Origin: Pseudoclavibacter terrae
Lineage (GTDB): Bacteria > Actinomycetota > Actinomycetes > Actinomycetales > Microbacteriaceae
Assembly (NCBI RefSeq): GCF_008831075.1
Contig: NZ_WBJX01000001.1
Span: forward strand, 248,001 to 312,000
DNA length: 64,000 nt
Reading direction: 5' to 3'
In this document: in pieces, positions 1 through 64,000 of the stretch
Numbering within the stretch: the first letter of the stretch is position 1
How the letters are laid out: each line of letters opens with the position of its first letter
Notes under the pieces: model-generated
Database searches by the model: none
Seen by the model: only the letters and a program-made list of their open reading frames with translations
Told to the model about the DNA's origin: nothing
Program-made: the position numbers and the translations under genes

Positions 1-68
1 CCACGGAGCTCGCCGCGAAACTGCCATCGAACGTCGACCTCGAAGTCTGGAGCGATCAGAGTGCCTGA
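1..68 (+). CDS. C-terminal end of an upstream gene (partial)
   Basis: An open frame enters from the left edge and stops at TGA 66-68. The last 21 or so residues are visible and end LPSNVDLEVWSDQSA. The stop lies 8 bp inside the next gene (GTG at 61), so the two are probably translationally coupled and this is likely another member of the urocanase/DUF917/M20 operon. Too little is visible to name a family. A hydantoinase or an ammonia lyase would fit the pathway idea, but nothing in these residues shows it. Confidence 0.6.
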   Translation, partial: TELAAKLPSNVDLEVWSDQSA

Positions 69-1950
69 ATCAGCCGCGACCCCCGCGAACAGCCAGACCC
101 GCGTGGGCGGCGAGACGTCCACGAACGGTGGGACGCCGCCGCCGGCATCCGCGCCCCTCGCCAGCCCCATCCTCGCCCGCGGCACCCAGCCCATCACGGC
201 GCAGCGCGGCACGAAGCTGCGGGCCAGGAACTGGCGGGCCGAGGGTCTGCTTCGCATGTTCGAGAACGTGCTCGAGGTCGGCGAGAACGCGGCGGAGCTC
301 ATCGTCTACGCATCGCTCGGCAAGGCCGCCCGCAACTGGGACGAGGCCTGCCGCATCGTCACCTCGCTGCTCGAGCTTGACGAGGCGGAGACGCTCATCC
401 TGCAGACGGGCGCCGCAGTCGGCGTCATGTCGACGAAGCGCGACTCGCCCATGGTGCTGTCCGCCGTCAACAACACGGTCGGCAACTGGGCGACCAGCGA
501 CCGCTTCTACGAGCGGTACCGCGCCGGCCAGACCATCTGGGGCGGCCTGACCGCCGCGGCCTGGCAGTACATCGGCCGCCAGGGTGTGCTGCAGGGCACG
601 TACGAGCTGCTGCGCGAGGTGCTCGTCCAGCACTACGACGCGACGGCAGAGGGCAGGTGGATGCTCACGGCGGGCCTCGGCGGGATGGGGTCGGCCCAGC
701 CGATCTCTGCTCGCATCCTCGGCCTCTCGTCGCTGACCGTGGAGATCGACCAGGTCAAGATCGACCGCGCGCTCGCGGTGGGCGGCATCGACGTGCAAGC
801 GCCGACTCTCGACGACGCGCTCGCGCTGATCGAGGCGGCGCGCGCCGAGGGGATCCCGGCGGCGGTCGCGCTGCACGCCAACGCGGCGGCCGTGTTCACC
901 GAGCTCGCATCCCGCGGCGTCACGCCGGACATCGTCACCGACCAGACCGCCGCGCACGACGCGCGGTACGGCTACGTGCCCCTCGAGTACACGCTCGACG
1001 CGTGGATCTCGGCCCGCGAGACGGAGCCGGAGCGCGTCGAGGCGCTCGCACGCGCATCCATGGCGCAGCAGGTCGAGGCCATGCTCACGTTGCAGGAACG
1101 CGGATCGGTCGCGTTCGAGAACGGCAACAACCTGCGCGTGAAGGCGCTCGAGCACCTGGGGGAGGGCGAGACCGCCCGGGTCAACCGCATCCCCGGCTTC
1201 ATGGAGGCGTACCTGCGGCCGCTCTTCGCTCGCGGCATCGGCCCGTTCAGGTGGGTGTGCCTGTCGGGCGACGTCGACGACCAGCTGACGATGGATGCGC
1301 TCGCCTCGTCGCTCTTCCCCGACCGCCCCGAGGTCGCCGAGTGGCTGGCGCTCGCGGGCGTGCATGTGCCGCAGCAGGGGCTGCCGGCCCGGTCGTGCTG
1401 GCTCGGCCACGGCGAGCGCTCGCGCCTCGCGCAGGCCGCGAACGAGCTCGTCGCCGACGGACGCCTCACAGCTCCCGTGCTCTTCAGCCGCGACCACCTC
1501 GACTCGGCTGGCATGACGCATCCGCGCATCGGCACGGAGGGCATGCGAGACGGCTCGGACGGGGTCACCGACTGGCCGCTGCTCGACGCCATGCTGCTCT
1601 CGACCGCGGGTGCCGACCTCGTCGCCATCCACTCTGGCGGCGGCGGCTACACGGGGTGGATGCAGTCGGCTGGCGTGTCGATCGTCGCCGACGGCAGACC
1701 GGAGACCCTCGAACGGCTCCGCCTCGCCCTCGACCTCGACACGGGCCTCGGCGTCATCCGCCACGCGGCCGCGGGGTACGAGGAGGCGAGCGTCGCCATC
1801 GCGCGCGGAGGCGAGACGGGGGATGCGCCCATCGCGGCCCTCGGGCTCGCCGCGCACAGCGCATCCGCTGGGCCAGCCACGCCCGCCCCGGAACCCCAAG
1901 CACTCTCAGCCAGCTCTGACACCGACCCCGAAGGGAACGCTCGTGCGTGA
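61..1950 (+). CDS. Urocanase-family hydratase, divergent active-site loops
   Basis: This 629-residue protein belongs to the urocanase (HutU) family, which adds water to urocanate using NAD+ as an electrophilic cofactor. Family landmarks are clear: AELIVYASLGKAARNW near residue 80, the NAD-binding AGLGGMGSAQP near 205, FENGNNLR near 360, GPFRWVCLSGD near 400, CWLGHGER near 455 and DHLDSAGM near 480. Loops that in ordinary HutU read, as I recall, DHLDxGSVASPxRETE and HHGGGVGxGxSQHAG here read DHLDSAGMTHPRIGTE and HSGGGGYTGWMQSAG. A modified substrate such as a thio-, S-methylthio- or N-methyl-urocanate is therefore likelier than urocanate. The first 40 or so residues are proline/alanine-rich and extra to the family; a TGGAG ribosome site precedes GTG 61. 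The gene overlaps the next by 8 bp. The family is certain; the substrate is inferred. Confidence 0.88.
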   Translation: MPESAATPANSQTRVGGETSTNGGTPPPASAPLASPILARGTQPITAQRGTKLRARNWRAEGLLRMFENVLEVGENAAELIVYASLGKAARNWDEACRIVTSLLELDEAETLILQTGAAVGVMSTKRDSPMVLSAVNNTVGNWATSDRFYERYRAGQTIWGGLTAAAWQYIGRQGVLQGTYELLREVLVQHYDATAEGRWMLTAGLGGMGSAQPISARILGLSSLTVEIDQVKIDRALAVGGIDVQAPTLDDALALIEAARAEGIPAAVALHANAAAVFTELASRGVTPDIVTDQTAAHDARYGYVPLEYTLDAWISARETEPERVEALARASMAQQVEAMLTLQERGSVAFENGNNLRVKALEHLGEGETARVNRIPGFMEAYLRPLFARGIGPFRWVCLSGDVDDQLTMDALASSLFPDRPEVAEWLALAGVHVPQQGLPARSCWLGHGERSRLAQAANELVADGRLTAPVLFSRDHLDSAGMTHPRIGTEGMRDGSDGVTDWPLLDAMLLSTAGADLVAIHSGGGGYTGWMQSAGVSIVADGRPETLERLRLALDLDTGLGVIRHAAAGYEEASVAIARGGETGDAPIAALGLAAHSASAGPATPAPEPQALSASSDTDPEGNARA

Positions 1951-3061
1951 ACTCACCCAGGAAGACGCCATCCACGGAGTGCTCGGGGGCGGTGTGCTCG
2001 CGTGCGGTGGCGGCGGGTGGAAGCACCACGGCGAGCTCATGGGTCGCATGGCGACCGAGCTGAACCGGCCGGTGCTCGCGAGCATCGACGAGCTGCCGGA
2101 GGACAGCTGGGTGGCGACGGTCACGGCTATCGGCGCCCCGGCGGCGAAGAACTGGGAGATCCGGCCGGTCGACTACGTGCACGCGCTGCAGGAGCTCATC
2201 AGGGCGACGGATGTGCCCATCGCGGCCGTCATGACCGCCCAGAACGGCTACTCGACGACCCTCAACGGGTGGATCCAGTCGTCGGTGCTCGGCGTGAAGG
2301 TGCTCGACGTGGCCGGTGACGTGCGTGCGCATCCGACCGGCAAGCTCGGCTCGCTCGGCCTCGCCGAACGCGAGGGGTACGTGGCGACGCAGGTCGTGTC
2401 TGGCGGCAACCGCGCCCTCCACGGGCACTTCCTCTCGGTGAACACAGGCACGATCAACACGTGCGACGACGTGCTGCGCGACATCTCGGTGCGCACGGGC
2501 GGCTTCATCGCGGCCGCCCGCAACCCGGTCGAGCTGAGCTATGTGCGCGAGCACGCCGCGCACGGCTCGATCTCGCTGGCCCTCGACCTCGGGCGCGACA
2601 TGGCCGCCGCGCTGCGCAAGCGGGGCGCCGGCAAGCAGGAGGCGTTCGTGCAGGCCGTGGTCGAGCGCCTCGGCGGCACCGTCGTGTCACGCGGCCCGCT
2701 CGGCTTCGAGGTGCTGACCGAGACCCACGGCGGCTGGGACCACGGCACGTTCCGCATCGGCGACTTCACGGTGCCGTACCTCAACGAGTACATGGCCATC
2801 GAGTCGGGCGGCGAGCGCATCGCGACCTACCCGGACACGATCATCATCCTCGACGCCAAGCTCGGCGAGGCCGTCGCGGTCAAGGACGCCTACGAGGGCG
2901 AGGAGGTCGTGCTCGTCTCGGTGCCCGCATCTGCGCTGCCCGTGTCGTCGTCGGCCATCGACGAGACCGGGCTCGCGGAGATCGAGCGGATCATGGGCAT
3001 CGACTTCCTGAAGTACCGCGACTCGGGTCTCGTCGGCGGGACGGTCGGCTATGTCAGCTGA
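1943..3061 (+). CDS. DUF917 / S-methyl thiohydantoin desulfurase-type protein
   Basis: A 372-residue protein starting at GTG 1943, with AAGGGA just upstream and an 8 bp overlap with the urocanase gene. The glycine-rich start GVLGGGVLACGGGG (about residues 12-25) and the VSGGNRALHGHF and YPDTIIILD segments match the DUF917 family (PF06032), renamed after S-methyl thiohydantoin desulfurase. Members of that family remove a sulfur substituent from a hydantoin ring during ergothioneine-type catabolism, and others sit beside hydantoinase/oxoprolinase genes. Directly after a divergent urocanase, the natural substrate would be a thio- or alkylthio-imidazolone/hydantoin propionate. No signal peptide or membrane segment is seen. 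The family is well supported; the exact reaction is inferred from neighbours. Confidence 0.82.
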   Translation: MRELTQEDAIHGVLGGGVLACGGGGWKHHGELMGRMATELNRPVLASIDELPEDSWVATVTAIGAPAAKNWEIRPVDYVHALQELIRATDVPIAAVMTAQNGYSTTLNGWIQSSVLGVKVLDVAGDVRAHPTGKLGSLGLAEREGYVATQVVSGGNRALHGHFLSVNTGTINTCDDVLRDISVRTGGFIAAARNPVELSYVREHAAHGSISLALDLGRDMAAALRKRGAGKQEAFVQAVVERLGGTVVSRGPLGFEVLTETHGGWDHGTFRIGDFTVPYLNEYMAIESGGERIATYPDTIIILDAKLGEAVAVKDAYEGEEVVLVSVPASALPVSSSAIDETGLAEIERIMGIDFLKYRDSGLVGGTVGYVS

Positions 3062-4358
3062 CACCGCGGATGCGCTGCTCGGCGCCGTCGACCCGTCCAG
3101 TCTCCGGCCCGACCAGCAGCGGGTCCTCGCCGACCTGACCGAGCTCGCCGGGCTCGTCGAGAGCGCCGAGCCGGGCTTCTCGCGCCGCGTGTTCTCCGAC
3201 GCGTACCGCGCGGGGCGCGAGTGGGTGCGAGACCGGATGCGCGCGGCGGGCCTCGAGGCGCACATCGACCCGGCAGGCAACGTCGTCGGCGTGCTGCGCG
3301 GCGCGAACTCGGCGCTCAAGCCCCTCATGACCGGGTCGCACACCGACACCGTGCACGCGGGCGGACGCTACGACGGCATCGTCGGCGTGCTCGGCGGCAT
3401 CGAGGTCGCGAGGCGGCTCCGCGAGGAGGGCATCACCCTCGCGCGAGACCTGTACGTCGTCGACTTCCTCGGCGAGGAGGCGAACTCGTTCGGCGTCTCC
3501 TGCATCGGGTCGCGGTCGATCGCCGGACTCCTGCTGCCAGAGCATCTCGAGCGCACCAACGGCGACTCGGCGCTGCGGCTCGGCGACGCCATGACAGGCT
3601 TCGGCCTCGACACCGGCGGCGCGCTCGGCCAGGCCTGGGCGCCCGGCTCGCTGCACGCCTACCTCGAACTGCACATCGAGCAGGGCCCGCAGCTCGAGCG
3701 CAGCGGCAAACAGATCGGCGTCGTCACGGCGATCGCCGGCATCGAGCGGCTCATGGCCGCCTTCTCCGGCCGCGCCGACCACGCAGGCACCATGCCCATG
3801 CAAGGCCGGCAGGACGCGCTCATCGCGGCCGCCGAGGCGATCCTCACGATCGAGCGAGAAGCGTGCGGCGCCCCCATCCACGGAGTGTCGACGACCGGCC
3901 GCATCGAGTCGTCACCCGGATCCTTCAACATCGTTCCAGACGAGGCGCGCATCTGGGCGGAGATGCGCAGCGTGGATGCGTCGTGGCTGCACGGCGCGAA
4001 GCGTCGCGTCGCCGAGGACATCGCGGCGGGCGCCGCCCTGCGCGGCGTCGAGACCGCCATCGAGTGGCTCAACGACCAGGATCCGGTCGCGGCAGACCCC
4101 GACGTGCAGCGCCTCCTCGGTGACGCAGCCGACGCGCTCGGCTACACGTGGGAGGCGGTGCCCTCCGGTGCAGGCCACGACGCCGCGCACCTCGCCCACC
4201 TCGGACCGATGGGCATGATCTTCGTGCCATCCGTCGGCGGGCGCAGCCACGTTCCCGAGGAGTTCACGGAGGCAGACGACATCACCGTCGGCATCCACGT
4301 GCTCGCGACAGCACTTGTCGCCGCCGACCGCAGCGAGCGCCCCCTCGTCGCGAGCTGA
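3051..4358 (+). CDS. M20 Zn-dependent N-carbamoyl-amino-acid/allantoate amidohydrolase
   Basis: A 435-residue member of the M20 family, allantoate amidohydrolase/N-carbamoyl-L-amino-acid hydrolase branch. Metal ligands are visible: GSHTDTV (about residue 96), DFLGEEANSFG (about 139) and ELHIEQGP (about 205). The dimer-domain signature GRADHAGTMPM follows near 240 and the distal AGHDAAHLA near 380. The length matches the family. ATG 3051 overlaps the DUF917 gene by 11 bp. In this operon the sensible substrate is N-carbamoyl- or N-formimino-glutamate formed after ring opening, which would give L-glutamate. A hydantoin-opening enzyme is not visible in the window and may lie upstream. Allantoate as substrate is less likely because no purine-degradation gene is nearby. 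Confidence 0.88.
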   Translation: MSADTADALLGAVDPSSLRPDQQRVLADLTELAGLVESAEPGFSRRVFSDAYRAGREWVRDRMRAAGLEAHIDPAGNVVGVLRGANSALKPLMTGSHTDTVHAGGRYDGIVGVLGGIEVARRLREEGITLARDLYVVDFLGEEANSFGVSCIGSRSIAGLLLPEHLERTNGDSALRLGDAMTGFGLDTGGALGQAWAPGSLHAYLELHIEQGPQLERSGKQIGVVTAIAGIERLMAAFSGRADHAGTMPMQGRQDALIAAAEAILTIEREACGAPIHGVSTTGRIESSPGSFNIVPDEARIWAEMRSVDASWLHGAKRRVAEDIAAGAALRGVETAIEWLNDQDPVAADPDVQRLLGDAADALGYTWEAVPSGAGHDAAHLAHLGPMGMIFVPSVGGRSHVPEEFTEADDITVGIHVLATALVAADRSERPLVAS

Positions 4359-4722
4359 GCCCGCGGCCCTCGCCGAAGTCTCGGGATGGAAACTTCGCTT
4401 CGTTGCGGGAAGTTCCCCAGTACGAAGTGAGTTCGCCAGCCCGAATCCTTGGGCGCTGCCTCAGACCCCACCTTGGGCCCCACCTCCGGCCCTACCTCCG
4501 CTTCGGGATGGCTTGCAACCCATCTGCGTGCGTGCATCCCATCCCGAGACTCACGGAGTCCACGCCGAAACGCACGGAATCCGCGCCGGGACGCACGCAA
4601 CCCACCCCGAGACCGCTCGGACGGCGTCGAGTCGGGCGAAAGTCCAGGCTCGGCCCCCAGGCTTGGCAGTCGGATGCACGTGCATCCGCTCACAGACAAC
4701 TGATGCGGAAGCGGGGAACACC
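4359..4722. repeat. Repeat-rich intergenic region with GGGATGG modules
   Basis: This 364 bp gap holds no convincing gene. It contains short degenerate repeats. CGGGATGG-CTTGCAACCCATC at about 4504-4525 faces CCCATCCCGAG at about 4539-4550 as an inverted repeat, and nearly the same module occurs at 25757-25823. It also has a run of CCCCACCT-like units (about 4465-4500) and three ACGCA(C/A)GG/CAAnCC-like units (about 4555-4610). A frame open on the + strand runs through it into the hydrolase, but its translation is low complexity. Confidence 0.55.
4671..4688. promoter_or_regulatory. 18-bp perfect palindrome upstream of hydrolase gene
   Basis: CGGATGCACGTGCATCCG reads identically on both strands. 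It lies 35 bp before the ATG of the alpha/beta hydrolase, a plausible operator position. It also contains both orientations of the hexamer GGATGC that is enriched across the window, so it may instead reflect that bias. No local regulator can be assigned to it. Confidence 0.4.
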
Positions 4723-5403
4723 ATGGCGACGTTTGTGCTCATCCACGGTGGAGGATCGTCGAGCTGGGACTGGCACCTCGTCGTGCCGAAACTCGAGGAG
4801 GCGGGGCATCGCGCGGTCGCCGTCGACCTGCCGGTCGAGGAGCCGGGCCTGTCGCTCGTCGACTATGCCGATTCGGTGTCGGCGCAGCTCGACGAGGCGA
4901 GGGGCGACAGCTCCGACGGCGACGGGCAGGGCGAGCAGCTGGTCATCGTGGGCCATTCGCTTGGCGGCTTCACGGCCGCGCTCGTGGCTGAGCGCCTGGA
5001 CGCCGACGGGCTCGTGTACGTCGCCGGGATGATCCCGAAGCCGGGGGAGACGATGCAGGAGTGGTGGGATGCCACGGGCCATAGCGCGCTCGGTGTCGAT
5101 TCCGAGGACGAGCTCGTCTTCTACAACCTGGTCCCAGACGACCTGGTCGTCGATGCGAAGGCGCACGTCCGCGAGGAGACGGGGTCGTGGATGGATGCGC
5201 CGTGGCCCGGAGTGGGCCGGGAGACGCCGACGGGGTTCATCGCCGCCGAGGACGACCTGTTCTTCCCGCTCGAGTTCGCGAAGCAGCATGCGCGCGACCG
5301 CGCCGGGGTCGAGGCGGTTGTCGTGCCGGGTGGTCACTACGTCGCCATCGGCGCGCCGGACCCGCTGGCGAAGGCGCTCGCGGAGTTTGCTGACGGCCTC
5401 TGA
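4723..5403 (+). CDS. Alpha/beta-fold hydrolase
   Basis: A 226-residue single-domain alpha/beta hydrolase. LIHGGGSSSWDW near residue 6 is the oxyanion-hole region, VGHSLGGF near 77 is the nucleophile elbow (catalytic Ser), and VPGGHYVAIGAPD near 205 supplies the His. It resembles small esterase/hydroxynitrile-lyase-like members (EstC/MenH-like size). ATG 4723 is chosen because GAAGCGGGG precedes it and the HGGG motif starts at the right distance; the longer open frame upstream is repeat-derived. It is followed 25 bp later by the FBP gene on the same strand. The substrate is unknown. Confidence 0.85.
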   Translation: MATFVLIHGGGSSSWDWHLVVPKLEEAGHRAVAVDLPVEEPGLSLVDYADSVSAQLDEARGDSSDGDGQGEQLVIVGHSLGGFTAALVAERLDADGLVYVAGMIPKPGETMQEWWDATGHSALGVDSEDELVFYNLVPDDLVVDAKAHVREETGSWMDAPWPGVGRETPTGFIAAEDDLFFPLEFAKQHARDRAGVEAVVVPGGHYVAIGAPDPLAKALAEFADGL

Positions 5404-5428
5404 CCTCGAGGGTCGGTACGCTCGTCGG

Positions 5429-5920
5429 ATGCAGCAGCTCACCGAGGCCCAGATTCGGGATGCGTTCGTGAACGCCTCGCGCAAGGAGGTCAGCGACGTG
5501 ACCCTGCCGCCCGGCTTCCACGATGTCGACTGGGAGAGGCGCGACTACCTGGGCTGGACGGACCCGAAGCTGGGGCGTCGCGCCTACGCGGTGGTCCCCG
5601 TCGACGGCGAGCTCGTCGGGATCGTGTTCGAGCGGGCGCGCAAGCTGCCGACGCGTCGGGCGATGTGCTCGTGGTGTGAGGACGTGACGCTGCCGAACGA
5701 CGTCGTGTTCTACAGCGCGAAGCGCACGGGGGAAGCCGGTCGGCGCGGCGACACCGTCGGGACGCTCGTCTGCGCTGCGTTCGAGTGCTCGGCGAATGTG
5801 CGCCGCCTGCCCCCGTCCGCGTATATCGGCTACGACCGGGATGCGGCGCGCGAGCAGCGGAAGGAGAACCTGCGGACGCGCGCGGCGAGTTTCGCGCGCA
5901 ACCTGCGCGACGGGGTCTGA
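5429..5920 (+). CDS. FBP (EF-G-binding) domain protein
   Basis: A 163-residue protein resembling the FBP/FusB-type elongation-factor-G binding family of actinobacteria. The N-terminal helical part (MQQLTEAQIRDAFVNASRKE) is followed by a treble-clef zinc finger with likely ligands in MCSWCEDV (about residue 76) and VCAAFEC (about 112). In Gram-positives FusB-like proteins bind EF-G and help release it from ribosomes, sometimes giving fusidic-acid tolerance; chromosomal FBP proteins of actinobacteria are mostly uncharacterised. Start is ATG 5429, 25 bp after the hydrolase stop. Resistance is not claimed here. Confidence 0.8.
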   Translation: MQQLTEAQIRDAFVNASRKEVSDVTLPPGFHDVDWERRDYLGWTDPKLGRRAYAVVPVDGELVGIVFERARKLPTRRAMCSWCEDVTLPNDVVFYSAKRTGEAGRRGDTVGTLVCAAFECSANVRRLPPSAYIGYDRDAAREQRKENLRTRAASFARNLRDGV

Positions 5921-5980
5921 TCCTCGTCGCGGAGCAGGTGCGTCTCGATCCGGTCACTCCCTCCTTCCGGAGGTGGCGAG

Positions 5981-6002
5981 TGTCGGTGGCATGGTCCATC
6001 GT
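5981..6002 (+). promoter_or_regulatory. TGTCGGTG-N8-CATCGT promoter-like element before cstA
   Basis: TGTCGGTG at 5981-5988, eight bases, then CATCGT at 5997-6002, about 36 bp before the cstA GTG. The layout matches the mycobacterial RecA-NDp/PafBC promoter pattern TGTCRGTG-N8-TANNNT except for C instead of T at the first base of the -10. Similar elements precede the genes at 19482, 31292 and 36004. Confidence 0.45.
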
Positions 6003-6037
6003 GGATTCCACGACAGCCACTCGACGAGGAGCGACCT

Positions 6038-8302
<2,265 letters not shown>

Positions 8303-8303
8303 C

Positions 8304-8531
8304 GTGACGAACCCCCCGAACTCCGGGATGCGCCTGGCTGTGGCCACAGTCGGGCGCGTCCTGCGGGCGGTCCGCTGGTACGTGACATCGATGATGGGCG
8401 ACAACGCCTACGAGGTGTACGTCGCGCACCAGCGCCGCGCGCATCCGGGCGTCGAGCCGATGGGCGAGCGCGCGTTCTGGAGGGAGCGCACCGACGAGCA
8501 GGACAGAAACCCGCAGGGACGCTGCTGCTGA
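8304..8531 (+). CDS. YbdD/YjiX family protein, CstA partner
   Basis: A 75-residue protein with the family core RAVRWYVTSMMGDNAYEVYV followed by HPGVEPMGERAFWRER. YbdD-family proteins are small soluble partners encoded directly after cstA-type transporters and needed for their uptake activity in E. coli. ATG 8304 lies 1 bp after the cstA stop, so the two are co-transcribed and probably coupled. The C-terminus ends in two cysteines (GRCC), which is not unusual for the family. Confidence 0.9.
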   Translation: MTNPPNSGMRLAVATVGRVLRAVRWYVTSMMGDNAYEVYVAHQRRAHPGVEPMGERAFWRERTDEQDRNPQGRCC

Positions 8532-8533
8532 GG

Positions 8534-8547
8534 GGGCCTACAGGCCC
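8534..8547. terminator. Small hairpin between convergent genes
   Basis: GGGCC-TACA-GGCCC at 8534-8547 overlaps the 3' end of the SdpI-like gene and lies just after the YbdD stop. It is short and lacks a T-run, so it is only a weak bidirectional terminator candidate. Confidence 0.3.
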
Positions 8548-8915
8548 GCGACACCCTTCGCCGCGCGGTGCGCGATCACCAGGCTCGAGATGACGCCCGC
8601 CAGCGTCGCGACGACGGCGAGGGCGAGCGAGACGAGGTACGGCGCGACCGTTCCGGCGGAGAGCACGGACACGACCGCGAAGACCATGCCGGCCCCAGCT
8701 CCCGTGTTCGCGGGCCGAAGCGCAGCTTCGTGTCCAGCGCGCCAAGCCTCATCGGAGGAGCGGGTCGCCGCCGTCCGCAGCCCCGCATACCCCCAGCGGT
8801 CGAGTCGGCCGTCCGCACCCCAGCGAACCGTGAGCATGCTCACGAGGTTGCCGACGATGAGGATGACCGCCACAGCGATGGCAGCGGGAAAGCTCGGTGG
8901 CTGGAGTTCGATCAC
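8538..8915 (-). CDS. SdpI-family-like membrane protein
   Basis: A 125-residue protein with three hydrophobic segments (about residues 10-30, 75-95, 97-118). Between the first two is a GLRTAATRSSDEAWRAGHEAA stretch, which resembles the GxRTxxTxxSDEAWxxxxR/H signature of SdpI-type proteins. SdpI gives immunity to a Bacillus killing peptide, but most actinobacterial relatives are unassigned membrane proteins, and no toxin or regulator partner is seen here. It is convergent with cstA-ybdD and upstream of nothing obvious. Confidence 0.65.
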   Translation of the reverse strand: MIELQPPSFPAAIAVAVILIVGNLVSMLTVRWGADGRLDRWGYAGLRTAATRSSDEAWRAGHEAALRPANTGAGAGMVFAVVSVLSAGTVAPYLVSLALAVVATLAGVISSLVIAHRAAKGVAGL

Positions 8916-8983
8916 TGGGGGTTTCGGGTTCGGCTCAGAGGCAGACGGCGACTGCGGGGCTCGGGGGAGCCGTGCGCAGACGC

Positions 8984-9232
8984 CTACGCGCGCTTCTGCT
9001 CGTAGCCGCTCGCGTCGTCGTCGTCTTCGTCGGCGTCATCATCGTCGAGGTACTCGGACCACTTCGAGAGGATGTCGTCGGCTGGTTCTTCAGTCACTGG
9101 CTGCGTCACCGGATAGCTCGAGGAGCCACCGGACAGTTCACGTGCCAGCGCGTCATAGTTCGTCTCATGTACGGAGTACTTGAGCTCACGGGCGACCTTG
9201 GTGTGCTTCGCCTTTTGACGGCCACGCCCCAT
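8984..9232 (-). CDS. DUF3073 domain protein
   Basis: An 82-residue protein starting MGRGRQKAKHTKVARELKY, the hallmark of DUF3073, a small family found almost only in actinobacteria. The C-terminal half is very acidic (a DDDDADEDDDD run). ATG 9232 is chosen over an upstream ATG because AAGGGGG lies about 7 bases before it and the conserved family start begins there. The function is unknown; strong conservation and the good ribosome site suggest a well-expressed housekeeping role. An AT-richer leader of about 180 bp separates it from the divergent flavoprotein gene. Confidence 0.9.
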   Translation of the reverse strand: MGRGRQKAKHTKVARELKYSVHETNYDALARELSGGSSSYPVTQPVTEEPADDILSKWSEYLDDDDADEDDDDASGYEQKRA

Positions 9233-9411
9233 GCGTAACCCCCTTATAAATCGGGCCGGGCAGGAATGGCCACCCGGTCGCAAGTCGTTAACGAAAATCT
9301 GACGCTCACATTACCACGGCGGCCGAGCTAATCTTCGGTGCGCCGACCCGGCCACGTCACCCTGCGTCTCTAGACTGACCCCTACCGGACGGAAGCTCGT
9401 CGACCGCCCGA

Positions 9412-10605
9412 GTGACCGCACAGGTGCGCCCCCAGCGCCTCGACAGGAAGCCGGACGTGCTCAGCGTGAAGACCGACATCGACCTCGTCGTCATCGGCGC
9501 GGGCGTGCCAGGTGTGACCGTCGCCGCGACGCTCGCCGAGATGGGTCTGCGTCCGCTGCGGGACTTCGTGGTCTTCGATGCAGAGCCCCAGCCCGGCGGG
9601 TCGTGGGGACGCGGCTGGGATTTCCAGACGGTCGGTCACACGCCGCTCCTCACGGGGCCTCCCGGGTTGTCCGAGCTGGGTATCCGGCTGAGCGACCAGG
9701 ATCCCGAGGCCATCGTCCGCGACATCATGCCGCCGCTCATGCGCCGGTACGAGGACGCCTACGACCTGTACGTGGCGCGGCCCGTTCGCGTGCTGAGGGT
9801 CGAGGCGATGCGTCGGTCCCCGCATCTGACGGTGCACATCCAGGTGCGTGATCGTCCGCCCCGGACCATCACGACGCGGTACGTCATCAACGCGACGGGC
9901 GACTGGTCGTCGCCGTTCGTGCCCTGGTATCCGGGCGCACTGGACTTCGCCGGCGAGCAATTGCCATCCGCCCACATCGAGTCGTTGGCCGGATTCGCGG
10001 GGAAACGCGTCATGGTCGTCGGTGGCGGCCGTTCTGCTGTCACGATCCTGCGCGAGCTCGAGCCGATCGCGGCGGCGACCGCGTGGTCGACACGACGCGA
10101 GCCCGACTTCCATGAGCTCCCGCGCCTCACGCTGCCGTCCCGCACCGACTCGCGGCAGCGTGAGATGGATGCGCGCCACGAGGCGGAGTTCGTGCGCTTC
10201 GTCGAGCGCGGGGAGCGCCTCCCGAGCGAGGTCAGCGTCCGAGGCATCCCGCTCTCGAGGGGGACGCTCGCCGCGATCCGCCGCGGGCTGCTCGTGTCCC
10301 GCGGGCCGCTCGCGAGCATCCAGCCGGACGGCGTGACGCTCGCGAGCGGCGACCGATTCGAGGCGGACGCGATCATCTGGGCGACGGGCAGTCGTCCCAC
10401 GATGCGGCACCTCGCGCCCCTGCAGCTGCGCGAGCAGGGAGGCATGGCTCGCCTCCGCGACGGATGGAGCCGCCGCGACAACCGTGTGGCGCTCCTGGGC
10501 TACGGCACGAACCGTCGCAACCCCGTCGCGGCTCGGCTCGACGCCGAACGCCTCGCCGAGGGCGTGTTCGACCGCCTCGGCGAGACCCCCGCCGACGTCA
10601 AGTAG
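9412..10605 (+). CDS. FAD/NAD(P)-dependent oxidoreductase (flavin monooxygenase-like)
   Basis: A 397-residue two-dinucleotide-domain flavoprotein. The FAD motif VVIGAGVPGVTVAATLAEMG lies near residue 27, GGSWGRGWDFQTVG near 65, the NAD(P) motif VMVVGGGRSAVTILREL near 200 and the closing ATG-type motif WATGSRPTMRHL near 325. The order resembles flavin-containing monooxygenase-like and CzcO-type oxidoreductases. GTG 9412 is the longest start; GTG codons at 9424 or 9466 would remove only a hydrophilic leader. No cofactor partner or substrate is indicated by neighbours. It is convergent with the ABC exporter genes. Confidence 0.8.
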   Translation: MTAQVRPQRLDRKPDVLSVKTDIDLVVIGAGVPGVTVAATLAEMGLRPLRDFVVFDAEPQPGGSWGRGWDFQTVGHTPLLTGPPGLSELGIRLSDQDPEAIVRDIMPPLMRRYEDAYDLYVARPVRVLRVEAMRRSPHLTVHIQVRDRPPRTITTRYVINATGDWSSPFVPWYPGALDFAGEQLPSAHIESLAGFAGKRVMVVGGGRSAVTILRELEPIAAATAWSTRREPDFHELPRLTLPSRTDSRQREMDARHEAEFVRFVERGERLPSEVSVRGIPLSRGTLAAIRRGLLVSRGPLASIQPDGVTLASGDRFEADAIIWATGSRPTMRHLAPLQLREQGGMARLRDGWSRRDNRVALLGYGTNRRNPVAARLDAERLAEGVFDRLGETPADVK

Positions 10606-10610
10606 GGCCT

Positions 10611-10626
10611 GCACGGCGGCCCGTGC
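10611..10626. terminator. Hairpin between convergent genes
   Basis: GCACGG-CGGC-CCGTGC lies in the 28 bp between the flavoprotein stop and the permease stop. Both flanks are further GC-rich. It probably serves both directions; there is no T-run, which is common in such GC-rich genomes. Confidence 0.5.
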
Positions 10627-10633
10627 CCCAGCG

Positions 10634-12115
10634 CTACCCGCGGTGCGGCGAGGCGAGCACCGAGGTCACCACGGGGCGGGTGCCGATCAGGGCCAGCCAG
10701 ACGGCGCCGAACCCGAGCGCGAAGCACAGCGCCATCGTGAGCATCGCGAGTGGCGCGACGATCAGCGATGCGCCGACGATCGGCAGCACCAGGGCGACCG
10801 CCGCGCCTGCCCCGCCGAGGGCGGCGAGCAGCAGGGGCGCCCAGACCTGTGCCCGTTGCGCCTTCTCGAAGACCCTGCGCGGCATGCCTGTGCGGTCGAG
10901 GGAGATGAGCAGCTTGCGCTCGTCGAGGATCGCGGCGGCCTGCGAGACCCCCACGGTGCACGCCAGCATGAGGAAGGCGATGAACAGCGTCAGGAAGACG
11001 CCCGTCCGGAGGTCGGTCATGAGCGTGAGGTCCTCCGCTGAGACGCCCTCGGTGCCGCCAACCATGTCCAGCAGCGCGAGTCCGCTGCCGCTGATGACGG
11101 CGACGAACGCGATCATCGCAATACCGGACACGCTCCGCCAGGCCACGCCGGGCGCCTCTGCGAGGCGGCGTCCAGCGATGAGGCGAGCCGGCGTCTTCGC
11201 GCGCTTCGCCATCTGCCGGCCGATCAGCCCGACGAGCGGGGAGCCGATGAGGTTGATGGCGAGCATCCCGATCGCGAACGGCACGAACAGGGCGAGGACG
11301 ATGCCGACGATGCCGAGCGCCGAGACGAACCCCTGGGCCATGCCGACGAGGCCGAGCGCGACGAGCAGCGCTACGGCGCCGCCGGCGAGTGCGAGCCACT
11401 TCACCCGAGGCGCCTTGTCGCGCTTGCGCACGCCGAGGGGTGTGACGCGTACGGCGGCGAGTCCGGCGAAGGAACTCGCGGCTGCGAGCACGGCGATGCC
11501 CGCGGCGGTCGCGGCGAGGATCGGGAACCCGACCCACAGGGACGCGGCTCCGACGGCCCCGCCGTAGAAATGCAGCATCCCGACGAGAGGGAGCAGCGCC
11601 GCGTAGAGCGCCGTCCCGGCCAGGATGCCCACGACGGCGATGAGCGTCGCCTCGGCGACCGCGAGCACCGTCACGACGGTCGTGGACGCGCCGAGCAGTC
11701 TCAGCGTCGCGAGCCGGTCGTCGCGTCGCCTCGCGGAGAGACGCGCGGCGGCGACGCCGAGCGTCAGCAGCGGCACGGCCAGCAGGGTGAGCGCGAAGAT
11801 GGCGAAGAAGCCGTGCGACTGCATGCCGGCCGGCGGGTTGAAGAGCATGATGGTGCCGCCGACCACGATCAGCGTGAGGGCCGTTACGACGGCGAACGCC
11901 ACGGCGGGGAGGGCGACCGCGGCGATGCCGACCGTGTCGGGCCGGGTGAGCATCCGCAGGAGCGTGAGCACCGGGACGCGTCCGGTGCCGCGAGGCGCAG
12001 GGCCTGGGATGCGCGGCGCTTGAGCGGCCGCTGAGCCGACGGCTGGCTTCGCGTCGGCCGACGGGAGCGTGTCGGCGGTGGGGTCGAGGAAGCCCGCCCC
12101 TTGCGCGGCGGTCAT
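10634..12115 (-). CDS. ABC transporter permease, FtsX/MacB type
   Basis: A 493-residue permease with about ten hydrophobic segments in two FtsX-like halves; LARMLTRPDT-like N-terminal and IGRQMAKRAKTPARLIAGRRLAEAP central cytosolic parts are visible. It starts at ATG 12115, which overlaps the TGA of the ATPase gene (ATGA), so the pair is translationally coupled. With its LolD/MacB-type ATPase it should export or extract a peptide, lipid or antibiotic rather than import. Duplicated FtsX halves in one chain are typical of actinobacterial exporters beside bacitracin-resistance-like ATPases. The substrate is unknown. A longer frame upstream of 12115 lies inside the ATPase gene and is rejected. 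Confidence 0.85.
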   Translation of the reverse strand: MTAAQGAGFLDPTADTLPSADAKPAVGSAAAQAPRIPGPAPRGTGRVPVLTLLRMLTRPDTVGIAAVALPAVAFAVVTALTLIVVGGTIMLFNPPAGMQSHGFFAIFALTLLAVPLLTLGVAAARLSARRRDDRLATLRLLGASTTVVTVLAVAEATLIAVVGILAGTALYAALLPLVGMLHFYGGAVGAASLWVGFPILAATAAGIAVLAAASSFAGLAAVRVTPLGVRKRDKAPRVKWLALAGGAVALLVALGLVGMAQGFVSALGIVGIVLALFVPFAIGMLAINLIGSPLVGLIGRQMAKRAKTPARLIAGRRLAEAPGVAWRSVSGIAMIAFVAVISGSGLALLDMVGGTEGVSAEDLTLMTDLRTGVFLTLFIAFLMLACTVGVSQAAAILDERKLLISLDRTGMPRRVFEKAQRAQVWAPLLLAALGGAGAAVALVLPIVGASLIVAPLAMLTMALCFALGFGAVWLALIGTRPVVTSVLASPHRG

Positions 12116-12957
12116 GCGCGGGCCGCCGAGTCGTCGAGGATGCGGCCGTCGCGCATCCGCACCGTGCGGTCGCAGCGGGCCGCGACCTCTGGGTCGTGCG
12201 TGACGACGACCAGGCTGCGACCGGCGCGCGAGGTCGCGGCCAGCAGCGCCGTCATGACGTCGGAACTCGTTGCCGAGTCGAGTGCACCCGTCGGTTCGTC
12301 GGCGAACACGATGCGGGCACCCGTGACCTGGGCGCGGGCGATCGCGACGCGCTGCGCCTGCCCGCCGGACAGCTCGCCGATGCGACGCGACTCCATGCCG
12401 CGGAGGCCCATAGCCGCGAGCCACTCGCCGGCGGCGTGCTCGGCGCGCTTGCGTTCGATGCCGCACAGCATCGCCGCGAGGGCGACGTTCTCGAGTGCGG
12501 TGAGCTCGGGGAGGAGCATCCCCTCCTGGAACACGAAGCCGAACTCGGTGCGGCGCAGGTCGGTGCGCTGCGCCTCCGACATGTCCGTCATCTCACGCCT
12601 GCCGCCGTCGCCGTGCAGCTCGATGCTGCCAGAGTCCGGCGTGATGATGCCGGCCAGGCTGTGCAGCAGCGTCGTCTTACCGGAGCCGGAAGCGCCCATG
12701 ATCGCGAGCGCCTCGCCCGCCCGCACCGCGATGCTCACGCCTGCGAGCGCGACCGTCGCACCGTAGGTCTTGGTGAGCGCGTGTGCCGCGAGCACGGCGC
12801 CGGGCTGGTGGGCGCCGGCGGTGGGGTGAGCGCCCGGATACGGCTGGTGGGCTGCCCTGTCGAGACCGGGCTGCGCGTACCGGGTCTGCTCTGCGGACTG
12901 CTGCCGCGTGTTCTGCTGCGGCGCTGCTGGTGTCTGGAAGCCTGGGTGAGAAGTCAT
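12112..12957 (-). CDS. ABC transporter ATP-binding protein, MacB/LolD type
   Basis: A 281-residue ATPase with Walker A GASGSGKTTLL (about residue 94), Q-loop FGFVFQEGMLLPEL, signature ELSGGQAQRVAIARA and Walker B IVFADEPTGALD. The signature and the TGALD following Walker B are typical of MacB/LolD-type exporters. About 50 residues of proline/glutamine-rich sequence precede the ATPase domain and look disordered. The partner permease follows with a 4 bp overlap. Two perfect short inverted repeats (13015-13030 and 13046-13063) sit upstream in the promoter region and may control the pair; no regulator gene is adjacent. Confidence 0.9.
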   Translation of the reverse strand: MTSHPGFQTPAAPQQNTRQQSAEQTRYAQPGLDRAAHQPYPGAHPTAGAHQPGAVLAAHALTKTYGATVALAGVSIAVRAGEALAIMGASGSGKTTLLHSLAGIITPDSGSIELHGDGGRREMTDMSEAQRTDLRRTEFGFVFQEGMLLPELTALENVALAAMLCGIERKRAEHAAGEWLAAMGLRGMESRRIGELSGGQAQRVAIARAQVTGARIVFADEPTGALDSATSSDVMTALLAATSRAGRSLVVVTHDPEVAARCDRTVRMRDGRILDDSAARA

Positions 12958-13014
12958 GGTTCCAAGGTGCTTGCAAGGGTGGCCGTGCCTCGACCGTCTG
13001 CGGGCTCATCCGCC

Positions 13015-13063
13015 CCCTCCTGGAGGAGGGCATTCCGGGATGCGCGTCATCCGCCAGGATGAC
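13015..13063. promoter_or_regulatory. Two inverted repeats upstream of ABC exporter operon
   Basis: CCCTCC-TGGA-GGAGGG (13015-13030) and GTCATCC-GCCA-GGATGAC (13046-13063) are both perfect. They lie 58-106 bp before the ATPase start codon (minus strand) and just beyond the crcB stop. Position and symmetry suggest operators, for example for a NarL- or PadR-type regulator encoded elsewhere. They could also act as a terminator for transcripts arriving from the right. Confidence 0.45.
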
Positions 13064-13088
13064 CTCCTGCGTCATGCCACCGGTGAGG

Positions 13089-13556
13089 TCACTGCCAGGC
13101 GAGGGCGCCGAGGCCCAGGCTGACGCCGAGCAGCTGGCCGACCGTCACGCCGATCAGAGCCGCGAACACTCCCCAGAGCATCTGAACGACCACGATGATC
13201 GCGGTCTTGCCGAGCTTCCTCGCGCTGAGCGCGTTCGACGCGTCGAGCATCGCGGAGCTCCAGGAGCTCAATCCCCCGCAGAAGCCCGAGATGACGATCA
13301 TCGACGCGACCGTCGGGAGCGGCAGCAGTCCCGCCGCGAACCCGGCGATCAGCGATGCGACCACGTTCACGATCATGAGACGCCACTCTGGGGCCACGCG
13401 GCGGGGGAGCCCAGCTTCAGCCGTCGCCGCAGAGCCGGGCCCCACGACGGCCGTGCGGGGGGTGGTGCCGCGCGGCCAGCCCTCGACCGCGACGTAGCGG
13501 ATGCAGGCCCCGACACCGCCGGCGAAGGCGACCGCCAGGATGAAGAGGACGTCCAT
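13089..13556 (-). CDS. crcB: CrcB/Fluc fluoride channel subunit (second of pair)
   Basis: A 155-residue membrane protein with four predicted helices. AGGVGACIRYVAVE near residue 14 and SGFCGGLSSWSSAML near 90 correspond to the GGxxGxxxRY and GFCGGxTTFS motifs of CrcB. Here the second motif has SSWSS instead of TTFS. Fluc channels export fluoride as dual-topology dimers; paired genes usually make heterodimers of oppositely oriented subunits. ATG 13556 overlaps the stop of the upstream crcB by 3 bp. An insertion of about 20 residues follows the first helix (PRGTTPRTAVVGPGSAATAE). Confidence 0.9.
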   Translation of the reverse strand: MDVLFILAVAFAGGVGACIRYVAVEGWPRGTTPRTAVVGPGSAATAEAGLPRRVAPEWRLMIVNVVASLIAGFAAGLLPLPTVASMIVISGFCGGLSSWSSAMLDASNALSARKLGKTAIIVVVQMLWGVFAALIGVTVGQLLGVSLGLGALAWQ

Positions 13557-14014
13557 CAGCTCGCTCCACCCATCGCCGGCGGCGGAGCGATGCGGCGGCC
13601 GAGCGCCCGCCCCAGGATGATCGCGAGGACCCCGCCGAGTGTGCCGAGCACGAACGCGGCGATGGCCCACGCGGACGTGGAGAAGACGAGCGCCAGCGCC
13701 AGTGCGATGAGCGAGAACGTCGTGAAGCCTCCGCAGAAGCCAGGGCCGAGGGCAGCACGCCACGCGGCGCGCTGCGCAGGCCAGTGGGCACCCGCCACGA
13801 TGCCGAGAGCCAGCGACCCCGCGAGGTTGGCGATGAGGGCGGCCACGATGTCTGCATCGAGCACGTGCACGCTCCCGGCTGACAGCTCGACGAGGTTCGC
13901 GGAGCCCTGCTGCATCGTCGCGGTCGAGACGACCGAGCCGAGCCACACCCGAGCGAGCGTGCCGAGGGCTCCGCCGAGGAACACGGCGAGGAGGAGTCGG
14001 GCTGGCGTTCGCAC
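13556..14014 (-). CDS. crcB: CrcB/Fluc fluoride channel subunit (first of pair)
   Basis: A 152-residue CrcB protein. FLGGALGTLARVWLG near residue 11 and GPGFCGGFTTFSLIAL near 85 are the family motifs, the latter with the canonical TTFS. GTG 14014 (VRTPARLLL) is preferred over an upstream ATG at 14140 because CrcB proteins start close to their first helix. The overlapping second crcB suggests a heterodimeric channel. No fluoride-riboswitch-like leader is recognisable upstream; instead that region carries a dispersed inverted repeat (14076-14145). Confidence 0.9.
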   Translation of the reverse strand: MRTPARLLLAVFLGGALGTLARVWLGSVVSTATMQQGSANLVELSAGSVHVLDADIVAALIANLAGSLALGIVAGAHWPAQRAAWRAALGPGFCGGFTTFSLIALALALVFSTSAWAIAAFVLGTLGGVLAIILGRALGRRIAPPPAMGGAS

Positions 14015-14075
14015 GCGGCAACCGTACTCCCGGGCCGAGAGCGGCGCCAGCCCGTGTCCGCGGGTCCCGCCCGCT

Positions 14076-14145
14076 GGCCAACTTCGGTGACTCACGGCGG
14101 CTCCCGGCGCCGAATCGTGCCAGAACCCGCGTCTCGTCACCGAAG
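14076..14145. repeat. Dispersed 70-bp inverted-repeat element, copy 1
   Basis: The element runs from GGCCAACTTCGGTGACT (14076-14092) to GTCACCGAAG (14136-14145), whose ends are inverted repeats of each other (CTTCGGTGAC/GTCACCGAAG). An internal GCGCCGAATC lies between. A second copy in inverted orientation with the same three blocks and nearly the same length lies at 27657-27727 inside the fused ECF ATPase gene. This copy is intergenic, upstream of crcB. Confidence 0.7.
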
Positions 14146-14247
14146 CTGGACGGGTGAGGTGGCAGTCCTCCGTGCCGTCGGCGCGGGTTGCCGGGGTCGC
14201 TCCGGGCGCGAGTCGCCGCGGGTCGCCGGGGCCGCCGGGGACGCGAC

Positions 14248-14296
14248 GGACGCCGGAGGGCCGCCTCCCGTTTCGGGAAGCGGCCCGCCGGCGTCC
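14248..14296 (-). terminator. Strong hairpin after PadR gene
   Basis: GGACGCCGG (14248-14256) pairs with CCGGCGTCC (14288-14296). Inside it GGGCCGC, CTCCCG and the loop TTT pair with CGGGA, GCGGCCC, giving a long, nearly continuous stem. It lies 6 bp beyond the PadR stop codon and should end the DUF4097-PadR transcript. No T-run follows. Confidence 0.75.
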
Positions 14297-14301
14297 GTGA
14301 T

Positions 14302-15315
14302 TCAGGCGCCTGGCGCGTCCCTCTCGTCGCGAGCCCCGAGAGCATGCGAGATGCGCTCGCGGACTCGTTCGAGCTCCTGGTCGAGGAACGTCACGATCCC
14401 GGGTGACAGGTGCTGGGCGCTCTGCGCGGCGCGGAGCTCTTGCCGAAGCTCGTGCCTGAACCTGTTGAGCACGAGGTCCGCCTGGGACATGGCCTCGAGC
14501 TGCTCACGACCGGCGTCACGCCGCGGGTTGCTCGCGGAACTCGTGTGCCCGGTTCTCGGAGCCTCACTCGTGCTGCTGCCGCTGTCGTCGTTCCAGACGT
14601 GCGAGCTGGTCGCCGATGCCCAGGTGTCGAACCTGCCGTGCGTGCGGTGCCCTGAGCTCGATGCACCGGGCGCAGCTGGTGCACCGGGGGCCTCGGGCGT
14701 CGGCGGAGCCTGTGGCGGGTCCTGCGGGCGAGGCTCGCCGGACGCCGTCGTGCCGTCGGTGGATCCAGGCGCGGAGGATCCCGGAGGCGTCGTGCCCGGG
14801 GTGGAGATCGGGGCTTCGCGGGGGTCGTTCCAGCCCTTCGCCGCGCCGGCGAAGAACCCGCGGGCAGATGCCGCTCCCGCTGCGCCCGCGCTTGCCGCCT
14901 TCTCGAAGCCAGAACGTGCGTCCGGCCCGAGTTCTTGGGCGAGGCGCGCGAACTCGGCGCGGAGCTCTTCGCGTGCGCTGGCGAGGCCGTGCCGGACGTC
15001 GGCGGCGAGTCGGCGTACGGACGAGTCGACGTCCTGCTCGATGGAGGCGAGCTCGTCGCGTCTCGAGTCGAGTTCGCGGCGCCCAGCTTCGGTGATGCGA
15101 TAGACGCTCTTGCGGCCGTCGTTGTGCTTGGTGACGAGGCCTTCCTCTTCGAGCTTCGCGAGGCGCGGGTAGATGGTGCCGGCACTCGGCGAGTAGGTGC
15201 CGTCGAAGCGCTCGGAGAGCGCCTGGATGAGCTCGTAGCCGTGGCGTGGCTGGTCCTCGAGGAGGCTCAGCAGGTAGAGGCGGAGGTGCCCGTGGGCGAA
15301 GACTGGCGGGGTCAC
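14302..15315 (-). CDS. PadR-family transcriptional regulator
   Basis: A 337-residue protein. Residues 1-85 form the PadR winged-helix domain (RLYLLSLLEDQPRHGYELIQALSE, then GTIYPRLAKLEEEGLVTK and GRKSVYRITEAGRREL). A helical segment follows to about 135, then a long proline/serine/glycine-rich linker of about 120 residues, then a charged helical C-terminus. The extension is far longer than in simple PadR proteins (about 110-180 residues). The start is GTG 15315, which overlaps the DUF4097 stop (GTGA). PadR proteins usually repress their own operon; a paired half-site overlaps the promoter region at 16363-16392. Confidence 0.88.
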   Translation of the reverse strand: MTPPVFAHGHLRLYLLSLLEDQPRHGYELIQALSERFDGTYSPSAGTIYPRLAKLEEEGLVTKHNDGRKSVYRITEAGRRELDSRRDELASIEQDVDSSVRRLAADVRHGLASAREELRAEFARLAQELGPDARSGFEKAASAGAAGAASARGFFAGAAKGWNDPREAPISTPGTTPPGSSAPGSTDGTTASGEPRPQDPPQAPPTPEAPGAPAAPGASSSGHRTHGRFDTWASATSSHVWNDDSGSSTSEAPRTGHTSSASNPRRDAGREQLEAMSQADLVLNRFRHELRQELRAAQSAQHLSPGIVTFLDQELERVRERISHALGARDERDAPGA

Positions 15316-16298
15316 TCGGTGCCTCCCGGCGTGTTGGTGTCTGGTTCTGCGCTGGCGTCGACCTCGATGTTGCCGCCCGGTTCGGGGTCGGCCCCCGCGG
15401 CTGCGCGGTCGCCTGCACCTGTGCCGCCGGTCGTGGTCGGGGGTGCGAGGCGGGCGTCGATGCGTTCGTCGAAGTCGGCGGGGGCATCGCCTGCTCGCGG
15501 GGTGCGCGTGGAGAGCATGACGGAGACTCGGCCGGTGACGGTGCTGATGCGCACGTCGGTGACCTCGCCTTCGACGGGCTCCGAGCGGTAGGTGGTTCCG
15601 CGAAGCGGCTCGACGTGGAGGCCGTCGAGCTGCACGGAGGAGCCCACGGTGGAGACCTGGTAGCTGGGGTGCGTGTCGCCGGGGAGGCGCACTGTCGTGG
15701 CGCCGCTCACGGACTTGGTGGCGATGAGACTCGGCGAGCCGGACGTGACGTCGACGATCGTGGCGCCCGAGACGGTGCTGCCGTCGAAGCTCGCGAGGGG
15801 GCCTGTCGCGGTGACGTCACCGGATGCCGTCTTGACGACGGCCTGCCCCGCGTGGCCGCGCACGCTGATCTCGCCGCCGATCGAGTTGAGGTGCAGCTCG
15901 CCGCGGGTCGCGTCGAGGAACTGCTCGCCGCCGACGGTGTTGACGTCGATGCGTCCGTCGATGCCGGCGACGAGCACTTCGGAGCTCACGCCGAGGATGT
16001 CGACGTCGACACCTGCCGGGACGAGCACGCTCACGACGACGGTCGGCTGGTTCCAGAGCGTCTTCGCGGATGTCTGCACGTCGGTCCACGACAGCTGGGG
16101 GTGGTCGATGAGGAGCTGGTCTCCGTCGATGGCGATCTTGAGGTCGCGTCCGGTGATGGCGGACACCTCGATGCGGGTGCTCGGCTCGTTGTGCGCGAGC
16201 ACGCTGATGGCGCCGCCTGCGAGTCTCGCGCGAACGCTGCGGACGGTCTGCACGTCGATGACGCGGGGCCCGTCGACGATCCACTGTTCAATGGCCAT
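15312..16298 (-). CDS. DUF4097-family beta-strand repeat protein
   Basis: A 328-residue protein dominated by beta-strand repeats with aspartate/glycine turns (GGAISVLAHNEPSTRIEVSA, then VDVDILGVSSEVLVAGIDGRIDVNTVGGE). This is characteristic of DUF4097/putative adhesin (DUF2807-like) proteins. It has no signal peptide, so it is probably cytoplasmic. The C-terminal 60 residues are proline/alanine-rich. ATG 16298 is chosen because GGAG lies about 8 bases upstream and an earlier ATG lacks one. DUF4097 genes are commonly paired with PadR regulators in actinobacteria, as here, and are often linked to envelope stress; no direct role is known. Confidence 0.8.
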   Translation of the reverse strand: MAIEQWIVDGPRVIDVQTVRSVRARLAGGAISVLAHNEPSTRIEVSAITGRDLKIAIDGDQLLIDHPQLSWTDVQTSAKTLWNQPTVVVSVLVPAGVDVDILGVSSEVLVAGIDGRIDVNTVGGEQFLDATRGELHLNSIGGEISVRGHAGQAVVKTASGDVTATGPLASFDGSTVSGATIVDVTSGSPSLIATKSVSGATTVRLPGDTHPSYQVSTVGSSVQLDGLHVEPLRGTTYRSEPVEGEVTDVRISTVTGRVSVMLSTRTPRAGDAPADFDERIDARLAPPTTTGGTGAGDRAAAGADPEPGGNIEVDASAEPDTNTPGGTE

Positions 16299-16362
16299 GG
16301 CTGCTCCTCGGAGGTCGTGAAGATGCGCTGCCGGGGTTCCGCGCGGCACCTGCGAGTCAAGT

Positions 16363-16392
16363 TATATCGCGAGTCTGGACGTTCGCGCTATA
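16363..16392. promoter_or_regulatory. Candidate PadR operator in divergent promoter
   Basis: Half-sites TATATCGCGA (16363-16372) and TCGCGCTATA (16383-16392) are inverted repeats with one mismatch and 10 bp between them. The left half overlaps TATAAC on the minus strand and the right half overlaps TATAGC on the plus strand, both good -10 candidates. One bound PadR dimer pair could therefore repress the DUF4097-PadR operon and the divergent ydcF-type gene together. Confidence 0.5.
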
Positions 16393-16484
16393 GCTCGATG
16401 GTCGCGGCTGTGTGCGGGGTCGTGTGCGTCATACTGGTGCGGTCCGGCAGCCCCGACGGATGCAGACGGAGGGAGCGCGACGAC

Positions 16485-17561
16485 ATGACGCAGGATCTGA
16501 CATGGGTGTCGGTACTCGCCGCTCTCGTCGCCGGTGGCCTGCTGTCCTTCACCGCCGTGCACCGAACGCGGGCGGAGCCGCGCCGGTTGAGCAACGGCGT
16601 GTGGATCGTCGCGGCGGGTGTGATCTCGCTCGCCGCGGTCTCCGGCATCGACGGGCAGGTCTCTCGGCTCGTCGCCGCCCTCACCTGGCTGCCGCTCCTC
16701 CTGTCGCCGCTGCTCCTGTTGGTCCTGATCGTGCTGCTCGTCGTCAACGGTGCTCGCATGGTGCGGCGGGAGGGGCGCTCGCTCGGCAACCTGCTCTCTC
16801 TTGTGCTGGCGTTGCTGCTGACCGCCCTGGCCGCCCTGCCGTTCGCGGCTTTCCTCGCGGGAAGTGACGTGTTTCTCGCCGTCGCATTGTTCTTCGCGCT
16901 CGGCGCCGCCTACCTCGGGGCGGCGTTCGTGCTGTTTCTGGGGTACTCGTGGTTCTACGGACGGCTCGTCCGCGGGGCGGTGGGCTCCTGGGTCGTCGTG
17001 CTCGGCTCAGGGCTGTCCGGGGGTCGCCGTGTGCCGCCGCTCCTCGCCGCGCGCATTCGTGCGGGGCTGGATGCGGCGGATCGTGTCGGGGCGAGTCTCG
17101 TCGTCATGTCTGGCGGCCAGGGGAGTGATGAGGCGCTGGCCGAGGGGCACGCCATGCGCGAGTGGGCGCTCGACCCCGTCAACGTGCATGGCCGCCGCGC
17201 CACCGTCGAGACCGCACCCGCGGTGGCGGGCCCGCGCATCCTGAGCGAGGAGAAGTCGACGAACACCGAGGAGAACCTGCGGTTCACGATGGCGATCCTC
17301 GAGCGTGAGGGCGTGACGGGACCGGGGATCATCGCCACGAGCAACTACCACGCGATGCGAGCGGCGATGCTGGCGCGCGAGCTCGGCATCGACGCGCAGG
17401 CCGTGCAGGCGCCCGTCGCCCGCTACTACTGGCCGAGCGCGATCCTCCGCGAGTTCGCGGCGATCCTCAGACGGTATCTGCTGCTCAACCTCCTGGCCGG
17501 GCTCCTGTTCGCGCTGCCGCTGCCGCTGCTCAGCCTCTGGGTGGCGTTCGGGGCGAGCTGA
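16485..17561 (+). CDS. YdcF/SanA-type DUF218 membrane protein
   Basis: A 358-residue protein. Four to five hydrophobic segments fill residues 8-165, followed by a DUF218 domain (WVVVLGSGLSGGRRVPPLL, LVVMSGGQGSDE, ILSEEKSTNTEENL, IIATSNYHAMRAAMLARELG) and a C-terminal hydrophobic segment. The SGG..DE and STNTxEN motifs match YdcF/SanA/ElyC proteins, which affect cell-envelope integrity or bind nucleotide-like ligands. ATG 16485 starts at the first hydrophobic stretch; the upstream open frame overlaps the divergent operon. It probably acts at the membrane in envelope assembly. The substrate is unknown. Confidence 0.85.
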   Translation: MTQDLTWVSVLAALVAGGLLSFTAVHRTRAEPRRLSNGVWIVAAGVISLAAVSGIDGQVSRLVAALTWLPLLLSPLLLLVLIVLLVVNGARMVRREGRSLGNLLSLVLALLLTALAALPFAAFLAGSDVFLAVALFFALGAAYLGAAFVLFLGYSWFYGRLVRGAVGSWVVVLGSGLSGGRRVPPLLAARIRAGLDAADRVGASLVVMSGGQGSDEALAEGHAMREWALDPVNVHGRRATVETAPAVAGPRILSEEKSTNTEENLRFTMAILEREGVTGPGIIATSNYHAMRAAMLARELGIDAQAVQAPVARYYWPSAILREFAAILRRYLLLNLLAGLLFALPLPLLSLWVAFGAS

Positions 17562-17604
17562 CCTGGGCGCGCGATGAGCCCGCCCCGGCGCATCGGCGCA
17601 CCGC

Positions 17605-18294
17605 ATGGCGCTCCCCGACACGAACTCTCGTGAACTCTTTCCCGTCGAACCTGCAATACCTGTTGTGAGCACTGACACCCAGATCATCGAACGCTCGCGG
17701 CGTGAACCCGCGGCATTCGCGGAATTGTACGACCGGCACAGCCGGCTCGTGCACCGGTATGCCGCGCGAAGAACGAACGAGCAGATCGCCGACGACGTCA
17801 TGTCGGAGACGTTCCTCGTCGCCTTCGAGCAGCGCGTCCGCTTCGACACGTCAAGAGGCGAGGTGCGGGCCTGGCTGCTCGGCATCGCGACGACGCTGCT
17901 CAAGAAGCATCGCCGCGTCGAGGCGCGCGAATGGCGCAGCTTCACGGCGTCTGACGCCGCCGCGCTGGCCGAGCACCGCGACTTCACTCCAGATGCTGAG
18001 GCCCGCCTGGATGCGGGCGCGCGCATGCGAAGCCTCGGTTCCGCGGTCGCCTCGCTCTCCAAAGGAGACCGGGACGCGCGGCTCCTCTACGCGCTGGGGG
18101 ACCTCGACTACGAGGGTGTCGCGGCGGCGCTCGGCATTCCGGTCGGGACCGTCCGCTCACGCCTGAATCGCGCGCGGAGGAAGCTCCAGCGCGCCACTGA
18201 ACTGCAGGAGAGCCGGCGCGCGAACGCGAAGGCCGCACACGGATTGGAGACACGCGATGGACGAGATCGAACTGCTGCGCCGAGTGCGCGCTGA
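17605..18294 (+). CDS. ECF-type RNA polymerase sigma factor
   Basis: A 229-residue sigma-70 family protein. Region 2 spans FAELYDRHSRLVHRYAARR to DDVMSETFLVAFE (about residues 37-75), with a helix-turn-helix region 4 at LGDLDYEGVAAALGIPVGTVRSRLNRARRKLQ (about 170-205). GTG 17665 is a shorter start that would remove a leader of 20 residues; no strong ribosome site decides between them. Its 3' end overlaps the CU044_5270-type gene by 38 bp, so the two are coupled. In actinobacteria this pair often looks like a sigma/anti-sigma-like module, but an anti-sigma role for the partner is not established. Confidence 0.88.
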   Translation: MALPDTNSRELFPVEPAIPVVSTDTQIIERSRREPAAFAELYDRHSRLVHRYAARRTNEQIADDVMSETFLVAFEQRVRFDTSRGEVRAWLLGIATTLLKKHRRVEAREWRSFTASDAAALAEHRDFTPDAEARLDAGARMRSLGSAVASLSKGDRDARLLYALGDLDYEGVAAALGIPVGTVRSRLNRARRKLQRATELQESRRANAKAAHGLETRDGRDRTAAPSAR

Positions 18295-19366
18295 CCAGGC
18301 CGAGCCGAGCCGAGCGGCCGTCGAGAGCGGACGGGACGCCCTCGTCGAGCGAGCGAGATCCGCCGGCGGCGCCGCGACAGTCGGGCCGAGGGCGCGCAAG
18401 CGGATACGGGTCGGGTGGTCGTTGTTGACGGCCATCACGGTTGGCGCGGTCGCGACCGCGGTCATCGTCACCGGCGGGTTCTCGAACGACACCGGACCTG
18501 CAGCTCCTCCTCCTGCCGCGGCCGCGGTGCTACAGGATGCGGCGGAAGCTGCCATCGCCACGCGCGACCCCGTTGTGCAACCTGGGCAGTACCTGCGCAT
18601 CGAGACCCAGGCCGTCTACAGCTCCACGGCCCTGCTCAGCGACACCGAGGCGGTGAGCTGGCTCGAGGGCACCCACGATGTGCTCTACGTGCCTGCGAAC
18701 CGCGACGAGGACTGGGTCCTCGAGAAGTCCGCGCGCGAGGTCGTCGAGACGTTCGGTGCGGAGTCGGAGCGGCTCGCGGAAGAGCAAGCCGCGTCCGGCA
18801 TGCAGGGTCCGGGGTTCGTCGATGAGCTGCTGCGGGCACCGGGAGGCACGTTCTACGGCATGCCGGCGACGGAGGACATCTACGACTTCGAGTCCCTCCC
18901 TCGTGACCCCGCGGCCATGTACGCGCACATCACCGCTGCCAACGCGGACCACGGAGGCAATCCGGACGCGCGGGCCCTCGTCTTCATCGCAGACCTGCTT
19001 CGGAGCGGGCCCGTGCCCGCGGACATCAGGGCCGCGCTCTTCGGCGCTGCTGCACTTGTCCCGAGCATCACGATCACCGACCAGGATGCGCGACAGGGTG
19101 GACGCAGCGGCGTCGCGATCGGCATCGAGCAGGCCGGCACCGGCAACAGCCAGGAGATCGTCATCGACCCGGACACCGGGGAGTTGATCGGCGAGCGGCA
19201 GGTCCAGAACGACGGACTCGGTGGGATCCCTCCGGGGACGACGGTCGGCTCGACGACGGTGACCACAACGGTCGTGGACGACGCGCCCGCGGGCGGAACC
19301 CAGGGTGGGGCGCTCGGGGACTTTTGCGAACACGATCCGGCCACGGGGGCCATCACCTGCACCTGA
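18257..19366 (+). CDS. CU044_5270-family membrane-anchored protein
   Basis: A 369-residue protein with a short cytosolic N-terminus (MDEIELLRRVRADQAEPS), one transmembrane segment (about residues 55-75) and a large extracytoplasmic domain (QPGQYLRIETQ, VLYVPANRDEDWVLEKSA, GQYL-type strands, IDPDTGELIGERQV). This is the pattern of actinobacterial CU044_5270-family proteins, almost always encoded with an ECF sigma factor. The N-terminal segment is the likely contact with the sigma factor, by analogy with sigma-anchoring proteins. The C-terminus ends CEHDPATGAITCT with two cysteines that could pair outside the cell. Confidence 0.75.
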   Translation: MDEIELLRRVRADQAEPSRAAVESGRDALVERARSAGGAATVGPRARKRIRVGWSLLTAITVGAVATAVIVTGGFSNDTGPAAPPPAAAAVLQDAAEAAIATRDPVVQPGQYLRIETQAVYSSTALLSDTEAVSWLEGTHDVLYVPANRDEDWVLEKSAREVVETFGAESERLAEEQAASGMQGPGFVDELLRAPGGTFYGMPATEDIYDFESLPRDPAAMYAHITAANADHGGNPDARALVFIADLLRSGPVPADIRAALFGAAALVPSITITDQDARQGGRSGVAIGIEQAGTGNSQEIVIDPDTGELIGERQVQNDGLGGIPPGTTVGSTTVTTTVVDDAPAGGTQGGALGDFCEHDPATGAITCT

Positions 19367-19373
19367 CCCGAGC

Positions 19374-19433
19374 GCCTGATCGTCTGATCGTCTGATCGTC
19401 TGATCGCTTCCCGGACCACGGATTCGGGAAGCG
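19374..19433 (+). terminator. 8-bp tandem repeats followed by terminator hairpin
   Basis: Four tandem CGTCTGAT-like units (19374-19404) lead into CGCTTCCCG (19405-19413) pairing with CGGGAAGCG (19425-19433) across an 11-base loop. The hairpin follows the CU044_5270 gene by 38 bp and should end that transcript. The tandem units are a likely site of slippage variation between strains. Confidence 0.6.
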
Positions 19434-19453
19434 CTCAGCGGGGTTCCGGGGAC

Positions 19454-19475
19454 TGTCGGTGGTGCGTGCAAGACT
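19454..19475 (+). promoter_or_regulatory. TGTCGGTG-N8-AAGACT promoter-like element before RND gene
   Basis: TGTCGGTG at 19454-19461, eight bases, then AAGACT at 19470-19475. The GTG start at 19482 lies only 6 bases further, so the transcript would be nearly leaderless. The pattern matches RecA-NDp/PafBC promoters except for A for T at the first -10 base. Confidence 0.45.
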
Positions 19476-19481
19476 GGCCGA

Positions 19482-22400
19482 GTGCACAAACTCGCTGAGA
19501 TGAGCTTGAGAAACCGCGCGCTGATCGCCCTTGTGACGCTCTCCGTGCTCCTCTTCGGTGGCCTGTCGATGACCTCGCTCAAGCAGGAACTGATTCCATC
19601 GGTCTCCCTGCCCATCGTTTCGGTCGTCACGAGCTACCCGGGTGCCTCACCCGAGATCGTCGACGAGGACGTGTCTCGCCTCGTCGAGACGTCGCTCCAG
19701 GGGCTTCAGGGGCTCTCGTCGACCCAGGTCACCTCCAGCGCGAACCTCTCGTCCGTGACGGTCGAATTCGAGTACGGCACCGACACGGTCTACGCAGAGC
19801 AGCGCATCCAGCAGGCCCTCAACCGCATCGAGAGCCAACTCCCCGAGGGCACCGAGACGACCGTGCTCAGCGGGTCGATCGACGACTTCCCGGTCATCCA
19901 GATCGCGGCCACGGGCGGCACCAACACCGAAGAGCTCGCCGCGAGCCTCGAGAGCTCGACCGTGCCAGGCCTGACCGAACTCGACGGGGTCCGCGAAGCG
20001 GCGGTCAGCGGCGCACCGGTCTCCCGCATCGAGATCACCCCAGACCAGGCGGCGCTCGCGGGGGCAGGAGCCAGCATCCAGAGCATCCGCGACACGCTCG
20101 ACGCCGCCGGCACGCTCATCCCCATCGGCCAGATCACCGAGGGCGAAGACGCCCTCACCGTGCAGGCCGGGACGCTGCTGGACAACGTCGACGCCATCGC
20201 CGCCCTTCCGCTGAGCGGCGCGACCCCTGCCACGACAACCCTCGGCGACGTCGCCACGCTCGAGCTCGGACCGGAACCCGCGAGCTCCATCTCCCGCGTC
20301 AACGGCGAAGACGCCCTCACTGTCTCCGTCACGAAGCTCGCCAACGCCAACACCGTCGAGGTCTCCCAGGCAGTCCGCGATGCGCTGCCCGCGCTCCAGG
20401 CATCCATCGGCGGGGGAGCGACCCTGCAGATCGTGTTCGACCAGGCCCCCTTCATCCAGCAGTCCATCGACACACTCGTCGTCGAAGGACTCCTGGGTCT
20501 CGTCTTCGCCGTCATCGTCATCTTCGTGTTCCTGCTGTCGTTCCGCGCGACGCTCGTGACCGCGATCTCCATCCCGACCTCGCTGCTCGTCACGTTCATC
20601 GGCTTGCAAGCCGCCGAGTACTCCCTCAACATCCTCACGCTCGGGGCGCTCACCATCGCGATCGGTCGAGTCGTCGACGACTCCATCGTCGTCATCGAGA
20701 ACATCAAGCGACACATGGCGATGCACCCAGGCGCCAGCCTGCGGGGCAGCGAGCGAGTGCGGGTCATCTCGGAAGCGGTCCGTGAAGTGGCCACCGCCGT
20801 CACGAGCGCCACCATCGCGACCGTCGCCGTCTACCTCCCCATCGCGTTCGTCGGCGACATCTCCGGCGAGCTCTTCCGGCCGTTCGCGCTCACGAGCGTC
20901 ATCGCGCTGCTCGCGTCGCTGCTGGTCTCCCTCACCATCGTGCCCGTGCTCGCCTACTGGATGCTCGGCGGACGGCACCTCAAACGTCCCGCCCGCGTCG
21001 GCACGGCGGAGACCTGGTCAGGCAACGCCAACGGCGACGCCAACGGCAACGGCACCGAGCCCGGCGACGCGTCCACGCGTCCGGAGCCGAGCAGAGAACG
21101 CGAGCATGTGCTCGCCAGTGAAACCGCACCCGCCACCGGCGGCGTCGCCATGCAGGACTCGACGACGGCCACCGAGACGGAGGCTGCAGGCAGCGACAGC
21201 ACCGTCGAGGCCGTCCGCGTGCGCCCGCGCCGCGAACGCGCGCAGCGCGACGCCGGAAGGTTCGCGCCCCTCGGTCTGCGCAGCGACGACGAAGAGCTCC
21301 ACCCGCGCCGAGCCCGCCGCCGCCAGGCAGAACAGGAAGCAGGCGTCGCCGGTCGTGCAGAGCACGGCCCCGACTCCGAGCTCGCGACCACGCACGAAGA
21401 ATCAAGCTGGCTGCAGCGCGGCTACGAACCGGTACTGGGGTGGACCCTCCGTCGCCCCTTCATCACCCTCGGCGCGGCCGTCCTCATCCTCATCCTCACG
21501 GGCGCCCTCGCTCCCCTCATGAAGACCAACTTCCTCGGCAACACCGGCAGCAACAGCTTCACGGTGACGCAGGCCCTCGAACCCAACCTCACGCTCGCCG
21601 CCTCCGGAGAGGCCGCCTCGCAAGTGGAAGACATCCTGCGGGCCAAGCCAGGCGTCGAGACCGTGCAGCTGACGATCGGCGGAGGCGGCGCGGCCTCGCT
21701 CTTCACTGGCGGCGGCGCCTCGCGCGCCAGCTTCTCCGTGACCACGTCGACGGACGCTGACGCAGACGCGATCCAGGCGGAACTGCGCGAAGAACTCGAC
21801 GCCCTCCCCGAGGAAGCCGGCGAGATCTCCGTCGGCGGGGGCGGAAGCGCCGGGTTCTCAAGCGCCATCAGCGTCGACCTCACGGCTCCAGACGCGGAAA
21901 CGCTCCGCGAGGCGAGCGACCAGGTCGTCGCCACCCTCAGCGGCGTCGAAGAACTCGGGGAAATCACGAGCGACCTCGATGAGACCCGCCCCTTCGTGCA
22001 GATGGACATCGACCAGGCGACCGCCGCCCAATACGGGCTCAGCCAGACCGCCATCGGCGGCATCGTCGCCCAGCAGCTCCAGCCCACCCCCGTCGGCTCC
22101 CTCACCGTCGACGGCTCCAGCGTGCAGGTCGTGCTGCTCGGGGCGGAACCGCCCGCCAACATCGACGCGCTTCGCGCCACGAGCATCCCGACCGCGCTCG
22201 GCCCCGTCCCGCTCACCACGCTCGCGACGGTCGAGATCGTCGACGGACCAGTCTCCATCTCGTCAGAACGAGGCGTACCCCTCGCCTCCGTCACCGTCGT
22301 CCCAACCGACGACAACCTGAGCTCCGCAAACGCACTCATCACCGAGCAGCTCGACTCGCTGACGCTCCCAGAAGGCGCGACGGCCGTGCTCGGCGGCGTC

Positions 22401-22979
22401 AGCTCAGACCAGGCCGCAGCCTTCCAGCAGCTCGGGCTCGCGCTGCTCGCCGCCATCCTCATCGTCTACATCGTCATGGTGGCGACCTTCAAGAGCCTCC
22501 TCCAGCCGCTGCTGCTCCTCGTCTCGGTGCCCTTCGCCGCGACCGGAGCCATCCTGCTGCAGCTCGCGAGCGGCGTTCCCCTCGGCGTCGCATCGCTCAT
22601 CGGCGTGCTCATGCTCATCGGCGTGGTCGTCACGAACGCCATCGTGCTCATCGACCTCGTCAACCAGTTCAGGGAGCGCGGACTCGCCGTTCGCGACGCG
22701 ATCCTCGCCGGCGGCGCCCGCCGAGTCCGGCCCATCGTCATGACCGCCCTCGCGACGATGCTCGCCCTCACGCCCATGGCGTTGGGCATCACCGGCCACG
22801 GCGGGTTCATCTCGCAGCCCCTCGCCCTCGTCGTCATCGGAGGACTCCTCTCCTCCACCGTCCTGACGCTCCTCGTGCTCCCCGCGCTCTACACGGTGGT
22901 CGAAGGCCCACTCGAGCGGCGCCGCGCTCGTCGTGACGCGCGCATCGACGAAGAACTGGCCGCCAACGACGTCGACTGA
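19482..22979 (+). CDS. RND efflux permease (AcrB/SwrC-like)
   Basis: An 1165-residue RND permease. The N-terminal helix (MSLRNRALIALVTLSVLLFGGLSM), porter-domain start PGASPEIVDEDVSRLVE, TM4 VDDSIVVIENIKRHM (about residue 405) and the repeat-half motif VGVVVTNAIVLIDLVNQFRERG (about 1050) are typical of the HAE1/SwrC group. An unusually long cytosolic stretch (about residues 500-645), rich in charged residues and with arginine clusters, separates the two halves; in AcrB this loop is short. No membrane-fusion or outer-channel gene is adjacent, as expected for Gram-positives, where SwrC-like pumps export lipopeptides or drugs. GTG 19482 is the start. Confidence 0.9.
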   Translation: MHKLAEMSLRNRALIALVTLSVLLFGGLSMTSLKQELIPSVSLPIVSVVTSYPGASPEIVDEDVSRLVETSLQGLQGLSSTQVTSSANLSSVTVEFEYGTDTVYAEQRIQQALNRIESQLPEGTETTVLSGSIDDFPVIQIAATGGTNTEELAASLESSTVPGLTELDGVREAAVSGAPVSRIEITPDQAALAGAGASIQSIRDTLDAAGTLIPIGQITEGEDALTVQAGTLLDNVDAIAALPLSGATPATTTLGDVATLELGPEPASSISRVNGEDALTVSVTKLANANTVEVSQAVRDALPALQASIGGGATLQIVFDQAPFIQQSIDTLVVEGLLGLVFAVIVIFVFLLSFRATLVTAISIPTSLLVTFIGLQAAEYSLNILTLGALTIAIGRVVDDSIVVIENIKRHMAMHPGASLRGSERVRVISEAVREVATAVTSATIATVAVYLPIAFVGDISGELFRPFALTSVIALLASLLVSLTIVPVLAYWMLGGRHLKRPARVGTAETWSGNANGDANGNGTEPGDASTRPEPSREREHVLASETAPATGGVAMQDSTTATETEAAGSDSTVEAVRVRPRRERAQRDAGRFAPLGLRSDDEELHPRRARRRQAEQEAGVAGRAEHGPDSELATTHEESSWLQRGYEPVLGWTLRRPFITLGAAVLILILTGALAPLMKTNFLGNTGSNSFTVTQALEPNLTLAASGEAASQVEDILRAKPGVETVQLTIGGGGAASLFTGGGASRASFSVTTSTDADADAIQAELREELDALPEEAGEISVGGGGSAGFSSAISVDLTAPDAETLREASDQVVATLSGVEELGEITSDLDETRPFVQMDIDQATAAQYGLSQTAIGGIVAQQLQPTPVGSLTVDGSSVQVVLLGAEPPANIDALRATSIPTALGPVPLTTLATVEIVDGPVSISSERGVPLASVTVVPTDDNLSSANALITEQLDSLTLPEGATAVLGGVSSDQAAAFQQLGLALLAAILIVYIVMVATFKSLLQPLLLLVSVPFAATGAILLQLASGVPLGVASLIGVLMLIGVVVTNAIVLIDLVNQFRERGLAVRDAILAGGARRVRPIVMTALATMLALTPMALGITGHGGFISQPLALVVIGGLLSSTVLTLLVLPALYTVVEGPLERRRARRDARIDEELAANDVD

Positions 22980-23019
22980 CCCGTCGCGCGCTCGAACCCC
23001 ACGGATGTCCTCGAGCCGT

Positions 23020-23039
23020 CGCGGGCAGAGGTTCCCGCG
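23020..23039 (+). terminator. Hairpin after RND gene
   Basis: CGCGGG (23020-23025) pairs with CCCGCG (23034-23039) over an 8-base loop, 41 bp after the RND stop. The stem is modest and there is no T-run, so it is a plausible but not strong terminator. Confidence 0.45.
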
Positions 23040-23157
23040 AGAGTTTCAGATGCCCCACGTTGTCGTCTGGTCACAGCGGGCGTCGTGAGCTAGCCTGGCA
23101 AGTTGGGCATGCGCCGAATTCTGTGTGAGCAGCGTGCCAGATCTGGAGAAGGCACAC

Positions 23158-25248
23158 ATGCCCAAGCGCAAAGCCAAGGGCGGGTTCAAGCCCGCGAGCA
23201 ACTACATCCCCAAGGACTCCGCGGGCCGCGGCGAGCGACCCGCCCGCGCCGGCGGAGGTGCCGGCCCCGGCGGCAACCCACGCTGGGCCAGCGAGAATCG
23301 CCGAGACGGGGCTGCCGGAGATGACCGTCGCGGAGGCTCCGCTGGACGCGATGACCGGCGCGGAAGCTCCGCTGGACGCGACGACCGACGCGGCTCAGGC
23401 GCGGCGAGCAGCGGCGAGCGCGGCGCCTTCCGCGGAGACGACCGCCGGTCCGGCGGAACTCGGGCGGGCGGCGACGACCGCCGCGGAGGCTATGCCGGGC
23501 GCGGAGACGACCGCCGAGGCGGTTCCGGCAGCAACACCCGCCCAGGTGACGACCGTCGGAGCGCCGGCCGAGGCTCGGATGACCGTCGGGGCGGCTACAG
23601 CGACCGCAGCGACGACCGACGTGGCGGCTACGACGCGTCCGGCCGCACCGACTCCTTCGACCGCGACCGCGACCGCAGCGGCTCGCGCGGCTCAGACCAG
23701 AGCCGCCCCCGCGGCGACGACCGCTACAGCACCCGCCGAGGAGCACCCGCGCGCGGAGCGGCATCAGCGCGCGGCGGCGCTCGCGGGCGCGACGGGCAGT
23801 TCTCCGATCGCAACGAGCGCATCGATCGTCACCACCACGACGCGCTCCGCCAGTCGCATGGGCGTCAGCCGGCGGCCGGCTCGCGCGGCGACCGCAGCGC
23901 CAAGCACTTCGACCCCACGGCACGCGGCGCGAACCAGCCGCAGCGCGGGGCGATCCAGGACTACCGCAGCCACAGCCAGTCTGCCGCGGGCCGCGCCCCC
24001 TCTCACGACGAGGACCGCGTGCTCGAGCGTCTCGCCCCGACCGCGGTCGGCGCGAAGAACGCCGACGGCCTGAGCTTCGGCGACCTCGGCCTCGGCGCCA
24101 ACATCGTCGACGCGCTCGCCGAACTCGGCGCGCCGAGCCCGTTCCCCATCCAGGCATCGACGATCCCGGATGCGATCCAGGGACGCGACGTGCTCGGCCG
24201 TGGCCGCACCGGCAGCGGCAAGACGATCGCATTCGGTGCAGCCCTCGTGCAGCGGCTCAGCGTCGCCCGCGGCCGCGATGCCGACGCCAGCAAGCGCAAG
24301 ATCGGGCGCGCACCCCGCGCCCTGATCGTCGCGCCGACCCGTGAGCTCGCCCTGCAGATCGACCGCACCATCCAGCCGATCGCCCGCAGCGTCGGCCTCT
24401 TCACGACGCAGGTGTACGGAGGCGTGCCGCAGCAGCGTCAGGTCACGGCCCTCGGGCGCGGCGTCGACATCGTCATCGGAACCCCCGGCCGCATCGAGGA
24501 CCTGGAGCGCCAGGGCTTCCTGCGGCTCGACCAGGTCGAGATCACGGTGCTCGACGAAGCCGACCAGATGTGCGACCTCGGGTTCCTGGAGCCCGTGCAG
24601 CGCATCCTGCGCATGACCATGCCAGGCGGGCAGCGGCTGCTGTTCTCGGCGACGCTCGACGCGGCCGTGCAGCGGCTCGTGACGGAGTTCCTCAAGAAGC
24701 CCTCCGTGCACGAGGTTGCCGGCGAGGAAGAGCAGCACACGGACATCGACCACAGCGTCCTCGTCGTCGAGCGAGACGACAAGCGCGCCGTCATCGAGCA
24801 GCTCGCCGGCTCCGGTGGGCGCGTGCTCATCTTCACCAAGACGCGCGTCGCGGCCGAGGGGCTCGCGACCGAGCTGTCGATGGCCGGCGTGCCCGCGGCG
24901 GCGCTCCACGGCGACCTCACGCAGGGGCGTCGCACGCACAACCTGCGCCTGCTCACGAGCGGCAAGGTCAACGTGCTCGTCGCGACCGACGTCGCCGCGC
25001 GCGGCATCCACGTCGATGACATCCGTCTCGTGATCCAGTCGGACATGCCAGAGGAGTACAAGTCGTACCTCCACCGCTCCGGCCGGACGGGTCGCGCCGG
25101 ACAGCGCGGCACGGTTGTCACCGTCATCCCGAAGCAGCGCCGCCGCCGCATGTCCGAGCTGCTCGAGCGGGCCGAGATCGACGCGCCCATGATCCCGGCA
25201 CGCCCGGGCGGCGCCGAGCTCGACGCCTTCATGGCGTACGCAGACTAG
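23158..25248 (+). CDS. DEAD-box RNA helicase with long Arg/Gly/Asp-rich N-terminus
   Basis: A 696-residue helicase. Residues 1-290 are disordered and built from repeated DDRRGG, GRDDRRG and SDDRRGG units. The core follows: Q-motif FPIQASTIPDAIQGRD, Walker A GRGRTGSGKT, APTRELALQ, TPGRIEDL, DEADQM, FSATLD, then VATDVAARGIHVDD and HRSGRTGRAGQRG. DEAD-box helicases such as RhlE/CsdA remodel RNA in ribosome assembly and mRNA decay; RGG-like tails bind RNA and favour condensates. Such repeats usually sit at the C-terminus, while here they are N-terminal and the protein ends soon after motif VI. ATG 23158 is chosen for its GGAGAAGG site; GTG 23125 would add 11 residues. Confidence 0.93.
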   Translation: MPKRKAKGGFKPASNYIPKDSAGRGERPARAGGGAGPGGNPRWASENRRDGAAGDDRRGGSAGRDDRRGSSAGRDDRRGSGAASSGERGAFRGDDRRSGGTRAGGDDRRGGYAGRGDDRRGGSGSNTRPGDDRRSAGRGSDDRRGGYSDRSDDRRGGYDASGRTDSFDRDRDRSGSRGSDQSRPRGDDRYSTRRGAPARGAASARGGARGRDGQFSDRNERIDRHHHDALRQSHGRQPAAGSRGDRSAKHFDPTARGANQPQRGAIQDYRSHSQSAAGRAPSHDEDRVLERLAPTAVGAKNADGLSFGDLGLGANIVDALAELGAPSPFPIQASTIPDAIQGRDVLGRGRTGSGKTIAFGAALVQRLSVARGRDADASKRKIGRAPRALIVAPTRELALQIDRTIQPIARSVGLFTTQVYGGVPQQRQVTALGRGVDIVIGTPGRIEDLERQGFLRLDQVEITVLDEADQMCDLGFLEPVQRILRMTMPGGQRLLFSATLDAAVQRLVTEFLKKPSVHEVAGEEEQHTDIDHSVLVVERDDKRAVIEQLAGSGGRVLIFTKTRVAAEGLATELSMAGVPAAALHGDLTQGRRTHNLRLLTSGKVNVLVATDVAARGIHVDDIRLVIQSDMPEEYKSYLHRSGRTGRAGQRGTVVTVIPKQRRRRMSELLERAEIDAPMIPARPGGAELDAFMAYAD

Positions 25249-25272
25249 GCGACCGGCGCGAGCTGATCGGCC

Positions 25273-25315
25273 GATGCCCCTCCGGACGAGGACACCCTTC
25301 GTCCCGAGGGGCATC
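25273..25315 (+). terminator. Terminator after helicase gene
   Basis: GATGCCCCTC (25273-25282) pairs with GAGGGGCATC (25306-25315), with an inner CGGAC/GTCCC extension. It lies 24 bp after the helicase stop and is followed by GTCGTTCG. Good candidate intrinsic terminator. Confidence 0.75.
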
Positions 25316-25368
25316 GTCGTTCGCTCCCGCACCCGAAACGTGGATGATCGCCGCGTAGCGTTGGACGC

Positions 25369-25704
25369 ATGAGCGAACAGCAGGCGAACGACCCGCGGGC
25401 GCGGGCAGACCAGGCAAGCGCGGGCGAGGACGTCGCGGCCGACGGCGAAGGCTCCGGCGGTGAGAGCGCGGGCCACGAGAGCGCGGCGCGCATCAGCACC
25501 GAGCAGCTCGCCAACGAGCGTGCGAACGGCGACGGCAACCTCTTCCCCGACGCGGGCTCGCTCTTCGAGCCGGAGCCCGTCGACACTCCGCAGGAGCTCG
25601 AGGCTGAAGTCGAGGAAGCGGAGAAGCACGACAAGCGCTTCGCGACCGGGCCGGATGAGTGGGGCGTGGCCGAGAGCAACTTCGGACAGAACACGAGCGA
25701 GTAG
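25369..25704 (+). CDS. Small acidic hypothetical protein
   Basis: A 111-residue, strongly acidic protein with no hydrophobic segment. The N-terminal half is alanine/glycine/glutamate-rich and probably disordered. A more structured-looking part follows from about residue 42 (ARISTEQLANERANGDGNLFPDAGSLFEPEPVDTPQELEAEVEEAEKH is its extent, ending near 90), and the tail is DEWGVAESNFGQNTSE. I do not recognise a family. A TAGCGT -10-like hexamer lies 12 bp before ATG 25369, suggesting its own, nearly leaderless transcript. Codon use is like the neighbours, which supports a real gene. Confidence 0.6.
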   Translation: MSEQQANDPRARADQASAGEDVAADGEGSGGESAGHESAARISTEQLANERANGDGNLFPDAGSLFEPEPVDTPQELEAEVEEAEKHDKRFATGPDEWGVAESNFGQNTSE

Positions 25705-25756
25705 CTGCGCCGGCATCTGCGCCGCGCGCGGCGACGGAGCCGCCCCGCGTGTTGAT

Positions 25757-25823
25757 CTCGGGATGGGTTTCGCGCCTCGGGATGGGTTGCAACTCATCCG
25801 GAGACGCGGAACCCATCTCGAGA
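25757..25823. repeat. GGGATGGGTT repeat module
   Basis: CTCGGGATGGGTTTCGCG and CTCGGGATGGGTTGCAAC stand in tandem and face CGCGGAACCCATCTCGAG, so the segment can fold back on itself. Almost the same module is at about 4500-4550. The 225 bp gap (25705-25929) around it has no convincing gene. Confidence 0.55.
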
Positions 25824-25929
25824 CACGTGTGGTGAGGTCTGCGCCGGGTGAGCGAGACGGTTCGGGCGGACAACCGCGTTGGCTCGGGCAGGTCGCGTGG
25901 GCTCGGGCAGGGGCGCGAGACCGGCCGCG

Positions 25930-26796
25930 TCAGCTCAGGATGTCGGGTGCGAGCAGCGCCGCGGCGGTCGCGACCCACGCGATCGGCATCAGCGCCCAGT
26001 CAGCCGCGTCGGTGCGGAGGATGTGGCGCTCGGTGCGCGTCGGGGCGAAGCCGAACGCGCGTGCATCCATCGAGAGCGCGACCCGGTCGGCGTGCCTCAG
26101 CGCGCCAGCGAGCAGAGGAATGGCGGCGTCGAGCTGCGAGCGCAGCCAGGCGATCGGTCCCCGACCACGATCGACGCCACGCACGCGCCGGGCGGCTCGG
26201 ATCACCTCGAGTTCAGACCGGAACCTCGGCACGAACCTGAACGCGGCCATCGCCGCGTAGCCGAAGCGGTAGGGCACGTGCAGGTGCTGCACCAGCGAGC
26301 GCACGAAGTCGTCGCCCGCCGTGGCGATTCCGCCGACCAGGGACAGCAGCACGATCGCGACGAGGCGTAGCGCGGTGCCGAGTCCGGTGGCCCAGGCGGC
26401 CACCGTGAAGGGCCGGCCGGCGAGCTCGAAGATCGTCGCCGTGCCGTCGAGCGCGAGCGCGGCGAGCAGGGGAGCGGCGCCCGATGTCTCGCCGTCCGCC
26501 GTCGGGTCGACCCAGGCGCCGAGGGTCACCGAGAGGACCGCCACCACGACCGGCACCCCCACGATCAGCAGCAGGGCAGTTCGAGCAGACATGCGCGCCC
26601 CGCTCAGAATGGCGATGCCGCAGAGCACGATCAGCAGCGCCGGGCTGAAGGGATCGCGCACCACGAACATCGCGATGATCGCGGGCAACGTCGCGGCGAT
26701 CTTCACGAGCGGCGTCCGCCGGTGCAGCCAGGGCAGTCGGTCGGCTCGCGACCGTGCGACGGTGGGGCGCGAGACGAGCGCGTTGCCTGCGCTCAC
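25930..26796 (-). CDS. ECF transporter T component (EcfT/CbiQ family)
   Basis: A 288-residue membrane protein with about six hydrophobic segments. The two EcfT coupling motifs are present as AARRVRG (about residue 200) and MDARAFGF (about 247), the short helices that dock onto the ATPases. Length and order fit the CbiQ/EcfT family. The start is GTG 26796, overlapping the fused ATPase gene by 4 bp. With the fused ATPase and S component it forms one importer operon on the minus strand (S, then A-A, then T). Confidence 0.9.
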   Translation of the reverse strand: MSAGNALVSRPTVARSRADRLPWLHRRTPLVKIAATLPAIIAMFVVRDPFSPALLIVLCGIAILSGARMSARTALLLIVGVPVVVAVLSVTLGAWVDPTADGETSGAAPLLAALALDGTATIFELAGRPFTVAAWATGLGTALRLVAIVLLSLVGGIATAGDDFVRSLVQHLHVPYRFGYAAMAAFRFVPRFRSELEVIRAARRVRGVDRGRGPIAWLRSQLDAAIPLLAGALRHADRVALSMDARAFGFAPTRTERHILRTDAADWALMPIAWVATAAALLAPDILS

Positions 26797-28706
26797 GACG
26801 CACCGTGCAGGGTCGGCGAGGACCGGCGCGCGAGCTCAGCTTCGAGCTGGGAGACCGACGTGATGCGGCGCAGCCAGGGGTGACTGGCCACGTCCGCCAG
26901 CGCCCGCGCGAGCGGCGGCAGGCCGAGGCCCGCTGCCTCGAGCGCACCGGAGGACACGACCTCGCTGACGTCGCCGTGCGCGGCGACCACGCCACCCTCG
27001 AGAACCAGAAGGTGCGTCGCGAGTTCCGTCACGAGCTGCAGGTCGTGCGTCGCGAGCACCAGCGTGGCACCGTCTCGGTGCAGCTCCCTGAGCATGGCGA
27101 CCAGTTCGTCGGCGCGCGACTTGTCCTGCCCGAAGGTCGGCTCGTCGAGCACCAGCACGTCGGCGCCGTCGAGGAGGGCCGCGGCTACCGTGAGCCTCCG
27201 CTTCTGGCCGCCTGACAGGAGGAACGGGTGCCGGTCGGCGTGCTCGGCGAGCCCGAAGCGCTCGAGCATCTCGTCGACCCGGCTCCGTGCATCCGCCGTC
27301 CCTCGCCCGAGCTCGAACGCCAGCTCGTCGCGCACGGTGGGCGTGAGGAACTGGTGCTCCGGGTTCTGGAAGACGTAGCCGACGCGGGCGCGGAGGGCCC
27401 CGGCTCGCATCCGGGACGTGTCCTGCCCGTCGAGCAGAACGGTGCCGCGCGGCGCGCGACGCACACCCGCGAGGGCCTGCAGCAGGGTCGACTTGCCTGC
27501 CCCGTTGTGCCCGACGACGGCCGTGATCGTCCCGGGCTCGATGCTCAGGGAAACCGGGCCGAGCACCCGTGTTCGGCCGCGGGTGACGGTGAGCCCGCGC
27601 ATGTCGAGGCGATGGGAAGCCGGTTGCGTGCCGGACTTCTCGGGGGACGCGGCCGACTTCGGTGACAGTCGGGGGGTCGCAGGGGTGAGCGCGGCTGATT
27701 CGGCGCGATCAGTCACCGAAGTTGGCCGCAGACCGATGCGTGGGTCGGGCGACGTCGGCGGGGGCGCGTGCTCGGGGCGCCTCGCGTGATCGGGCCGGTG
27801 CGTGCGCTCAGGCGGGCGCGCGTGCTCAAGGCGCTGCGTGAGGTCGCGGCCGAGCAGCGGCAGCGGTGCCGCGCCCAGGTCCCAACCGGCGTGGGTGAAG
27901 ACTGCCGCCGCCTCGTGGGCGACGGGGAACCAGACGCCGAGTTCGCGAAGCCTGCCGGCGTGCTGCCCGAAGATCTCTCGGGGCGGGCCGTCCAGCACCA
28001 GCCGACCCGCGGAGTCGAGCACGATGACACGGGTGGCGATCGTGAGCGCCTCATCGAGGTCGTGCTCGATGAGCAGCAGGCCGTGCGTGCCCGCGCGCAC
28101 GAGCTCCCCGAGCGCCAGGTAGATGGCGTGCTTCGCGGTCTGGTCGAGGTTCGCAGTGGGCTCGTCGAGCACAAGCAGCGGCGAGTCCATCGCGAGGGCG
28201 CTCGCGATCGCGAGTCGCTGTCTTCCCCCGCCGGAGAGGACGTCGGGGGAGTCGTCTCGCCGCTGCCACAGTCCGAGCTGGGCGAGCGCCGCTTCGGCTC
28301 GCGTCTCGATCTCCGGAACGGGCAGGCCCAGGTTCTCGGGCCCGAAGGCGACCTCGTCGAAGACCTGGCCGGTCACGATCTGCGCGTCCGCATCCTGGAA
28401 GACCATGGCGACGTGCTGGCTGGCGGCGGCGACTCCGAGATCCGCGACATCACGCCAGGTGGTGTCGGCCTCCGGCCCTCGTCCGCCGTCCGAGAGCAGC
28501 ACGTTCCCGGTCACGTCTGCCCCCAGGGACTGCGGGATGAGCCCGTTCAGCGCCCTCGCGAGCGTCGACTTGCCGCACCCGGACGGGCCGAGGAGCAGCA
28601 CCGCCTCGCCGCGAGAGATCGAGAACGAGACGTCGTCGGGCCGCGGAGCCGCAGCATCGAAGTGGGTGACGGAGAGACGTTCGACCCGCAGGAGCGGGGA
28701 CGTCAC
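26793..28706 (-). CDS. ECF transporter ATPase, two fused ABC domains
   Basis: A 637-residue protein with two ABC domains. Domain 1 has GPSGCGKSTLARALNG (about residue 37), LSGGGRQRLAIASAL and LVLDEPTANLD; domain 2 has [17 protein letters not shown] (about 395), LSGGQKRRLTVAAALL and VLVLDEPTFGQD. This replaces separate EcfA1/EcfA2 and resembles YkoD-type fusions. The linker (about residues 270-370) is long and low complexity. It contains a 71-bp inverted-repeat element (27657-27727, encoding about residues 327-350) that also occurs in an intergenic region at 14076-14145, so the linker seems to have absorbed an inserted repeat in frame. Start 28706 overlaps the S gene by 4 bp. Confidence 0.92.
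   Translation of the reverse strand: MTSPLLRVERLSVTHFDAAAPRPDDVSFSISRGEAVLLLGPSGCGKSTLARALNGLIPQSLGADVTGNVLLSDGGRGPEADTTWRDVADLGVAAASQHVAMVFQDADAQIVTGQVFDEVAFGPENLGLPVPEIETRAEAALAQLGLWQRRDDSPDVLSGGGRQRLAIASALAMDSPLLVLDEPTANLDQTAKHAIYLALGELVRAGTHGLLLIEHDLDEALTIATRVIVLDSAGRLVLDGPPREIFGQHAGRLRELGVWFPVAHEAAAVFTHAGWDLGAAPLPLLGRDLTQRLEHARPPERTHRPDHARRPEHAPPPTSPDPRIGLRPTSVTDRAESAALTPATPRLSPKSAASPEKSGTQPASHRLDMRGLTVTRGRTRVLGPVSLSIEPGTITAVVGHNGAGKSTLLQALAGVRRAPRGTVLLDGQDTSRMRAGALRARVGYVFQNPEHQFLTPTVRDELAFELGRGTADARSRVDEMLERFGLAEHADRHPFLLSGGQKRRLTVAAALLDGADVLVLDEPTFGQDKSRADELVAMLRELHRDGATLVLATHDLQLVTELATHLLVLEGGVVAAHGDVSEVVSSGALEAAGLGLPPLARALADVASHPWLRRITSVSQLEAELARRSSPTLHGAS
27657..27727. repeat. Dispersed inverted-repeat element, copy 2, inside ECF ATPase gene
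   Basis: The element is in reverse orientation relative to copy 1. On the minus strand it reads GGCCAACTTCGGTGACT, then GCGCCGAATC, then GTCACCGAAG, the same three blocks as at 14076-14145, over 71 bp. Its terminal 10-mers CTTCGGTGAC/GTCACCGAAG are inverted repeats. It is translated as part of the linker (RPTSVTDRAESAALTP and onward). Confidence 0.7.
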
Positions 28707-29266
28707 CTGGGTGCTCTGCGGTCTTCCGCGAGCCGCAGGTCACGGCCGATGCCCGCGCGCTCGAGCTGCTTCGCGAGCCAGACCGCGAGCATCGTGCAGA
28801 GCGGAGGCGAGACGAGGAAGCTGCCGATGAGGAGCACCGTGCCGAGCGCGTCGTACCCGCCGCCGTCGAGGATGCGGAACGCCGCGGCGGTCATGATGAG
28901 GCCAGCGAAGGTCGAGCCGACGAGGAAGAGCCAGGCGGACCAGCGGCGGAAGCGCGTGATCAGGAATGGCAGCTCCTGCAGGATGCCGATGCCGACGCCG
29001 ATGAGGAACGCGCCGAACGCGATCGGCTGGAATGGGCTCGCGACGAGCCCGGCGAGGGCCGAGGTGATGAGGCCGACCCACGGACGACGGAACAGCGCTT
29101 GCGCCAGCGCTCCAGGAATGAAGTACAGGCCGATCGTGAGCCCGTACACGAGTGGGAGGAGGTTCGAGACGGCGCCGCCGATATAGGCGTTGACGGTGAA
29201 CACGACTCCGCCCGCGACTCCGATCGCGGCACAGCTCATGAGCAGACGAGTGCTGACGTTTCTCAT
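28703..29266 (-). CDS. ECF transporter S component (YkoE-like)
   Basis: A 187-residue integral membrane protein with five to six hydrophobic segments; VYGLTIGLYFIPGALAQALFRRPWVGLITSALAGL near residues 40-75 is the most family-like part. Size, topology and position before a fused dual ATPase and a T component resemble YkoEDC, the hydroxymethylpyrimidine/thiamine ECF transporter, so a thiamine-precursor substrate is my best guess. No thiamine riboswitch is recognisable upstream. A strong leader hairpin (29283-29309) and a BlaI-type palindrome (29327-29341) are there instead. The operon starts here. Confidence 0.75.
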   Translation of the reverse strand: MRNVSTRLLMSCAAIGVAGGVVFTVNAYIGGAVSNLLPLVYGLTIGLYFIPGALAQALFRRPWVGLITSALAGLVASPFQPIAFGAFLIGVGIGILQELPFLITRFRRWSAWLFLVGSTFAGLIMTAAAFRILDGGGYDALGTVLLIGSFLVSPPLCTMLAVWLAKQLERAGIGRDLRLAEDRRAPR

Positions 29267-29282
29267 TGGGCTCCACGCCTTC

Positions 29283-29309
29283 CCTCAGCGGGACACGATC
29301 CCGCTAAGG
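29283..29309 (-). promoter_or_regulatory. Leader hairpin of ECF transporter operon
   Basis: On the minus strand CCTTAGCGGGA-TCGTG-TCCCGCTGAGG forms an 11-bp stem (one G-T pair) with a 5-base loop, ending 16 bases before the S-component ATG. It is close enough to affect ribosome access. It superficially resembles the 3' half of a thiamine riboswitch but lacks the other conserved parts. Confidence 0.5.
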
Positions 29310-29326
29310 TCACGGGCTGGTGCAAG

Positions 29327-29341
29327 TCTACAAACTGTAGA
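29327..29341. promoter_or_regulatory. BlaI/CopY-type operator palindrome
   Basis: TCTACA-AAC-TGTAGA is a perfect inverted repeat containing TACA and TGTA, the half-sites of BlaI/MecI/CopY operators, here with a 3-base spacer. It lies between the ECF S gene (minus) and the blaI-type gene (plus) and overlaps a TACAGT -10-like sequence on the minus strand. Confidence 0.6.
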
Positions 29342-29443
29342 GCGACGCGCGCGACAGGCCGTCGAGCTTGATAGCCTGGAGGCTCGCGGAGATCTGGGTG
29401 ACGTTCCCCACGGTAGATCCGCGTCAAGAATTGGAGCAGCACA

Positions 29444-29842
29444 ATGCCAGGAACTCGCACTCGAGCACGGGGTGAGCTCGAACTCGTCGTGCTGCGGCTC
29501 CTGTGGACCGCAGACGAACCGCTCACGGCCCGTGAGATCCAGGACCGCTTCCCGGGCCGAGTTCCCGCGTCCACGACCATCCTCACCGCCCTCGACCGCC
29601 TCCGGGCGAAGGGTGACGTGACCCGTGTCGGGCACGAGCAGCGCGGCATCCGCTTCGCGGCGACGCAGACCGAGGCCGAGCACGCCTCCAGGGCCATGCT
29701 GAATGCGCTGAAGACGATCGATGGCCGCGAGGCCGCGCTCCTGAAGTTCGCGGGCAACCTCGACGCCCGCGACGCGGACCTCCTTCGCGCGGCCCTCCAG
29801 CACTCGCCTGTCTCGGCTTCCGAGCCCGCATCGGCCAGCTAG
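29444..29842 (+). CDS. BlaI/MecI/CopY family transcriptional repressor
   Basis: A 132-residue winged-helix regulator. GELELVVLRLLWTADEPLTAREIQDRF (about residues 10-36) and ASTTILTALDRLRAKGDVTRV (about 42-62) are the DNA-binding part of the BlaI/MecI/CopY family; the rest is the dimerisation region. Such repressors are cleaved or released when a membrane M56 protease senses a signal, and an M56 gene follows. The ATG at 29444 has GGAG 8 bases upstream. A matching palindrome at 29327-29341 lies in its promoter region, shared with the divergent ECF transporter. No beta-lactamase gene is nearby, so the signal is unknown. Confidence 0.92.
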   Translation: MPGTRTRARGELELVVLRLLWTADEPLTAREIQDRFPGRVPASTTILTALDRLRAKGDVTRVGHEQRGIRFAATQTEAEHASRAMLNALKTIDGREAALLKFAGNLDARDADLLRAALQHSPVSASEPASAS

Positions 29843-29879
29843 CCGGAGCCGGACCGGGTTCCACCATGGCTCCAAGCGG

Positions 29880-29904
29880 GCGTCCGGGGTTCCTCCCCGG
29901 ACGC
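29880..29904 (+). terminator. Hairpin between blaI-type and M56 genes
   Basis: GCGTCCGGGG (29880-29889), loop TTCCT, CCCCGGACGC (29895-29904) form a perfect 10-bp stem just before the M56 start. It probably acts as an attenuator that lowers protease expression relative to the repressor. Confidence 0.55.
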
Positions 29905-29916
29905 GAGTGATCCGAA

Positions 29917-30741
29917 GTGTGGATCATCCCTGCGCTCGTGTGTCTCGCGTTCGCGGTCTTCACGATGCTCGCGGCACCGTCGCTCCTCACTCGAGGGACC
30001 TGGCAGGTGCAGCATCCGCAGCTGGCTCTGGGGCTGTGGCACGGTGCCGTCGTCGGCGGTTCGCTTGCGCTGCTCGCGGCCGTCGCGCTGTCGGTCGTCG
30101 CCGTGCTCACCTGGGAGCATGACGAGGGCAGCTGGCTCAGTGGCTTCGAGATCGCGCTCGCCTCGGTCGTCGCGAGCGTCGGCCTGATCGCCATGTTCGG
30201 CTGGGGGTTCATCGTCACGCGACGTTCCGGGCGCGCTCTGGCCGACGGGAGGCGTGCGAACGATGAGCTGCGGGATGCTGCGCGCGTGCTGTCCTACCGG
30301 GATGAGCGCATCGGCGGGGCCCTCGTGCGCTTCGTCGAGTCCCCGGCGCCGCACGCGCTCGCGGCGGCTGGCCCCGCTCCGGTGGTCATCGTGTCGAGCG
30401 GGCTCGAGCAGCTCCTGACGCGTGAGCAGCTGGAAGCGGTCGTCGCCCACGAGCGCTGCCACCTGGTCAGGTTCCACGCCCTCGCCCAGCGGCTCGCAGA
30501 GGTCAACGAGGCGTGCCTGCCGCGGTACACGGGTGCGAAGAACCTGTCGCGGGCGACGGCTCTGCTCATCGAGCTGATCGCGGATGACGCCGGTGCGAAG
30601 GCGGTGGGCGCGGATGCGCTCGCCGGGGCGCTGCGGGCGCTGGCGAGTGCGGGCGCTGGGTCGGACGACGACGTGCTGCGCCAGCGGGCGAGGAGACTCC
30701 ACGCTCGTCCGGGAGGCATCAGCTCGACGTGGCAGGCTTGA
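29917..30741 (+). CDS. BlaR1/M56-family membrane metallopeptidase
   Basis: A 274-residue membrane protein. Hydrophobic segments lie near residues 3-20, 38-62 and 80-105; the zinc site is HERCH (about residue 178), a valid HExxH, with ELIADDAGAK near 220 supplying the third ligand. It is short compared with BlaR1 and lacks an extracellular penicillin-binding sensor domain, as is typical of actinobacterial M56 proteins paired with BlaI regulators. It starts at GTG 29917, read as VWIIPALV, inside a BlaI-M56 operon. The inducing signal is unknown. Confidence 0.85.
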   Translation: MWIIPALVCLAFAVFTMLAAPSLLTRGTWQVQHPQLALGLWHGAVVGGSLALLAAVALSVVAVLTWEHDEGSWLSGFEIALASVVASVGLIAMFGWGFIVTRRSGRALADGRRANDELRDAARVLSYRDERIGGALVRFVESPAPHALAAAGPAPVVIVSSGLEQLLTREQLEAVVAHERCHLVRFHALAQRLAEVNEACLPRYTGAKNLSRATALLIELIADDAGAKAVGADALAGALRALASAGAGSDDDVLRQRARRLHARPGGISSTWQA

Positions 30742-30744
30742 TGC

Positions 30745-31227
30745 ATGCCTGATCCCACTCCGTTCGAAGAACCGCGCCCGGGCTACGACGTGCCGCGAGA
30801 AGCAGAGCCCGAGCGGTCGCTGACCCCGGCGCGCGTGTCGAGGCTTCGGCGGCTGACGATCCTCCTCGCGGTCATGGTCGCGGCCGGTGCGCTCGCGAAC
30901 TGGCAGCAGGAATCCGAGTTCCGGTCGGCGAGCGTGCTGAGCGTCGTGGTCTCGCTCGTCGTCATCGTCGTCGGCTACGGCGCGATCTGGAAGATCCTCG
31001 GATCGTCGAAGCGGAAGCGGGCGGAGGGCGCTCGGACTGCGGGCAGCATCCTCTCCGTGCTCGCGGTCACGGGGCTTCTGCTGACAGGTGTGCTCGCGAT
31101 CACGGGAGCGAGTGCGAATGGCGCGGTGCAGCTGGTCGTCGGCCTCGGCACGGCGATCGTCGGCGCCATCTGGCTGCACGCGGCCTGGCGCCGTCTCCCC
31201 GCCGAGCCGACCGGCCTGCTCGACTGA
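30745..31227 (+). CDS. Small four-helix membrane protein, unknown function
   Basis: A 160-residue protein with a hydrophilic N-terminus of 30 residues (PDPTPFEEPRPGYDVPREAE) and four hydrophobic segments (about residues 34-50, 60-80, 95-115, 120-140). A basic loop KRKRAEGARTAG lies between the second and third. I do not recognise a family. ATG 30745 lies 3 bp after the M56 stop, so it may belong to the BlaI-M56 operon. A clear hairpin at 31232-31257 ends the unit. Confidence 0.7.
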   Translation: MPDPTPFEEPRPGYDVPREAEPERSLTPARVSRLRRLTILLAVMVAAGALANWQQESEFRSASVLSVVVSLVVIVVGYGAIWKILGSSKRKRAEGARTAGSILSVLAVTGLLLTGVLAITGASANGAVQLVVGLGTAIVGAIWLHAAWRRLPAEPTGLLD

Positions 31228-31231
31228 TGCG

Positions 31232-31257
31232 CGCGCGTGCCCCACGACGCACGCGCG
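31232..31257 (+). terminator. Terminator after membrane-protein gene
   Basis: CGCGCGTGC (31232-31240) and GCACGCGCG (31249-31257) form a perfect 9-bp stem over an 8-base loop, starting 5 bp after the stop codon and followed by TTG. It separates the BlaI-M56 unit from the sensor-kinase transcript. Confidence 0.7.
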
Positions 31258-31262
31258 TTGAA

Positions 31263-31284
31263 TGTCGGGGGCTGCGCCTAGCCT
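31263..31284 (+). promoter_or_regulatory. TGTCGGGG-N8-TAGCCT promoter-like element before sensor kinase
   Basis: TGTCGGGG (31263-31270), eight bases, then TAGCCT (31279-31284), a good TANNNT -10. ATG 31292 follows 7 bases later, so the message would be leaderless. One base differs from the TGTCRGTG consensus of RecA-NDp/PafBC promoters. Confidence 0.5.
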
Positions 31285-31291
31285 TGAGCAC

Positions 31292-32734
31292 ATGATCTCG
31301 TCACCGCGCGGCAGCGATCTCTGGCAGCGACTCCAGGGGCTCGATGCCGAGCATCCGTCCGACTGGCAGCGTCCTGGTCCGTCCCGGCGTGCGCTGCGCA
31401 CCGATGTCATCGTCGCGATCGTCGCGGTCGGCCTCATGGTGTTCTCGAACTGGGCCGTGCTCGAGCTGCGCAAGGGGACCGACCCGTCTGAGGTCGGTGG
31501 TCTGCTGCATGACGAAGATCCGGCTGCTGCCCTGGTCGGCATGTTCCTCGTGCCCGCGATGTACGGCGTCGCCATCGCTCTCCGCCGGCGATTCCCGTTG
31601 TGGATGCTCGTGCTCAGCACGGTCGCGTTCGTGTCGGCGTTCGCGTTCACGTACCTCGACACGGTCGTCACGCAGATCGGGTACTTCCTGCTCATCTTCA
31701 CGGCGGGGGCCTGGAGCAATCAGCGGGTGATGGTGACGCTGCTGCGCATCGCCATCACGGTCGGCATGACCGTGTGGGCTGTCGTCGATGCCTTCACGCG
31801 TGCGACGCTCCTCTTCGCGTTCTCGGAGTCGAGTGACAGCGAGAACTGGATCTCGAGCGTCTTCACGGCCTACACGCTGCTCATCAACGTGCTCTACTTC
31901 ATCGGCGCCTTCTGGTTCGGCAACTCCGACTACCGCCGGGCGGGGCAGCGCGCCGCGCTGGTGGAGCGCACACGCGAGCTGGAGGAGTACGCGGAGGCGC
32001 TGGCCGACGAGCGCAAGCGGGTGGGGGAGCAGGCGATCCGCCTTGATCGCGTGCGCATCGCGAGAGAACTCCACGACGTGGTCGCGCATCACGTCTCGCT
32101 CATGGGCCTGCAGGCGGCCGCGGCTCGGCGCACCGCAGAGACGTCGCCAGAGAAATCTCAACAGGCTCTGCTCGGTGTCGAGCAGAGCGCGCGCGTCGCG
32201 ATCGAGGAGCTGCACTCGCTTCTCACGACGCTGCGCAGCGCGGATGCGGAGGACGGCGATGGTGCGCCGACGCCCGACGACGGCGCACCCGGGATGCAAT
32301 CAGGTGCATCCGCGCCGTCGACGCACACCGTCGAGCAGGTGCCGGCCCTCATCGAGGAGCTGCGCGGGGCAGGCATGGCGGTGGAGTTCAGCACGTTCGG
32401 GGAGCCGCGACCCGTGTCGCCGCTCACCGGCATCGCCGTGTACCGCGTGCTGCAGGAGGCGCTCACCAACACGCGGAAGCATGCTGGTCCCGAGGCCCCC
32501 GCCGACGTCCGGCTGCGCTATCTGGAACGAGGAATCGAACTCGATGTGACCGACGACGGGCCGGCGTCCTTCGCCCACGCCGCGGCCGCGAGGCAGACGA
32601 GCGGCGCGGGCGGGCTCGGGCTCGTGGGCATGCGGGAGCGTGCCCGAGCCGCGGGAGGCGAGGTCACCACCAGCAAGCGAGGTGGCGGCGGTTTCCGGGT
32701 TCTCCTCCGGGTGCCATATGACCGGCAGGTGTGA
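31292..32734 (+). CDS. Sensor histidine kinase (NarL-system type)
   Basis: A 480-residue kinase. About five to six hydrophobic segments (residues 40-215) form the membrane sensor, then a coiled coil (RTRELEEYAEALADERKRVG), the HisKA_3 phosphoacceptor region RIARELHDVVAHHVS and an ATPase domain with EALTNTRKHAG, DDGPASF and GGLGLVGMRERARAAGG. An alanine/aspartate-rich insert lies between the dimerisation and ATPase parts. ATG 31292 is chosen over 31262 because a TAGCCT -10 ends 7 bases before it. The partner NarL-type regulator gene follows 103 bp downstream, then an ABC-2 exporter, which it probably controls. Confidence 0.92.
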   Translation: MISSPRGSDLWQRLQGLDAEHPSDWQRPGPSRRALRTDVIVAIVAVGLMVFSNWAVLELRKGTDPSEVGGLLHDEDPAAALVGMFLVPAMYGVAIALRRRFPLWMLVLSTVAFVSAFAFTYLDTVVTQIGYFLLIFTAGAWSNQRVMVTLLRIAITVGMTVWAVVDAFTRATLLFAFSESSDSENWISSVFTAYTLLINVLYFIGAFWFGNSDYRRAGQRAALVERTRELEEYAEALADERKRVGEQAIRLDRVRIARELHDVVAHHVSLMGLQAAAARRTAETSPEKSQQALLGVEQSARVAIEELHSLLTTLRSADAEDGDGAPTPDDGAPGMQSGASAPSTHTVEQVPALIEELRGAGMAVEFSTFGEPRPVSPLTGIAVYRVLQEALTNTRKHAGPEAPADVRLRYLERGIELDVTDDGPASFAHAAAARQTSGAGGLGLVGMRERARAAGGEVTTSKRGGGGFRVLLRVPYDRQV

Positions 32735-32837
32735 CGGCGTGCCCCGGACTTCAGCGCTACTCGGACAACTCCCGGTAACCTCGCCCGGATACGGTCACGA
32801 GAACGACACCGCTGCTGCGGGTGCCAAAGGAGGCCAA

Positions 32838-33569
32838 GTGTCTGAACAGATCCGCGTGGTGCTGGTCGACGATCACCAGCTGGTGCGCATGGGCTTCAAG
32901 CTGATCCTCGAGTCCGAGGCCGACATCGTCGTCGTCGGCGAGGCGACAGACGGCCGTGAAGCCGTCGCCGTCGTGGAGCAGCTCAAGCCGGATCTGGTGT
33001 GCATGGACGTGCAGATGCCCGTGCTCGACGGCATCGCGGCGACACGCGAGATCATGAAGCTCGGCGACTCCGCCCCGCGTGTGCTCATGCTGACGACCTT
33101 CCGCGACGAGGCCGCCGTCCGCGACTCGCTGCGCGCTGGAGCGAGCGGATTCGTGCTGAAGAACTCCCCGCCGGAGACGCTCGTCGAGGCCGTGCGGGTC
33201 GTGCACTCGGGCGATGCCCTGCTCGACCCTCAGGTCACACGGGGCGTTATCGCCGGCATGCTCCGCGACGCCCCCGAGCCGGCCCCGACGCAGGTCGCGG
33301 ATGCGCTGCAGGTCGGCGTGCACGACGACGGCACGTCCCAGGCGCCCAGCCAGCATCCCGCACTCGCCAGCCTCACCGAACGCGAGAGCGAAGTGCTGGC
33401 GCTCATCGCGGAAGGTCTCAGCAACGCGGACATCGCAGCGCGCCTGTTCGTGTCCGAAGCCACCGTGAAGACGCATGTCTCGAACCTGCTCGCGAAGATC
33501 GGGGTGCGCGACCGCATCCACGCGGTCATCTTCGCCTACAACGTGGGCGTCGTCGCACCCGTCGAGTAG
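32838..33569 (+). CDS. NarL/LuxR-type response regulator
   Basis: A 243-residue response regulator. The receiver has the acidic pocket VLVDDHQ, phosphoacceptor Asp in LVCMDVQMP (about residue 57) and Lys in FVLKNSPPE (about 107). The LuxR helix-turn-helix is LTERESEVLALIAEGLSNADIAARLF (about 178-203) followed by SEATVKTHVSNLLAKIG. An alanine/proline linker of about 30 residues joins them. The start GTG 32838 has a strong AAAGGAGG site; the longer upstream frame is not coding. It pairs with the HisKA_3 kinase upstream and precedes the ABC-2 exporter operon. Confidence 0.95.
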   Translation: MSEQIRVVLVDDHQLVRMGFKLILESEADIVVVGEATDGREAVAVVEQLKPDLVCMDVQMPVLDGIAATREIMKLGDSAPRVLMLTTFRDEAAVRDSLRAGASGFVLKNSPPETLVEAVRVVHSGDALLDPQVTRGVIAGMLRDAPEPAPTQVADALQVGVHDDGTSQAPSQHPALASLTERESEVLALIAEGLSNADIAARLFVSEATVKTHVSNLLAKIGVRDRIHAVIFAYNVGVVAPVE

Positions 33570-33729
33570 CGCCCCTCTGGCCGATAAGCCGCCACCTCAC
33601 CCGAGCGGATGAAGCGGCCCAGGTCGAGTTCCGTCGCGCGGCCGATCCATCGGCCCGCCGTTGTCCGTAGCGTCGTCTGCATACCCAGAGACGGTGCGGC
33701 GTCGGACGTCGCGCGAGACAGGAGGGGTG

Positions 33730-34614
33730 ATGCTCTCGATCCAGAACATCTCCAAGACCTACGGCGACCGCAAGGTGCTCGACGATGTGAGCTTCTCCGT
33801 GGAGCCGGGCAAGCTCACGGGCTTCGTCGGCGGCAACGGCGCAGGCAAGACCACGACGATGCGCACGATCCTCGGCGTCGTGAAGCCTGATGCCGGAGTC
33901 GTCACGATCGACGGCCGTCCCGTCGTCGTCACCGACCGGGCCCGCTTCGGGTACATGCCGGAAGAGCGTGGCCTCTACCCGAAGATGAAGGTCAAAGAGC
34001 AGGTCACCTACTTCGCCGAGCTGCACGGACTCAGCGCCAAGGAGGCTGCCAAGAACGCCGACCGCTTCCTCGAGGACCTGGGGCTCACGGAGCGTGCAGG
34101 CGACAACGTCGAGGACCTCTCGCTTGGCAACCAGCAGCGGGCGCAGATCGCCGCGTCGCTCGCGCACGAGCCAGAGATGCTCATCCTCGACGAACCGTTC
34201 TCCGGACTCGACCCGCTCGCGGTCGAAGTCGTCCTCGAGACATTGCAGGGCTTCGCAGCCCGCGGTGTTCCCGTGCTCTTCTCCAGCCACCAGCTGGACG
34301 TCGTCGAGCGGCTCAGCGACAACCTCGTCATCATCTCCGGCGGCGCCATCAGAGCGAGCGGCGACCGACACGAGCTGCAGGAGCGCCATTCCGAGGGCAT
34401 GCACCGCATCTCCGTCGCCGGTGACGCTGGCTGGCTCCGGGACGAGCCAGGCATCACGGTGCTCGAGTTCGACCGCGGGGATGCGATCTTCGTCGCCGAC
34501 TCCGGGGAGACGGCGCAGCGCATCCTCCGCACGGCCCTCGACCGGGGTCCGGTCTTCGGCTTCGGCCGCCACATCGTGAAGCTCTCCGACATCTACCGGG
34601 AGGTCGTCGCATGA
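33730..34614 (+). CDS. ABC-2 exporter ATPase (NatA-like)
   Basis: A 294-residue ATPase with Walker A GGNGAGKTTTM (about residue 36), Q-loop GYMPEERGLYPKM, signature DLSLGNQQRAQIAASL and Walker B MLILDEPFSGLDP. The degenerate signature (LSLGNQQR) and the C-terminal domain after residue 215 are typical of NatA/DrrA-type exporters. GGAGG lies 5 bases before ATG 33730, and an in-frame GTG directly precedes it. The stop overlaps the permease start by 4 bp. Control by the upstream two-component pair is likely from gene order. Confidence 0.92.
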   Translation: MLSIQNISKTYGDRKVLDDVSFSVEPGKLTGFVGGNGAGKTTTMRTILGVVKPDAGVVTIDGRPVVVTDRARFGYMPEERGLYPKMKVKEQVTYFAELHGLSAKEAAKNADRFLEDLGLTERAGDNVEDLSLGNQQRAQIAASLAHEPEMLILDEPFSGLDPLAVEVVLETLQGFAARGVPVLFSSHQLDVVERLSDNLVIISGGAIRASGDRHELQERHSEGMHRISVAGDAGWLRDEPGITVLEFDRGDAIFVADSGETAQRILRTALDRGPVFGFGRHIVKLSDIYREVVA

Positions 34615-35810
34615 CGAACACACAGGAAACCAGGTCTCCCCAGCGCGCCGCAGCCGCGGCGCCGCGGCCTCGCCAGTTCGGCCTCAGCTCCGCGAAGGGC
34701 ATCCAGCTCATCGCGAAGCGGGAGATCCTCGTGCAGGCCCGATCGCGCGCCCAGCAGATCTCCTTCCTCATCACCCTGCTGCTCGTCGCGGGCGGCATCG
34801 TGGCGGTCGCGCTGTTCGGCGACGCCATCGGGGGCGGCTCGACGAAGGTGGCGACGGTGTCCGACACGACGTCGATCGCTTCCACGGCTGGCCTCGAGGC
34901 AACCGAGGTCGCATCCGCAGAGGCCGCTGCCCAGCTCGTGCGAGACGGTGAGGTCGAGTACGCGGTGCTGACCCCCGCGGATGCTCGAGGCCTCGAGCTC
35001 TTCACGGGCGACGGGCAGCCGGCGAGCGACCTCGGCGACGGTGCGTTTGTGCTCATCGGGCTCGACGGGGTGCCGACGGAGGACTCCATGGCCCTCGCCC
35101 AGGTGCCCCCGTCGTTCTCGCTCGAGGCTCCCGAGGTGAACCCGGCACTCGGGTACATCATGGCGGTCGCGTTCGGCGTGCTCTACTTCATGGCGGCGAT
35201 GGGCTACGCGTACACGATCGCTCAGAGCGTCGTCGAGGAGAAGCAGTCCCGCATCGTCGAGATCCTGCTCTCGACCGTCACACCTCGCGTCATCATGGCG
35301 GGCAAGGTCATCGGCAACAGCATCCTGGCGCTCATCCAGGTGGCGGCGATCCTCGCCGCCGCGGCCATAGCGCTCGCCGCGACAGGCCAGGGGGCGCTGT
35401 TCACGCTCATCGGGCCCGGCTTCGTCTGGTTCCTGGTGCTGTTCGTCTTCGGGTTCGTGCTGATCGCCACGCTGTACGCGGGCGCATCCGCGATGGTGTC
35501 GAGGCAGGAGGAGGTCGGCAGCGTCACGACGCCCCTCATGATGCTCATGCTCATCCCGTACATGCTCGTGATCCTCTTCAACAGCAACGCGCTGCTGATG
35601 ACGATCCTCAGCTACATCCCGTTCTCGGCGACCATCGCGATGCCGCTGCGCGTCGTGCTCGGGCAGGCCGAATGGTGGGAGCCGATCCTGGCTCTGGTGA
35701 TCCTCATCGCGACGAGTGCGGTGTCGATCATGATCGGCGCTCGCATCTACGAGAACTCCATCCTCCGCATCGGCGGACGGGTGAAGCTCAGCGACGCCCT
35801 CAAGGGGTAG
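34611..35810 (+). CDS. ABC-2 exporter permease (NatB-like)
   Basis: A 399-residue permease. One membrane segment near residues 50-70 is followed by an extracytoplasmic domain of about 110 residues and then five hydrophobic segments from about 185. EEKQSRIVEILLSTVTPRVIMAGKVIG near residue 205 is the conserved coupling helix region of NatB-type ABC-2 permeases. NatAB-like systems export sodium, peptides or antimicrobials; no substrate is indicated. ATG 34611 overlaps the ATPase stop. A terminator (35848-35875) follows. Confidence 0.9.
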   Translation: MTNTQETRSPQRAAAAAPRPRQFGLSSAKGIQLIAKREILVQARSRAQQISFLITLLLVAGGIVAVALFGDAIGGGSTKVATVSDTTSIASTAGLEATEVASAEAAAQLVRDGEVEYAVLTPADARGLELFTGDGQPASDLGDGAFVLIGLDGVPTEDSMALAQVPPSFSLEAPEVNPALGYIMAVAFGVLYFMAAMGYAYTIAQSVVEEKQSRIVEILLSTVTPRVIMAGKVIGNSILALIQVAAILAAAAIALAATGQGALFTLIGPGFVWFLVLFVFGFVLIATLYAGASAMVSRQEEVGSVTTPLMMLMLIPYMLVILFNSNALLMTILSYIPFSATIAMPLRVVLGQAEWWEPILALVILIATSAVSIMIGARIYENSILRIGGRVKLSDALKG

Positions 35811-35847
35811 TCGCAGACCGCCACAACCGGCAGCACCGCACATCTCT

Positions 35848-35875
35848 AGCGGGTCAAGCTAACGCTTGGCCCGCT
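35848..35875 (+). terminator. Terminator after ABC-2 operon
   Basis: AGCGGGTCAAGC (35848-35859), loop TAAC, GCTTGGCCCGCT (35864-35875) form a 12-bp stem with a single G-T pair, 38 bp after the permease stop and followed by GAGTTG. Strong candidate. Confidence 0.8.
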
Positions 35876-35950
35876 GAGTTGTATGAAGTGTGCAATTTGG
35901 AGTGTCCGGGCGCGCAGAATCCTCGTGCCCTCCCACCGGGAAATGGCGAG

Positions 35951-35972
35951 TGTCCGTGGCCCGACCTAGCGT
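35951..35972 (+). promoter_or_regulatory. TGTCCGTG-N8-TAGCGT promoter-like element before acyl-CoA oxidase gene
   Basis: TGTCCGTG (35951-35958), eight bases, TAGCGT (35967-35972). One base differs from the TGTCRGTG-N8-TANNNT pattern of RecA-NDp/PafBC promoters. The surrounding TGGCGAGTGTC is also shared with the cstA promoter region (5974-5984). The start codon at 36004 lies 31 bases further. Confidence 0.5.
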
Positions 35973-36003
35973 GGAGGCATCCCAACGTTGCAAAGGAGCA
36001 TCC

Positions 36004-38097
36004 GTGTCTGACATCAGCATCAACGATCCGGAACTCGACGAGCCCGTTGCTCTCGAGCAGAGCCGCATCGATGTCGGCTGGCTGTCGCAGCAGCTGCTCG
36101 GCACCTGGCCGGAGGAGCGCTTGCGAGCACGAGCGAACTCGGCGCGGCCCGAGCTGTGGCACGACCCGGCCCTCGCGACCTCGGAGCACCGCGACCGTGT
36201 GATGGGCCAGCTGCGCATCCTCGTCGAGGAGGGCGCCGTCAACCTCGCGTTCCCGAAGCGCCTCGGCGGTGAGGCGAACCACGGTGGGAACATCGCCGCC
36301 TTCGAGGAGCTCGTGGTCGCCGACCCCAGCCTTCAGATCAAGGCCGGCGTGCAGTGGGGACTCTTCGGCTCTGCCGTCATGCACCTCGGCACCGACTACC
36401 ACCACGACACGTTCCTCCCCGGCATCATGAGCCTCGAGGTGCCAGGCGTCTACGCGATGACCGAGACCGGCCACGGCTCCGATGTGGCCTCGATCGGCAC
36501 CACCGCGACGTACGACGAGGCCACGCAGGAGTGGGTCATCAACACCCCGTTCCGCGGGGCGTGGAAGGACTACCTCGGCAACGCGGCCCTGCACGGCAAG
36601 GCGGCGGTCGTGTTCGCGCAGCTCATCACGAAGAACGTGAAGCACGGCGTGCACGCGTTCTACGTGCCCATCCGCGACGAGCGCGGCCACTTCCTGCCCG
36701 GCATCGGCGGTGAGGACGACGGCGTCAAGGGTGGCCTCAACGGCATCGACAACGGGCGCCTGCACTTCACCCAGGTGCGCGTGCCTCGACGCAACCTCCT
36801 CAATCGCTACGGCGACGTCTCGGAAGACGGCACGTACACCTCACCCATCAAGAGCCCTGGCCGACGCTTCTTCACGATGCTCGGCACCCTGGTCCAGGGG
36901 CGAGTCTCCCTCGACGGCGCCTCGGTGGCCGCCTCGAAGGTCGCGCTCAAGATCGCCATCACCTACGCCAACGAGCGACGGCAGTTCGCGGGCGGCGACG
37001 GCGAGGAGACGGTGCTGCTCGACTACGGGATGCACCAGAAGCGGCTCATCCCGCGCCTCGCGACGACCTACGCGTTGAGCTTCGCGCACGAGAACCTGCT
37101 CAAGCAGTTCCACGGCGTCTTCTCCGGCGAGCTCGACACCCCGGAGAATCGAGAGGACCTCGAGACGCTCGCGGCCGCACTCAAGTCCCTCTCCACCTGG
37201 CACAGCATCGACACGCTCCAGGAGGCTCGAGAGGCGTGCGGCGGGGCCGGGTTCCTCGCCGAGAACCGCATCACGCAGCTGCGTCACGACCTCGACATCT
37301 ACACGACCTTCGAGGGCGACAACCACGTGCTGCTGCAGCTCGTCGGCAAGCGACTCCTCAGCGACTACGCCGAGCAGTTCAAGGGTGCCGATCGAGGCGA
37401 GGTCACCCGCATCGTCGCCGAGCAGACGGCCGAGCGCATCTACTCGGGGTCCGGCCTCCGCGGCATCGGCCAGATCGTCCTCGACCGCGGCAGCCGAGCG
37501 AGGTCCGTCGGCTGGCTCCGGCAGCCCGCGACGCAGCACGAACTCCTCACCGCGCGAGTCGAGACCCTCGTCTCCGAGATCGCCGCGAAGCTGCGCAACG
37601 CCAAGAAGCTGTCCAAGTCGGAAGCCGCCGCGCTCTTCAACCGCCACCAGCCGACCCTCATCGAGGCGGCGCGGGCGCACGGGCAGCTCCTGCAGTGGGA
37701 GGCGTTCACCGACGCGATCACCGCCATGCCCGAAGGCAAGACGCGGCAGGTGCTCACGTGGCTGCGCGACCTCTTCGGTCTCGGCCTCATCGAGGAGAAC
37801 CTCGCCTGGTACCTCATGTCGGGGCGCCTCTCCGTGCCCCGCGCCCAGGCTGTCTCCGCGTACCGAGAGCGTCTCATCGCACGGCTGCGCCCGCACGCCG
37901 GCGACCTGGTCGACGCGTTCGGCTACGGGCCCGAGCACATCCGAGCGGCGATCGCCTCCGGTGCGGAACGCGAACGTCAGGACGAGGCGCGCGCCTACAT
38001 GAGGGCGCAGCGTGAGTCCGGCAGCGCTCCGGTCGACGAGAAGGCGATGCAGGCCGAGGAGAAGATCAAGCAGCAGAAAGCGGGTGCCAACGCCTGA
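36004..38097 (+). CDS. Acyl-CoA oxidase/dehydrogenase family flavoenzyme
   Basis: A 697-residue protein of the acyl-CoA oxidase type. YAMTETGHGSDV (about residue 155) and the following strands form the flavin/acyl-binding middle domain, RGRVSLDGASVAASKVALKIAI (about 300) opens the helical domain, and GGAGFLAENRITQLRHDLDIYTTFEGDNHVLLQLVGKRLL (about 413-452) is the C-terminal catalytic and FAD-contact region. Its length and C-terminal extension match acyl-CoA oxidases rather than the 380-residue dehydrogenases. It should oxidise fatty acyl-CoA to enoyl-CoA, passing electrons to O2. GTG 36004 has AAAGGAG upstream. It is followed by an FprA-type reductase and a flavodoxin. Confidence 0.88.
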   Translation: MSDISINDPELDEPVALEQSRIDVGWLSQQLLGTWPEERLRARANSARPELWHDPALATSEHRDRVMGQLRILVEEGAVNLAFPKRLGGEANHGGNIAAFEELVVADPSLQIKAGVQWGLFGSAVMHLGTDYHHDTFLPGIMSLEVPGVYAMTETGHGSDVASIGTTATYDEATQEWVINTPFRGAWKDYLGNAALHGKAAVVFAQLITKNVKHGVHAFYVPIRDERGHFLPGIGGEDDGVKGGLNGIDNGRLHFTQVRVPRRNLLNRYGDVSEDGTYTSPIKSPGRRFFTMLGTLVQGRVSLDGASVAASKVALKIAITYANERRQFAGGDGEETVLLDYGMHQKRLIPRLATTYALSFAHENLLKQFHGVFSGELDTPENREDLETLAAALKSLSTWHSIDTLQEAREACGGAGFLAENRITQLRHDLDIYTTFEGDNHVLLQLVGKRLLSDYAEQFKGADRGEVTRIVAEQTAERIYSGSGLRGIGQIVLDRGSRARSVGWLRQPATQHELLTARVETLVSEIAAKLRNAKKLSKSEAAALFNRHQPTLIEAARAHGQLLQWEAFTDAITAMPEGKTRQVLTWLRDLFGLGLIEENLAWYLMSGRLSVPRAQAVSAYRERLIARLRPHAGDLVDAFGYGPEHIRAAIASGAERERQDEARAYMRAQRESGSAPVDEKAMQAEEKIKQQKAGANA

Positions 38098-38211
38098 CGA
38101 TCGCGACCTGACCGGCCGCCGGCCTCCAACCTGAAGCAGCGGCTCGGGCCGAGGTGCGATACTCGGCGGAGCGTTTCCCGCGCCCCCGCAAGTCGAGGAG
38201 AGCACCACTGC

Positions 38212-39567
38212 ATGACCGTTGAACCCCGCCGTGCCGTCGCGATCATCGGCAGCGGCCCTTCGGCGTGCTACACGGCGCAGGCGCTGCTCAAGCTGAGGCG
38301 CGACGTCGATATCACCATGTTCGAGCGCCTGCCCGTGCCCTACGGACTCATCCGCTACGGCGTGGCACCTGACCACGTCGGGACCAAAGCGGTCACCCGT
38401 CAGTTCGATCGACTCTTCACCCGCTCGGGTGTGCGCTTCCTCGGCAACGTCGAGGTGGGGCGCGACGTCGACCTCGAGTCCGTGCGTGACGCGTTCGACG
38501 CAACCGTGGTCGCGACGGGGCTGCACGCCGACGCGCACCTGCCGCTCCCGGGCTTCGACGACGCGCGAGTCGTCGGCGCCGGTCGCTTCATGCGCATCCT
38601 GAACCAGCACCCCGGCGACGAGGTGTCGCTCCCCGCACTCGGCGCTCGCGTCGCGGTCGTCGGGAACGGCAACGTGGCGATCGACATCGTACGGCTGCTC
38701 GCGAAGCACGAGACCGACTTCGAGGGCTCCGATGTGCACTCGCCGCTGCTCGAGCAGGCCTCGGGTGAGCTGCGGACCATCGAGGTGCTCGGGCGCTCCC
38801 TCGTCGACCAGGCGAAGTTCACCCCTTCGCTGCTCGCCGAGCTCGGACGCATCGACGATGTCCGCTACGAGGCGTTCGGCGTCGATGCCGCATCGCTCGA
38901 GGATGCTCCGGAACGATCGGCGCAGGCAGCGGCGCTCGCGTCGCTGCTGGCGCGGGAGCAGCCTGACGTGCCTCGCATCACGGTGCGTCTCCGGTTCGGC
39001 GTGGCGCCGGTCGCCCTGGCAGCCGAGGTCGACGGGGGAGCTCCCCTCCGGCTCTCGGTCGCCGGCCCCGGTTCCTTCGAGCCCCAGGCCGCATCGACGG
39101 TCGCCGAGCCTGCTTGCCTCGACGTCGACTCGGTCATCACGGCGGTCGGCTTCCACCGCGGTGACGCGCACCTGCTGCACGCGCTGCTCGGCCACGAGCA
39201 GGACGTCTTCGCGGCGGGTTGGGCGAGGCGCGGGCCGCAGGGCACCATCGCCGAGAGTCGGGCCGAAGGGCAGACGGTCGCGCGTGAGGTCGAGGAGTGG
39301 CTTGCATCCGTGGATGTGAAGCCCGAAGGCGAGCGGACGGAGCTGCTTGCGCGACTCGACGACGTCTCCGTGAGCTTCGCCGAGTGGAACGTCATCGACG
39401 AGCACGAGCAGCGTCAGGCGGGCCCCGGCCGCGTGCGGGCGAAGGAGCAGGACACCGAACGCCTCCTGCGCATCGCTCGCGGCTCATCCGAGTCCTCGGC
39501 CGCCGTTGCTCCGCTAAGCTCCGACCCGTCCGTGCCAGAAGCCCCAACCCCCGATAGCGACAACTAG
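38212..39567 (+). CDS. fprA: FprA-type ferredoxin/flavodoxin-NADP+ reductase
   Basis: A 451-residue flavoprotein of the adrenodoxin-reductase-like FprA family. AIIGSGPSACYTAQALLK (about residue 11) binds FAD, PVPYGLIRYGVAPDH (about 43) is the family signature, VAVVGNGNVAIDIVRLLAK (about 147) binds NADP, and AGWARRGPQGTIAESRAE (about 338) is the conserved C-terminal segment. It transfers electrons between NADPH and ferredoxin or flavodoxin. The C-terminal 40 residues are low complexity. A flavodoxin gene starts 9 bp after the stop, its obvious redox partner. Confidence 0.93.
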   Translation: MTVEPRRAVAIIGSGPSACYTAQALLKLRRDVDITMFERLPVPYGLIRYGVAPDHVGTKAVTRQFDRLFTRSGVRFLGNVEVGRDVDLESVRDAFDATVVATGLHADAHLPLPGFDDARVVGAGRFMRILNQHPGDEVSLPALGARVAVVGNGNVAIDIVRLLAKHETDFEGSDVHSPLLEQASGELRTIEVLGRSLVDQAKFTPSLLAELGRIDDVRYEAFGVDAASLEDAPERSAQAAALASLLAREQPDVPRITVRLRFGVAPVALAAEVDGGAPLRLSVAGPGSFEPQAASTVAEPACLDVDSVITAVGFHRGDAHLLHALLGHEQDVFAAGWARRGPQGTIAESRAEGQTVAREVEEWLASVDVKPEGERTELLARLDDVSVSFAEWNVIDEHEQRQAGPGRVRAKEQDTERLLRIARGSSESSAAVAPLSSDPSVPEAPTPDSDN

Positions 39568-39576
39568 GAGCAGCTC

Positions 39577-40038
39577 ATGAGCATCGTCATCCTCTACGGA
39601 ACGGAGTCCGGAAACGCGGAGATGGTCGCCGGCGACCTTGCGGACGCCATGCCCGACCGTGAGGTCACGGTCGAGGACATGTCCGTCTTCGAACCGGAGG
39701 AGCTCGAGGAAGGCACGTTCTACCTCTTCGTCTGCTCGACCCACGGCGACGGTGAGCTGCCGAGCGGGGCCCTGCCCTTCTGGGAGGAGCTGGACGCCAT
39801 CCGACCGGCACTCGACGGCTTCCGCTACGGCATGTTCGGGATGGGCGACTCCACCTACTCGGACACGTACAGCCAGGGCAGCGAGCACATCGACCGGCTC
39901 ATGACCGAGCTCGGGGCGCAGCGGGTCGGTGAGTACGGGCGGCACGACGCCAGCTCGCGGCAGACCGCGAGCGACGCGGCACTGGCCTGGCTCCCAGGCC
40001 TGCTCGCAGCGCTCGAGGCCGCCGGCATCGACGCGTAG
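39577..40038 (+). CDS. Flavodoxin domain protein (MioC/short-chain type)
   Basis: A 153-residue flavodoxin. ILYGTESGNAEMVAGDLAD (about residue 5) is the FMN phosphate loop, CSTHGDGELPSGALPFWEEL (about 51) and FGMGDSTYSDTY (about 87) are the two isoalloxazine loops. The GTESGNAE motif and sequence style match MioC/sulfite-reductase-type flavodoxin domains. It lies 9 bp after fprA, so the two should form an NADPH-reductase/flavodoxin pair that serves some oxygenase or reductase encoded elsewhere. GGAGCAGC precedes ATG 39577. Confidence 0.92.
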   Translation: MSIVILYGTESGNAEMVAGDLADAMPDREVTVEDMSVFEPEELEEGTFYLFVCSTHGDGELPSGALPFWEELDAIRPALDGFRYGMFGMGDSTYSDTYSQGSEHIDRLMTELGAQRVGEYGRHDASSRQTASDAALAWLPGLLAALEAAGIDA

Positions 40039-40074
40039 CGCAGGGAGCTGTGCCCTCGGTCGTGGTGGCCAGGG

Positions 40075-40542
40075 TCAGTCGCCTGCGGGCGGCGAGTGTC
40101 GGATGGCCGTGGACAGGGAGAGTGAGGTCACGGTGTTCTTGACGCCCGGGATGGCGGCGATGCTCTCCCAGACCTCCTTGATGCGCTCGACCGAGCGGGC
40201 CTCGAGGAGCACGAACAGGTCGTAGTCGCCGGTCAGGATGTCGCATCTGATCACCTCGGGGACCTCCGCGAGCGTTGCGAGGACATCGGCCCCGCGCATC
40301 CGGTCGGCGCGGTAGACGAAGAGCACGGCGGAGATCGGGTGGTCGTGGGTGTCGGCGTCGCTGCCCCGCACGAGGGTGTAGCCCTCGATGACCCCGTCTC
40401 GTTCGAGGCGCTCGATGCGCTGCTTCACCGCGTTGCGTGAGAGTCGGACCCGGTTCCCAAGTGCGACGAGCGGGATGCGCGCGTTCTTGGTCAGCTCTCG
40501 CAGGATCTGCGCGTCGATCTCGTCTCGTGGCCGCATCGTCAT
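40075..40542 (-). CDS. Lrp/AsnC-family transcriptional regulator
   Basis: A 155-residue protein. An N-terminal helix-turn-helix (DAQILRELTKNARIPLVALGNRVRLSRNAVKQRIERLERDGVI spans about residues 9-52) is followed by a RAM ligand-binding domain (ISAVLFVYRADRM, VIRCDILTGDYDLFVLLEA). Lrp/AsnC regulators sense amino acids, often controlling the neighbouring divergent gene. The divergent partner here is a cyclase-family hydrolase, with a good promoter between them (40564-40593). The effector is unknown; an amino acid or kynurenine-type compound would be logical. Confidence 0.92.
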   Translation of the reverse strand: MTMRPRDEIDAQILRELTKNARIPLVALGNRVRLSRNAVKQRIERLERDGVIEGYTLVRGSDADTHDHPISAVLFVYRADRMRGADVLATLAEVPEVIRCDILTGDYDLFVLLEARSVERIKEVWESIAAIPGVKNTVTSLSLSTAIRHSPPAGD

Positions 40543-40563
40543 TGCTGCACCCCCTCCATGCGT

Positions 40564-40593
40564 GTGACATTAGCACTATGACATGGTTATATT
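40564..40593 (+). promoter_or_regulatory. Sigma-70-type promoter of cyclase-family gene
   Basis: -35 GTGACA (40564-40569), 18-base spacer, -10 TATATT (40588-40593): five of six matches to consensus in each box. The ATG at 40648 lies about 48 bases after the predicted start of transcription. The AT-rich stretch would suit Lrp/AsnC binding. Confidence 0.6.
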
Positions 40594-40647
40594 GCATAGG
40601 GCGTGGAACGACGACGACGCGATGACGCGTCACAGGAGAGGAACACG

Positions 40648-41835
40648 ATGGTTCTCAGGACAACGGTTCGAAGCAGGATCCGGGTGTACTGGCCAGTGCA
40701 GCCAGCCACGTTCGCCGAGGTCGTCGCCGGCAACGTCTCGGTCTTCAGGGAGAGTCCCGACGTGCGCCCACTGCGCGACGTGCTCGCGTCGTTCTCGGAG
40801 GTCGGTGACTTCGGTGACTACAAGACGGTGACCGAGGTGTCGATCGGCTTCGAGGGCTTCACCGTGGGGTCAGGAGCTCAGCCGACGCTCGGGTCCGCTG
40901 GCGAGCGGACGATTTCGCCCACGCTCGCGGTGACGACGCACGTCGACGACGCACTCGGCTCTGCTCGGCTCACCGAGATTCTCGAGCGCATCGTCGAGGT
41001 GCATCCATGGGAGGTGCCCGTGATCGAGGTGACCGAGGGGGTGACGCTCGTCTCGCGGGGGAAGGGGACGAGCGCGCTGGCCTCGAGCGGCGCCAGCTCG
41101 AGTGATGCCTGGTCGCAGCTGAGCGCTGCGCTCGAGGGGCGCGTCTACACGGATCTCACGCACGCCTTCCACGCCGGGCAACCCCATTTCCCGGCGTTCC
41201 CGGACGAGGAGCGTGAAGAGCTTTTCTCCCTGGAGCGTGGAGACGGATTCACGGCGCACCGGTACTCGCTCATCGGACAGTGGGGCACGCACGTGGACCC
41301 GCCATCGCACTTCGCCGCCGGAGGGCGGGCTGTCGACGAGCTGCCAGTCTCCGAGATGATCCTCCCGCTGGTCGTCCTCGACATCAGCGAACGTGCGGCG
41401 AGCGACGCGGATGCGACGCCGGTGCTCCGGGATGTCGAGCGCTGGGAGGCGGAGCACGGACGGATCCCCGCTCGCGCCTTCGTGGCGCTCCGCACCGATT
41501 GGAGCCACCGCTGGCCCGACGCCGCAGCCATGGCCAACACGGACTCGGACGGTGTGAGCCACACGCCCGGATGGTCGCGCGAGGTGCTCACCTTTCTGAT
41601 CGAGGAGCGTGACATCGCGGGTGTCGGTCATGAGCAGACCGACACGGATCCGGGTGTCGCGACCTCCGCTGGCGACTTCAGCCTCGAGCGATTCCTGCTC
41701 GAGCGGGATCGGTGGCAGGTTGAGCTGCTCGCGAGTCTTGATCGCGTGCCGGCGGCCGGCGCAGCGGTCGTCGCGACCTGGCCGAAACCGCAGGGCGGAA
41801 GCGGATTCCCCGCTCGAGTCTTCGCGATCCACTGA
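40648..41835 (+). CDS. Cyclase/kynurenine-formamidase-family hydrolase with N-terminal NIF3/CutA-like domain
   Basis: A 395-residue two-part protein. The C-terminal part (from about residue 160) is a metal-dependent cyclase/KynB-like hydrolase: YTDLTHAFHAGQPHFPAFP, then GQWGTHVDPPSHFAAGGRAVDE, the HxGTHxDxPxH-type metal site (here WGTHVDPPSH), and GVGHEQTDTDPG. The N-terminal 140 residues contain HVDDALGSARLTEILERIVE followed by HPWEVPVIEV, which resembles the HPYEEPxxDV strand of NIF3/CutA-type ferredoxin-like domains. KynB-type enzymes hydrolyse N-formylkynurenine. ATG 40648 has GGAGAGG upstream. The substrate is open. An IclR gene follows after 20 bp, and Lrp is divergent. Confidence 0.8.
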   Translation: MVLRTTVRSRIRVYWPVQPATFAEVVAGNVSVFRESPDVRPLRDVLASFSEVGDFGDYKTVTEVSIGFEGFTVGSGAQPTLGSAGERTISPTLAVTTHVDDALGSARLTEILERIVEVHPWEVPVIEVTEGVTLVSRGKGTSALASSGASSSDAWSQLSAALEGRVYTDLTHAFHAGQPHFPAFPDEEREELFSLERGDGFTAHRYSLIGQWGTHVDPPSHFAAGGRAVDELPVSEMILPLVVLDISERAASDADATPVLRDVERWEAEHGRIPARAFVALRTDWSHRWPDAAAMANTDSDGVSHTPGWSREVLTFLIEERDIAGVGHEQTDTDPGVATSAGDFSLERFLLERDRWQVELLASLDRVPAAGAAVVATWPKPQGGSGFPARVFAIH

Positions 41836-41855
41836 CCCTCGCTAGGCTGGCGAGC

Positions 41856-42620
41856 GTGGAGTCGAATTCGAGCATGGGGCGTGCCCTCGACGTGCTCACC
41901 ACGCTCGCCCAGCTGACGCGGACACCTCCGCACCGTGCGACGGTGGCTCAGGTCGCGGGTGCGCTCGACCGTGATCGCTCGCAGGTCTCGCGAACGCTGA
42001 AGCACCTTGCCGAGGATGGCTCGGTCCTGAGGCGCGATGACCGGAGCTACGAGCTCGGATGGCGCGGCTACGCGACCGCTCAGGAGCTCACGGAGCGACG
42101 CCTGAGGATCGATGGCCTCACGCTGCTCGAGGGGCTCGCGCGGGACACCGGCGAGGCCTGCTTCATCGGCGTCCTGAGCGGTGACAGCACGGTGACGATC
42201 GTGGAGGCACTGCCGAGGGACGCTCGCATGATCGGCTCCTGGCTGGGCCGCCCGTATCCGGCGTTCTGCTCGGACGCAGGGCAGGGGACGCTCTGGGATG
42301 CCGACGACGACGAGGTGGCCGCCGTGCTCGCGGTGGCGGACTTCCGGGCGTCAGGGCCGAATGCTCCGGTCGATGTCGGCGACTTCCTCGAGCGCCTGGA
42401 GCGCGCGCGTCGGCGCGGGTACTCGATCGTGGATGAGGAAGCAGAACCGGGGCTCTACTCTGTCGGCGCTCCGATCTGGGACTTCCGCGGCGAGGTGATC
42501 GCGGCCGTGCAGATCGTCGGCGCCCGTGCGGAGATGGTGCCGAAGAGCGATGAGCTCGGGGCTGCGGTGGCCCGGACCGCCGCGCGCCTCTCCGAAGTGC
42601 TGGCCGCTCCCGCCTGCTGA
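41856..42620 (+). CDS. IclR-family transcriptional regulator (first)
   Basis: A 254-residue protein with an N-terminal winged helix (MGRALDVLTTLAQLTR to DRDRSQVSRTLKHLAEDGSVLR, about residues 6-58) and an IclR effector domain (GLARDTGEACFIGVLSGDS, RPYPAFCSDAGQGTLWD, GYSIVDEEAEPGLYSVGAPI). The start is GTG 41856 with a TAGGCT -10-like hexamer 8 bases upstream, so it may have its own leaderless transcript. It probably regulates the cyclase-family gene upstream or the amino-acid cluster that follows, which carries its own IclR. Confidence 0.9.
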   Translation: MESNSSMGRALDVLTTLAQLTRTPPHRATVAQVAGALDRDRSQVSRTLKHLAEDGSVLRRDDRSYELGWRGYATAQELTERRLRIDGLTLLEGLARDTGEACFIGVLSGDSTVTIVEALPRDARMIGSWLGRPYPAFCSDAGQGTLWDADDDEVAAVLAVADFRASGPNAPVDVGDFLERLERARRRGYSIVDEEAEPGLYSVGAPIWDFRGEVIAAVQIVGARAEMVPKSDELGAAVARTAARLSEVLAAPAC

Positions 42621-42623
42621 CGC

Positions 42624-43382
42624 TCAGCTGCCGGAGGTGGCGAGTGCCGTGATGCGCGCGGCCGCGGCCTTCATCGCCGCGATCAGGCCGGGGGTCTCGG
42701 CTTCAGGGAGGGCTTGGGAGACGCAGCTGAGCGAGGCCACGATGGCCTCGCCCTCGCCTCGGAGGGGGACAGCGAGATCGCTCGACTCATGTTCGAACTC
42801 CTCGAAGGCGTCGACGTGACCGCTTGACCGATCACGGTCGATTCTGGCGGCCAGCTCGGCGATCGAGTAGGCGGCGCGGGGTCCGCCGACGCCGACGAAC
42901 TGCGCGTTGCCGAGGAGCTGCTCCAGCGTGCCGAGCGACGAGTCCCAGAGGAGCGCACGCCCGGCCCCCGTGCACCAGATCGGGGTGACCATGCCGGGGC
43001 GCAGCGACGCGGTCGTCCCCGACGTCGGCGACTCGAATCGAAGGAGCAGTGCGCGGTCGCCGAGTGACGCCGAGATGCGCGCATCCACGGGGAACCGGGC
43101 GACCAGGGAGCGCAGTTCGCTTCGTGCCGCTCGCAGCCACGGGGTGTGGCGGGCGGCGGCCACCTGGAAATGGCGAGGTCCTGGCCGGAAGACCAGCTCC
43201 TCGTTCTTCTCCAGCATCCGCAGCTGGACGAGTTCCTGCGTGAGGCGCGACACCCGGCTGCGTTCGATCCCGGTGTGGTCGGCGAGCCTCGACACCGTGA
43301 AGGCGGAGCGGCCGGTGGCCTCCCTCTGCGTCGCTGCGGTCAGGAGCGACAGGCCCTGCGCCAGCGAGGACTGCTGCTGCAT
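42624..43382 (-). CDS. IclR-family transcriptional regulator (second)
   Basis: A 252-residue protein with a winged helix (LAQGLSLLTAATQ to TGIERSRVSRLTQELVQLRML, about residues 7-60) and an IclR-type effector domain (VDARISASLGDRALLLRFES, GMVTPIWCTGAGRALLWDS). ATG 43382 is chosen because GAGGAG lies 7 bases upstream; an earlier ATG at 43487 lies inside the racemase 3' end. It is the last gene of the permease-racemase-regulator operon on the minus strand. An IclR-box-like palindrome (46234-46247) lies at the operon's divergent promoter. It is convergent with the first IclR gene, only 3 bp away. Confidence 0.88.
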   Translation of the reverse strand: MQQQSSLAQGLSLLTAATQREATGRSAFTVSRLADHTGIERSRVSRLTQELVQLRMLEKNEELVFRPGPRHFQVAAARHTPWLRAARSELRSLVARFPVDARISASLGDRALLLRFESPTSGTTASLRPGMVTPIWCTGAGRALLWDSSLGTLEQLLGNAQFVGVGGPRAAYSIAELAARIDRDRSSGHVDAFEEFEHESSDLAVPLRGEGEAIVASLSCVSQALPEAETPGLIAAMKAAAARITALATSGS

Positions 43383-43446
43383 GGTGCGATCTCCTCGGAG
43401 TCGAGCTCTCTGCGTGTCACCTCGAATGTCGGCGACGGTGGGGGCT

Positions 43447-44601
43447 TCAGCGTACTGCGAGCGCGGGCCGACGGGCGGCGCTGCCAACCGCGAATCGGGG
43501 GAGGATACGCCCCCAGGCGGTGTAGAGGTCTGCGGCGATCTGCGTGTTGGCGAGTTCGAGGTCGTGGCTCGTCACCTCGCCTCCGCCCTGCCTGCCGTAG
43601 AGCACGACATCGTCCCCCGGGAAGACGCCGTGGACCTCCGTGACGTCGATGATCAGGCAGTTCATGCCGGGCAGGTCGATGACGGGCGCGCGCTTGCCGC
43701 GGATGAGCACCTGCGCGCGACCGCCCAGGCTCCGATGGAAGCCGTCCCCGTAGCCGACCGGGACCGAGGCGAGCACGGAGTCGCGTTCGAGCACGTGGGT
43801 GCGTTCGTAGCCGACGGTCTCGCCGGCGGAGTATCCGTTGACGGCGGCGACGCGGGATCTGACGGTCATCGCCCTCCGGAAGCGCTTCGGGTCGGCCGTG
43901 GTGTCGCCGTAGAGGGCGGCCCCGATGCGGACGAGGTCGAGTCGGGACTCGGGCACGGTCAGGCCCGCGTACGAGGTGGCGCAATGGCGGTCGATCCGCG
44001 AGGTGGCACCCTGCTCTCGCAGCACGCTCGTGGCGGTCTCGGCCTCGTCGACGAACCGGGCCGTGCCGGCTCTGATGTCCTGCTGATCCTCGAGGGGGAA
44101 GTGCGTCGCGATGCCGCGCACATCGAGTCCGGGGAGGGATGCGAGCGCCCGAAGCTCTGCGAGGCCTGCGGGGCGTGACACGTCGATGCCCTCCCGCGTG
44201 ATGCCGGTCGAGTTCACGGACAGGTGAACGGGAATCGATCGACCGGAGGCGGTGGCGATGGCCGAGGCGGTTGTGGCGTGCGGGAAGCCGCCGATCCACT
44301 CCTCGATGTTCCAGTGGACCCCCGCCTGCATCTCCTGCGGCTGCGCAGAACGCAGCCGCAGGAGACGCCCCGTGAAGCCAAGGGCGCGGAGTTGGGCGGC
44401 TTCACGGTTACTCGAGATGCCGAGCATCTCGATGTTCTTGGCGATGACGACGGGGCCGAGCAGGTCGATGCCGTGCCCGTAGGCGTCCGCCTTGAGGACG
44501 ATGCAGAGCGTGCTGCGTCCGGCGAACTCCCGCTGGATCTCCTGGAGATTGTGCTCGATGGCGTCGAGATCCACCTCGACCCAGACGGGTTCCGTCGTCA
44601 T
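43447..44601 (-). CDS. PLP-dependent alanine/broad-specificity amino acid racemase
   Basis: A 384-residue fold-III racemase. The PLP lysine is in VLKADAYGHG (about residue 36) and the second catalytic base is the Tyr in VPVGYGDGFHRSLGG (about 270). VNSTGITREGI (about 140), THFPLEDQQDIRAG and HWNIEEWIGG look closer to broad-specificity racemases (Bsr/Bar), where NSxGxxRxG replaces the DTGMxRxG of ordinary Alr. Those relatives are usually exported; this protein has no signal peptide. ATG 44601 follows the permease stop by 8 bp. Position between a permease and homoserine-dehydrogenase/aldehyde-dehydrogenase genes argues for catabolism of a D- or L-amino acid rather than cell-wall alanine supply. 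Confidence 0.85.
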   Translation of the reverse strand: MTTEPVWVEVDLDAIEHNLQEIQREFAGRSTLCIVLKADAYGHGIDLLGPVVIAKNIEMLGISSNREAAQLRALGFTGRLLRLRSAQPQEMQAGVHWNIEEWIGGFPHATTASAIATASGRSIPVHLSVNSTGITREGIDVSRPAGLAELRALASLPGLDVRGIATHFPLEDQQDIRAGTARFVDEAETATSVLREQGATSRIDRHCATSYAGLTVPESRLDLVRIGAALYGDTTADPKRFRRAMTVRSRVAAVNGYSAGETVGYERTHVLERDSVLASVPVGYGDGFHRSLGGRAQVLIRGKRAPVIDLPGMNCLIIDVTEVHGVFPGDDVVLYGRQGGGEVTSHDLELANTQIAADLYTAWGRILPRFAVGSAARRPALAVR

Positions 44602-44609
44602 CCGCGTGC

Positions 44610-46151
44610 TCAATGCTCTGCGCTTCTCTCCGGTGAGCGCCCACGCCCGGTCTCGGTCGCGGTCCCATCCGGGGCGGCGATGGGTGCCTCCTCGTCGATG
44701 AGAAGCCTCGGCTTCGCGCCACGGCGGGTGTAGCGCCACCAGAAGATCACGTAGCAGGCGATGACGAACGGCACCCCGAAGTAGAGGGCTGCGATCTGGT
44801 TCGGGTCGAAGGCGATCGCCACGATCGAGACGCTCAGCAGCACGAACGCCAGGATGGGCACGAACGGGTACAGCGGCGTGCGGTAGGCCAGCGTGCGCAC
44901 GTCGCCACCGCTGCGCACGAACTTCCGGCGGTGGAAGAACTGCGAGGCGACGATCGACATCCACACCGCGACCACGGCGAAGCCCGCGACGGAGACCAGC
45001 ACGAGGTAGACCGTCTCCGGTGCCATGACGCTCGAGATGAGCGACGCGAGCCCGCCGAGCATGCTGACGCTGAGGGCCACAAGGGGGATGCCGCGGCGGG
45101 TGAGCTTCGTGAAGACCTGGGGCGCGTGGCCTTCCTCGGCCAGCGAGAAGAGCATCCGAGCGCAGGAGAACAGTCCGCTGTTGCCCGCGGAGAGCAGCGC
45201 CGTGATGATCACGAAGTTCATGATGTCGGCGGCGAACGGGATGCCGATGTACTCGAAGACCGTCACGAACGGGCTGTCGGTGACGCCGGTCTCCTCGTAC
45301 GGGACGATCGCTGCGATCACCGTGATCGCGCCGATGAAGAAGATCACGAGGCGCAGGACCGTCGACTTGAGCGCCTTGGGGATGTTCTTCGCAGGGTCCT
45401 TGGTCTCGCCAGCGGCGACACCGATGAGCTCGGAGCCGCTGAACGCGTAGAACACGGCGAGGGCGGTGACGAGGACACCGGAGATGCCGGTGGGGAAGAG
45501 CCCGTCAGGCGTGTCGAAGTTGCTGAACAGCACGGGGCCGCTTTCCGCCGCCTGCCCGCCGAACGGGGCGAAGCCGAAGATCGCCGCACCGCCGAGGATG
45601 ATCAGCACGATGATCGCCGTCACCTTGATCAGGGAGAACCAGAACTCCGACTCTCCGAACACTCGCGCCGAGATGGCGTTCATGCCGAAGAGCGCCGCGG
45701 CGAAGACGAGGCACCAGATCCAGACGTCGACGCCGGGGAACCAGCGCTGCATGAGGATGCCGGCGGCGGTGAACTCGGAGCCGAGCGCGACCGCCCAGCA
45801 CAGCCAGTAGAGCCAGGCCGTCGTGAAGCCGGTGGCGGGGTTGATGCTTCGCGCGGCGTAGATGTGGAAGGCCCCGGACACTGGGTACGCGATGGCGAGC
45901 TCGCCGAGGCAGGTCATCACGAGGTAGACCACGACCGCGCCGATGCCGTAGGCGAGGACGGCGCCGAGCGGTCCCGCCTGCGAGATCGTGTATCCGGAGC
46001 TCAGGAAGAGGCCGGAGCCGATGACCCCGCCGAGGGCGATCATCACCAGGTGGCGTGCACCCATCGATCGCTGCAGCTTGCGCAATGGCACCTGCGTGGA
46101 GGTGGTGTGGGGGAGCGAGTTGTGCAGCTCGGTATGCGTTGAAGGGGACAT
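44610..46151 (-). CDS. Amino acid permease, APC superfamily (AAT/CycA-like)
   Basis: A 513-residue transporter with 12 hydrophobic segments. The first helix region [23 protein letters not shown] (about residue 30) is the substrate-binding unwound helix of the AAT family, and [23 protein letters not shown] and [17 protein letters not shown] are further signatures. CycA, a D-serine/D-alanine/glycine carrier, belongs to this group, which fits the adjacent racemase. The last 35 residues are charged and cytosolic. It is the first gene of a minus-strand operon; the promoter region is shared with the homoserine-dehydrogenase-like gene. Confidence 0.92.
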
Positions 46152-46233
46152 GGCTCACCTTTGAGTTCTGTGTCGTGACCAGGATGCTGCGAGTGCTACA
46201 TAGTCACGTGTTGGTGTCTATATTGCATCTCTC

Positions 46234-46247
46234 TGGGATATTTCCCA
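46234..46247. promoter_or_regulatory. IclR-box-like palindrome in divergent promoter
   Basis: TGGGATATTTCCCA is a near-perfect palindrome resembling the E. coli IclR box TGGAAATNATTTCCA. It lies in the AT-richer middle (46195-46260) of the 254 bp between the permease (minus) and homoserine-dehydrogenase-like (plus) genes. It is a natural site for the cluster's own IclR regulator (42624-43382). Confidence 0.5.
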
Positions 46248-46405
46248 AGTATGCATCCGCCACCGGGTTGCACAAGCACCTACGACGAGGGCAGGCGAAA
46301 CGGCAGTCGCACCGCCGAAACGTCAGGCGACAGCGGCGAAAAGACAGCATCGGCCTGACGCAGGTGCCGCCCAAGCTGAGGTCACCTCGACCAGAAGGAG
46401 ACACC

Positions 46406-47494
46406 GTGAGAACGTACGACCTGGCCCTCATCGGATTCGGCGGCGTCAGCCGCGCACTCGCAGAGCTCATCAGCAGTGACGCTGAACGACTCACCCGACA
46501 GCTCGGCTTCAGCCTCAGGGTCGTCGCCATCACCGACCTCGCCTTCGGATCGCTTGTGCAACCGGACGGCATCGACCTCGCCGCAGTGCTGGCCATGCCG
46601 CGCGGGGCGGACTTCAGTGCGCTCCCAGGAGGAAGCGCCGACCCACGCAACCACGACGTCATCCAGGACTGCCCTGCCGACATCGTCGTCGAGGCGACCT
46701 TCACCAACCCCGTCGACGGTCAGCCCGCCGCCTCACACGTCCGGTGGGCGCTGGAATCCGGCAAGCACGTCACCACGACCAACAAGGGCCCGGTGGCGCT
46801 GCACGCCCGAGCGCTGACGGCGCTCGCCGAGGAACGCGGCCTGTCCTTCGAGTTCGAGGGGGCCGTGCTCAGCGGCACGCCGATCCTCCGGTTCGCGCAG
46901 CAGATGCTGCCAGGGCTCACGACGACGTCCGTCGAGGGCATCCTCAACGGGACCAGCAACTACGTGCTCGGGCGACGCGAAGCAGGCGCGACACTGGAGG
47001 CGGCCATCCGCGAGGCGCAGGAGCTCGGGTACGCGGAGGCGGACCCGACCGCCGACATCGAGGGCTCGGATGTGCGGCTCAAGGTCGCGATCCTCGCCCA
47101 GCAGGTGCTGGGCGTCGACGTGTCCCTCGCCAGCATCGACACGCAGGGCATCTCCGGCATCAGCGACGCCGACATCCGCGAGGCCAGCGAGCAGGGGCTT
47201 CGATGGAAGCTCATCGGATCGGCGACGAGAACGGATGACGGGGGCGTGACAGCTGCGGTGAGGCCGGTCGCGCTGGGCGAAGAGCACCCGCTCGCCGGCA
47301 TCGCGGGGGCCACGAACGCTGTGACGTTCACGACCAACCTCCTCGGACAGGTCACCGTCTCGGGCCCAGGAGCTGGTCGTGTCGAGACGGCGTACGCGTT
47401 GCTCTCCGACATCATCGCCATCGACGCCGCCACGCGCACGAGCGAACGAGCCGCGGCTGCAGAGCTCGTCGACCTCGTCGGGGTCACGCTGTGA
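46406..47494 (+). CDS. Homoserine dehydrogenase-like oxidoreductase lacking ACT domain
   Basis: A 362-residue protein of the homoserine dehydrogenase family. The dinucleotide motif is LIGFGGVSRALAEL (about residue 6), then HVTTTNKGPVALHA (catalytic-region Lys), EGILNGTSNYVLGRR (about 178) and AQELGYAEADPTADIEGSDVRLKVAILA (about 208-235), which is the substrate-binding signature. It ends without the C-terminal ACT domain that gives threonine feedback in biosynthetic actinobacterial enzymes of about 430 residues. GTG 46406 follows AGAAGGAG. The stop overlaps the aldehyde dehydrogenase start (GTGA). This suggests oxidation of homoserine to aspartate semialdehyde, passed directly to the next enzyme. 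Confidence 0.85.
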   Translation: MRTYDLALIGFGGVSRALAELISSDAERLTRQLGFSLRVVAITDLAFGSLVQPDGIDLAAVLAMPRGADFSALPGGSADPRNHDVIQDCPADIVVEATFTNPVDGQPAASHVRWALESGKHVTTTNKGPVALHARALTALAEERGLSFEFEGAVLSGTPILRFAQQMLPGLTTTSVEGILNGTSNYVLGRREAGATLEAAIREAQELGYAEADPTADIEGSDVRLKVAILAQQVLGVDVSLASIDTQGISGISDADIREASEQGLRWKLIGSATRTDDGGVTAAVRPVALGEEHPLAGIAGATNAVTFTTNLLGQVTVSGPGAGRVETAYALLSDIIAIDAATRTSERAAAAELVDLVGVTL

Positions 47495-48915
47495 CCGCCC
47501 GGCTGTCCGTCGTCGGACATGCGCCGGGTCTGGTCGCCACCGGGGAGGAGCTGGTCGTCACGAATCCCGCAGACGGAGCGGTCGTCGGGCACGTGCGCCA
47601 GCATTCCGCGGAAGACCTCCCCGAGATCATCGAGCGAGCCCGATCAGGGAGCCTCGTCGCCCGCGCGCTGTCACGCCACGCTCGCGCGACTGTCCTGGAG
47701 AACGCCGCCGCCCTCCTCGGCCAGCGGTCGGACGAGGTCGCTCGACTGATCGTCGCCGAAGCGGGCAAGACCATCGTGCAGGCGCGAAAGGAAGTCGCGC
47801 GCTGCCAGAACACCCTCAAGCTGTCCGCGGTGCAAGCACGAAGCAACGCAGGCGAAGTCGTTCCATTCGACGCGTTCGAAGGATCGGAGACGCGAACCGG
47901 GTGGTTCACGCGCGAACCGCTCGGCATCATCCTCGCGATCACGCCGTACAACGACGCGCTGAACCTGGTCGCGCACAAGATCGGTCCGGCGATCGCCGGC
48001 GGCAACTCCGTCATCCTCAAGCCCTCGCAGCTCACCCCGCTCACGGCGAGGCTCCTCGTCGACCTGCTGGTCGAGAGCGGCCTGCCCGCCGAGGTCATCA
48101 CCACGGTGCACGGCAACCGACTGCTCTCGCAGGCACTCGTCTCCGCGCGCGAGATCCGGATGGTGTCCTTCACCGGCGGCTTCCGCACTGGTGAGGCGAT
48201 CGCAGCGGCCGCGGGCATCAAGAAGGTCTCGATGGAACTCGGCGGCAACGCCCCGGTCCTCGTCTTCGGCGACGCGGATCTGACCACGGCAGTCGCGCGC
48301 TGCGTGTCCGGGTCCTTCTGGGCCGCAGGCCAGAACTGCATCGGCACGCAGCGCATCATCGTCCATGAGTCGGTCGCGGATCGGTTCCGGAACGAGTTCG
48401 TCGCGGCCACGTCGAGGCTGACGACCGGGGACCCCTCGAAGGAGTCGACGGATGTCGGCCCCATGATCAGCGAGGCCGCCGCGGACTCGGCACAGCAGTC
48501 GGTCGAGGCCGCCGTGGCCGCCGGCGCGCGGCTCCTCGAAGGCGGGCGCGCCGACGGCGCGTTCTTCCCGCCGACGGTGCTCGCCGACGTGCCGCGCAGC
48601 CAGTGCGTGTGGGCCGATGAGGCGTTCGCGCCCATCGTCGTCATCGAGACGTTCTCCTCGTTCGAGGAAGCCGTCGACCTGGCCAACGAGCCCGAGTACG
48701 CCCTCCATGCGGCGGTCTTCACGAGCAGCCTGAGCACCGCGATGCGAGCGACGCGTGAGCTCGAGGCCGGGGCGGTCATGGTCAACGACTCCTCCGACTA
48801 CCGCTTCGACGCCATGCCGTTCGGCGGCGCCAAGTACGGCAGCATGGGTCGTGAAGGGGTCCGGTTCGCGTACGAGGACATGACGCAGACGAAGGTCGTC
48901 GGCATCCTCGAGTGA
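47491..48915 (+). CDS. Aldehyde dehydrogenase (semialdehyde type)
   Basis: A 474-residue NAD(P)-dependent aldehyde dehydrogenase. ITPYNDALNLVAHKIGPAI (about residue 150) and ILKPSQLTPLTA bind the cofactor, SMELGGNAPVLVF (about 248) carries the general base Glu, and SFWAAGQNCIGTQRI (about 277-292) carries the nucleophilic Cys. The sequence style is that of succinate/glyceraldehyde/phosphonoacetaldehyde-type enzymes. GTG 47491 overlaps the homoserine-dehydrogenase-like stop by 4 bp, so the two enzymes are made together. The likely reaction is a semialdehyde (aspartate 4-semialdehyde if the neighbour acts on homoserine) to the acid. A terminator follows (48967-48994). Confidence 0.9.
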   Translation: MTARLSVVGHAPGLVATGEELVVTNPADGAVVGHVRQHSAEDLPEIIERARSGSLVARALSRHARATVLENAAALLGQRSDEVARLIVAEAGKTIVQARKEVARCQNTLKLSAVQARSNAGEVVPFDAFEGSETRTGWFTREPLGIILAITPYNDALNLVAHKIGPAIAGGNSVILKPSQLTPLTARLLVDLLVESGLPAEVITTVHGNRLLSQALVSAREIRMVSFTGGFRTGEAIAAAAGIKKVSMELGGNAPVLVFGDADLTTAVARCVSGSFWAAGQNCIGTQRIIVHESVADRFRNEFVAATSRLTTGDPSKESTDVGPMISEAAADSAQQSVEAAVAAGARLLEGGRADGAFFPPTVLADVPRSQCVWADEAFAPIVVIETFSSFEEAVDLANEPEYALHAAVFTSSLSTAMRATRELEAGAVMVNDSSDYRFDAMPFGGAKYGSMGREGVRFAYEDMTQTKVVGILE

Positions 48916-48966
48916 CGAGGGCGAACCGGACGGCCCGGTGCCGTGTGGTGAGAAGCGGATGTGGCG

Positions 48967-48994
48967 AGCGGATGCGGCGCGAGCTGCGTCCGCT
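48967..48994 (+). terminator. Terminator after aldehyde dehydrogenase gene
   Basis: AGCGGATGC (48967-48975) pairs with GCGTCCGCT (48986-48994), one G-T pair, with a further GC pair inside the loop. It lies 52 bp after the stop; CATTTTG appears 20 bases later. Confidence 0.6.
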
Positions 48995-49069
48995 CCCCGC
49001 CCGGCCTCATTTTGGGCACGCTCTCGCGTCGAGGCCCACGCCCGCCGTGCAGCGGAGTAGATTTCGCGC

Positions 49070-49966
49070 ATGACTTTCAACGAGAACGCGAAGCTCGACA
49101 CGAGCGGCGTGCAGAAGCGTGGCCGGGGGGCCAAGACGGCCGCGATCGGCGGCGGCTCGATCGGCCTGCTCATCGTGGCGTTCCTCGCCTCGCAGTTCCT
49201 GGGCGTCGACCTGACGGGACTCGTCAGCGGCGTCGACCAGGGCCAGCAGTCGCAGCAGGAGGTCGAAGGCGGGGGACTCGCCGAGCAGTGCCAGACCGGT
49301 GCCGACGCGAACGCGCAGATCGACTGCCGCATGGTCGGCGTCCAGAACTCCCTTGCCGACTTCTGGGAGACGGAGAGCGCCGCCGTCGGCGTCACCTACG
49401 AGCAGCCCGGGTTCATCCTCTACGAAGGTCAGACGAGCTCGGCCTGCGGAACCGCGTCCAACGCAGTCGGCCCGTTCTACTGCCCTGGCGACTCGTCGAT
49501 GTACGTGGACACGTCGTTCTTCCAGCTGCTCACCTCGCAGCTCGGTGCGCAGGACGGACCCCTCGCGGAGATGTACGTCGTCGCGCACGAGTGGGGCCAC
49601 CACATCCAGCACCAGATGGGGGTCTTCGACACCACGAACCGCACCGACACCGGGCCCACGTCTGACGGCGTCCGCATCGAGCTGCAGGCCGACTGCTTCG
49701 CCGGGGCCTGGCTCGGTGAGGCCGCGACCACGGAGACCGCCGAAGGCGTGACGCTCCTCGAGCCGCCAACGCGCGAGCAGGTCAACGTGGCACTCTCGGC
49801 CGCGTCCGCGGTCGGCGACGACCACATCCAGGGCCAGCAGGGCCAGGTGAACCCGGAGGCGTTCACGCACGGCACGAGCGAGCAGCGCGTGAACTGGTTC
49901 GTCACCGGCTACGAGCAGGGCACCGGCGCCTGCGACACCTTCGCGGTCAGCGGCAACGAGCTGTAG
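49070..49966 (+). CDS. YpfJ-type neutral zinc metallopeptidase
   Basis: A 298-residue membrane-anchored protein. One transmembrane segment lies at about residues 26-45, preceded by a basic cytosolic tail (KRGRGAK-like). The zinc site is VAHEWGHHIQHQ (about residue 177) with ELQADCFAGAWLGE (about 205) giving the third ligand. This is the putative neutral zinc metallopeptidase family (YpfJ). Four cysteines (CQTG, DCRM, ACGT, FYCPG) are likely disulfide-bonded outside the cell. A TAGATT -10-like hexamer lies 10 bases upstream of ATG 49070. Its substrate is unknown. Confidence 0.9.
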   Translation: MTFNENAKLDTSGVQKRGRGAKTAAIGGGSIGLLIVAFLASQFLGVDLTGLVSGVDQGQQSQQEVEGGGLAEQCQTGADANAQIDCRMVGVQNSLADFWETESAAVGVTYEQPGFILYEGQTSSACGTASNAVGPFYCPGDSSMYVDTSFFQLLTSQLGAQDGPLAEMYVVAHEWGHHIQHQMGVFDTTNRTDTGPTSDGVRIELQADCFAGAWLGEAATTETAEGVTLLEPPTREQVNVALSAASAVGDDHIQGQQGQVNPEAFTHGTSEQRVNWFVTGYEQGTGACDTFAVSGNEL

Positions 49967-50029
49967 CGCCGGAGCGGCCCCCGCGCGCCGCGCGCCGCGC
50001 GCCGCGCGCCGCCGCCGCCGCGCACAAGA

Positions 50030-50077
50030 TTGTGGCCCGGTGCTGCTCATCGAACGATGAACAGCACCGGGCCACAA
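50030..50077. terminator. Strong bidirectional terminator
   Basis: The arm 50030-50052 (TTGTGGCCCGGTGCTG and on) pairs with 50055-50077 (ending CAGCACCGGGCCACAA) over 23 positions with one mismatch. It sits between the convergent metallopeptidase and aldo/keto reductase genes. The 49980-50022 segment just before it is a run of GCGCCGC-type units with no gene. Confidence 0.85.
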
Positions 50078-50136
50078 CTCTCTGCCGTCACTGCGCTCCA
50101 GGCCGGACCGGGCGGGCCCGAGCGCGGGCCCGAGCG

Positions 50137-50970
50137 CTAGAACTCCTCGTGCGTGTCCGGGTCCTGGTCCCAGATGCGCCCGCGCTCGAGGCCGGAGAGC
50201 GCATCCACCTCGGCCTGGTCGAGCTGGAAGCCGAAGATGTCGAGGTTCTTCGCCTGGCGCTCGGTGGAGCGCGACTTCGGGATCGGTACGGAGCCGACCT
50301 CGACGTGCCAGCGGAGGATGGCCTGCGCGGGCGAGACGCCGTGCGCGGCAGCGACCTCGGCGACGACGGGGTGCTCGAGCAGCTCACCGCGACCGAGCGG
50401 GCTCCAGGCCTCGGTCACGATGCCGTGCTCCGCGTGGAACTCGCGCAGCGCGGCCTGCGGGAAGAACGGGTGCAGCTCGACCTGGTTGACGGCGGGCGTG
50501 ACCCCCGTGGCGTCGACAATCCTCGTCAGGTGCTGCGGGGTGAAGTTCGAGACGCCGATGGACCGCACCCGGCCGTCCTTCTGCAGCTGCACGAGCGCGC
50601 GCCACGTGTCGACGTACTTCTCGAGGCGCGGCAGCGGCCAGTGGATGAGCAGCAGGTCAAGCTGATCGAGGCCCAGGCGTGCGATCGACTCGTCGAAGCC
50701 GGCGAGCGTCTCGTCGTAGCCGTGGAAGCGGCCGGGGATCTTGCTGGTGACGACGATCTCGGAGCGCGGCACGTCGGATGCGCGGATGCCGCGGCCGACA
50801 GCTTCCTCGTTGTCGTAGCTGATGGCGGTGTCGAGGAGGCGGTAGCCGAGCGAGAGCGCCTCGCGCGTGGGTTCTGCGGAGTCCTCGCCGGCGTGTGGGA
50901 AGGTGCCGAAGCCGATCGCCGGGATCGTGGTGCCGTCGTTGAGTCCGAGTTCAGGAACGTTGCTGGTCAC
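50137..50970 (-). CDS. Aldo/keto reductase
   Basis: A 277-residue aldo/keto reductase. The catalytic set is visible: Asp in RLLDTAISY, Tyr in the same motif (about residue 54), Lys in VVTSKIPGRF (about 77) and His in LLLIHWPLP (about 110). The NADPH site IPKSRSTERQAKNL is near 232. It resembles 2,5-diketo-gluconate reductase-type enzymes that reduce small carbonyls. ATG 50970 has a GAAGG site. It is a single gene ending at a strong bidirectional terminator. Confidence 0.93.
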   Translation of the reverse strand: MTSNVPELGLNDGTTIPAIGFGTFPHAGEDSAEPTREALSLGYRLLDTAISYDNEEAVGRGIRASDVPRSEIVVTSKIPGRFHGYDETLAGFDESIARLGLDQLDLLLIHWPLPRLEKYVDTWRALVQLQKDGRVRSIGVSNFTPQHLTRIVDATGVTPAVNQVELHPFFPQAALREFHAEHGIVTEAWSPLGRGELLEHPVVAEVAAAHGVSPAQAILRWHVEVGSVPIPKSRSTERQAKNLDIFGFQLDQAEVDALSGLERGRIWDQDPDTHEEF

Positions 50971-51111
50971 TGTTCGCCTTCCGTCGTTTGTCAGAACAAC
51001 AAGACCCTAGGATGTGTCGCCGGGAGGTTTCCGACCATGACGCACGAGGTCGTCTGCGTGCCGGGGTCGTGGATTCCACTCGAATCGGCTAACGAGGCTG
51101 AGGCAGCCGCC

Positions 51112-52041
51112 TCAGCGCGTGCTGAGCTCCGACAGCGCCCCCGCGATCGCGTCTCGCAGTGCGGCCGGAGGCTCCTCCCGTGTGGCGAGCACGACCTCGC
51201 GGGTGAGCGTCGCAGTATCGATGGGCAGGAACGCGACTGCGTCGTCGTGCCAGGTCGCGACCGAGACGGGGACGACGGCCACGAGCTGCCCCGCCGCGAT
51301 CATCCCGAGAATCGCTGGGTAGTCGTCGGAGTGCATGCCCGTGCTCGCTTCGAAGCCGGCTCGTCTGCAGAGCTCGCGCGTGGCCTCGTCCAGGGTGTCG
51401 CCGCCCGACGCGCCGAACGCCCACCGGTCCTGCCGCAGCTCGGTGAACTCTCGAATGGGTTCGCTCGGCTTCGCAGCGGCGAGCGGATGCGAGCGGTGCA
51501 CCGCCAGAACCAGGTGCTCAGCGAAGAGCAGCTCCGTCGTGACCTCCGGGGAGAGGTGCGTCGGCAGTCCTGGGGCCTGGAAGAGGACGGCTGCGTCCAG
51601 CTGACCTTGCTCCAGCTGCCTGGCGAGCCGTTCGCACTCGTCGAGTGTCAGTTCGAGACTGAGGTGCGCGAGTTCGGCTCGGCGCAGGATGCCTGGGACG
51701 ACGAGCGCACCGAGGGTGGGGAAGATGCCGAAGCGCACGAGTCGCCGCTCATCGTCGAGCCACGCGTCGAGTTCGGTGAACGCCCTGCGGCCGGCTTCGA
51801 GCAGCTGTCTGACACGGACTGCGAACACGCGGCCCGCCGCGGTCGGGGTGCTGCCACGGGGACCGCGTTCGAGGAGCTTGGCGCCTGCCTGCTGCTCGAG
51901 TCGCCGGAGATGGTGGTCGACCGTCGGGTGGCTCCATCCCAGCGAGCTCGCCGCGGCGGCGACGGAGCCCTCAGCGAGAACGGCGTCGAAGGCCGCCAGT
52001 CCTCTGAAATCGGGAAGATTCGTCGTCGGCCGGTGTGACAT
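51112..52041 (-). CDS. LysR-family transcriptional regulator
   Basis: A 309-residue LysR protein. The helix-turn-helix is FRGLAAFDAVLAEGSVAAAASSLGWSHPTVDHHLRRLEQQAG (about residues 12-53), followed by the substrate-binding domain. ATG 52041 begins within a divergent promoter of 75 bp shared with the decarboxylase-type gene. A perfect inverted repeat with LysR-like geometry (52043-52063) abuts its own start codon, so autoregulation and control of the divergent gene are likely. Confidence 0.92.
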   Translation of the reverse strand: MSHRPTTNLPDFRGLAAFDAVLAEGSVAAAASSLGWSHPTVDHHLRRLEQQAGAKLLERGPRGSTPTAAGRVFAVRVRQLLEAGRRAFTELDAWLDDERRLVRFGIFPTLGALVVPGILRRAELAHLSLELTLDECERLARQLEQGQLDAAVLFQAPGLPTHLSPEVTTELLFAEHLVLAVHRSHPLAAAKPSEPIREFTELRQDRWAFGASGGDTLDEATRELCRRAGFEASTGMHSDDYPAILGMIAAGQLVAVVPVSVATWHDDAVAFLPIDTATLTREVVLATREEPPAALRDAIAGALSELSTR

Positions 52042-52042
52042 T

Positions 52043-52063
52043 GCTTCAGTCTACGGCTGAAGC
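52043..52063. promoter_or_regulatory. LysR-type operator
   Basis: GCTTCAG-TCTACGG-CTGAAGC is a perfect 7-bp inverted repeat with a 7-base spacer, matching the T-N11-A layout of LysR sites. It sits immediately upstream of the LysR start codon and about 54 bp before the divergent decarboxylase-type gene. Confidence 0.6.
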
Positions 52064-52116
52064 GATACCGCTAAGTTGCCATTCTCTCTTGCAAGCGAGC
52101 CTGGCACGATGGAAGC

Positions 52117-53727
52117 ATGACGCACGCACCCGAGGTTCCGACGTTCGCCTACGACGACGCCGAAGACAACTTCGGTGGGGCGTCGACGAACCCGACTCAG
52201 CGCGCGACGTCCCTCGAGAAGTCGAACAGGGCGAGCCGAGACACCGCAGGGGCGCCCTATGCCGCCGCGCTCGCCGTGCACGCGGCCCGCGACTCCACAG
52301 CCTTCCTCGTGCCGGGCCACGGCGCCGACGCCACGGGTCTCGGCCTCGGCCAGGCGGAGTACTTCGGTGAGCGGGTGCTCGAACTCGACGTCACGCCACT
52401 CCTCGACGGCATCGACCTCGGCGACGGGTCACCCCGCGAGCAGGCCGAACGTCTCGCCGCGGACGCGTGGGGTGCATCCCGAACCTGGTTCCTGACCGGC
52501 GGTTCCTCGATGGGCAACCGCATGGCGGCCCTCGCCGCCCGCGGGCTCGGCGAGGGCGTGCTCATGCAGCGCAGCGCCCACTCGAGCTTCGTCGACGGCA
52601 TCATCCTGGGCGGCTCGTCCCCGAGCTTCGTGCTTCCCGAAGTCGACCTCGAGCACGGCATCGCCCACGGGGTCACACCCGCCGCGGTCGCGGATGCGCT
52701 CGCCGAACGACGCGCATCCGGTGGCGACGTCGCGGCCGTCTACATCGTCTCGCCGAGCTACTTCGGCGCCGTCGCCGACGTCGCAGGCATCGCCGAGGTG
52801 GTGCATGAGGCTGGTGCAGCGCTCATCGTCGACGCCGCCTGGGGCGCCCACTTCGGGTTCCTGCCCGAGCTGCCCGACTCTCCCGTGCGCCTCGGCGCTG
52901 ACCTCGTCGTCACAAGCACCCACAAGCTCACCTCGTCGCTCTCGCAGAGCGCGCTTGTGCACCTCGGGCACGGTCCCATCGCTCGTGCCCTCGAGCCACA
53001 CGTCGAGCGAGCCCACCGCATGACCGCGTCGACGAGTGAGAGCTCGCTGCTGCTCGCATCGCTCGACCTCGACCGCCGCGACCTCGTCGAGCGCCGCGAC
53101 CTGCTCGAAGCGTCGCATGATGCTGTGCTCGCCGCCCGCGAGATGTTCCGCGCCGACGGTCGCTTCCCGGTCGTCTCGGACGCGTTCGACGCGTACCCGT
53201 CGACGGTCGGGATCGACCCGTTCCGCATCCCCCTCGACATCCGCGCGACGGGCCTCGACGGTCACACCGTGCGGCTGCGCCTCGCCCGCGAGTTCGGCGT
53301 CATGGTCGAGATGGCGACTGTCAGCTGCGTTGTCGCGGTCATCGGCATTGGCAAGACGCCGGATGCGCGTGTCCTGCTGGACGCGCTCGACGAGATCGCG
53401 GCGGACGTCGCCGCGGCGTCGCCAGCCACCGAAGTGCCAGGCGACTCGGCTGTCGTGATCCCGCCGATGCCTGGGCCGGGGGAGATGCGCATCCGCCCTC
53501 GCGCCGCCTACCTCGCCGACGCAGAGACGGTTCCGTGGGCGGCCGCGATCGGACGCATCTCCGCCGACTCGCTCGCCGCGTACCCGCCGGGAATCCCGAA
53601 CGTGCTGCCTGGCGAGGAGATCACGGTCGAGGTGGTCGAGTTCCTGCGGGCGTCGGCCGCCGCGGGCAGCCACGTGCGCGGTGCCGTCGACAGCTCGGTC
53701 TCGGCGTTCCGCGTCGTCGTCGAGTAG
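52117..53727 (+). CDS. Orn/Lys/Arg decarboxylase-family PLP enzyme
   Basis: A 536-residue fold-I PLP enzyme of the Orn/Lys/Arg decarboxylase group. FLVPGHGADATGLG (about residue 68) is the N-terminal substrate loop, FLTGGSSMGNRMAALAARG (about 127) binds the phosphate, LIVDAAWGAHFGFLPELP (about 237) holds the PLP Asp, and VVTSTHKLTSSLSQSALVH (about 266) has the Schiff-base Lys. It lacks the N-terminal response-regulator-like wing of enterobacterial inducible decarboxylases and resembles SpeA-type enzymes. It probably decarboxylates arginine, lysine or ornithine to a polyamine precursor. ATG 52117 is well placed. It is divergent from, and probably controlled by, the LysR regulator. Confidence 0.88.
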   Translation: MTHAPEVPTFAYDDAEDNFGGASTNPTQRATSLEKSNRASRDTAGAPYAAALAVHAARDSTAFLVPGHGADATGLGLGQAEYFGERVLELDVTPLLDGIDLGDGSPREQAERLAADAWGASRTWFLTGGSSMGNRMAALAARGLGEGVLMQRSAHSSFVDGIILGGSSPSFVLPEVDLEHGIAHGVTPAAVADALAERRASGGDVAAVYIVSPSYFGAVADVAGIAEVVHEAGAALIVDAAWGAHFGFLPELPDSPVRLGADLVVTSTHKLTSSLSQSALVHLGHGPIARALEPHVERAHRMTASTSESSLLLASLDLDRRDLVERRDLLEASHDAVLAAREMFRADGRFPVVSDAFDAYPSTVGIDPFRIPLDIRATGLDGHTVRLRLAREFGVMVEMATVSCVVAVIGIGKTPDARVLLDALDEIAADVAAASPATEVPGDSAVVIPPMPGPGEMRIRPRAAYLADAETVPWAAAIGRISADSLAAYPPGIPNVLPGEEITVEVVEFLRASAAAGSHVRGAVDSSVSAFRVVVE

Positions 53728-53847
53728 CCAGCGGCACCGCTCCGCGCCCGGCTGCAGCGCAGGCCAGCGCACCTCTCCCGTGCGCCTCAGTGCACTTCTC
53801 CAGTGCACCGTGGTCCCGTCACAGGGTCGGTGCAGGGGAACGTTCGA

Positions 53848-54378
53848 CTAGCTGCGCCCGGCGTCGCCGGGGCCGTCGGCGTCGAGGATGAGCTGCAGGA
53901 AGATCACGTCGAGCCAGCGCCCGAACTTCGTGCCGACCTGGTCGAGGCGACCGGCGTGCGTGAAGCCGAGACGCTCGTGGAGGCTGATCGACGCCGCGTT
54001 GTCTGCGTCGATGGCCGCGACCATGACGTGCTTGCCTGCCTCGCGGGCGCGGTCGATGAGCGCGAGTGTCAGTGCCTTGCCGAGTCCTTGTCCGCGGGCT
54101 TCGCCTCGCACGTACACCGAGTGCTCCACCGTGTGCCGGTACCCGGAGAAGGTGCGGAAGTCGCCGTAGGTCGCGTAGCCGAGCACAGCGTCGACGTCGT
54201 CGACCGCGACGAGGACAGGGAGGCCGGCGGTTGCTCGGCCGGCGAACCAGGCGCGGCGGTCGTCGGCATCGACGGTCGCGGCGTTCCAGTTGACGGTTGT
54301 CGTCAGCACGTCCTCGTTGTAGATCTCGGTGATCGCGGGGATGTCGTCGACGGTGGCGTCGCGGATGTTCGGGGTCAC
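53848..54378 (-). CDS. GNAT acetyltransferase (phosphinothricin acetyltransferase-like)
   Basis: A 176-residue GNAT protein. IRDATVDDIPAITEIYNEDV opens the fold, HTVEHSVYVRGEARGQGLGKALTLALID (about 88-115) is motif A with the acetyl-CoA pyrophosphate loop RGQGLG, and DADNAASISLHERLGFTHAGRLDQVGTKFGRWLDVIFLQ is motif B through the C-terminus. The pattern is that of the phosphinothricin N-acetyltransferase/MddA subfamily, which acetylates glutamate analogues and other amino acids such as methionine sulfone. Start is GTG 54378. Herbicide or antibiotic resistance is not implied by sequence alone. Confidence 0.88.
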   Translation of the reverse strand: MTPNIRDATVDDIPAITEIYNEDVLTTTVNWNAATVDADDRRAWFAGRATAGLPVLVAVDDVDAVLGYATYGDFRTFSGYRHTVEHSVYVRGEARGQGLGKALTLALIDRAREAGKHVMVAAIDADNAASISLHERLGFTHAGRLDQVGTKFGRWLDVIFLQLILDADGPGDAGRS

Positions 54379-54544
54379 CCGGCCAGTATCGCGCAGGGGC
54401 CGCGTGGGTGCGTGGAGGTCGCAGCGTCTGCTGAAGCAAGGTCTGCGTCTGCGTCCTGCTCGACGAGCTGGGCTCGAGTCGACGAGGTGCGCTCGGTCAC
54501 CAGTGGGGTCAGGCGCGCTGCTCTCGTTCGGTCGTCACCGAGCG
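54379..54544. other. Intergenic gap with no recognised feature
   Basis: These 166 bp between the GNAT and LacI genes (both minus strand) hold no convincing gene or hairpin. A short CTCGACGAG/CTCGAGTCGACGAG repeat near 54458-54485 is the only pattern seen. Confidence 0.4.
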
Positions 54545-55576
54545 TCAGGACGGCGCGCTGCCGGTGGATCCGCGCACGGCGAGACTCGTCGCGACCTTCT
54601 GCACGCGCTGGAGCTGCACGGGGTGCTGCATCCGCTCGAGGAGGAGTGTGCCGGCTTGCACTCCGATGGCGAAGTTGCCGGTGTCGACGGAGGTGAGCGA
54701 CACCACTTGGAACTTCGCGAGCGGGGAGTTGTCGTAGCCAGCGACGGACAGGTCGGCGGGCACGCGCAGCCCAAGGGTGTTGGCGACCGAGAGCACGCCG
54801 ATGGCCGAGGCGTCGTTGAAGGCGAAGATCGCGGTGACCCGCTCGCCTTCCGGGGCGCTGAGGAGCCGACCCGCGGCTGCGTGTGCGCTCTCCTCGCTCA
54901 TGCCTCCCGCTTCGGTGACGGCGTGAGCGGCGAGTCCGGCTTCGGTCATGGCGCGGAGGAAGCCCTGCTCTCGCAGTTCGCTGATGCGGCCGGGCCCGCG
55001 GAGGTAGGCGATGCGAGTGTGGCCGAGCTCGAGGAGGTGGCGGGTGACCTGGTGGGCGCCGGCCTCGTCGTCGTTGGTGACGATGTCGACCGCGGGAAGG
55101 TCGGGGTCGAGGGTGCCGGCGAGCACGACGGGGAGGTCGTCGGCGATGCGGGCCACGGCGTCACCCTCTGAGGTGGTGCCGATGACGACGATGCCGTCGA
55201 CGCCCTGCTGGATGAGGGTGTCCAGCGAGCTGCGCCCGATGCGCTGGTCGGTGCGGCTGTCGGTCAGCAGCGTCGCGTGGCCGGAGGCGTGGAGTGTTGC
55301 GGAGACCCCCTCGAGGAGCTCCACGAACCAGGGGTTGCGGAGGTCGTTGACGATGAGCCCGACGGTGCGGGTCTTGGCGCGTGAGAGGCCGCGGGCGTGG
55401 GCGTTTGGGCGGTAGCCGAGTTCGGCGATGGCTGCGAGGACGGCTGCGCGGCGGGTGTCGCTCACGTGGGGGGCGTCGCGCAGCACCAATGAGACCAGTG
55501 ACTTGGAGACGCCGGCGCGCTCGGCCACGTCCCGGATGGTGACGGGGGTCGAGGGCGACTTCTGGGTCTCCTCCAC
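54545..55576 (-). CDS. LacI-family transcriptional regulator
   Basis: A 343-residue LacI protein. The helix-turn-helix and hinge are VTIRDVAERAGVSKSLVSLVLRD and AIAELGYRPNAHARGLS (about residues 12-65). The periplasmic-binding-like effector domain follows (TVGLIVNDLRNPWFVELLEGV, DGIVVIGTTSEG, VNTLGLRVPADLSVAGYDN). It is divergent from two sugar-type dehydrogenase genes and an Frc/Rbs-type importer, which it probably controls with a sugar or polyol as inducer. Its start lies 164 bp from the first dehydrogenase gene. Confidence 0.93.
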   Translation of the reverse strand: MEETQKSPSTPVTIRDVAERAGVSKSLVSLVLRDAPHVSDTRRAAVLAAIAELGYRPNAHARGLSRAKTRTVGLIVNDLRNPWFVELLEGVSATLHASGHATLLTDSRTDQRIGRSSLDTLIQQGVDGIVVIGTTSEGDAVARIADDLPVVLAGTLDPDLPAVDIVTNDDEAGAHQVTRHLLELGHTRIAYLRGPGRISELREQGFLRAMTEAGLAAHAVTEAGGMSEESAHAAAGRLLSAPEGERVTAIFAFNDASAIGVLSVANTLGLRVPADLSVAGYDNSPLAKFQVVSLTSVDTGNFAIGVQAGTLLLERMQHPVQLQRVQKVATSLAVRGSTGSAPS

Positions 55577-55740
55577 GAGGTCGCCTCCTGACTGCGCTCT
55601 GGTCGAGCCCCCAGCGTATGGCCTTTTCGGTCGTGGTGTGGAACTATTTGCACCGATCTACATTTGTCCAAGATAGGCGGGCAGGCAGCGGCAGACGCCG
55701 ACATGCGCCGAGCACGCACGAGATGAGCAACGAGGGTGGC

Positions 55741-56967
55741 ATGAGCACACAGAACGCGCGCCGGTTGAGCGCAGGAATGGTCGGGGGCGGCATCGGCGCC
55801 GACATCGGCAAGACGCATCGCTTCGGGATGCGGATGGACGACCGGTACTCGCTGGACGCAGGAGTGTTCGGCCGCGACGTCGAGGAATCGGCGGGCGTGG
55901 CGTCATCGCTCGGCGTTGCAACGGAGCGCACCTACGCCAGCTACCAGGAGATGGCTGCGGCCGAGGCTGCGCGTCAGGACGGCATCGACGTCGCTATCGT
56001 CGCGACGCCGAACGACAGCCACTTCGAGGTGGCGAAGGCGTTCCTCGAGCGCGGCATCAGCGTGGTCTGCGAGAAGCCGCTCACGCGGAGCTCGTCGACA
56101 GCGCGCCAGCTGGTCGACCTGGCGGAGCGGCACGACGCGATCCTCGCGGTGCCGCACTGCTACTCGGCCTACCCGATGGTGCGCGAGGCTGCGCGGATGG
56201 TGAGCGACGGTCGCCTCGGCCGGCTCACGTTCGTCGACGTCGAGCATGCGTCCGGCTGGGCCGCGACGCCGCTCGAGCTGACCGGCCACAAGCAGGCCAG
56301 CTGGCGCACCGACCCCGACGTGGCGGGGTTCCCGAGTGTGGTCGGCGATCTCGGCACGCACGGCTACCACCTGGCTCGCTACATCACCGGCCTCGAGGCT
56401 GATCGTGTCTCAGCGCAGCTCCACACCCTCGTGCCCGGGCGGAAGGTCTTCGACAACGCGACGGTTGCGCTCGAGTTCAGCGAGGGGGTCCCGGGCAGGC
56501 TCTGGGCGAGCATGGCCGCGACGGGGCACAATCACGGGTTGCGCATCCGCGTCTTCGGCGACGAGGGGAGCCTCGAGTGGCAGCACGAGGATCCGCACCA
56601 CCTGACCTTCCAGGACCTCGAGGGCACGACCACGATCTTCACGCACGGCCTCTCCTCCCTCTCCGAGGACTCGGCCAGGCTCACGAGGGTCGGCCTCGGG
56701 CATCCGGAGGGCTTCCTGGAGGCCTTCGGCAACTTCTACCGCGACCTCGCCGACGAGCTCGAGGCGCGGCGGGATGCGCGCCCGTCGACCATCCGTGAGC
56801 TGTCGTTCCCGACGGGCATCGACGGCCTCATCGGCGTGCAGTTCGTCGAGGCGGTCGCCGCATCGCACGCCGCAGGCTCGGCGTGGACGGTTCCGGGCAG
56901 CGTCGCTGACCGCGATGCGGAGATCGCTGCGGCTGACGCCGAGCTGCGCGAAGTCGGAGGGAACTGA
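55741..56967 (+). CDS. Gfo/Idh/MocA-family oxidoreductase (first)
   Basis: A 408-residue NAD(P)-dependent dehydrogenase. GMVGGGIGADIGKTHRFGM (about residue 12) is the dinucleotide motif, DVAIVATPNDSHFEVAKAFLERGISVVCEKPLTRS (about 82-116) ends in the EKP catalytic Lys motif, and FPSVVGDLGTHGYHLARYITG (about 195-215) carries the conserved Asp and His. ATG 55741 has GAGGGTGG just upstream; ATG 55723 would add six residues. It is followed after 1 bp by a second family member, with a LacI gene divergent. Inositol, sugar or sugar-acid oxidation is likely; the specific substrate is not determinable. Confidence 0.9.
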   Translation: MSTQNARRLSAGMVGGGIGADIGKTHRFGMRMDDRYSLDAGVFGRDVEESAGVASSLGVATERTYASYQEMAAAEAARQDGIDVAIVATPNDSHFEVAKAFLERGISVVCEKPLTRSSSTARQLVDLAERHDAILAVPHCYSAYPMVREAARMVSDGRLGRLTFVDVEHASGWAATPLELTGHKQASWRTDPDVAGFPSVVGDLGTHGYHLARYITGLEADRVSAQLHTLVPGRKVFDNATVALEFSEGVPGRLWASMAATGHNHGLRIRVFGDEGSLEWQHEDPHHLTFQDLEGTTTIFTHGLSSLSEDSARLTRVGLGHPEGFLEAFGNFYRDLADELEARRDARPSTIRELSFPTGIDGLIGVQFVEAVAASHAAGSAWTVPGSVADRDAEIAAADAELREVGGN

Positions 56968-56968
56968 G

Positions 56969-57964
56969 ATGCAGAGAATCGCGCTCATCGGCGCCGGGTT
57001 CATCGGTGCCGTCCACGCCAAGAGCCTCGCGGCCAACCCAGACGTTGACTTCCGCTACGTGTACGACGTCGACCTCGCGAGGGCGGAGACGTTGGCTGTC
57101 TCGCACGGCGCAGCGGCCGTGTCCTCGCTCGCGCAGGTCTTCGACGCCTCGCAGGTCGATGCCGTGCTCATCGCGTCATCCACGAACAAGCACGCAGAGC
57201 ACCTTCGGCTCGCGGCCGACGCGGGCATCGCGGCGCTCTGCGAGAAGCCCATCGACCTCGATCTCGAGCGCGCTCGGGAGACGGTGGCGTACGTCGAGGC
57301 GTCCGGCATCGCCGCGATGGTCGACTTCAATCGCCGCTTCGACCGCGATTACGCCGAGGTGAAGCGAATCGTGGATGCGGGCGAGGTGGGCGACGTTGAG
57401 CTGCTGCAGCTCTCGAGTCGCGGCCCTTCCATGCCACCGCTCGAGTACATCGCCGTGTCCGGCGGGCAGATGCGCGACCAGACGGTGCACTTCTTCGACC
57501 TCGCGACCTGGATCACGGGCCTCGATGCGGTCGCCGTCTCCGCGACGGGCAGCGCCCTGGCCGAGCCCAGGGTTGCCGACTACGGCGATGTCGACACGTC
57601 GATCGCGACCGTGCGCCTCGCGAACGGCGCCCTGGTGCAGATCGACAGCATCCGTCGTTCCGGCTACGGCTACGACGAGCGCATCGAGGTGTTCGGCTCG
57701 GAGGGGCTGGTCGAAGCCAAGCGGCACCGGGCGGGTCAGGTGGCCAGGTATGGGAGCGGAACGGTGACGGAGTCCGGGATGCACGCTGGATGGTTCGAGC
57801 GCGTGCAGCCCACGTACGCCGCGGCGCTCGCGGAGTTCGTCGGTGCGCTGGAGGATGGGCGTTCGCCGTCGCCGTCACTGCGCGAGGCGCTTCGCGCGCA
57901 GGCTGTCGCCGAGGCGGCGACGCGTTCGCTCGCGAGTGGCCGGGAGGAGCCGGTGCTCTCCTGA
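56969..57964 (+). CDS. Gfo/Idh/MocA-family oxidoreductase (second, inositol 2-dehydrogenase-like)
   Basis: A 331-residue dehydrogenase of IolG-like length. IALIGAGFIGAVHAKSLAANP (about residue 4) is the dinucleotide motif, ALCEKPIDLDLE (about 91) holds the EKP lysine, FNRRFDRDYAEVK follows, and GGQMRDQTVHFFDLATWITG (about 163-182) has the Asp and His pair. Inositol 2-dehydrogenases share exactly this set, including FNRRFD, so myo-inositol or a similar polyol is a good guess. GGAGGG precedes ATG 56969, which starts 1 bp after the first dehydrogenase. A strong terminator follows at 57989-58021. Confidence 0.9.
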   Translation: MQRIALIGAGFIGAVHAKSLAANPDVDFRYVYDVDLARAETLAVSHGAAAVSSLAQVFDASQVDAVLIASSTNKHAEHLRLAADAGIAALCEKPIDLDLERARETVAYVEASGIAAMVDFNRRFDRDYAEVKRIVDAGEVGDVELLQLSSRGPSMPPLEYIAVSGGQMRDQTVHFFDLATWITGLDAVAVSATGSALAEPRVADYGDVDTSIATVRLANGALVQIDSIRRSGYGYDERIEVFGSEGLVEAKRHRAGQVARYGSGTVTESGMHAGWFERVQPTYAAALAEFVGALEDGRSPSPSLREALRAQAVAEAATRSLASGREEPVLS

Positions 57965-57988
57965 GCGCGCGTCGAAACATACCGTCGG

Positions 57989-58021
57989 ACGGCGGGCGAT
58001 CGAGTCTCGGTCGCCCGCCGT
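57989..58021 (+). terminator. Terminator after dehydrogenase pair
   Basis: ACGGCGGGCGA (57989-57999) and TCGCCCGCCGT (58011-58021) form a perfect 11-bp stem over an 11-base loop, followed by TCTGG. It separates the dehydrogenase genes from the importer operon, which has its own promoter region. Confidence 0.8.
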
Positions 58022-58066
58022 TCTGGGTCGAGACCGATCCGTGATGCGGTCTTCACAAGAAAAGGT

Positions 58067-58102
58067 TTGCTTAATACACCTGTTGAGCTATTGTCATGAC
58101 AA
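58067..58102 (+). promoter_or_regulatory. Importer promoter with TTGTCATGACAA operator
   Basis: TTGCTT (58067-58072), 16 bases, TATTGT (58089-58094) is a plausible -35/-10 pair. The perfect 12-bp palindrome TTGTCATGACAA (58091-58102) overlaps and follows the -10, a classical repressor position. The same core TGTCATGACA is found in the promoter of the UPF0303 gene (61833-61842). The region 58040-58110 is AT-rich for this genome. Confidence 0.55.
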
Positions 58103-58234
58103 GTCAGTGACGTGCTCGTTGCTCTCGGACAAGGATGACCGAGCGAGCACACGTGAGCTTCTCAAGACGCCGCCCCCAGCGGCTGTCTCGTCGAGTGCAC
58201 AACTGGCGTCATCACGGCATTCAAAGGAGTTTTC

Positions 58235-59230
58235 GTGAAGAAGAAACGTCTCATGTTCGGTCTGGCCGCACTCGCCATGGTGCCGGTCTTCGCGCTCACG
58301 GCCTGCTCGTCCGCGGGTGGCCGGGACACCGGAACGGCGGAGGACCCCGCAGTCGCCGGCGTCGCAGACACGCCCTCCATCAAGATCGCGATGATCACCC
58401 ACGCCGCCCCCGGCGACACCTTCTGGGACATCGTTCGGAAGGGCGCCGAGACCGCGGCAGCGAAGGACAATGTCGAACTGCTCTACTCATCCGACCCGCA
58501 GGCGCCGAACCAGGCTCAGCTGATCCAGCAGGCCATCGACCAGGGGGTCGACGGCATCGCCGTCACCATCGCCAAGGGCGACGCCCTCGAAGATTCCATC
58601 AAGGCGGCCGTCGACGCCGGCATCCCCGTCGTCGCCTTCAACGGCGGCAGCAAGGAAGCCTTCGAGTTCGGCGCCTTCACCTACATCGGCCAGGACGAGG
58701 TCGTCGCGGGCCAGGCTGCCGGCGACAAGATCACCGAGCTCGGCTACACCAAACCGCTCTGCATCATCCAGGAGCAGGGCCACGTCGGGCTCGAAGCGCG
58801 CTGCGCGGGCATCAAGGAGAAGGTGCCAGCCACCGAGATCCTCTACGTCACCGGAACCGACATGACCCAGGTCAAGTCGACGATCTCCGCCAAGCTGCAG
58901 TCGACGCCCGACACCGACGTCGTCATCGGACTCGGTGCCCCGTTCACGCTCACGGCCATCGACTCGGTCTCCGAGACCGGCTCCAGCGCGAAGGTCGCAT
59001 CGTTCGACCTCAACGCCGACCTCGCTCAAGCCATCGTCGACGGTGACGTCGTCTTCACCGTCGACCAGCAGCCCTACCTGCAGGGCTACATGGCCGTCGA
59101 CTCCCTCTGGTTGCAGAACAACGGCGAGTTCGCCCTCGGCGGCGGAAAGCCCGTGCTCACGGGCCCGACGATCATCGACGAGAGCAACGCCGCAGTCGTC
59201 CTCGAAGAGGCCAAGAAGGGCATCCGCTAA
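58235..59230 (+). CDS. Sugar ABC transporter substrate-binding lipoprotein (RbsB/FrcB-like)
   Basis: A 331-residue lipoprotein. The signal peptide MKKKRLMFGLAALAMV is followed by a lipobox LTAC with Cys24 as the acylation site. The mature part is a type I periplasmic-binding fold (IKIAMITHAAPGDTFWDIVRKGAE, QAIDQGVDGIAVTIAKGD, DAGIPVVAFNGG, FTYIGQDEVVAGQAAGDKITELG) of the RbsB family, which binds sugars or polyols outside the membrane. GTG 58235 has AAAGGAG. A large hairpin (59243-59276) separates it from the permease gene, probably allowing extra binding-protein synthesis. Confidence 0.93.
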   Translation: MKKKRLMFGLAALAMVPVFALTACSSAGGRDTGTAEDPAVAGVADTPSIKIAMITHAAPGDTFWDIVRKGAETAAAKDNVELLYSSDPQAPNQAQLIQQAIDQGVDGIAVTIAKGDALEDSIKAAVDAGIPVVAFNGGSKEAFEFGAFTYIGQDEVVAGQAAGDKITELGYTKPLCIIQEQGHVGLEARCAGIKEKVPATEILYVTGTDMTQVKSTISAKLQSTPDTDVVIGLGAPFTLTAIDSVSETGSSAKVASFDLNADLAQAIVDGDVVFTVDQQPYLQGYMAVDSLWLQNNGEFALGGGKPVLTGPTIIDESNAAVVLEEAKKGIR

Positions 59231-59242
59231 CCAGCGAACCGC

Positions 59243-59276
59243 GGTCGGGGCGGCCGCCAGCGCGGCCACCCCGACC
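59243..59276 (+). terminator. Intra-operon hairpin after binding-protein gene
   Basis: GGTCGGGG-C-GGCCGC (59243-59257) pairs with GCGGCC-A-CCCCGACC (59262-59276), 14 pairs with one mismatch and a 4-base loop. Such hairpins after the binding-protein gene stabilise its mRNA and reduce read-through into the permease gene. Confidence 0.75.
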
Positions 59277-59296
59277 CCTCACAAGGAAGTGCAGTC

Positions 59297-60379
59297 ATGG
59301 TTCAAACCTCAACACCAACCGCAGCATCCCCCCGATCACCCAACACCGGCTCTGCCCCCGTCACCACCGACGAGCGCGTCGGCAAGCGGTCGCCGCTCTC
59401 CGTCATCCTGGGCCGACCCGAGATGGGCGCCGTCGTCGGCGCCATCGTCGTCTTCGTGTTCTTCGCAGTCGCCGCCCCAGTCTTCACGCAGGTCACCTCA
59501 CTCGCGACGGTGCTCTACGGCGCCTCCACGATCGGCATCATGGCCGTCGGCGTCTCGCTGCTCATGATCGGCGGCGAGTTCGACCTCTCCGCCGGCGTCG
59601 CCGTCATCTCGTCAGCACTCACCGCGTCGCTCTTCAGCTGGTACTTCGCCACCAACGTGTGGGTGGGCGTGCTCATGGGCCTCGTCTTCGCCCTCGTCGT
59701 CGGCTTCATCAACGGCTGGCTGCTCATCAAGACGAAGCTGCCGTCGTTCATCGTGACGCTCGCGTCGTTCCTCATGCTCACGGGGCTCAACCTCGGCATC
59801 ACCCGCCTCGTCGGTGGCGGCGTCTCCAGCCCCGCGATCGCCGACATGGACGGCTTCGCGTCGGCGAAGGCCATCTTCGCGAGCGAGATCCCGGTCTTCG
59901 GGGTCAACGTCAACGTGACGGTCTTCATCTGGATCGCCCTGGTGCTCGTCGCCACGTTCATCCTCATGCGCACGAAGATCGGCAACTGGATCTTCGCGGT
60001 CGGCGGCGACGAGAACGCGGCCCGCGCCGTCGGCGTCCCCGTCACGGCGACGAAGATCGGCCTCTTCATGGGAGTCGGCTTCTGCGCCTGGATCCTCGGC
60101 ATGCACAACCTGTTCGCCTTCAACGTCGTGCAGTCGGGTGAGGGAATCGGCAACGAGTTCCTCTACATCATCGCGGCCGTCATCGGCGGCTGCCTCCTCA
60201 CCGGCGGCTACGGCTCGGCGATCGGCGGCGCGATCGGCGCCCTGATCTTCGGCATGGCCAACAAGGGCATCGTTTACGCCCAGTGGAACCCGGACTGGTT
60301 CAAGTTCTTCCTCGGCCTCATGCTGCTGATGGCAACGATCGTGAACCTGGTCGTCAAGAAGAGGGCGGAGCAGAAGTAA
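59297..60379 (+). CDS. Sugar ABC transporter permease (RbsC/FrcC-like)
   Basis: A 360-residue membrane protein with about nine to ten hydrophobic segments. [22 protein letters not shown] starts the membrane part after a 35-residue cytosolic tail, [16 protein letters not shown] (about residue 95) is the family signature, and [22 protein letters not shown] (about 236-257) is the cytosolic loop contacting the ATPase. It belongs to the RbsC/FrcC group. AAGGAAG precedes ATG 59297. The stop codon overlaps the ATPase start (TAATG). With the binding protein and ATPase it forms an Frc-type importer. Confidence 0.93.
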
Positions 60380-61278
60380 TGGCAATCAACCAGGCAACGG
60401 CGACGGATGCGCAGCAGCCGGTGTCAGCAGAGCAGGGCGCGCACCTCATCTCGCTTCGGGATGCGGGCAAGCGGTACGGCAACATCCTCGCCCTCCAGGG
60501 GGTGGACATGGACGTCGACCCAGGACGCGTGACCTGCGTGCTCGGCGACAACGGTGCCGGCAAGTCGACGCTCATCAAGATCATCGCGGGACGCCACGAG
60601 CACACCGATGGGGAGTTCCTCATCGAGGGCGAATCGGTGCACCTCAGGTCGCCCCGCGAGGCACTCGAACGCGGCATCGCGGCGGTCTACCAGGACCTCG
60701 CGGTCGTGCCGCTCATGCCGATCTGGCGCAACTTCTTCCTCGGTTCCGAGCTCACGAAGGGCTTCGGTCCGTTCAAGAGCCTCGACGTCGAGCAGATGAA
60801 GGAGATCACGAAGAAGGAGCTGCTCGACATGGGCATCGACCTTCGCGACGTCGACCAGCCCATCGGGCAGCTCTCGGGTGGCGAGCGGCAGTGCGTCGCC
60901 ATCGCCCGCGCCGTGTACTTCGGGGCGAAGGCGCTCATCCTGGACGAGCCGACCGCGGCGCTCGGCGTCAAGCAGTCGGGTGTGGTGCTGCGCTACATCC
61001 TCGCAGCCCGCGACCGTGGGCTCGGCGTGATCTTCATCACCCACAACCCGCACCACGCGTTCCCCGTCGGCGACAGCTTCCTGCTCCTCAAGCGCGGGAA
61101 GTCCATCGGCTACTACGACAAGGCCGACATCACCCTCGACGAGCTCACGGCCCAGATGGCCGGCGGCGCCGAGCTCGAAGAGCTCGCGCACGAGCTCGAG
61201 CAGCTCGGTGGGTACACGCAGGACATCGCCGTCATCCGGGAGGTCGAGGACGACATCCCGGACGTCCCCGCCAAGTAG
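60379..61278 (+). CDS. Sugar ABC transporter ATPase, single domain (FrcA-like)
   Basis: A 299-residue ATPase. Walker [13 protein letters not shown] (about residue 57), signature [18 protein letters not shown] (about 165) and [16 protein letters not shown] (about 188) are present. [24 protein letters not shown] is typical of FrcA-type single-domain ATPases of fructose/inositol-type importers, in contrast to the double-domain RbsA. A C-terminal acidic helical tail follows ([14 protein letters not shown]). It starts at ATG 60379, overlapping the permease stop by 1 base. A very strong terminator follows. Confidence 0.93.
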
Positions 61279-61308
61279 GAGCAGCCTCCGCTGCGTGGAT
61301 CATGCGAG

Positions 61309-61342
61309 AACGGCCGGCACCCGCTGCGGGGTGCCGGCCGTT
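61309..61342. terminator. Strong terminator after importer operon
   Basis: AACGGCCGGCACCC (61309-61322), loop GCTGCG, GGGTGCCGGCCGTT (61329-61342) form a perfect 14-bp stem followed by T and CGCG. It also faces the convergent YccF gene and may serve both directions. Confidence 0.9.
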
Positions 61343-61364
61343 TCGCGCACTCGGTGGATGGTCG

Positions 61365-61766
61365 TCAGCGGCGCGCGCTCGCGAAGGGGCCGTTGTCGCG
61401 GTCGACGACCTCCTTGCCCAGTGGTGAGAGGGAGATCGGGATCATCTTGAAGTCGGCGATGCCCATGGGGATGCCGATGATGGTGACGCACAGCGCGACG
61501 CCGGAGACGATGTGCCCGATCGCGAGCCACCAGCCAGCGAGCACGAACCAGATGACGTTGCCGATGAAGGAGAAGGCGCCGGCGTTCGGCCGTGAGACGA
61601 CATCGCGGCCGAAGGGCCAGAGCGCGTACAGGCCGATGCGGAACGACGCGATGGCCCACGGGATCGTGATGATCGGGATGCAGAGCAGCACGCCGGCCAG
61701 CAGGTAGCCGCAGAAGAGCCAGAAGCCCGAGAGCAGGAGCCAGATGATGTTGAGGAGAGTGCGCAT
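61365..61766 (-). CDS. YccF domain membrane protein
   Basis: A 133-residue protein with two copies of a hydrophobic hairpin. The units begin LLNIIWLLLSGFWLFCGYLLAGVLLCIPIITIPWAIASFRIG (about residues 4-45) and NVIWFVLAGWWLAIGHIVSGVALCVTIIGIPMGIADFKM (about 70-108). The duplicated NxIWxxxxGxW...IxIIxIPxGxxxFK pattern defines the YccF family, whose function is unknown. It is convergent with the importer operon and divergent from the UPF0303 gene, with 174 bp between. Confidence 0.92.
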   Translation of the reverse strand: MRTLLNIIWLLLSGFWLFCGYLLAGVLLCIPIITIPWAIASFRIGLYALWPFGRDVVSRPNAGAFSFIGNVIWFVLAGWWLAIGHIVSGVALCVTIIGIPMGIADFKMIPISLSPLGKEVVDRDNGPFASARR

Positions 61767-61832
61767 GCGTCAAGCCTGCCGCAACTCGCGATGTATCGCG
61801 TCATCCTGCAGGCTGAAGTCCGCATGTTCATA

Positions 61833-61865
61833 TGTCATGACAAATGGGCGCGAGCGGACTATGCT
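61833..61865 (+). promoter_or_regulatory. Promoter of UPF0303 gene with TGTCATGACA operator
   Basis: The palindrome TGTCATGACA (61833-61842) overlaps -35 ATGACA (61837-61842); a 17-base spacer leads to -10 TATGCT (61860-61865). The same palindrome is in the importer promoter at 58092-58101, so one regulator, possibly the local LacI, may control both. Confidence 0.6.
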
Positions 61866-61940
61866 CGCACCAGGTACGTCGTCGTGCCGAAGCCCCAGCC
61901 CATCCGCAGTCCGCAACTGCCGTGCACACCGAGGTCACTC

Positions 61941-62441
61941 ATGAGCTCCACCACCCCAACCCCCTACGCTGGCCAGCCCGCCGAAGAGATCCTGCGTGTC
62001 CTGCACGCAGAAGAGCAGGAGCTGGACTTCCCGAGCTTCACGCTCGAGGATGCGTGGCAGGTGGGCACCTGGCTGCGGCACGAGTCGATCGTGCGCGGCC
62101 ACGGAGTCGCCGTCTCGGTTGTGCTCGGCGGACAGCGCGCCTTCCACGCCGCCACGCCAGGCTCATCCGCGCTGAACGACGCCTGGCTCGCCCGTAAGTT
62201 CCGGGTCGTCGAGCACTTCGGCCACTCAACGCTCGCAGTCCGATACACGTACGAGGCGGACGGTGAGGACTTCGCTGCCGACTCCCTCCTGGACCCGCGC
62301 GAGTACGCCGCAGCGGGCGGTGCCTTCCCTCTCCGCATCGGCGGCACCCTCGCCGGCGCCGTCGGCGTCAGCGGCCTCGAGATGCACGAGGACCACGCGC
62401 TGGTCGTCGAAGCGCTGCGCGTCCACCGCGTCCTCTCCTGA
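61941..62441 (+). CDS. UPF0303/DUF336 (haem-degrading-like) family protein
   Basis: A 166-residue protein. LDFPSFTLEDAWQVGTWLRHESIVRG (about residues 27-52), VLGGQRAFHAATPGSSALNDAWLARKFRVVEHFGHST (about 60-96) and AAAGGAFPLRIGG-LAGAVGVSGLEMHEDHALVVEAL (about 128-160) match the UPF0303 family with the DUF336 fold. Some relatives bind haem or corrinoids; others are encoded in inositol or sugar-acid catabolism operons. ATG 61941 has GAGG upstream; the longer frame from 61791 is not conserved-looking. It shares an operator palindrome with the sugar importer, which suggests a role in the same catabolic programme. Confidence 0.85.
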   Translation: MSSTTPTPYAGQPAEEILRVLHAEEQELDFPSFTLEDAWQVGTWLRHESIVRGHGVAVSVVLGGQRAFHAATPGSSALNDAWLARKFRVVEHFGHSTLAVRYTYEADGEDFAADSLLDPREYAAAGGAFPLRIGGTLAGAVGVSGLEMHEDHALVVEALRVHRVLS

Positions 62442-62882
62442 ACGGCGCCCGCGGCCCCTCTGCGACGCGGAAAGGTCTCACGGGGCGCTTGGGGGTTGCG
62501 GGGACGCACGTGCGGGGTTCCTGCGGCCGTGATGGGTTTCGGGGACGCACGTGCGGGGTTCCTGCGGCCGTGATGGGTTTCGGGGACGCACGTGCGGGGT
62601 TCCTGCGGCCGTGATGGGTTCTTACCCAGCACGGCCACCGAAACCCCGCAAAGTGGAATCCTGCACGCCGAAGCCTGCACGCGCCGGAGCTCCTGCACGC
62701 CGAAACCCTGAACGCGCCGGGGCTCCTCCACGCCGAAGCCTGCAGGCGCCGGAGCTCCTGCACGCCGAAACCCTGAACGCTGGAACCCCGCACGCGCCGG
62801 AACCGGCGAGGCCGCCGCTTCGCGCACGGCGAAGCTTCATCGCGCTGTTGTGCGAGCACGGGACCTGCCCCTCGGGGCGGCG
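62442..62882. repeat. Intergenic minisatellite-like tandem repeats
   Basis: Three copies of a 41-bp unit (GGGGACGCACGTGCGGGGTT and on) run from 62500 to 62620, the first two identical. From about 62660 to 62790 a second array alternates 32- and 33-bp units beginning CCTGCACGCCGAAGCC or CCTGCACGCCGAAACC. No convincing gene is present in these 440 bp; open frames across them only translate the repeats. Confidence 0.75.
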
Positions 62883-64000
62883 CTACTGGTCGGCGACCGC
62901 GTCCAGAACGTCGTCGGCGTAGCGTTCGAGCTTCGCCGCACCGACGCCGGAGATAGCGGCGAGCTGCGCGTGCTGGCGCGGCTTGACCTCGGCGATCGCG
63001 GCGAGCGTCGCATCCGTGAACACGATGTAGGCGGGCACGCCCTGCTCCTTCGCGGTCTCGGCGCGCCACGCGCGGAGGCGCTCGAAGACCTCGCGCTGCG
63101 ACTCCGTGAGGGCCGCCGCTGCCGCGCTCCCGCCGCCGGAGCGACCCGAGTACTCCCCGCGCGAGCGGCGCCCGCTCGAGCCCGCCGGCTTCGGGGGCTC
63201 CTTGCGGAACATGAGCTGACGCTCGCCGCGGAGCACCGGTGCGGCCTCGCTGGTGAGCGCGAGCACCCCGTACTCGCCGCGCACGGCGAGCACGCCCGCG
63301 GCCAGGAGCTGACGGATGACGCCGCGCCATTCCGTGTCGCCGAGGTCCTTGCCGATGCCGAACGTCGAGAGTTCGTCATGCTTCCACTGCGTGATCTTCT
63401 CTGTCGTCTTGCCGGTGAGGATATCGATGAGCTGGCCGGCTCCGAACGCCTGGCCGTTGCGTTCGCGGTCGAGCCGCAGCACGGTCGACAGCAGCTTCTG
63501 CGCCGCGATCGTTCCATCCCACGAGTCGGGTGGCGAGATGCACGTGTCGCAGTTGCCGCACGGCTCGCTGAGCTGCCCGAAGTAGGCGAGCAGCTGCACA
63601 CGTCGGCAGGTGACCGTCTCGCAGAGCGCGAGCATCGCGTCGAGGTGCTGGCTCTGCGCTCGCTTGCGCTGCGCGTCCCCCTCGCCTTCCGCGATCATGC
63701 GGCGCTGCTGCACCACGTCGTTCAACCCGTAGGCCAGCCAGGCGGTGGACGGCAGGCCATCACGACCTGCACGCCCCGTCTCCTGGTAGTAGCCTTCGAT
63801 GCTCTTCGGGAGGTCGAGGTGCGCCACGAAGCGCACATCCGGCTTGTCGATGCCCATGCCGAAGGCGATCGTCGCCACCATGACGACCCCGTCCTCACGG
63901 AGGAACTTCGCCTGGTGTCGCGCACGCGTCTCCGCTGGCATGCCCGCGTGGTAGCCCAGCGCGTTCACGCCCTGACCCCGCAGCCACTCGGAGACGTTCT
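62883..64000 (-). CDS. recQ: RecQ ATP-dependent DNA helicase (N-terminus beyond window)
   Basis: About 372 C-terminal residues of RecQ are visible; the frame stays open to the window edge, so the N-terminal helicase domain lies beyond it. Seen are helicase motifs IV-VI ([27 protein letters not shown], then [12 protein letters not shown]), the zinc-binding cysteines in [14 protein letters not shown], a winged-helix RQC region ([18 protein letters not shown]), a serine/arginine/glycine-rich linker and a C-terminal HRDC domain ([32 protein letters not shown]). RecQ unwinds recombination and replication-fork intermediates. The full three-domain order is the standard bacterial RecQ. Confidence 0.95.

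Follow-up and report, generated by a model that had tools for sequence, protein, structure and literature searches.

Gene content and recurrence of the cluster

Within the 64,000-nucleotide stretch of Pseudoclavibacter terrae DNA that was analysed (the window), gene calls and a domain search placed five genes in a divergent arrangement. An APC permease of the AA_permease family (44610–46151), an amino-acid racemase (43447–44601) and an IclR-family regulator (PF01614/PF09339; 42624–43382, with an ATG start proposed at 43382) lie on the minus strand, opposite a homoserine dehydrogenase (HSD; 46406–47494) and an aldehyde dehydrogenase (ALDH; 47491–48915) on the plus strand, the ORFs of the latter two overlapping by 4 nt. 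The same arrangement had been described in an earlier reading made from the letters alone (the sequence-only reading), which set the bounds of the cluster at 42624–48915. These bounds proved too narrow: locus comparison extended the conserved cluster to 40075–48915, the added part (40075–42620) comprising an Lrp/AsnC-family regulator (PF01037/PF13412; 40075–40542, minus strand), a two-domain cyclase ORF and a further IclR-family regulator (PF01614; 41856–42620), the last two on the plus strand. The N-terminal and C-terminal domains of the cyclase ORF are referred to below as cycN (40648–41100) and cycC (41101–41835), the boundary between them being approximate.

Conservation was counted over 29 HSD loci, 14 with the permease gene and 15 without it. 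L046, which comes from the genome of L035, and ten loci whose HSD shows 41–47% identity (L059–L065, L067, L068, L093) were left out of the count, and L184 was pooled with L055. In seven of these ten loci (L059, L060, L062–L065, L067) an ALDH of 45–48% identity lies beside the HSD. The HSD, ALDH, permease and both IclR genes co-occur in 14 loci, three of which belong to one genus, and their joint recurrence indicates that the arrangement is more than chance; the Lrp gene is likewise present in all 14 permease-bearing loci. The two-domain cyclase was detected in 13 of these 14 (in 9 of 10, if the loci found by searching with the cyclase are not counted). The racemase gene is optional, being found in nine of the 14 and missing from five. 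The co-occurrence of the five genes noted earlier thus held for the HSD, ALDH, permease and IclR regulator, the racemase following it in part only.

Besides the family of the window genome, the same combination is found in Arthrobacter and, rearranged, at a Streptomyces plasmid locus, where the same parts occur with cycN adjoining the permease gene. Three actinobacterial genomes carry cycN–cycC with both IclR genes and have no HSD, ALDH or permease gene within 16 kb, and cycC relatives of about 60–64% identity adjoin other transporters. A search of 21 upstream regions for an IclR operator common to the clusters showed that the palindrome TGGGATATTTCCCA (46234–46247, no strand assigned), a possible IclR site between the permease and HSD starts, recurs only in the same-genus locus L036 and is absent from the other 19 regions scanned. 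Gene content, family membership, conservation and linkage of the cluster are established at the level of sequence.

The HSD–ALDH pair

The HSD contains the PF00742 (189 bits) and PF03447 (30 bits) domains, both over the curated cut-offs, and is devoid of an ACT domain, as the sequence-only reading had it; against the NCBIfam model PRK06270 it scores 422 bits (cut-off 373). The Lys of the TNK motif and the Lys closing GYAEADPTADIEGSDVRLK are kept in this protein, in the ACT-containing HSD of the same genome and in all 18 aligned relatives, while the first Asp of the ADP motif is Asn or Lys in five of the 18. We take the two Lys residues, together with the acidic motif, to be the catalytic residues of HSD. 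Reportedly, the HSD of Arthrobacter nicotinovorans strongly prefers homoserine oxidation.

The ALDH (PF00171, 467 bits) is predicted to convert aspartate semialdehyde to aspartate. An ALDH at least 50% identical to it is present in 25 of the 29 HSD loci, and an aspartate ammonia-lyase gene in 14, in several of them directly behind the ALDH gene; the window cluster has no such lyase gene, the genome carrying one elsewhere. Since aspartate ammonia-lyase often stands behind the HSD–ALDH pair in relatives, the sequence homoserine, aspartate semialdehyde, aspartate (and further fumarate) is well supported, in line with the route originally put forward, and from the gene data we predict with considerable confidence that HSD and ALDH turn homoserine into aspartate in vivo. 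Such an HSD–ALDH–aspartase end is an already known way of using homoserine.

The HSD might instead serve biosynthesis, as a reserve enzyme on the way to threonine and methionine, since the PRK06270 model is named simply for homoserine dehydrogenase, without reference to catabolism. The sequence-only reading had taken the enzyme as catabolic and raised the question of another, ACT-containing HSD; such a protein, of 457 aa, is indeed encoded elsewhere in the genome (match at C1:1165071-1165622), where its gene adjoins apparent lysA and thrB. Besides, the window HSD shares an operon with the ALDH, and the spread of the ACT-less enzyme is patchy (at E ≤ 1e-130 in 5 of 199 genomes of the family; at E ≤ 1e-75 in 2 of 396 across a phylum sample, the window genome included). 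Considering the second HSD and the patchy spread, we rejected the biosynthetic role as extremely unlikely and retained the catabolic one.

Permease, cyclase ORF and racemase

S-Methylmethionine (SMM, vitamin U) is a sulfonium compound and a plant amino acid, which serves E. coli as a methyl donor for methionine. The best NCBIfam model of the permease is that of S-methylmethionine permease (613 bits, the next model reaching 379), the score lying under the curated MmuP cut-off of 716; identity to E. coli MmuP is 57.8% over 453 aa. Eight permeases of the cluster or of its cyclase module are 54–58% identical to E. coli MmuP, and the three others scanned (L038, L053, L182) gave the same model ranking with S-methylmethionine permease first. 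Furthermore, MmuM is encoded in four of the 14 permease-bearing HSD loci (L039, L052, L053, L054) and in none of the 15 without permease, and in L175 its gene adjoins those of the permease and IclRs; the two MmuM proteins scanned, of L039 and L052, pass NF007020 with 398 and 407 bits (cut-off 215). In the window's own genome MmuM was not found at E ≤ 1e-10. SMM is a likely substrate of the cluster, and the permease probably imports it. The uptake of free D/L-homoserine, proposed by the sequence-only reading, which omitted the two-domain cyclase, is not favoured by these data.

The cycC domain belongs to the PF04199 cyclase/isatin-hydrolase family (128 bits, cut-off 23.1), and its PDB relatives are 8f9x and isatin hydrolases. 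The HxxxHxD motif of the family, presumably providing metal ligands, is altered in cycC, which has QWGTHVD where two solved relatives have HTGTHVD/HTGTHFD, the first His being replaced.

The cycN domain falls into no Pfam family, is encoded by a separate gene in relatives and resembles in sequence the middle part of NIF3 proteins. NIF3 also came first in a PDB profile search with cycN, which returned no SAM lyase; a PHROG search with three cycN sequences and a PADLOC search with the cyclase ORF gave no match. The AF2 monomer model (mean pLDDT 76) has a PII/CutA-like ferredoxin fold, its Foldseek matches including NIF3, CutA, PII and SAM lyase, the last (6zm9) at rank 42 (E 2.6e-3, TM 0.41, 8% identity), with NIF3 and CutA ranking higher. 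The likeness of the modelled cycN to SAM lyases is at the fold level only. E63, E69 and E122 are invariant in ten aligned sequences; Glu63 and Glu69 fall within the second modelled strand and do not coincide clearly with the catalytic position of SAM lyases. A match by number of cycN Tyr58/Glu69 to Tyr58/Glu69 of Svi3-3 was dropped, as the modelled strands do not coincide. In a Sphingomonas cycN homologue, encoded behind a dihydroorotase gene, Trp15 is replaced by Cys and Glu122 by Asp. As to the SAM lyase itself, the excerpted text of PMC7877911 gives homoserine lactone as its product and an HSD-coupled assay as 1000-fold too slow, lactone opening being uncatalysed; this would explain a hydrolase between a lyase and HSD.

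The racemase, a PLP enzyme (PF01168/PF00842, Ala_racemase_N/C) of broad-specificity-like type, carries the NSTG motif recognized earlier, as the alignment confirmed. Its best PDB matches are 4bf5, 4dyj and 4dza; six matches at 3e-98 to 2e-84, including 4dyj (broad specificity), 4dza (lysine racemase) and 7agz, are followed by a next group from 1.5e-42. The best NCBIfam model, PRK13340, is reached with 345 bits (below its cut-off of 434), and the alanine racemase model TIGR00492 is passed (202 against 168). A structure model built from the single sequence (pLDDT 32) was left out of the evidence. With the gene missing from five of 14 loci, racemisation appears to be an accessory function rather than the core step it had been taken for.

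Proposed route, its alternatives and known counterparts

All the substrates and reactions of the cluster are those we infer from its genes. With a probability of about 0.5, we assume the cluster to break down a gamma-substituted homoserine, most probably SMM, to aspartate. The MmuP-like permease would take up SMM; cycN would let the SMM carboxylate displace dimethyl sulfide with formation of homoserine lactone, by analogy with the action of phage SAM lyases on SAM; and cycC would open the lactone to homoserine. The ACT-less HSD would then yield aspartate semialdehyde and the ALDH, translationally coupled to it, aspartate, from which aspartase, encoded in the operon of several relatives and elsewhere in this genome, would release fumarate and ammonia. 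The racemase would salvage D-forms, and the Lrp and two IclR proteins would regulate the cluster. The predicted conversion of SMM to homoserine by the cyclase ORF is evenly balanced, and the candidate roles of its parts, cycN as a C–S lyase acting on SMM and the PF04199 domain as a homoserine lactone hydrolase, are tentative assignments. A complete system, in which a bacterial PII-fold sulfonium lyase cleaves SMM to dimethyl sulfide and homoserine lactone, the fused cycC opens the lactone, and HSD, ALDH and aspartase feed carbon and nitrogen into central metabolism, is conceivable, if somewhat doubtful as a whole. In L038, the only permease-bearing HSD locus without cycN–cycC, their place is taken by a PLP gamma-lyase that shares 67% identity with the one of the canavanine-type locus L044, and in none of the 29 HSD loci do a gamma-lyase and the cycN–cycC pair occur together.

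We consider it rather unlikely that the substrate is free homoserine (L, or D via the racemase), carried by the permease, with the cyclase opening soil homoserine lactone, e.g., that from acyl-homoserine lactones. An HSD of this kind does lie near the Rhizobium leguminosarum homoserine locus, according to the excerpt of PMC10228743, and the same HSD–ALDH pair occurs in Streptomyces and Lentzea (L047, L048, L049, L051, L091), where about 9 kb on each side contain neither permease nor cyclase nor gamma-lyase. However, the permease is closest to SMM permease and linked to MmuM in four of the 14 loci, the PII-fold domain would be idle in such a scheme, and the racemase is absent from five of them. 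Acyl-homoserine-lactone degradation was set aside as the main source. It is unlikely, too, that cycN is a PII/CutA-like subunit which assists or regulates the hydrolase or permease, the hydrolase acting on another cyclic compound and HSD–ALDH forming a separate neighbouring homoserine module. The NIF3 middle domains as the sequence relatives found, the solitary cycN–cycC–IclR modules and the cycC relatives beside other transporters would fit such a subunit, and the positions of cycN by dihydroorotase in Sphingomonas and by the permease in Streptomyces are compatible with it; yet the combination recurs as far as Arthrobacter and the rearranged plasmid locus, and in L038 both cycN and cycC have given way to the gamma-lyase.

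Canavanine, the substrate in Pseudomonas canavaninivorans and rhizobia, is suggested by gamma-lyase genes adjoining the same HSD–ALDH pair in L043, L044, L045 and L058, two of which also encode a B3/4 protein, and by the L044-like lyase of the permease-bearing L038. The B3/4 protein is related to the canavanyl-tRNA editing kind (CtdA). The window genome, however, has no close gamma-lyase (two full-length PF01053 members, of nine matches, are 29–32% identical), no B3/4 match was obtained in nine genomes by a search without positive control, the query of which finds the L058 protein at 58%, and the MmuP-like permease with its MmuM linkage points elsewhere. On the former two grounds canavanine was rejected as the window substrate, being very unlikely.

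Should the SMM route prove true, it would supply genes for bacterial S-methylmethionine hydrolase activity, which we take to be EC 3.3.1.2, and name those by which a sulfonium compound of plants is converted to dimethyl sulfide and used as food. Dimethyl sulfide would gain a terrestrial source in a dedicated catabolic pathway, and the fold, whose known lyases belong to phage counter-defence and CRISPR, would be seen to serve a cell as well. Among the literature matches listed (titles and abstract starts), neither a bacterial gene cleaving SMM nor a description of the input module of the cluster was found. The excerpts of a paper from 2026 that deals with soil bacteria and dimethyl sulfide (PMC13352529) list other sources, and the words methylmethionine and SMM occur nowhere in that paper.

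The MmuP/MmuM system of E. coli K-12 resembles the window cluster in its permease (58% identical) and through MmuM in four related clusters; E. coli, however, has MmuM and uses SMM as a methyl donor, whereas the window cluster would consume the carbon and nitrogen skeleton. With the isatin hydrolase/cyclase family cycC has in common sequence similarity and the GTHxDxPxH motif, but the solved relatives have His before GTH (HTGTH) in place of QWGTH, and the predicted substrate of cycC is a lactone. A homoserine catabolism locus of R. leguminosarum, with pRL80071 as its HSD, was reportedly described by Vanderlinde in 2014. The plasmid pRL8 carries an ACT-less HSD (57% identity to ours), presumably this pRL80071, whose gene overlaps that of an ALDH (61%); an Lrp regulator is encoded close by, and an unannotated, apparently broken aspA-like stretch (45% over 271 aa) lies behind the ALDH. 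Unlike the window cluster, that locus has an ABC transporter and genes annotated as homoserine kinase, and the stretch compared is without MmuP-like permease, cyclase, cycN, racemase and the IclR pair.

The phage SAM lyase Svi3-3 and SAM-AMP lyase have a PII-like ferredoxin fold, as predicted for cycN, and the conversion of a sulfonium compound to homoserine lactone by SAM lyases is the chemistry proposed here (excerpts of PMC7877911 and PMC12255297). In contrast to them, cycN is fused to a hydrolase and would act on SMM instead of SAM; no sequence similarity was detected. Compared with the canavanine operon, the window cluster has the two-domain cyclase in place of the PLP gamma-lyase and no B3/4 gene, the lyase of P. 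canavaninivorans itself being outside the comparison. In the canavanine-type loci L044 and L058 the HSD–ALDH pair stands beside gamma-lyase and B3/4 genes, and in canavanine degradation by P. canavaninivorans and rhizobia homoserine is the intermediate (excerpt of PMC10018355), as proposed for the present cluster.

Gene content of the cluster and the set of homologous loci

The minus-strand row of the cluster begins with a permease gene (46151-44610), followed by a racemase (44601-43447) and by IclR2 (43382-42624), one of two IclR-family regulators. On the plus strand, the gene of an ACT-less homoserine dehydrogenase (HSD; 46406-47494) overlaps by 4 bases that of an aldehyde dehydrogenase (ALDH; 47491-48915). 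The gene set and arrangement proposed in the sequence-only reading were confirmed, but its limits excluded three adjoining genes: a cyclase ORF (40648-41835; longest ORF start, 40603), the second IclR-family regulator, IclR1 (41856-42620), and a divergent Lrp/AsnC-family regulator (Lrp; 40542-40075). Between the divergent permease and HSD starts lies a palindrome, TGGGATATTTCCCA (46234-46247), which has the look of an IclR operator and whose sole recurrence was in L036, a locus of the same genus. Another palindrome, CGTGCA(NNNNN)TGCACG, a possible IclR operator, is located in near-identical copies between the IclR1 and cyclase genes in all three of the actinobacterial loci L160, L161 and L162 (genomes of 8-9 Mb).

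Loci were compared if their HSD was at least 50% identical to that of the window. The resulting 29 comprised the window itself, four loci from the family-genome search, one from the phylum-sample search, three from a further search, six hand-picked from 128 plasmid records and 14 drawn from the best 80 matches listed. For most loci, absence of a gene means absence within about 9 kb on each side of HSD (less at contig ends).

Probable oxidation of homoserine to aspartate

The HSD contains PF00742 and PF03447, lacks an ACT domain according to Pfam and passes the NCBIfam model PRK06270 (422 bits at a cut-off of 373). In an alignment with 18 relatives it retained the Lys of TNK and the region GYAEADPTADIEGSDxxxK, positions with catalytic roles in HSD; the two lysines were kept in 18/18 relatives, and the first Asp of ADP was replaced by Asn or Lys in five. 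Close homologues are patchily spread. A 99% identical protein occurs in the near-identical genome of Pseudoclavibacter sp. RFBB5; matches at E <= 1e-40 were found in 55 of 199 family genomes, five of them at E <= 1e-130 and the remaining 50 weaker (3e-51 at best, 37-44% identity), and at E <= 1e-75 in 2 of 396 phylum-sample genomes, the own genome included. The own genome holds two PF00742 matches, the second being an HSD of 457 aa with an ACT domain, whose flanking ORFs, read by eye from translations, appear to be lysA and thrB. Both this second enzyme and the patchy spread speak against a biosynthetic role of the window HSD; the sequence-only reading had argued likewise from the lack of an ACT domain and the separation from threonine genes. 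In the Bacillus-type loci L062, L063, L064 and L065, an HSD of 43-44% identity stands beside an ALDH of 45-46%, and a gamma-lyase relative of PF01053 type (36-38%) lies upstream; these loci may represent a remote variant of this homoserine route.

The ALDH is a PF00171 protein for which all 25 listed NCBIfam models fell below their cut-offs, headed by lactaldehyde, sulfoacetaldehyde and phosphonoacetaldehyde dehydrogenases; therefore, the family does not give its substrate. ALDH (at least 50% identity) was present in 25/29 loci, the misses being L050 and L066, with HSD near a contig end, and L042 and L057, which lack it; an aspartate ammonia-lyase gene (aspA) occurred in 14/29, in several immediately after ALDH. 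Among the 29 is pRL8 of R. johnstonii; its HSD, presumably pRL80071, is described as showing a specific increase in the pea rhizosphere (PMC3333776), and the counterpart of this enzyme is reported to group with an HSD of Arthrobacter nicotinovorans that strongly favours the oxidative direction (PMC10228743). Because of these occurrences and parallels, the core chemistry anticipated from the sequence, oxidation of homoserine to aspartate, stands as one of an already known kind, and the HSD-ALDH pair is very likely catabolic. In rhizobia (L043:11524-12402, L044:11534-12412, L056:11521-12399), dapA-like and phosphotransferase genes lie within the HSD-ALDH-aspA operon. A HAD-type hydrolase, which may be a phosphohomoserine phosphatase or lie there by chance, is found near Lrp in L040:18508-19005 (annotated), L045:15427-16104 and L039:6649-7404 (both read by eye).

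The permease and its substrate

The best NCBIfam model of the permease was S-methylmethionine (SMM) permease, with a score of 613 bits, which is under the cut-off of 716; the next model scored 379. Eight permeases compared were 54-58% identical to MmuP of the E. coli SMM system, versus 38% for another APC protein in L159. A permease at least 65% identical to that of the window was present in 14/29 HSD loci, three of which (the window, L035 and L036) represent one genus. Both IclR regulators and Lrp accompanied it in 14/14, and the N- and C-terminal cyclase domains, cycN and cycC, in 13/14 each; cycN counts 9/10 without L183, L185, L186 and L040, found, in the last case as to its second half, via cycN and thus containing it by selection. 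In L040 the permease and cycN lie about 12 kb from HSD, beyond the first stretch, and other Streptomyces loci may conceal them likewise. MmuM occurred in 4/14 (L052-L054, all Arthrobacter, and L039); at the thresholds used, IclR1, IclR2, cycN, cycC, racemase and MmuM were found in 0/15 loci without the permease (for MmuM, Fisher p = 0.042, uncorrected for kinship or number of genes tested). MmuM was not found in the window genome at E <= 1e-10. L175, found by its permease, holds IclR2, IclR1 and MmuM, lacks HSD and cyclase, and is an SMM locus in its own right. Free D/L-homoserine, the imported substrate according to the sequence-only reading, is less likely than SMM.

The racemase is nearest to a group of solved racemases including broad-specificity ones and bears the NSTG motif, as had been noticed; its score for alanine racemase, TIGR00492, is above cut-off as well (202 bits against 168). 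Since it occurs in 9/14 permease-bearing loci, it is accessory rather than the core step that had been supposed.

The two-domain cyclase and proposed cleavage of S-methylmethionine

The same-family locus L038 has the permease (82%), IclRs, racemase, HSD and ALDH, the cyclase position being taken by a PF01053 PLP enzyme 67% identical to that of Mesorhizobium amorphae L044. The B3/4 protein and HSD-ALDH-aspA genes of L044 suggest a canavanine locus, and canavanine gamma-lyase is reported to yield homoserine and hydroxyguanidine (PMC10018355). Gamma-lyase coexisted with cycN/cycC in 0/29 HSD loci. Such replacement by a homoserine-giving enzyme argues that cycN and cycC together produce homoserine.

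No Pfam family was found for cycN. BLAST gave weak matches (E 2.5e-4 to 6.7e-8) between cycN and the central part of NIF3-like proteins; six of the ten loci with such matches were inspected, and two of the proteins were confirmed as PF01784. Its AlphaFold2 model (10 sequences, mean pLDDT 76) has the order beta-alpha-beta-beta-alpha-beta, and Foldseek against PDB placed NIF3 first (E 1e-4), then CutA and PII, with phage SAM lyase 6zm9 and SAM-AMP lyase 9gad at ranks 42 and 43 (E 2.6e-3); the predicted resemblance to SAM lyases is thus at fold level and not the best match. CycC belongs to the isatin hydrolase family and lacks the first His of the metal motif. Isatin hydrolase opens a cyclic amide. 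SAM and SAM-AMP lyases are described as acting at the interfaces of PII-like trimers, where a sulfonium is cleaved with homoserine lactone as a product (PMC7877911, PMC12255297), and a SAM lyase coupled to HSD as about 1000-fold too slow, the lactone opening being slow and uncatalysed (PMC7877911). Given this fold likeness, the slow lactone opening and the ring-opening family of cycC, a coherent path may be drawn, in which cycN, as a PII-fold sulfonium lyase, would cleave SMM to homoserine lactone, and the fused cycC would open the lactone upstream of HSD, leading to aspartate.

Several observations weigh against this path, among them the fold-level nature of the SAM-lyase resemblance, the lost first His of cycC and the lack of MmuM in the window genome. 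In Streptomyces sp. NBC_00826 cycN adjoins the permease and cycC lies apart, a layout that fits a lyase but also a PII-like regulator of transport. L159 contains the cycN-cycC-IclR module and the permease without HSD in about 12 kb, and in three actinobacterial genomes of 8-9 Mb the module stands alone within 16 kb. On a Sphingomonas parapaucimobilis plasmid (Chinese cabbage), a stand-alone cycN homologue (L181:9974-10375; 43% over the aligned part) has its start within the last part of a dihydroorotase gene, a setting that gives no evident sign of lactone formation; judging from this layout, cycN-type proteins apparently pair with another cyclic-ring hydrolase too. Relatives of cycC (about 60-64% identity; L154:8938-9696, L155:8938-9696, L156:6932-7705, L157:6956-7705) lie directly behind branched-chain-type ABC transporter genes on Rhizobium, Deinococcus and Allomeiothermus plasmids, with a predicted different cyclase role.

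SMM cleavage by cycN is the bold and testable part of the proposal. Enzymatic splitting of SMM into homoserine and dimethyl sulfide is known for a soil bacterium (EC 3.3.1.2). An enzymatic cleavage of SMM with these two products has been reported from animal tissue (PMC13209565).
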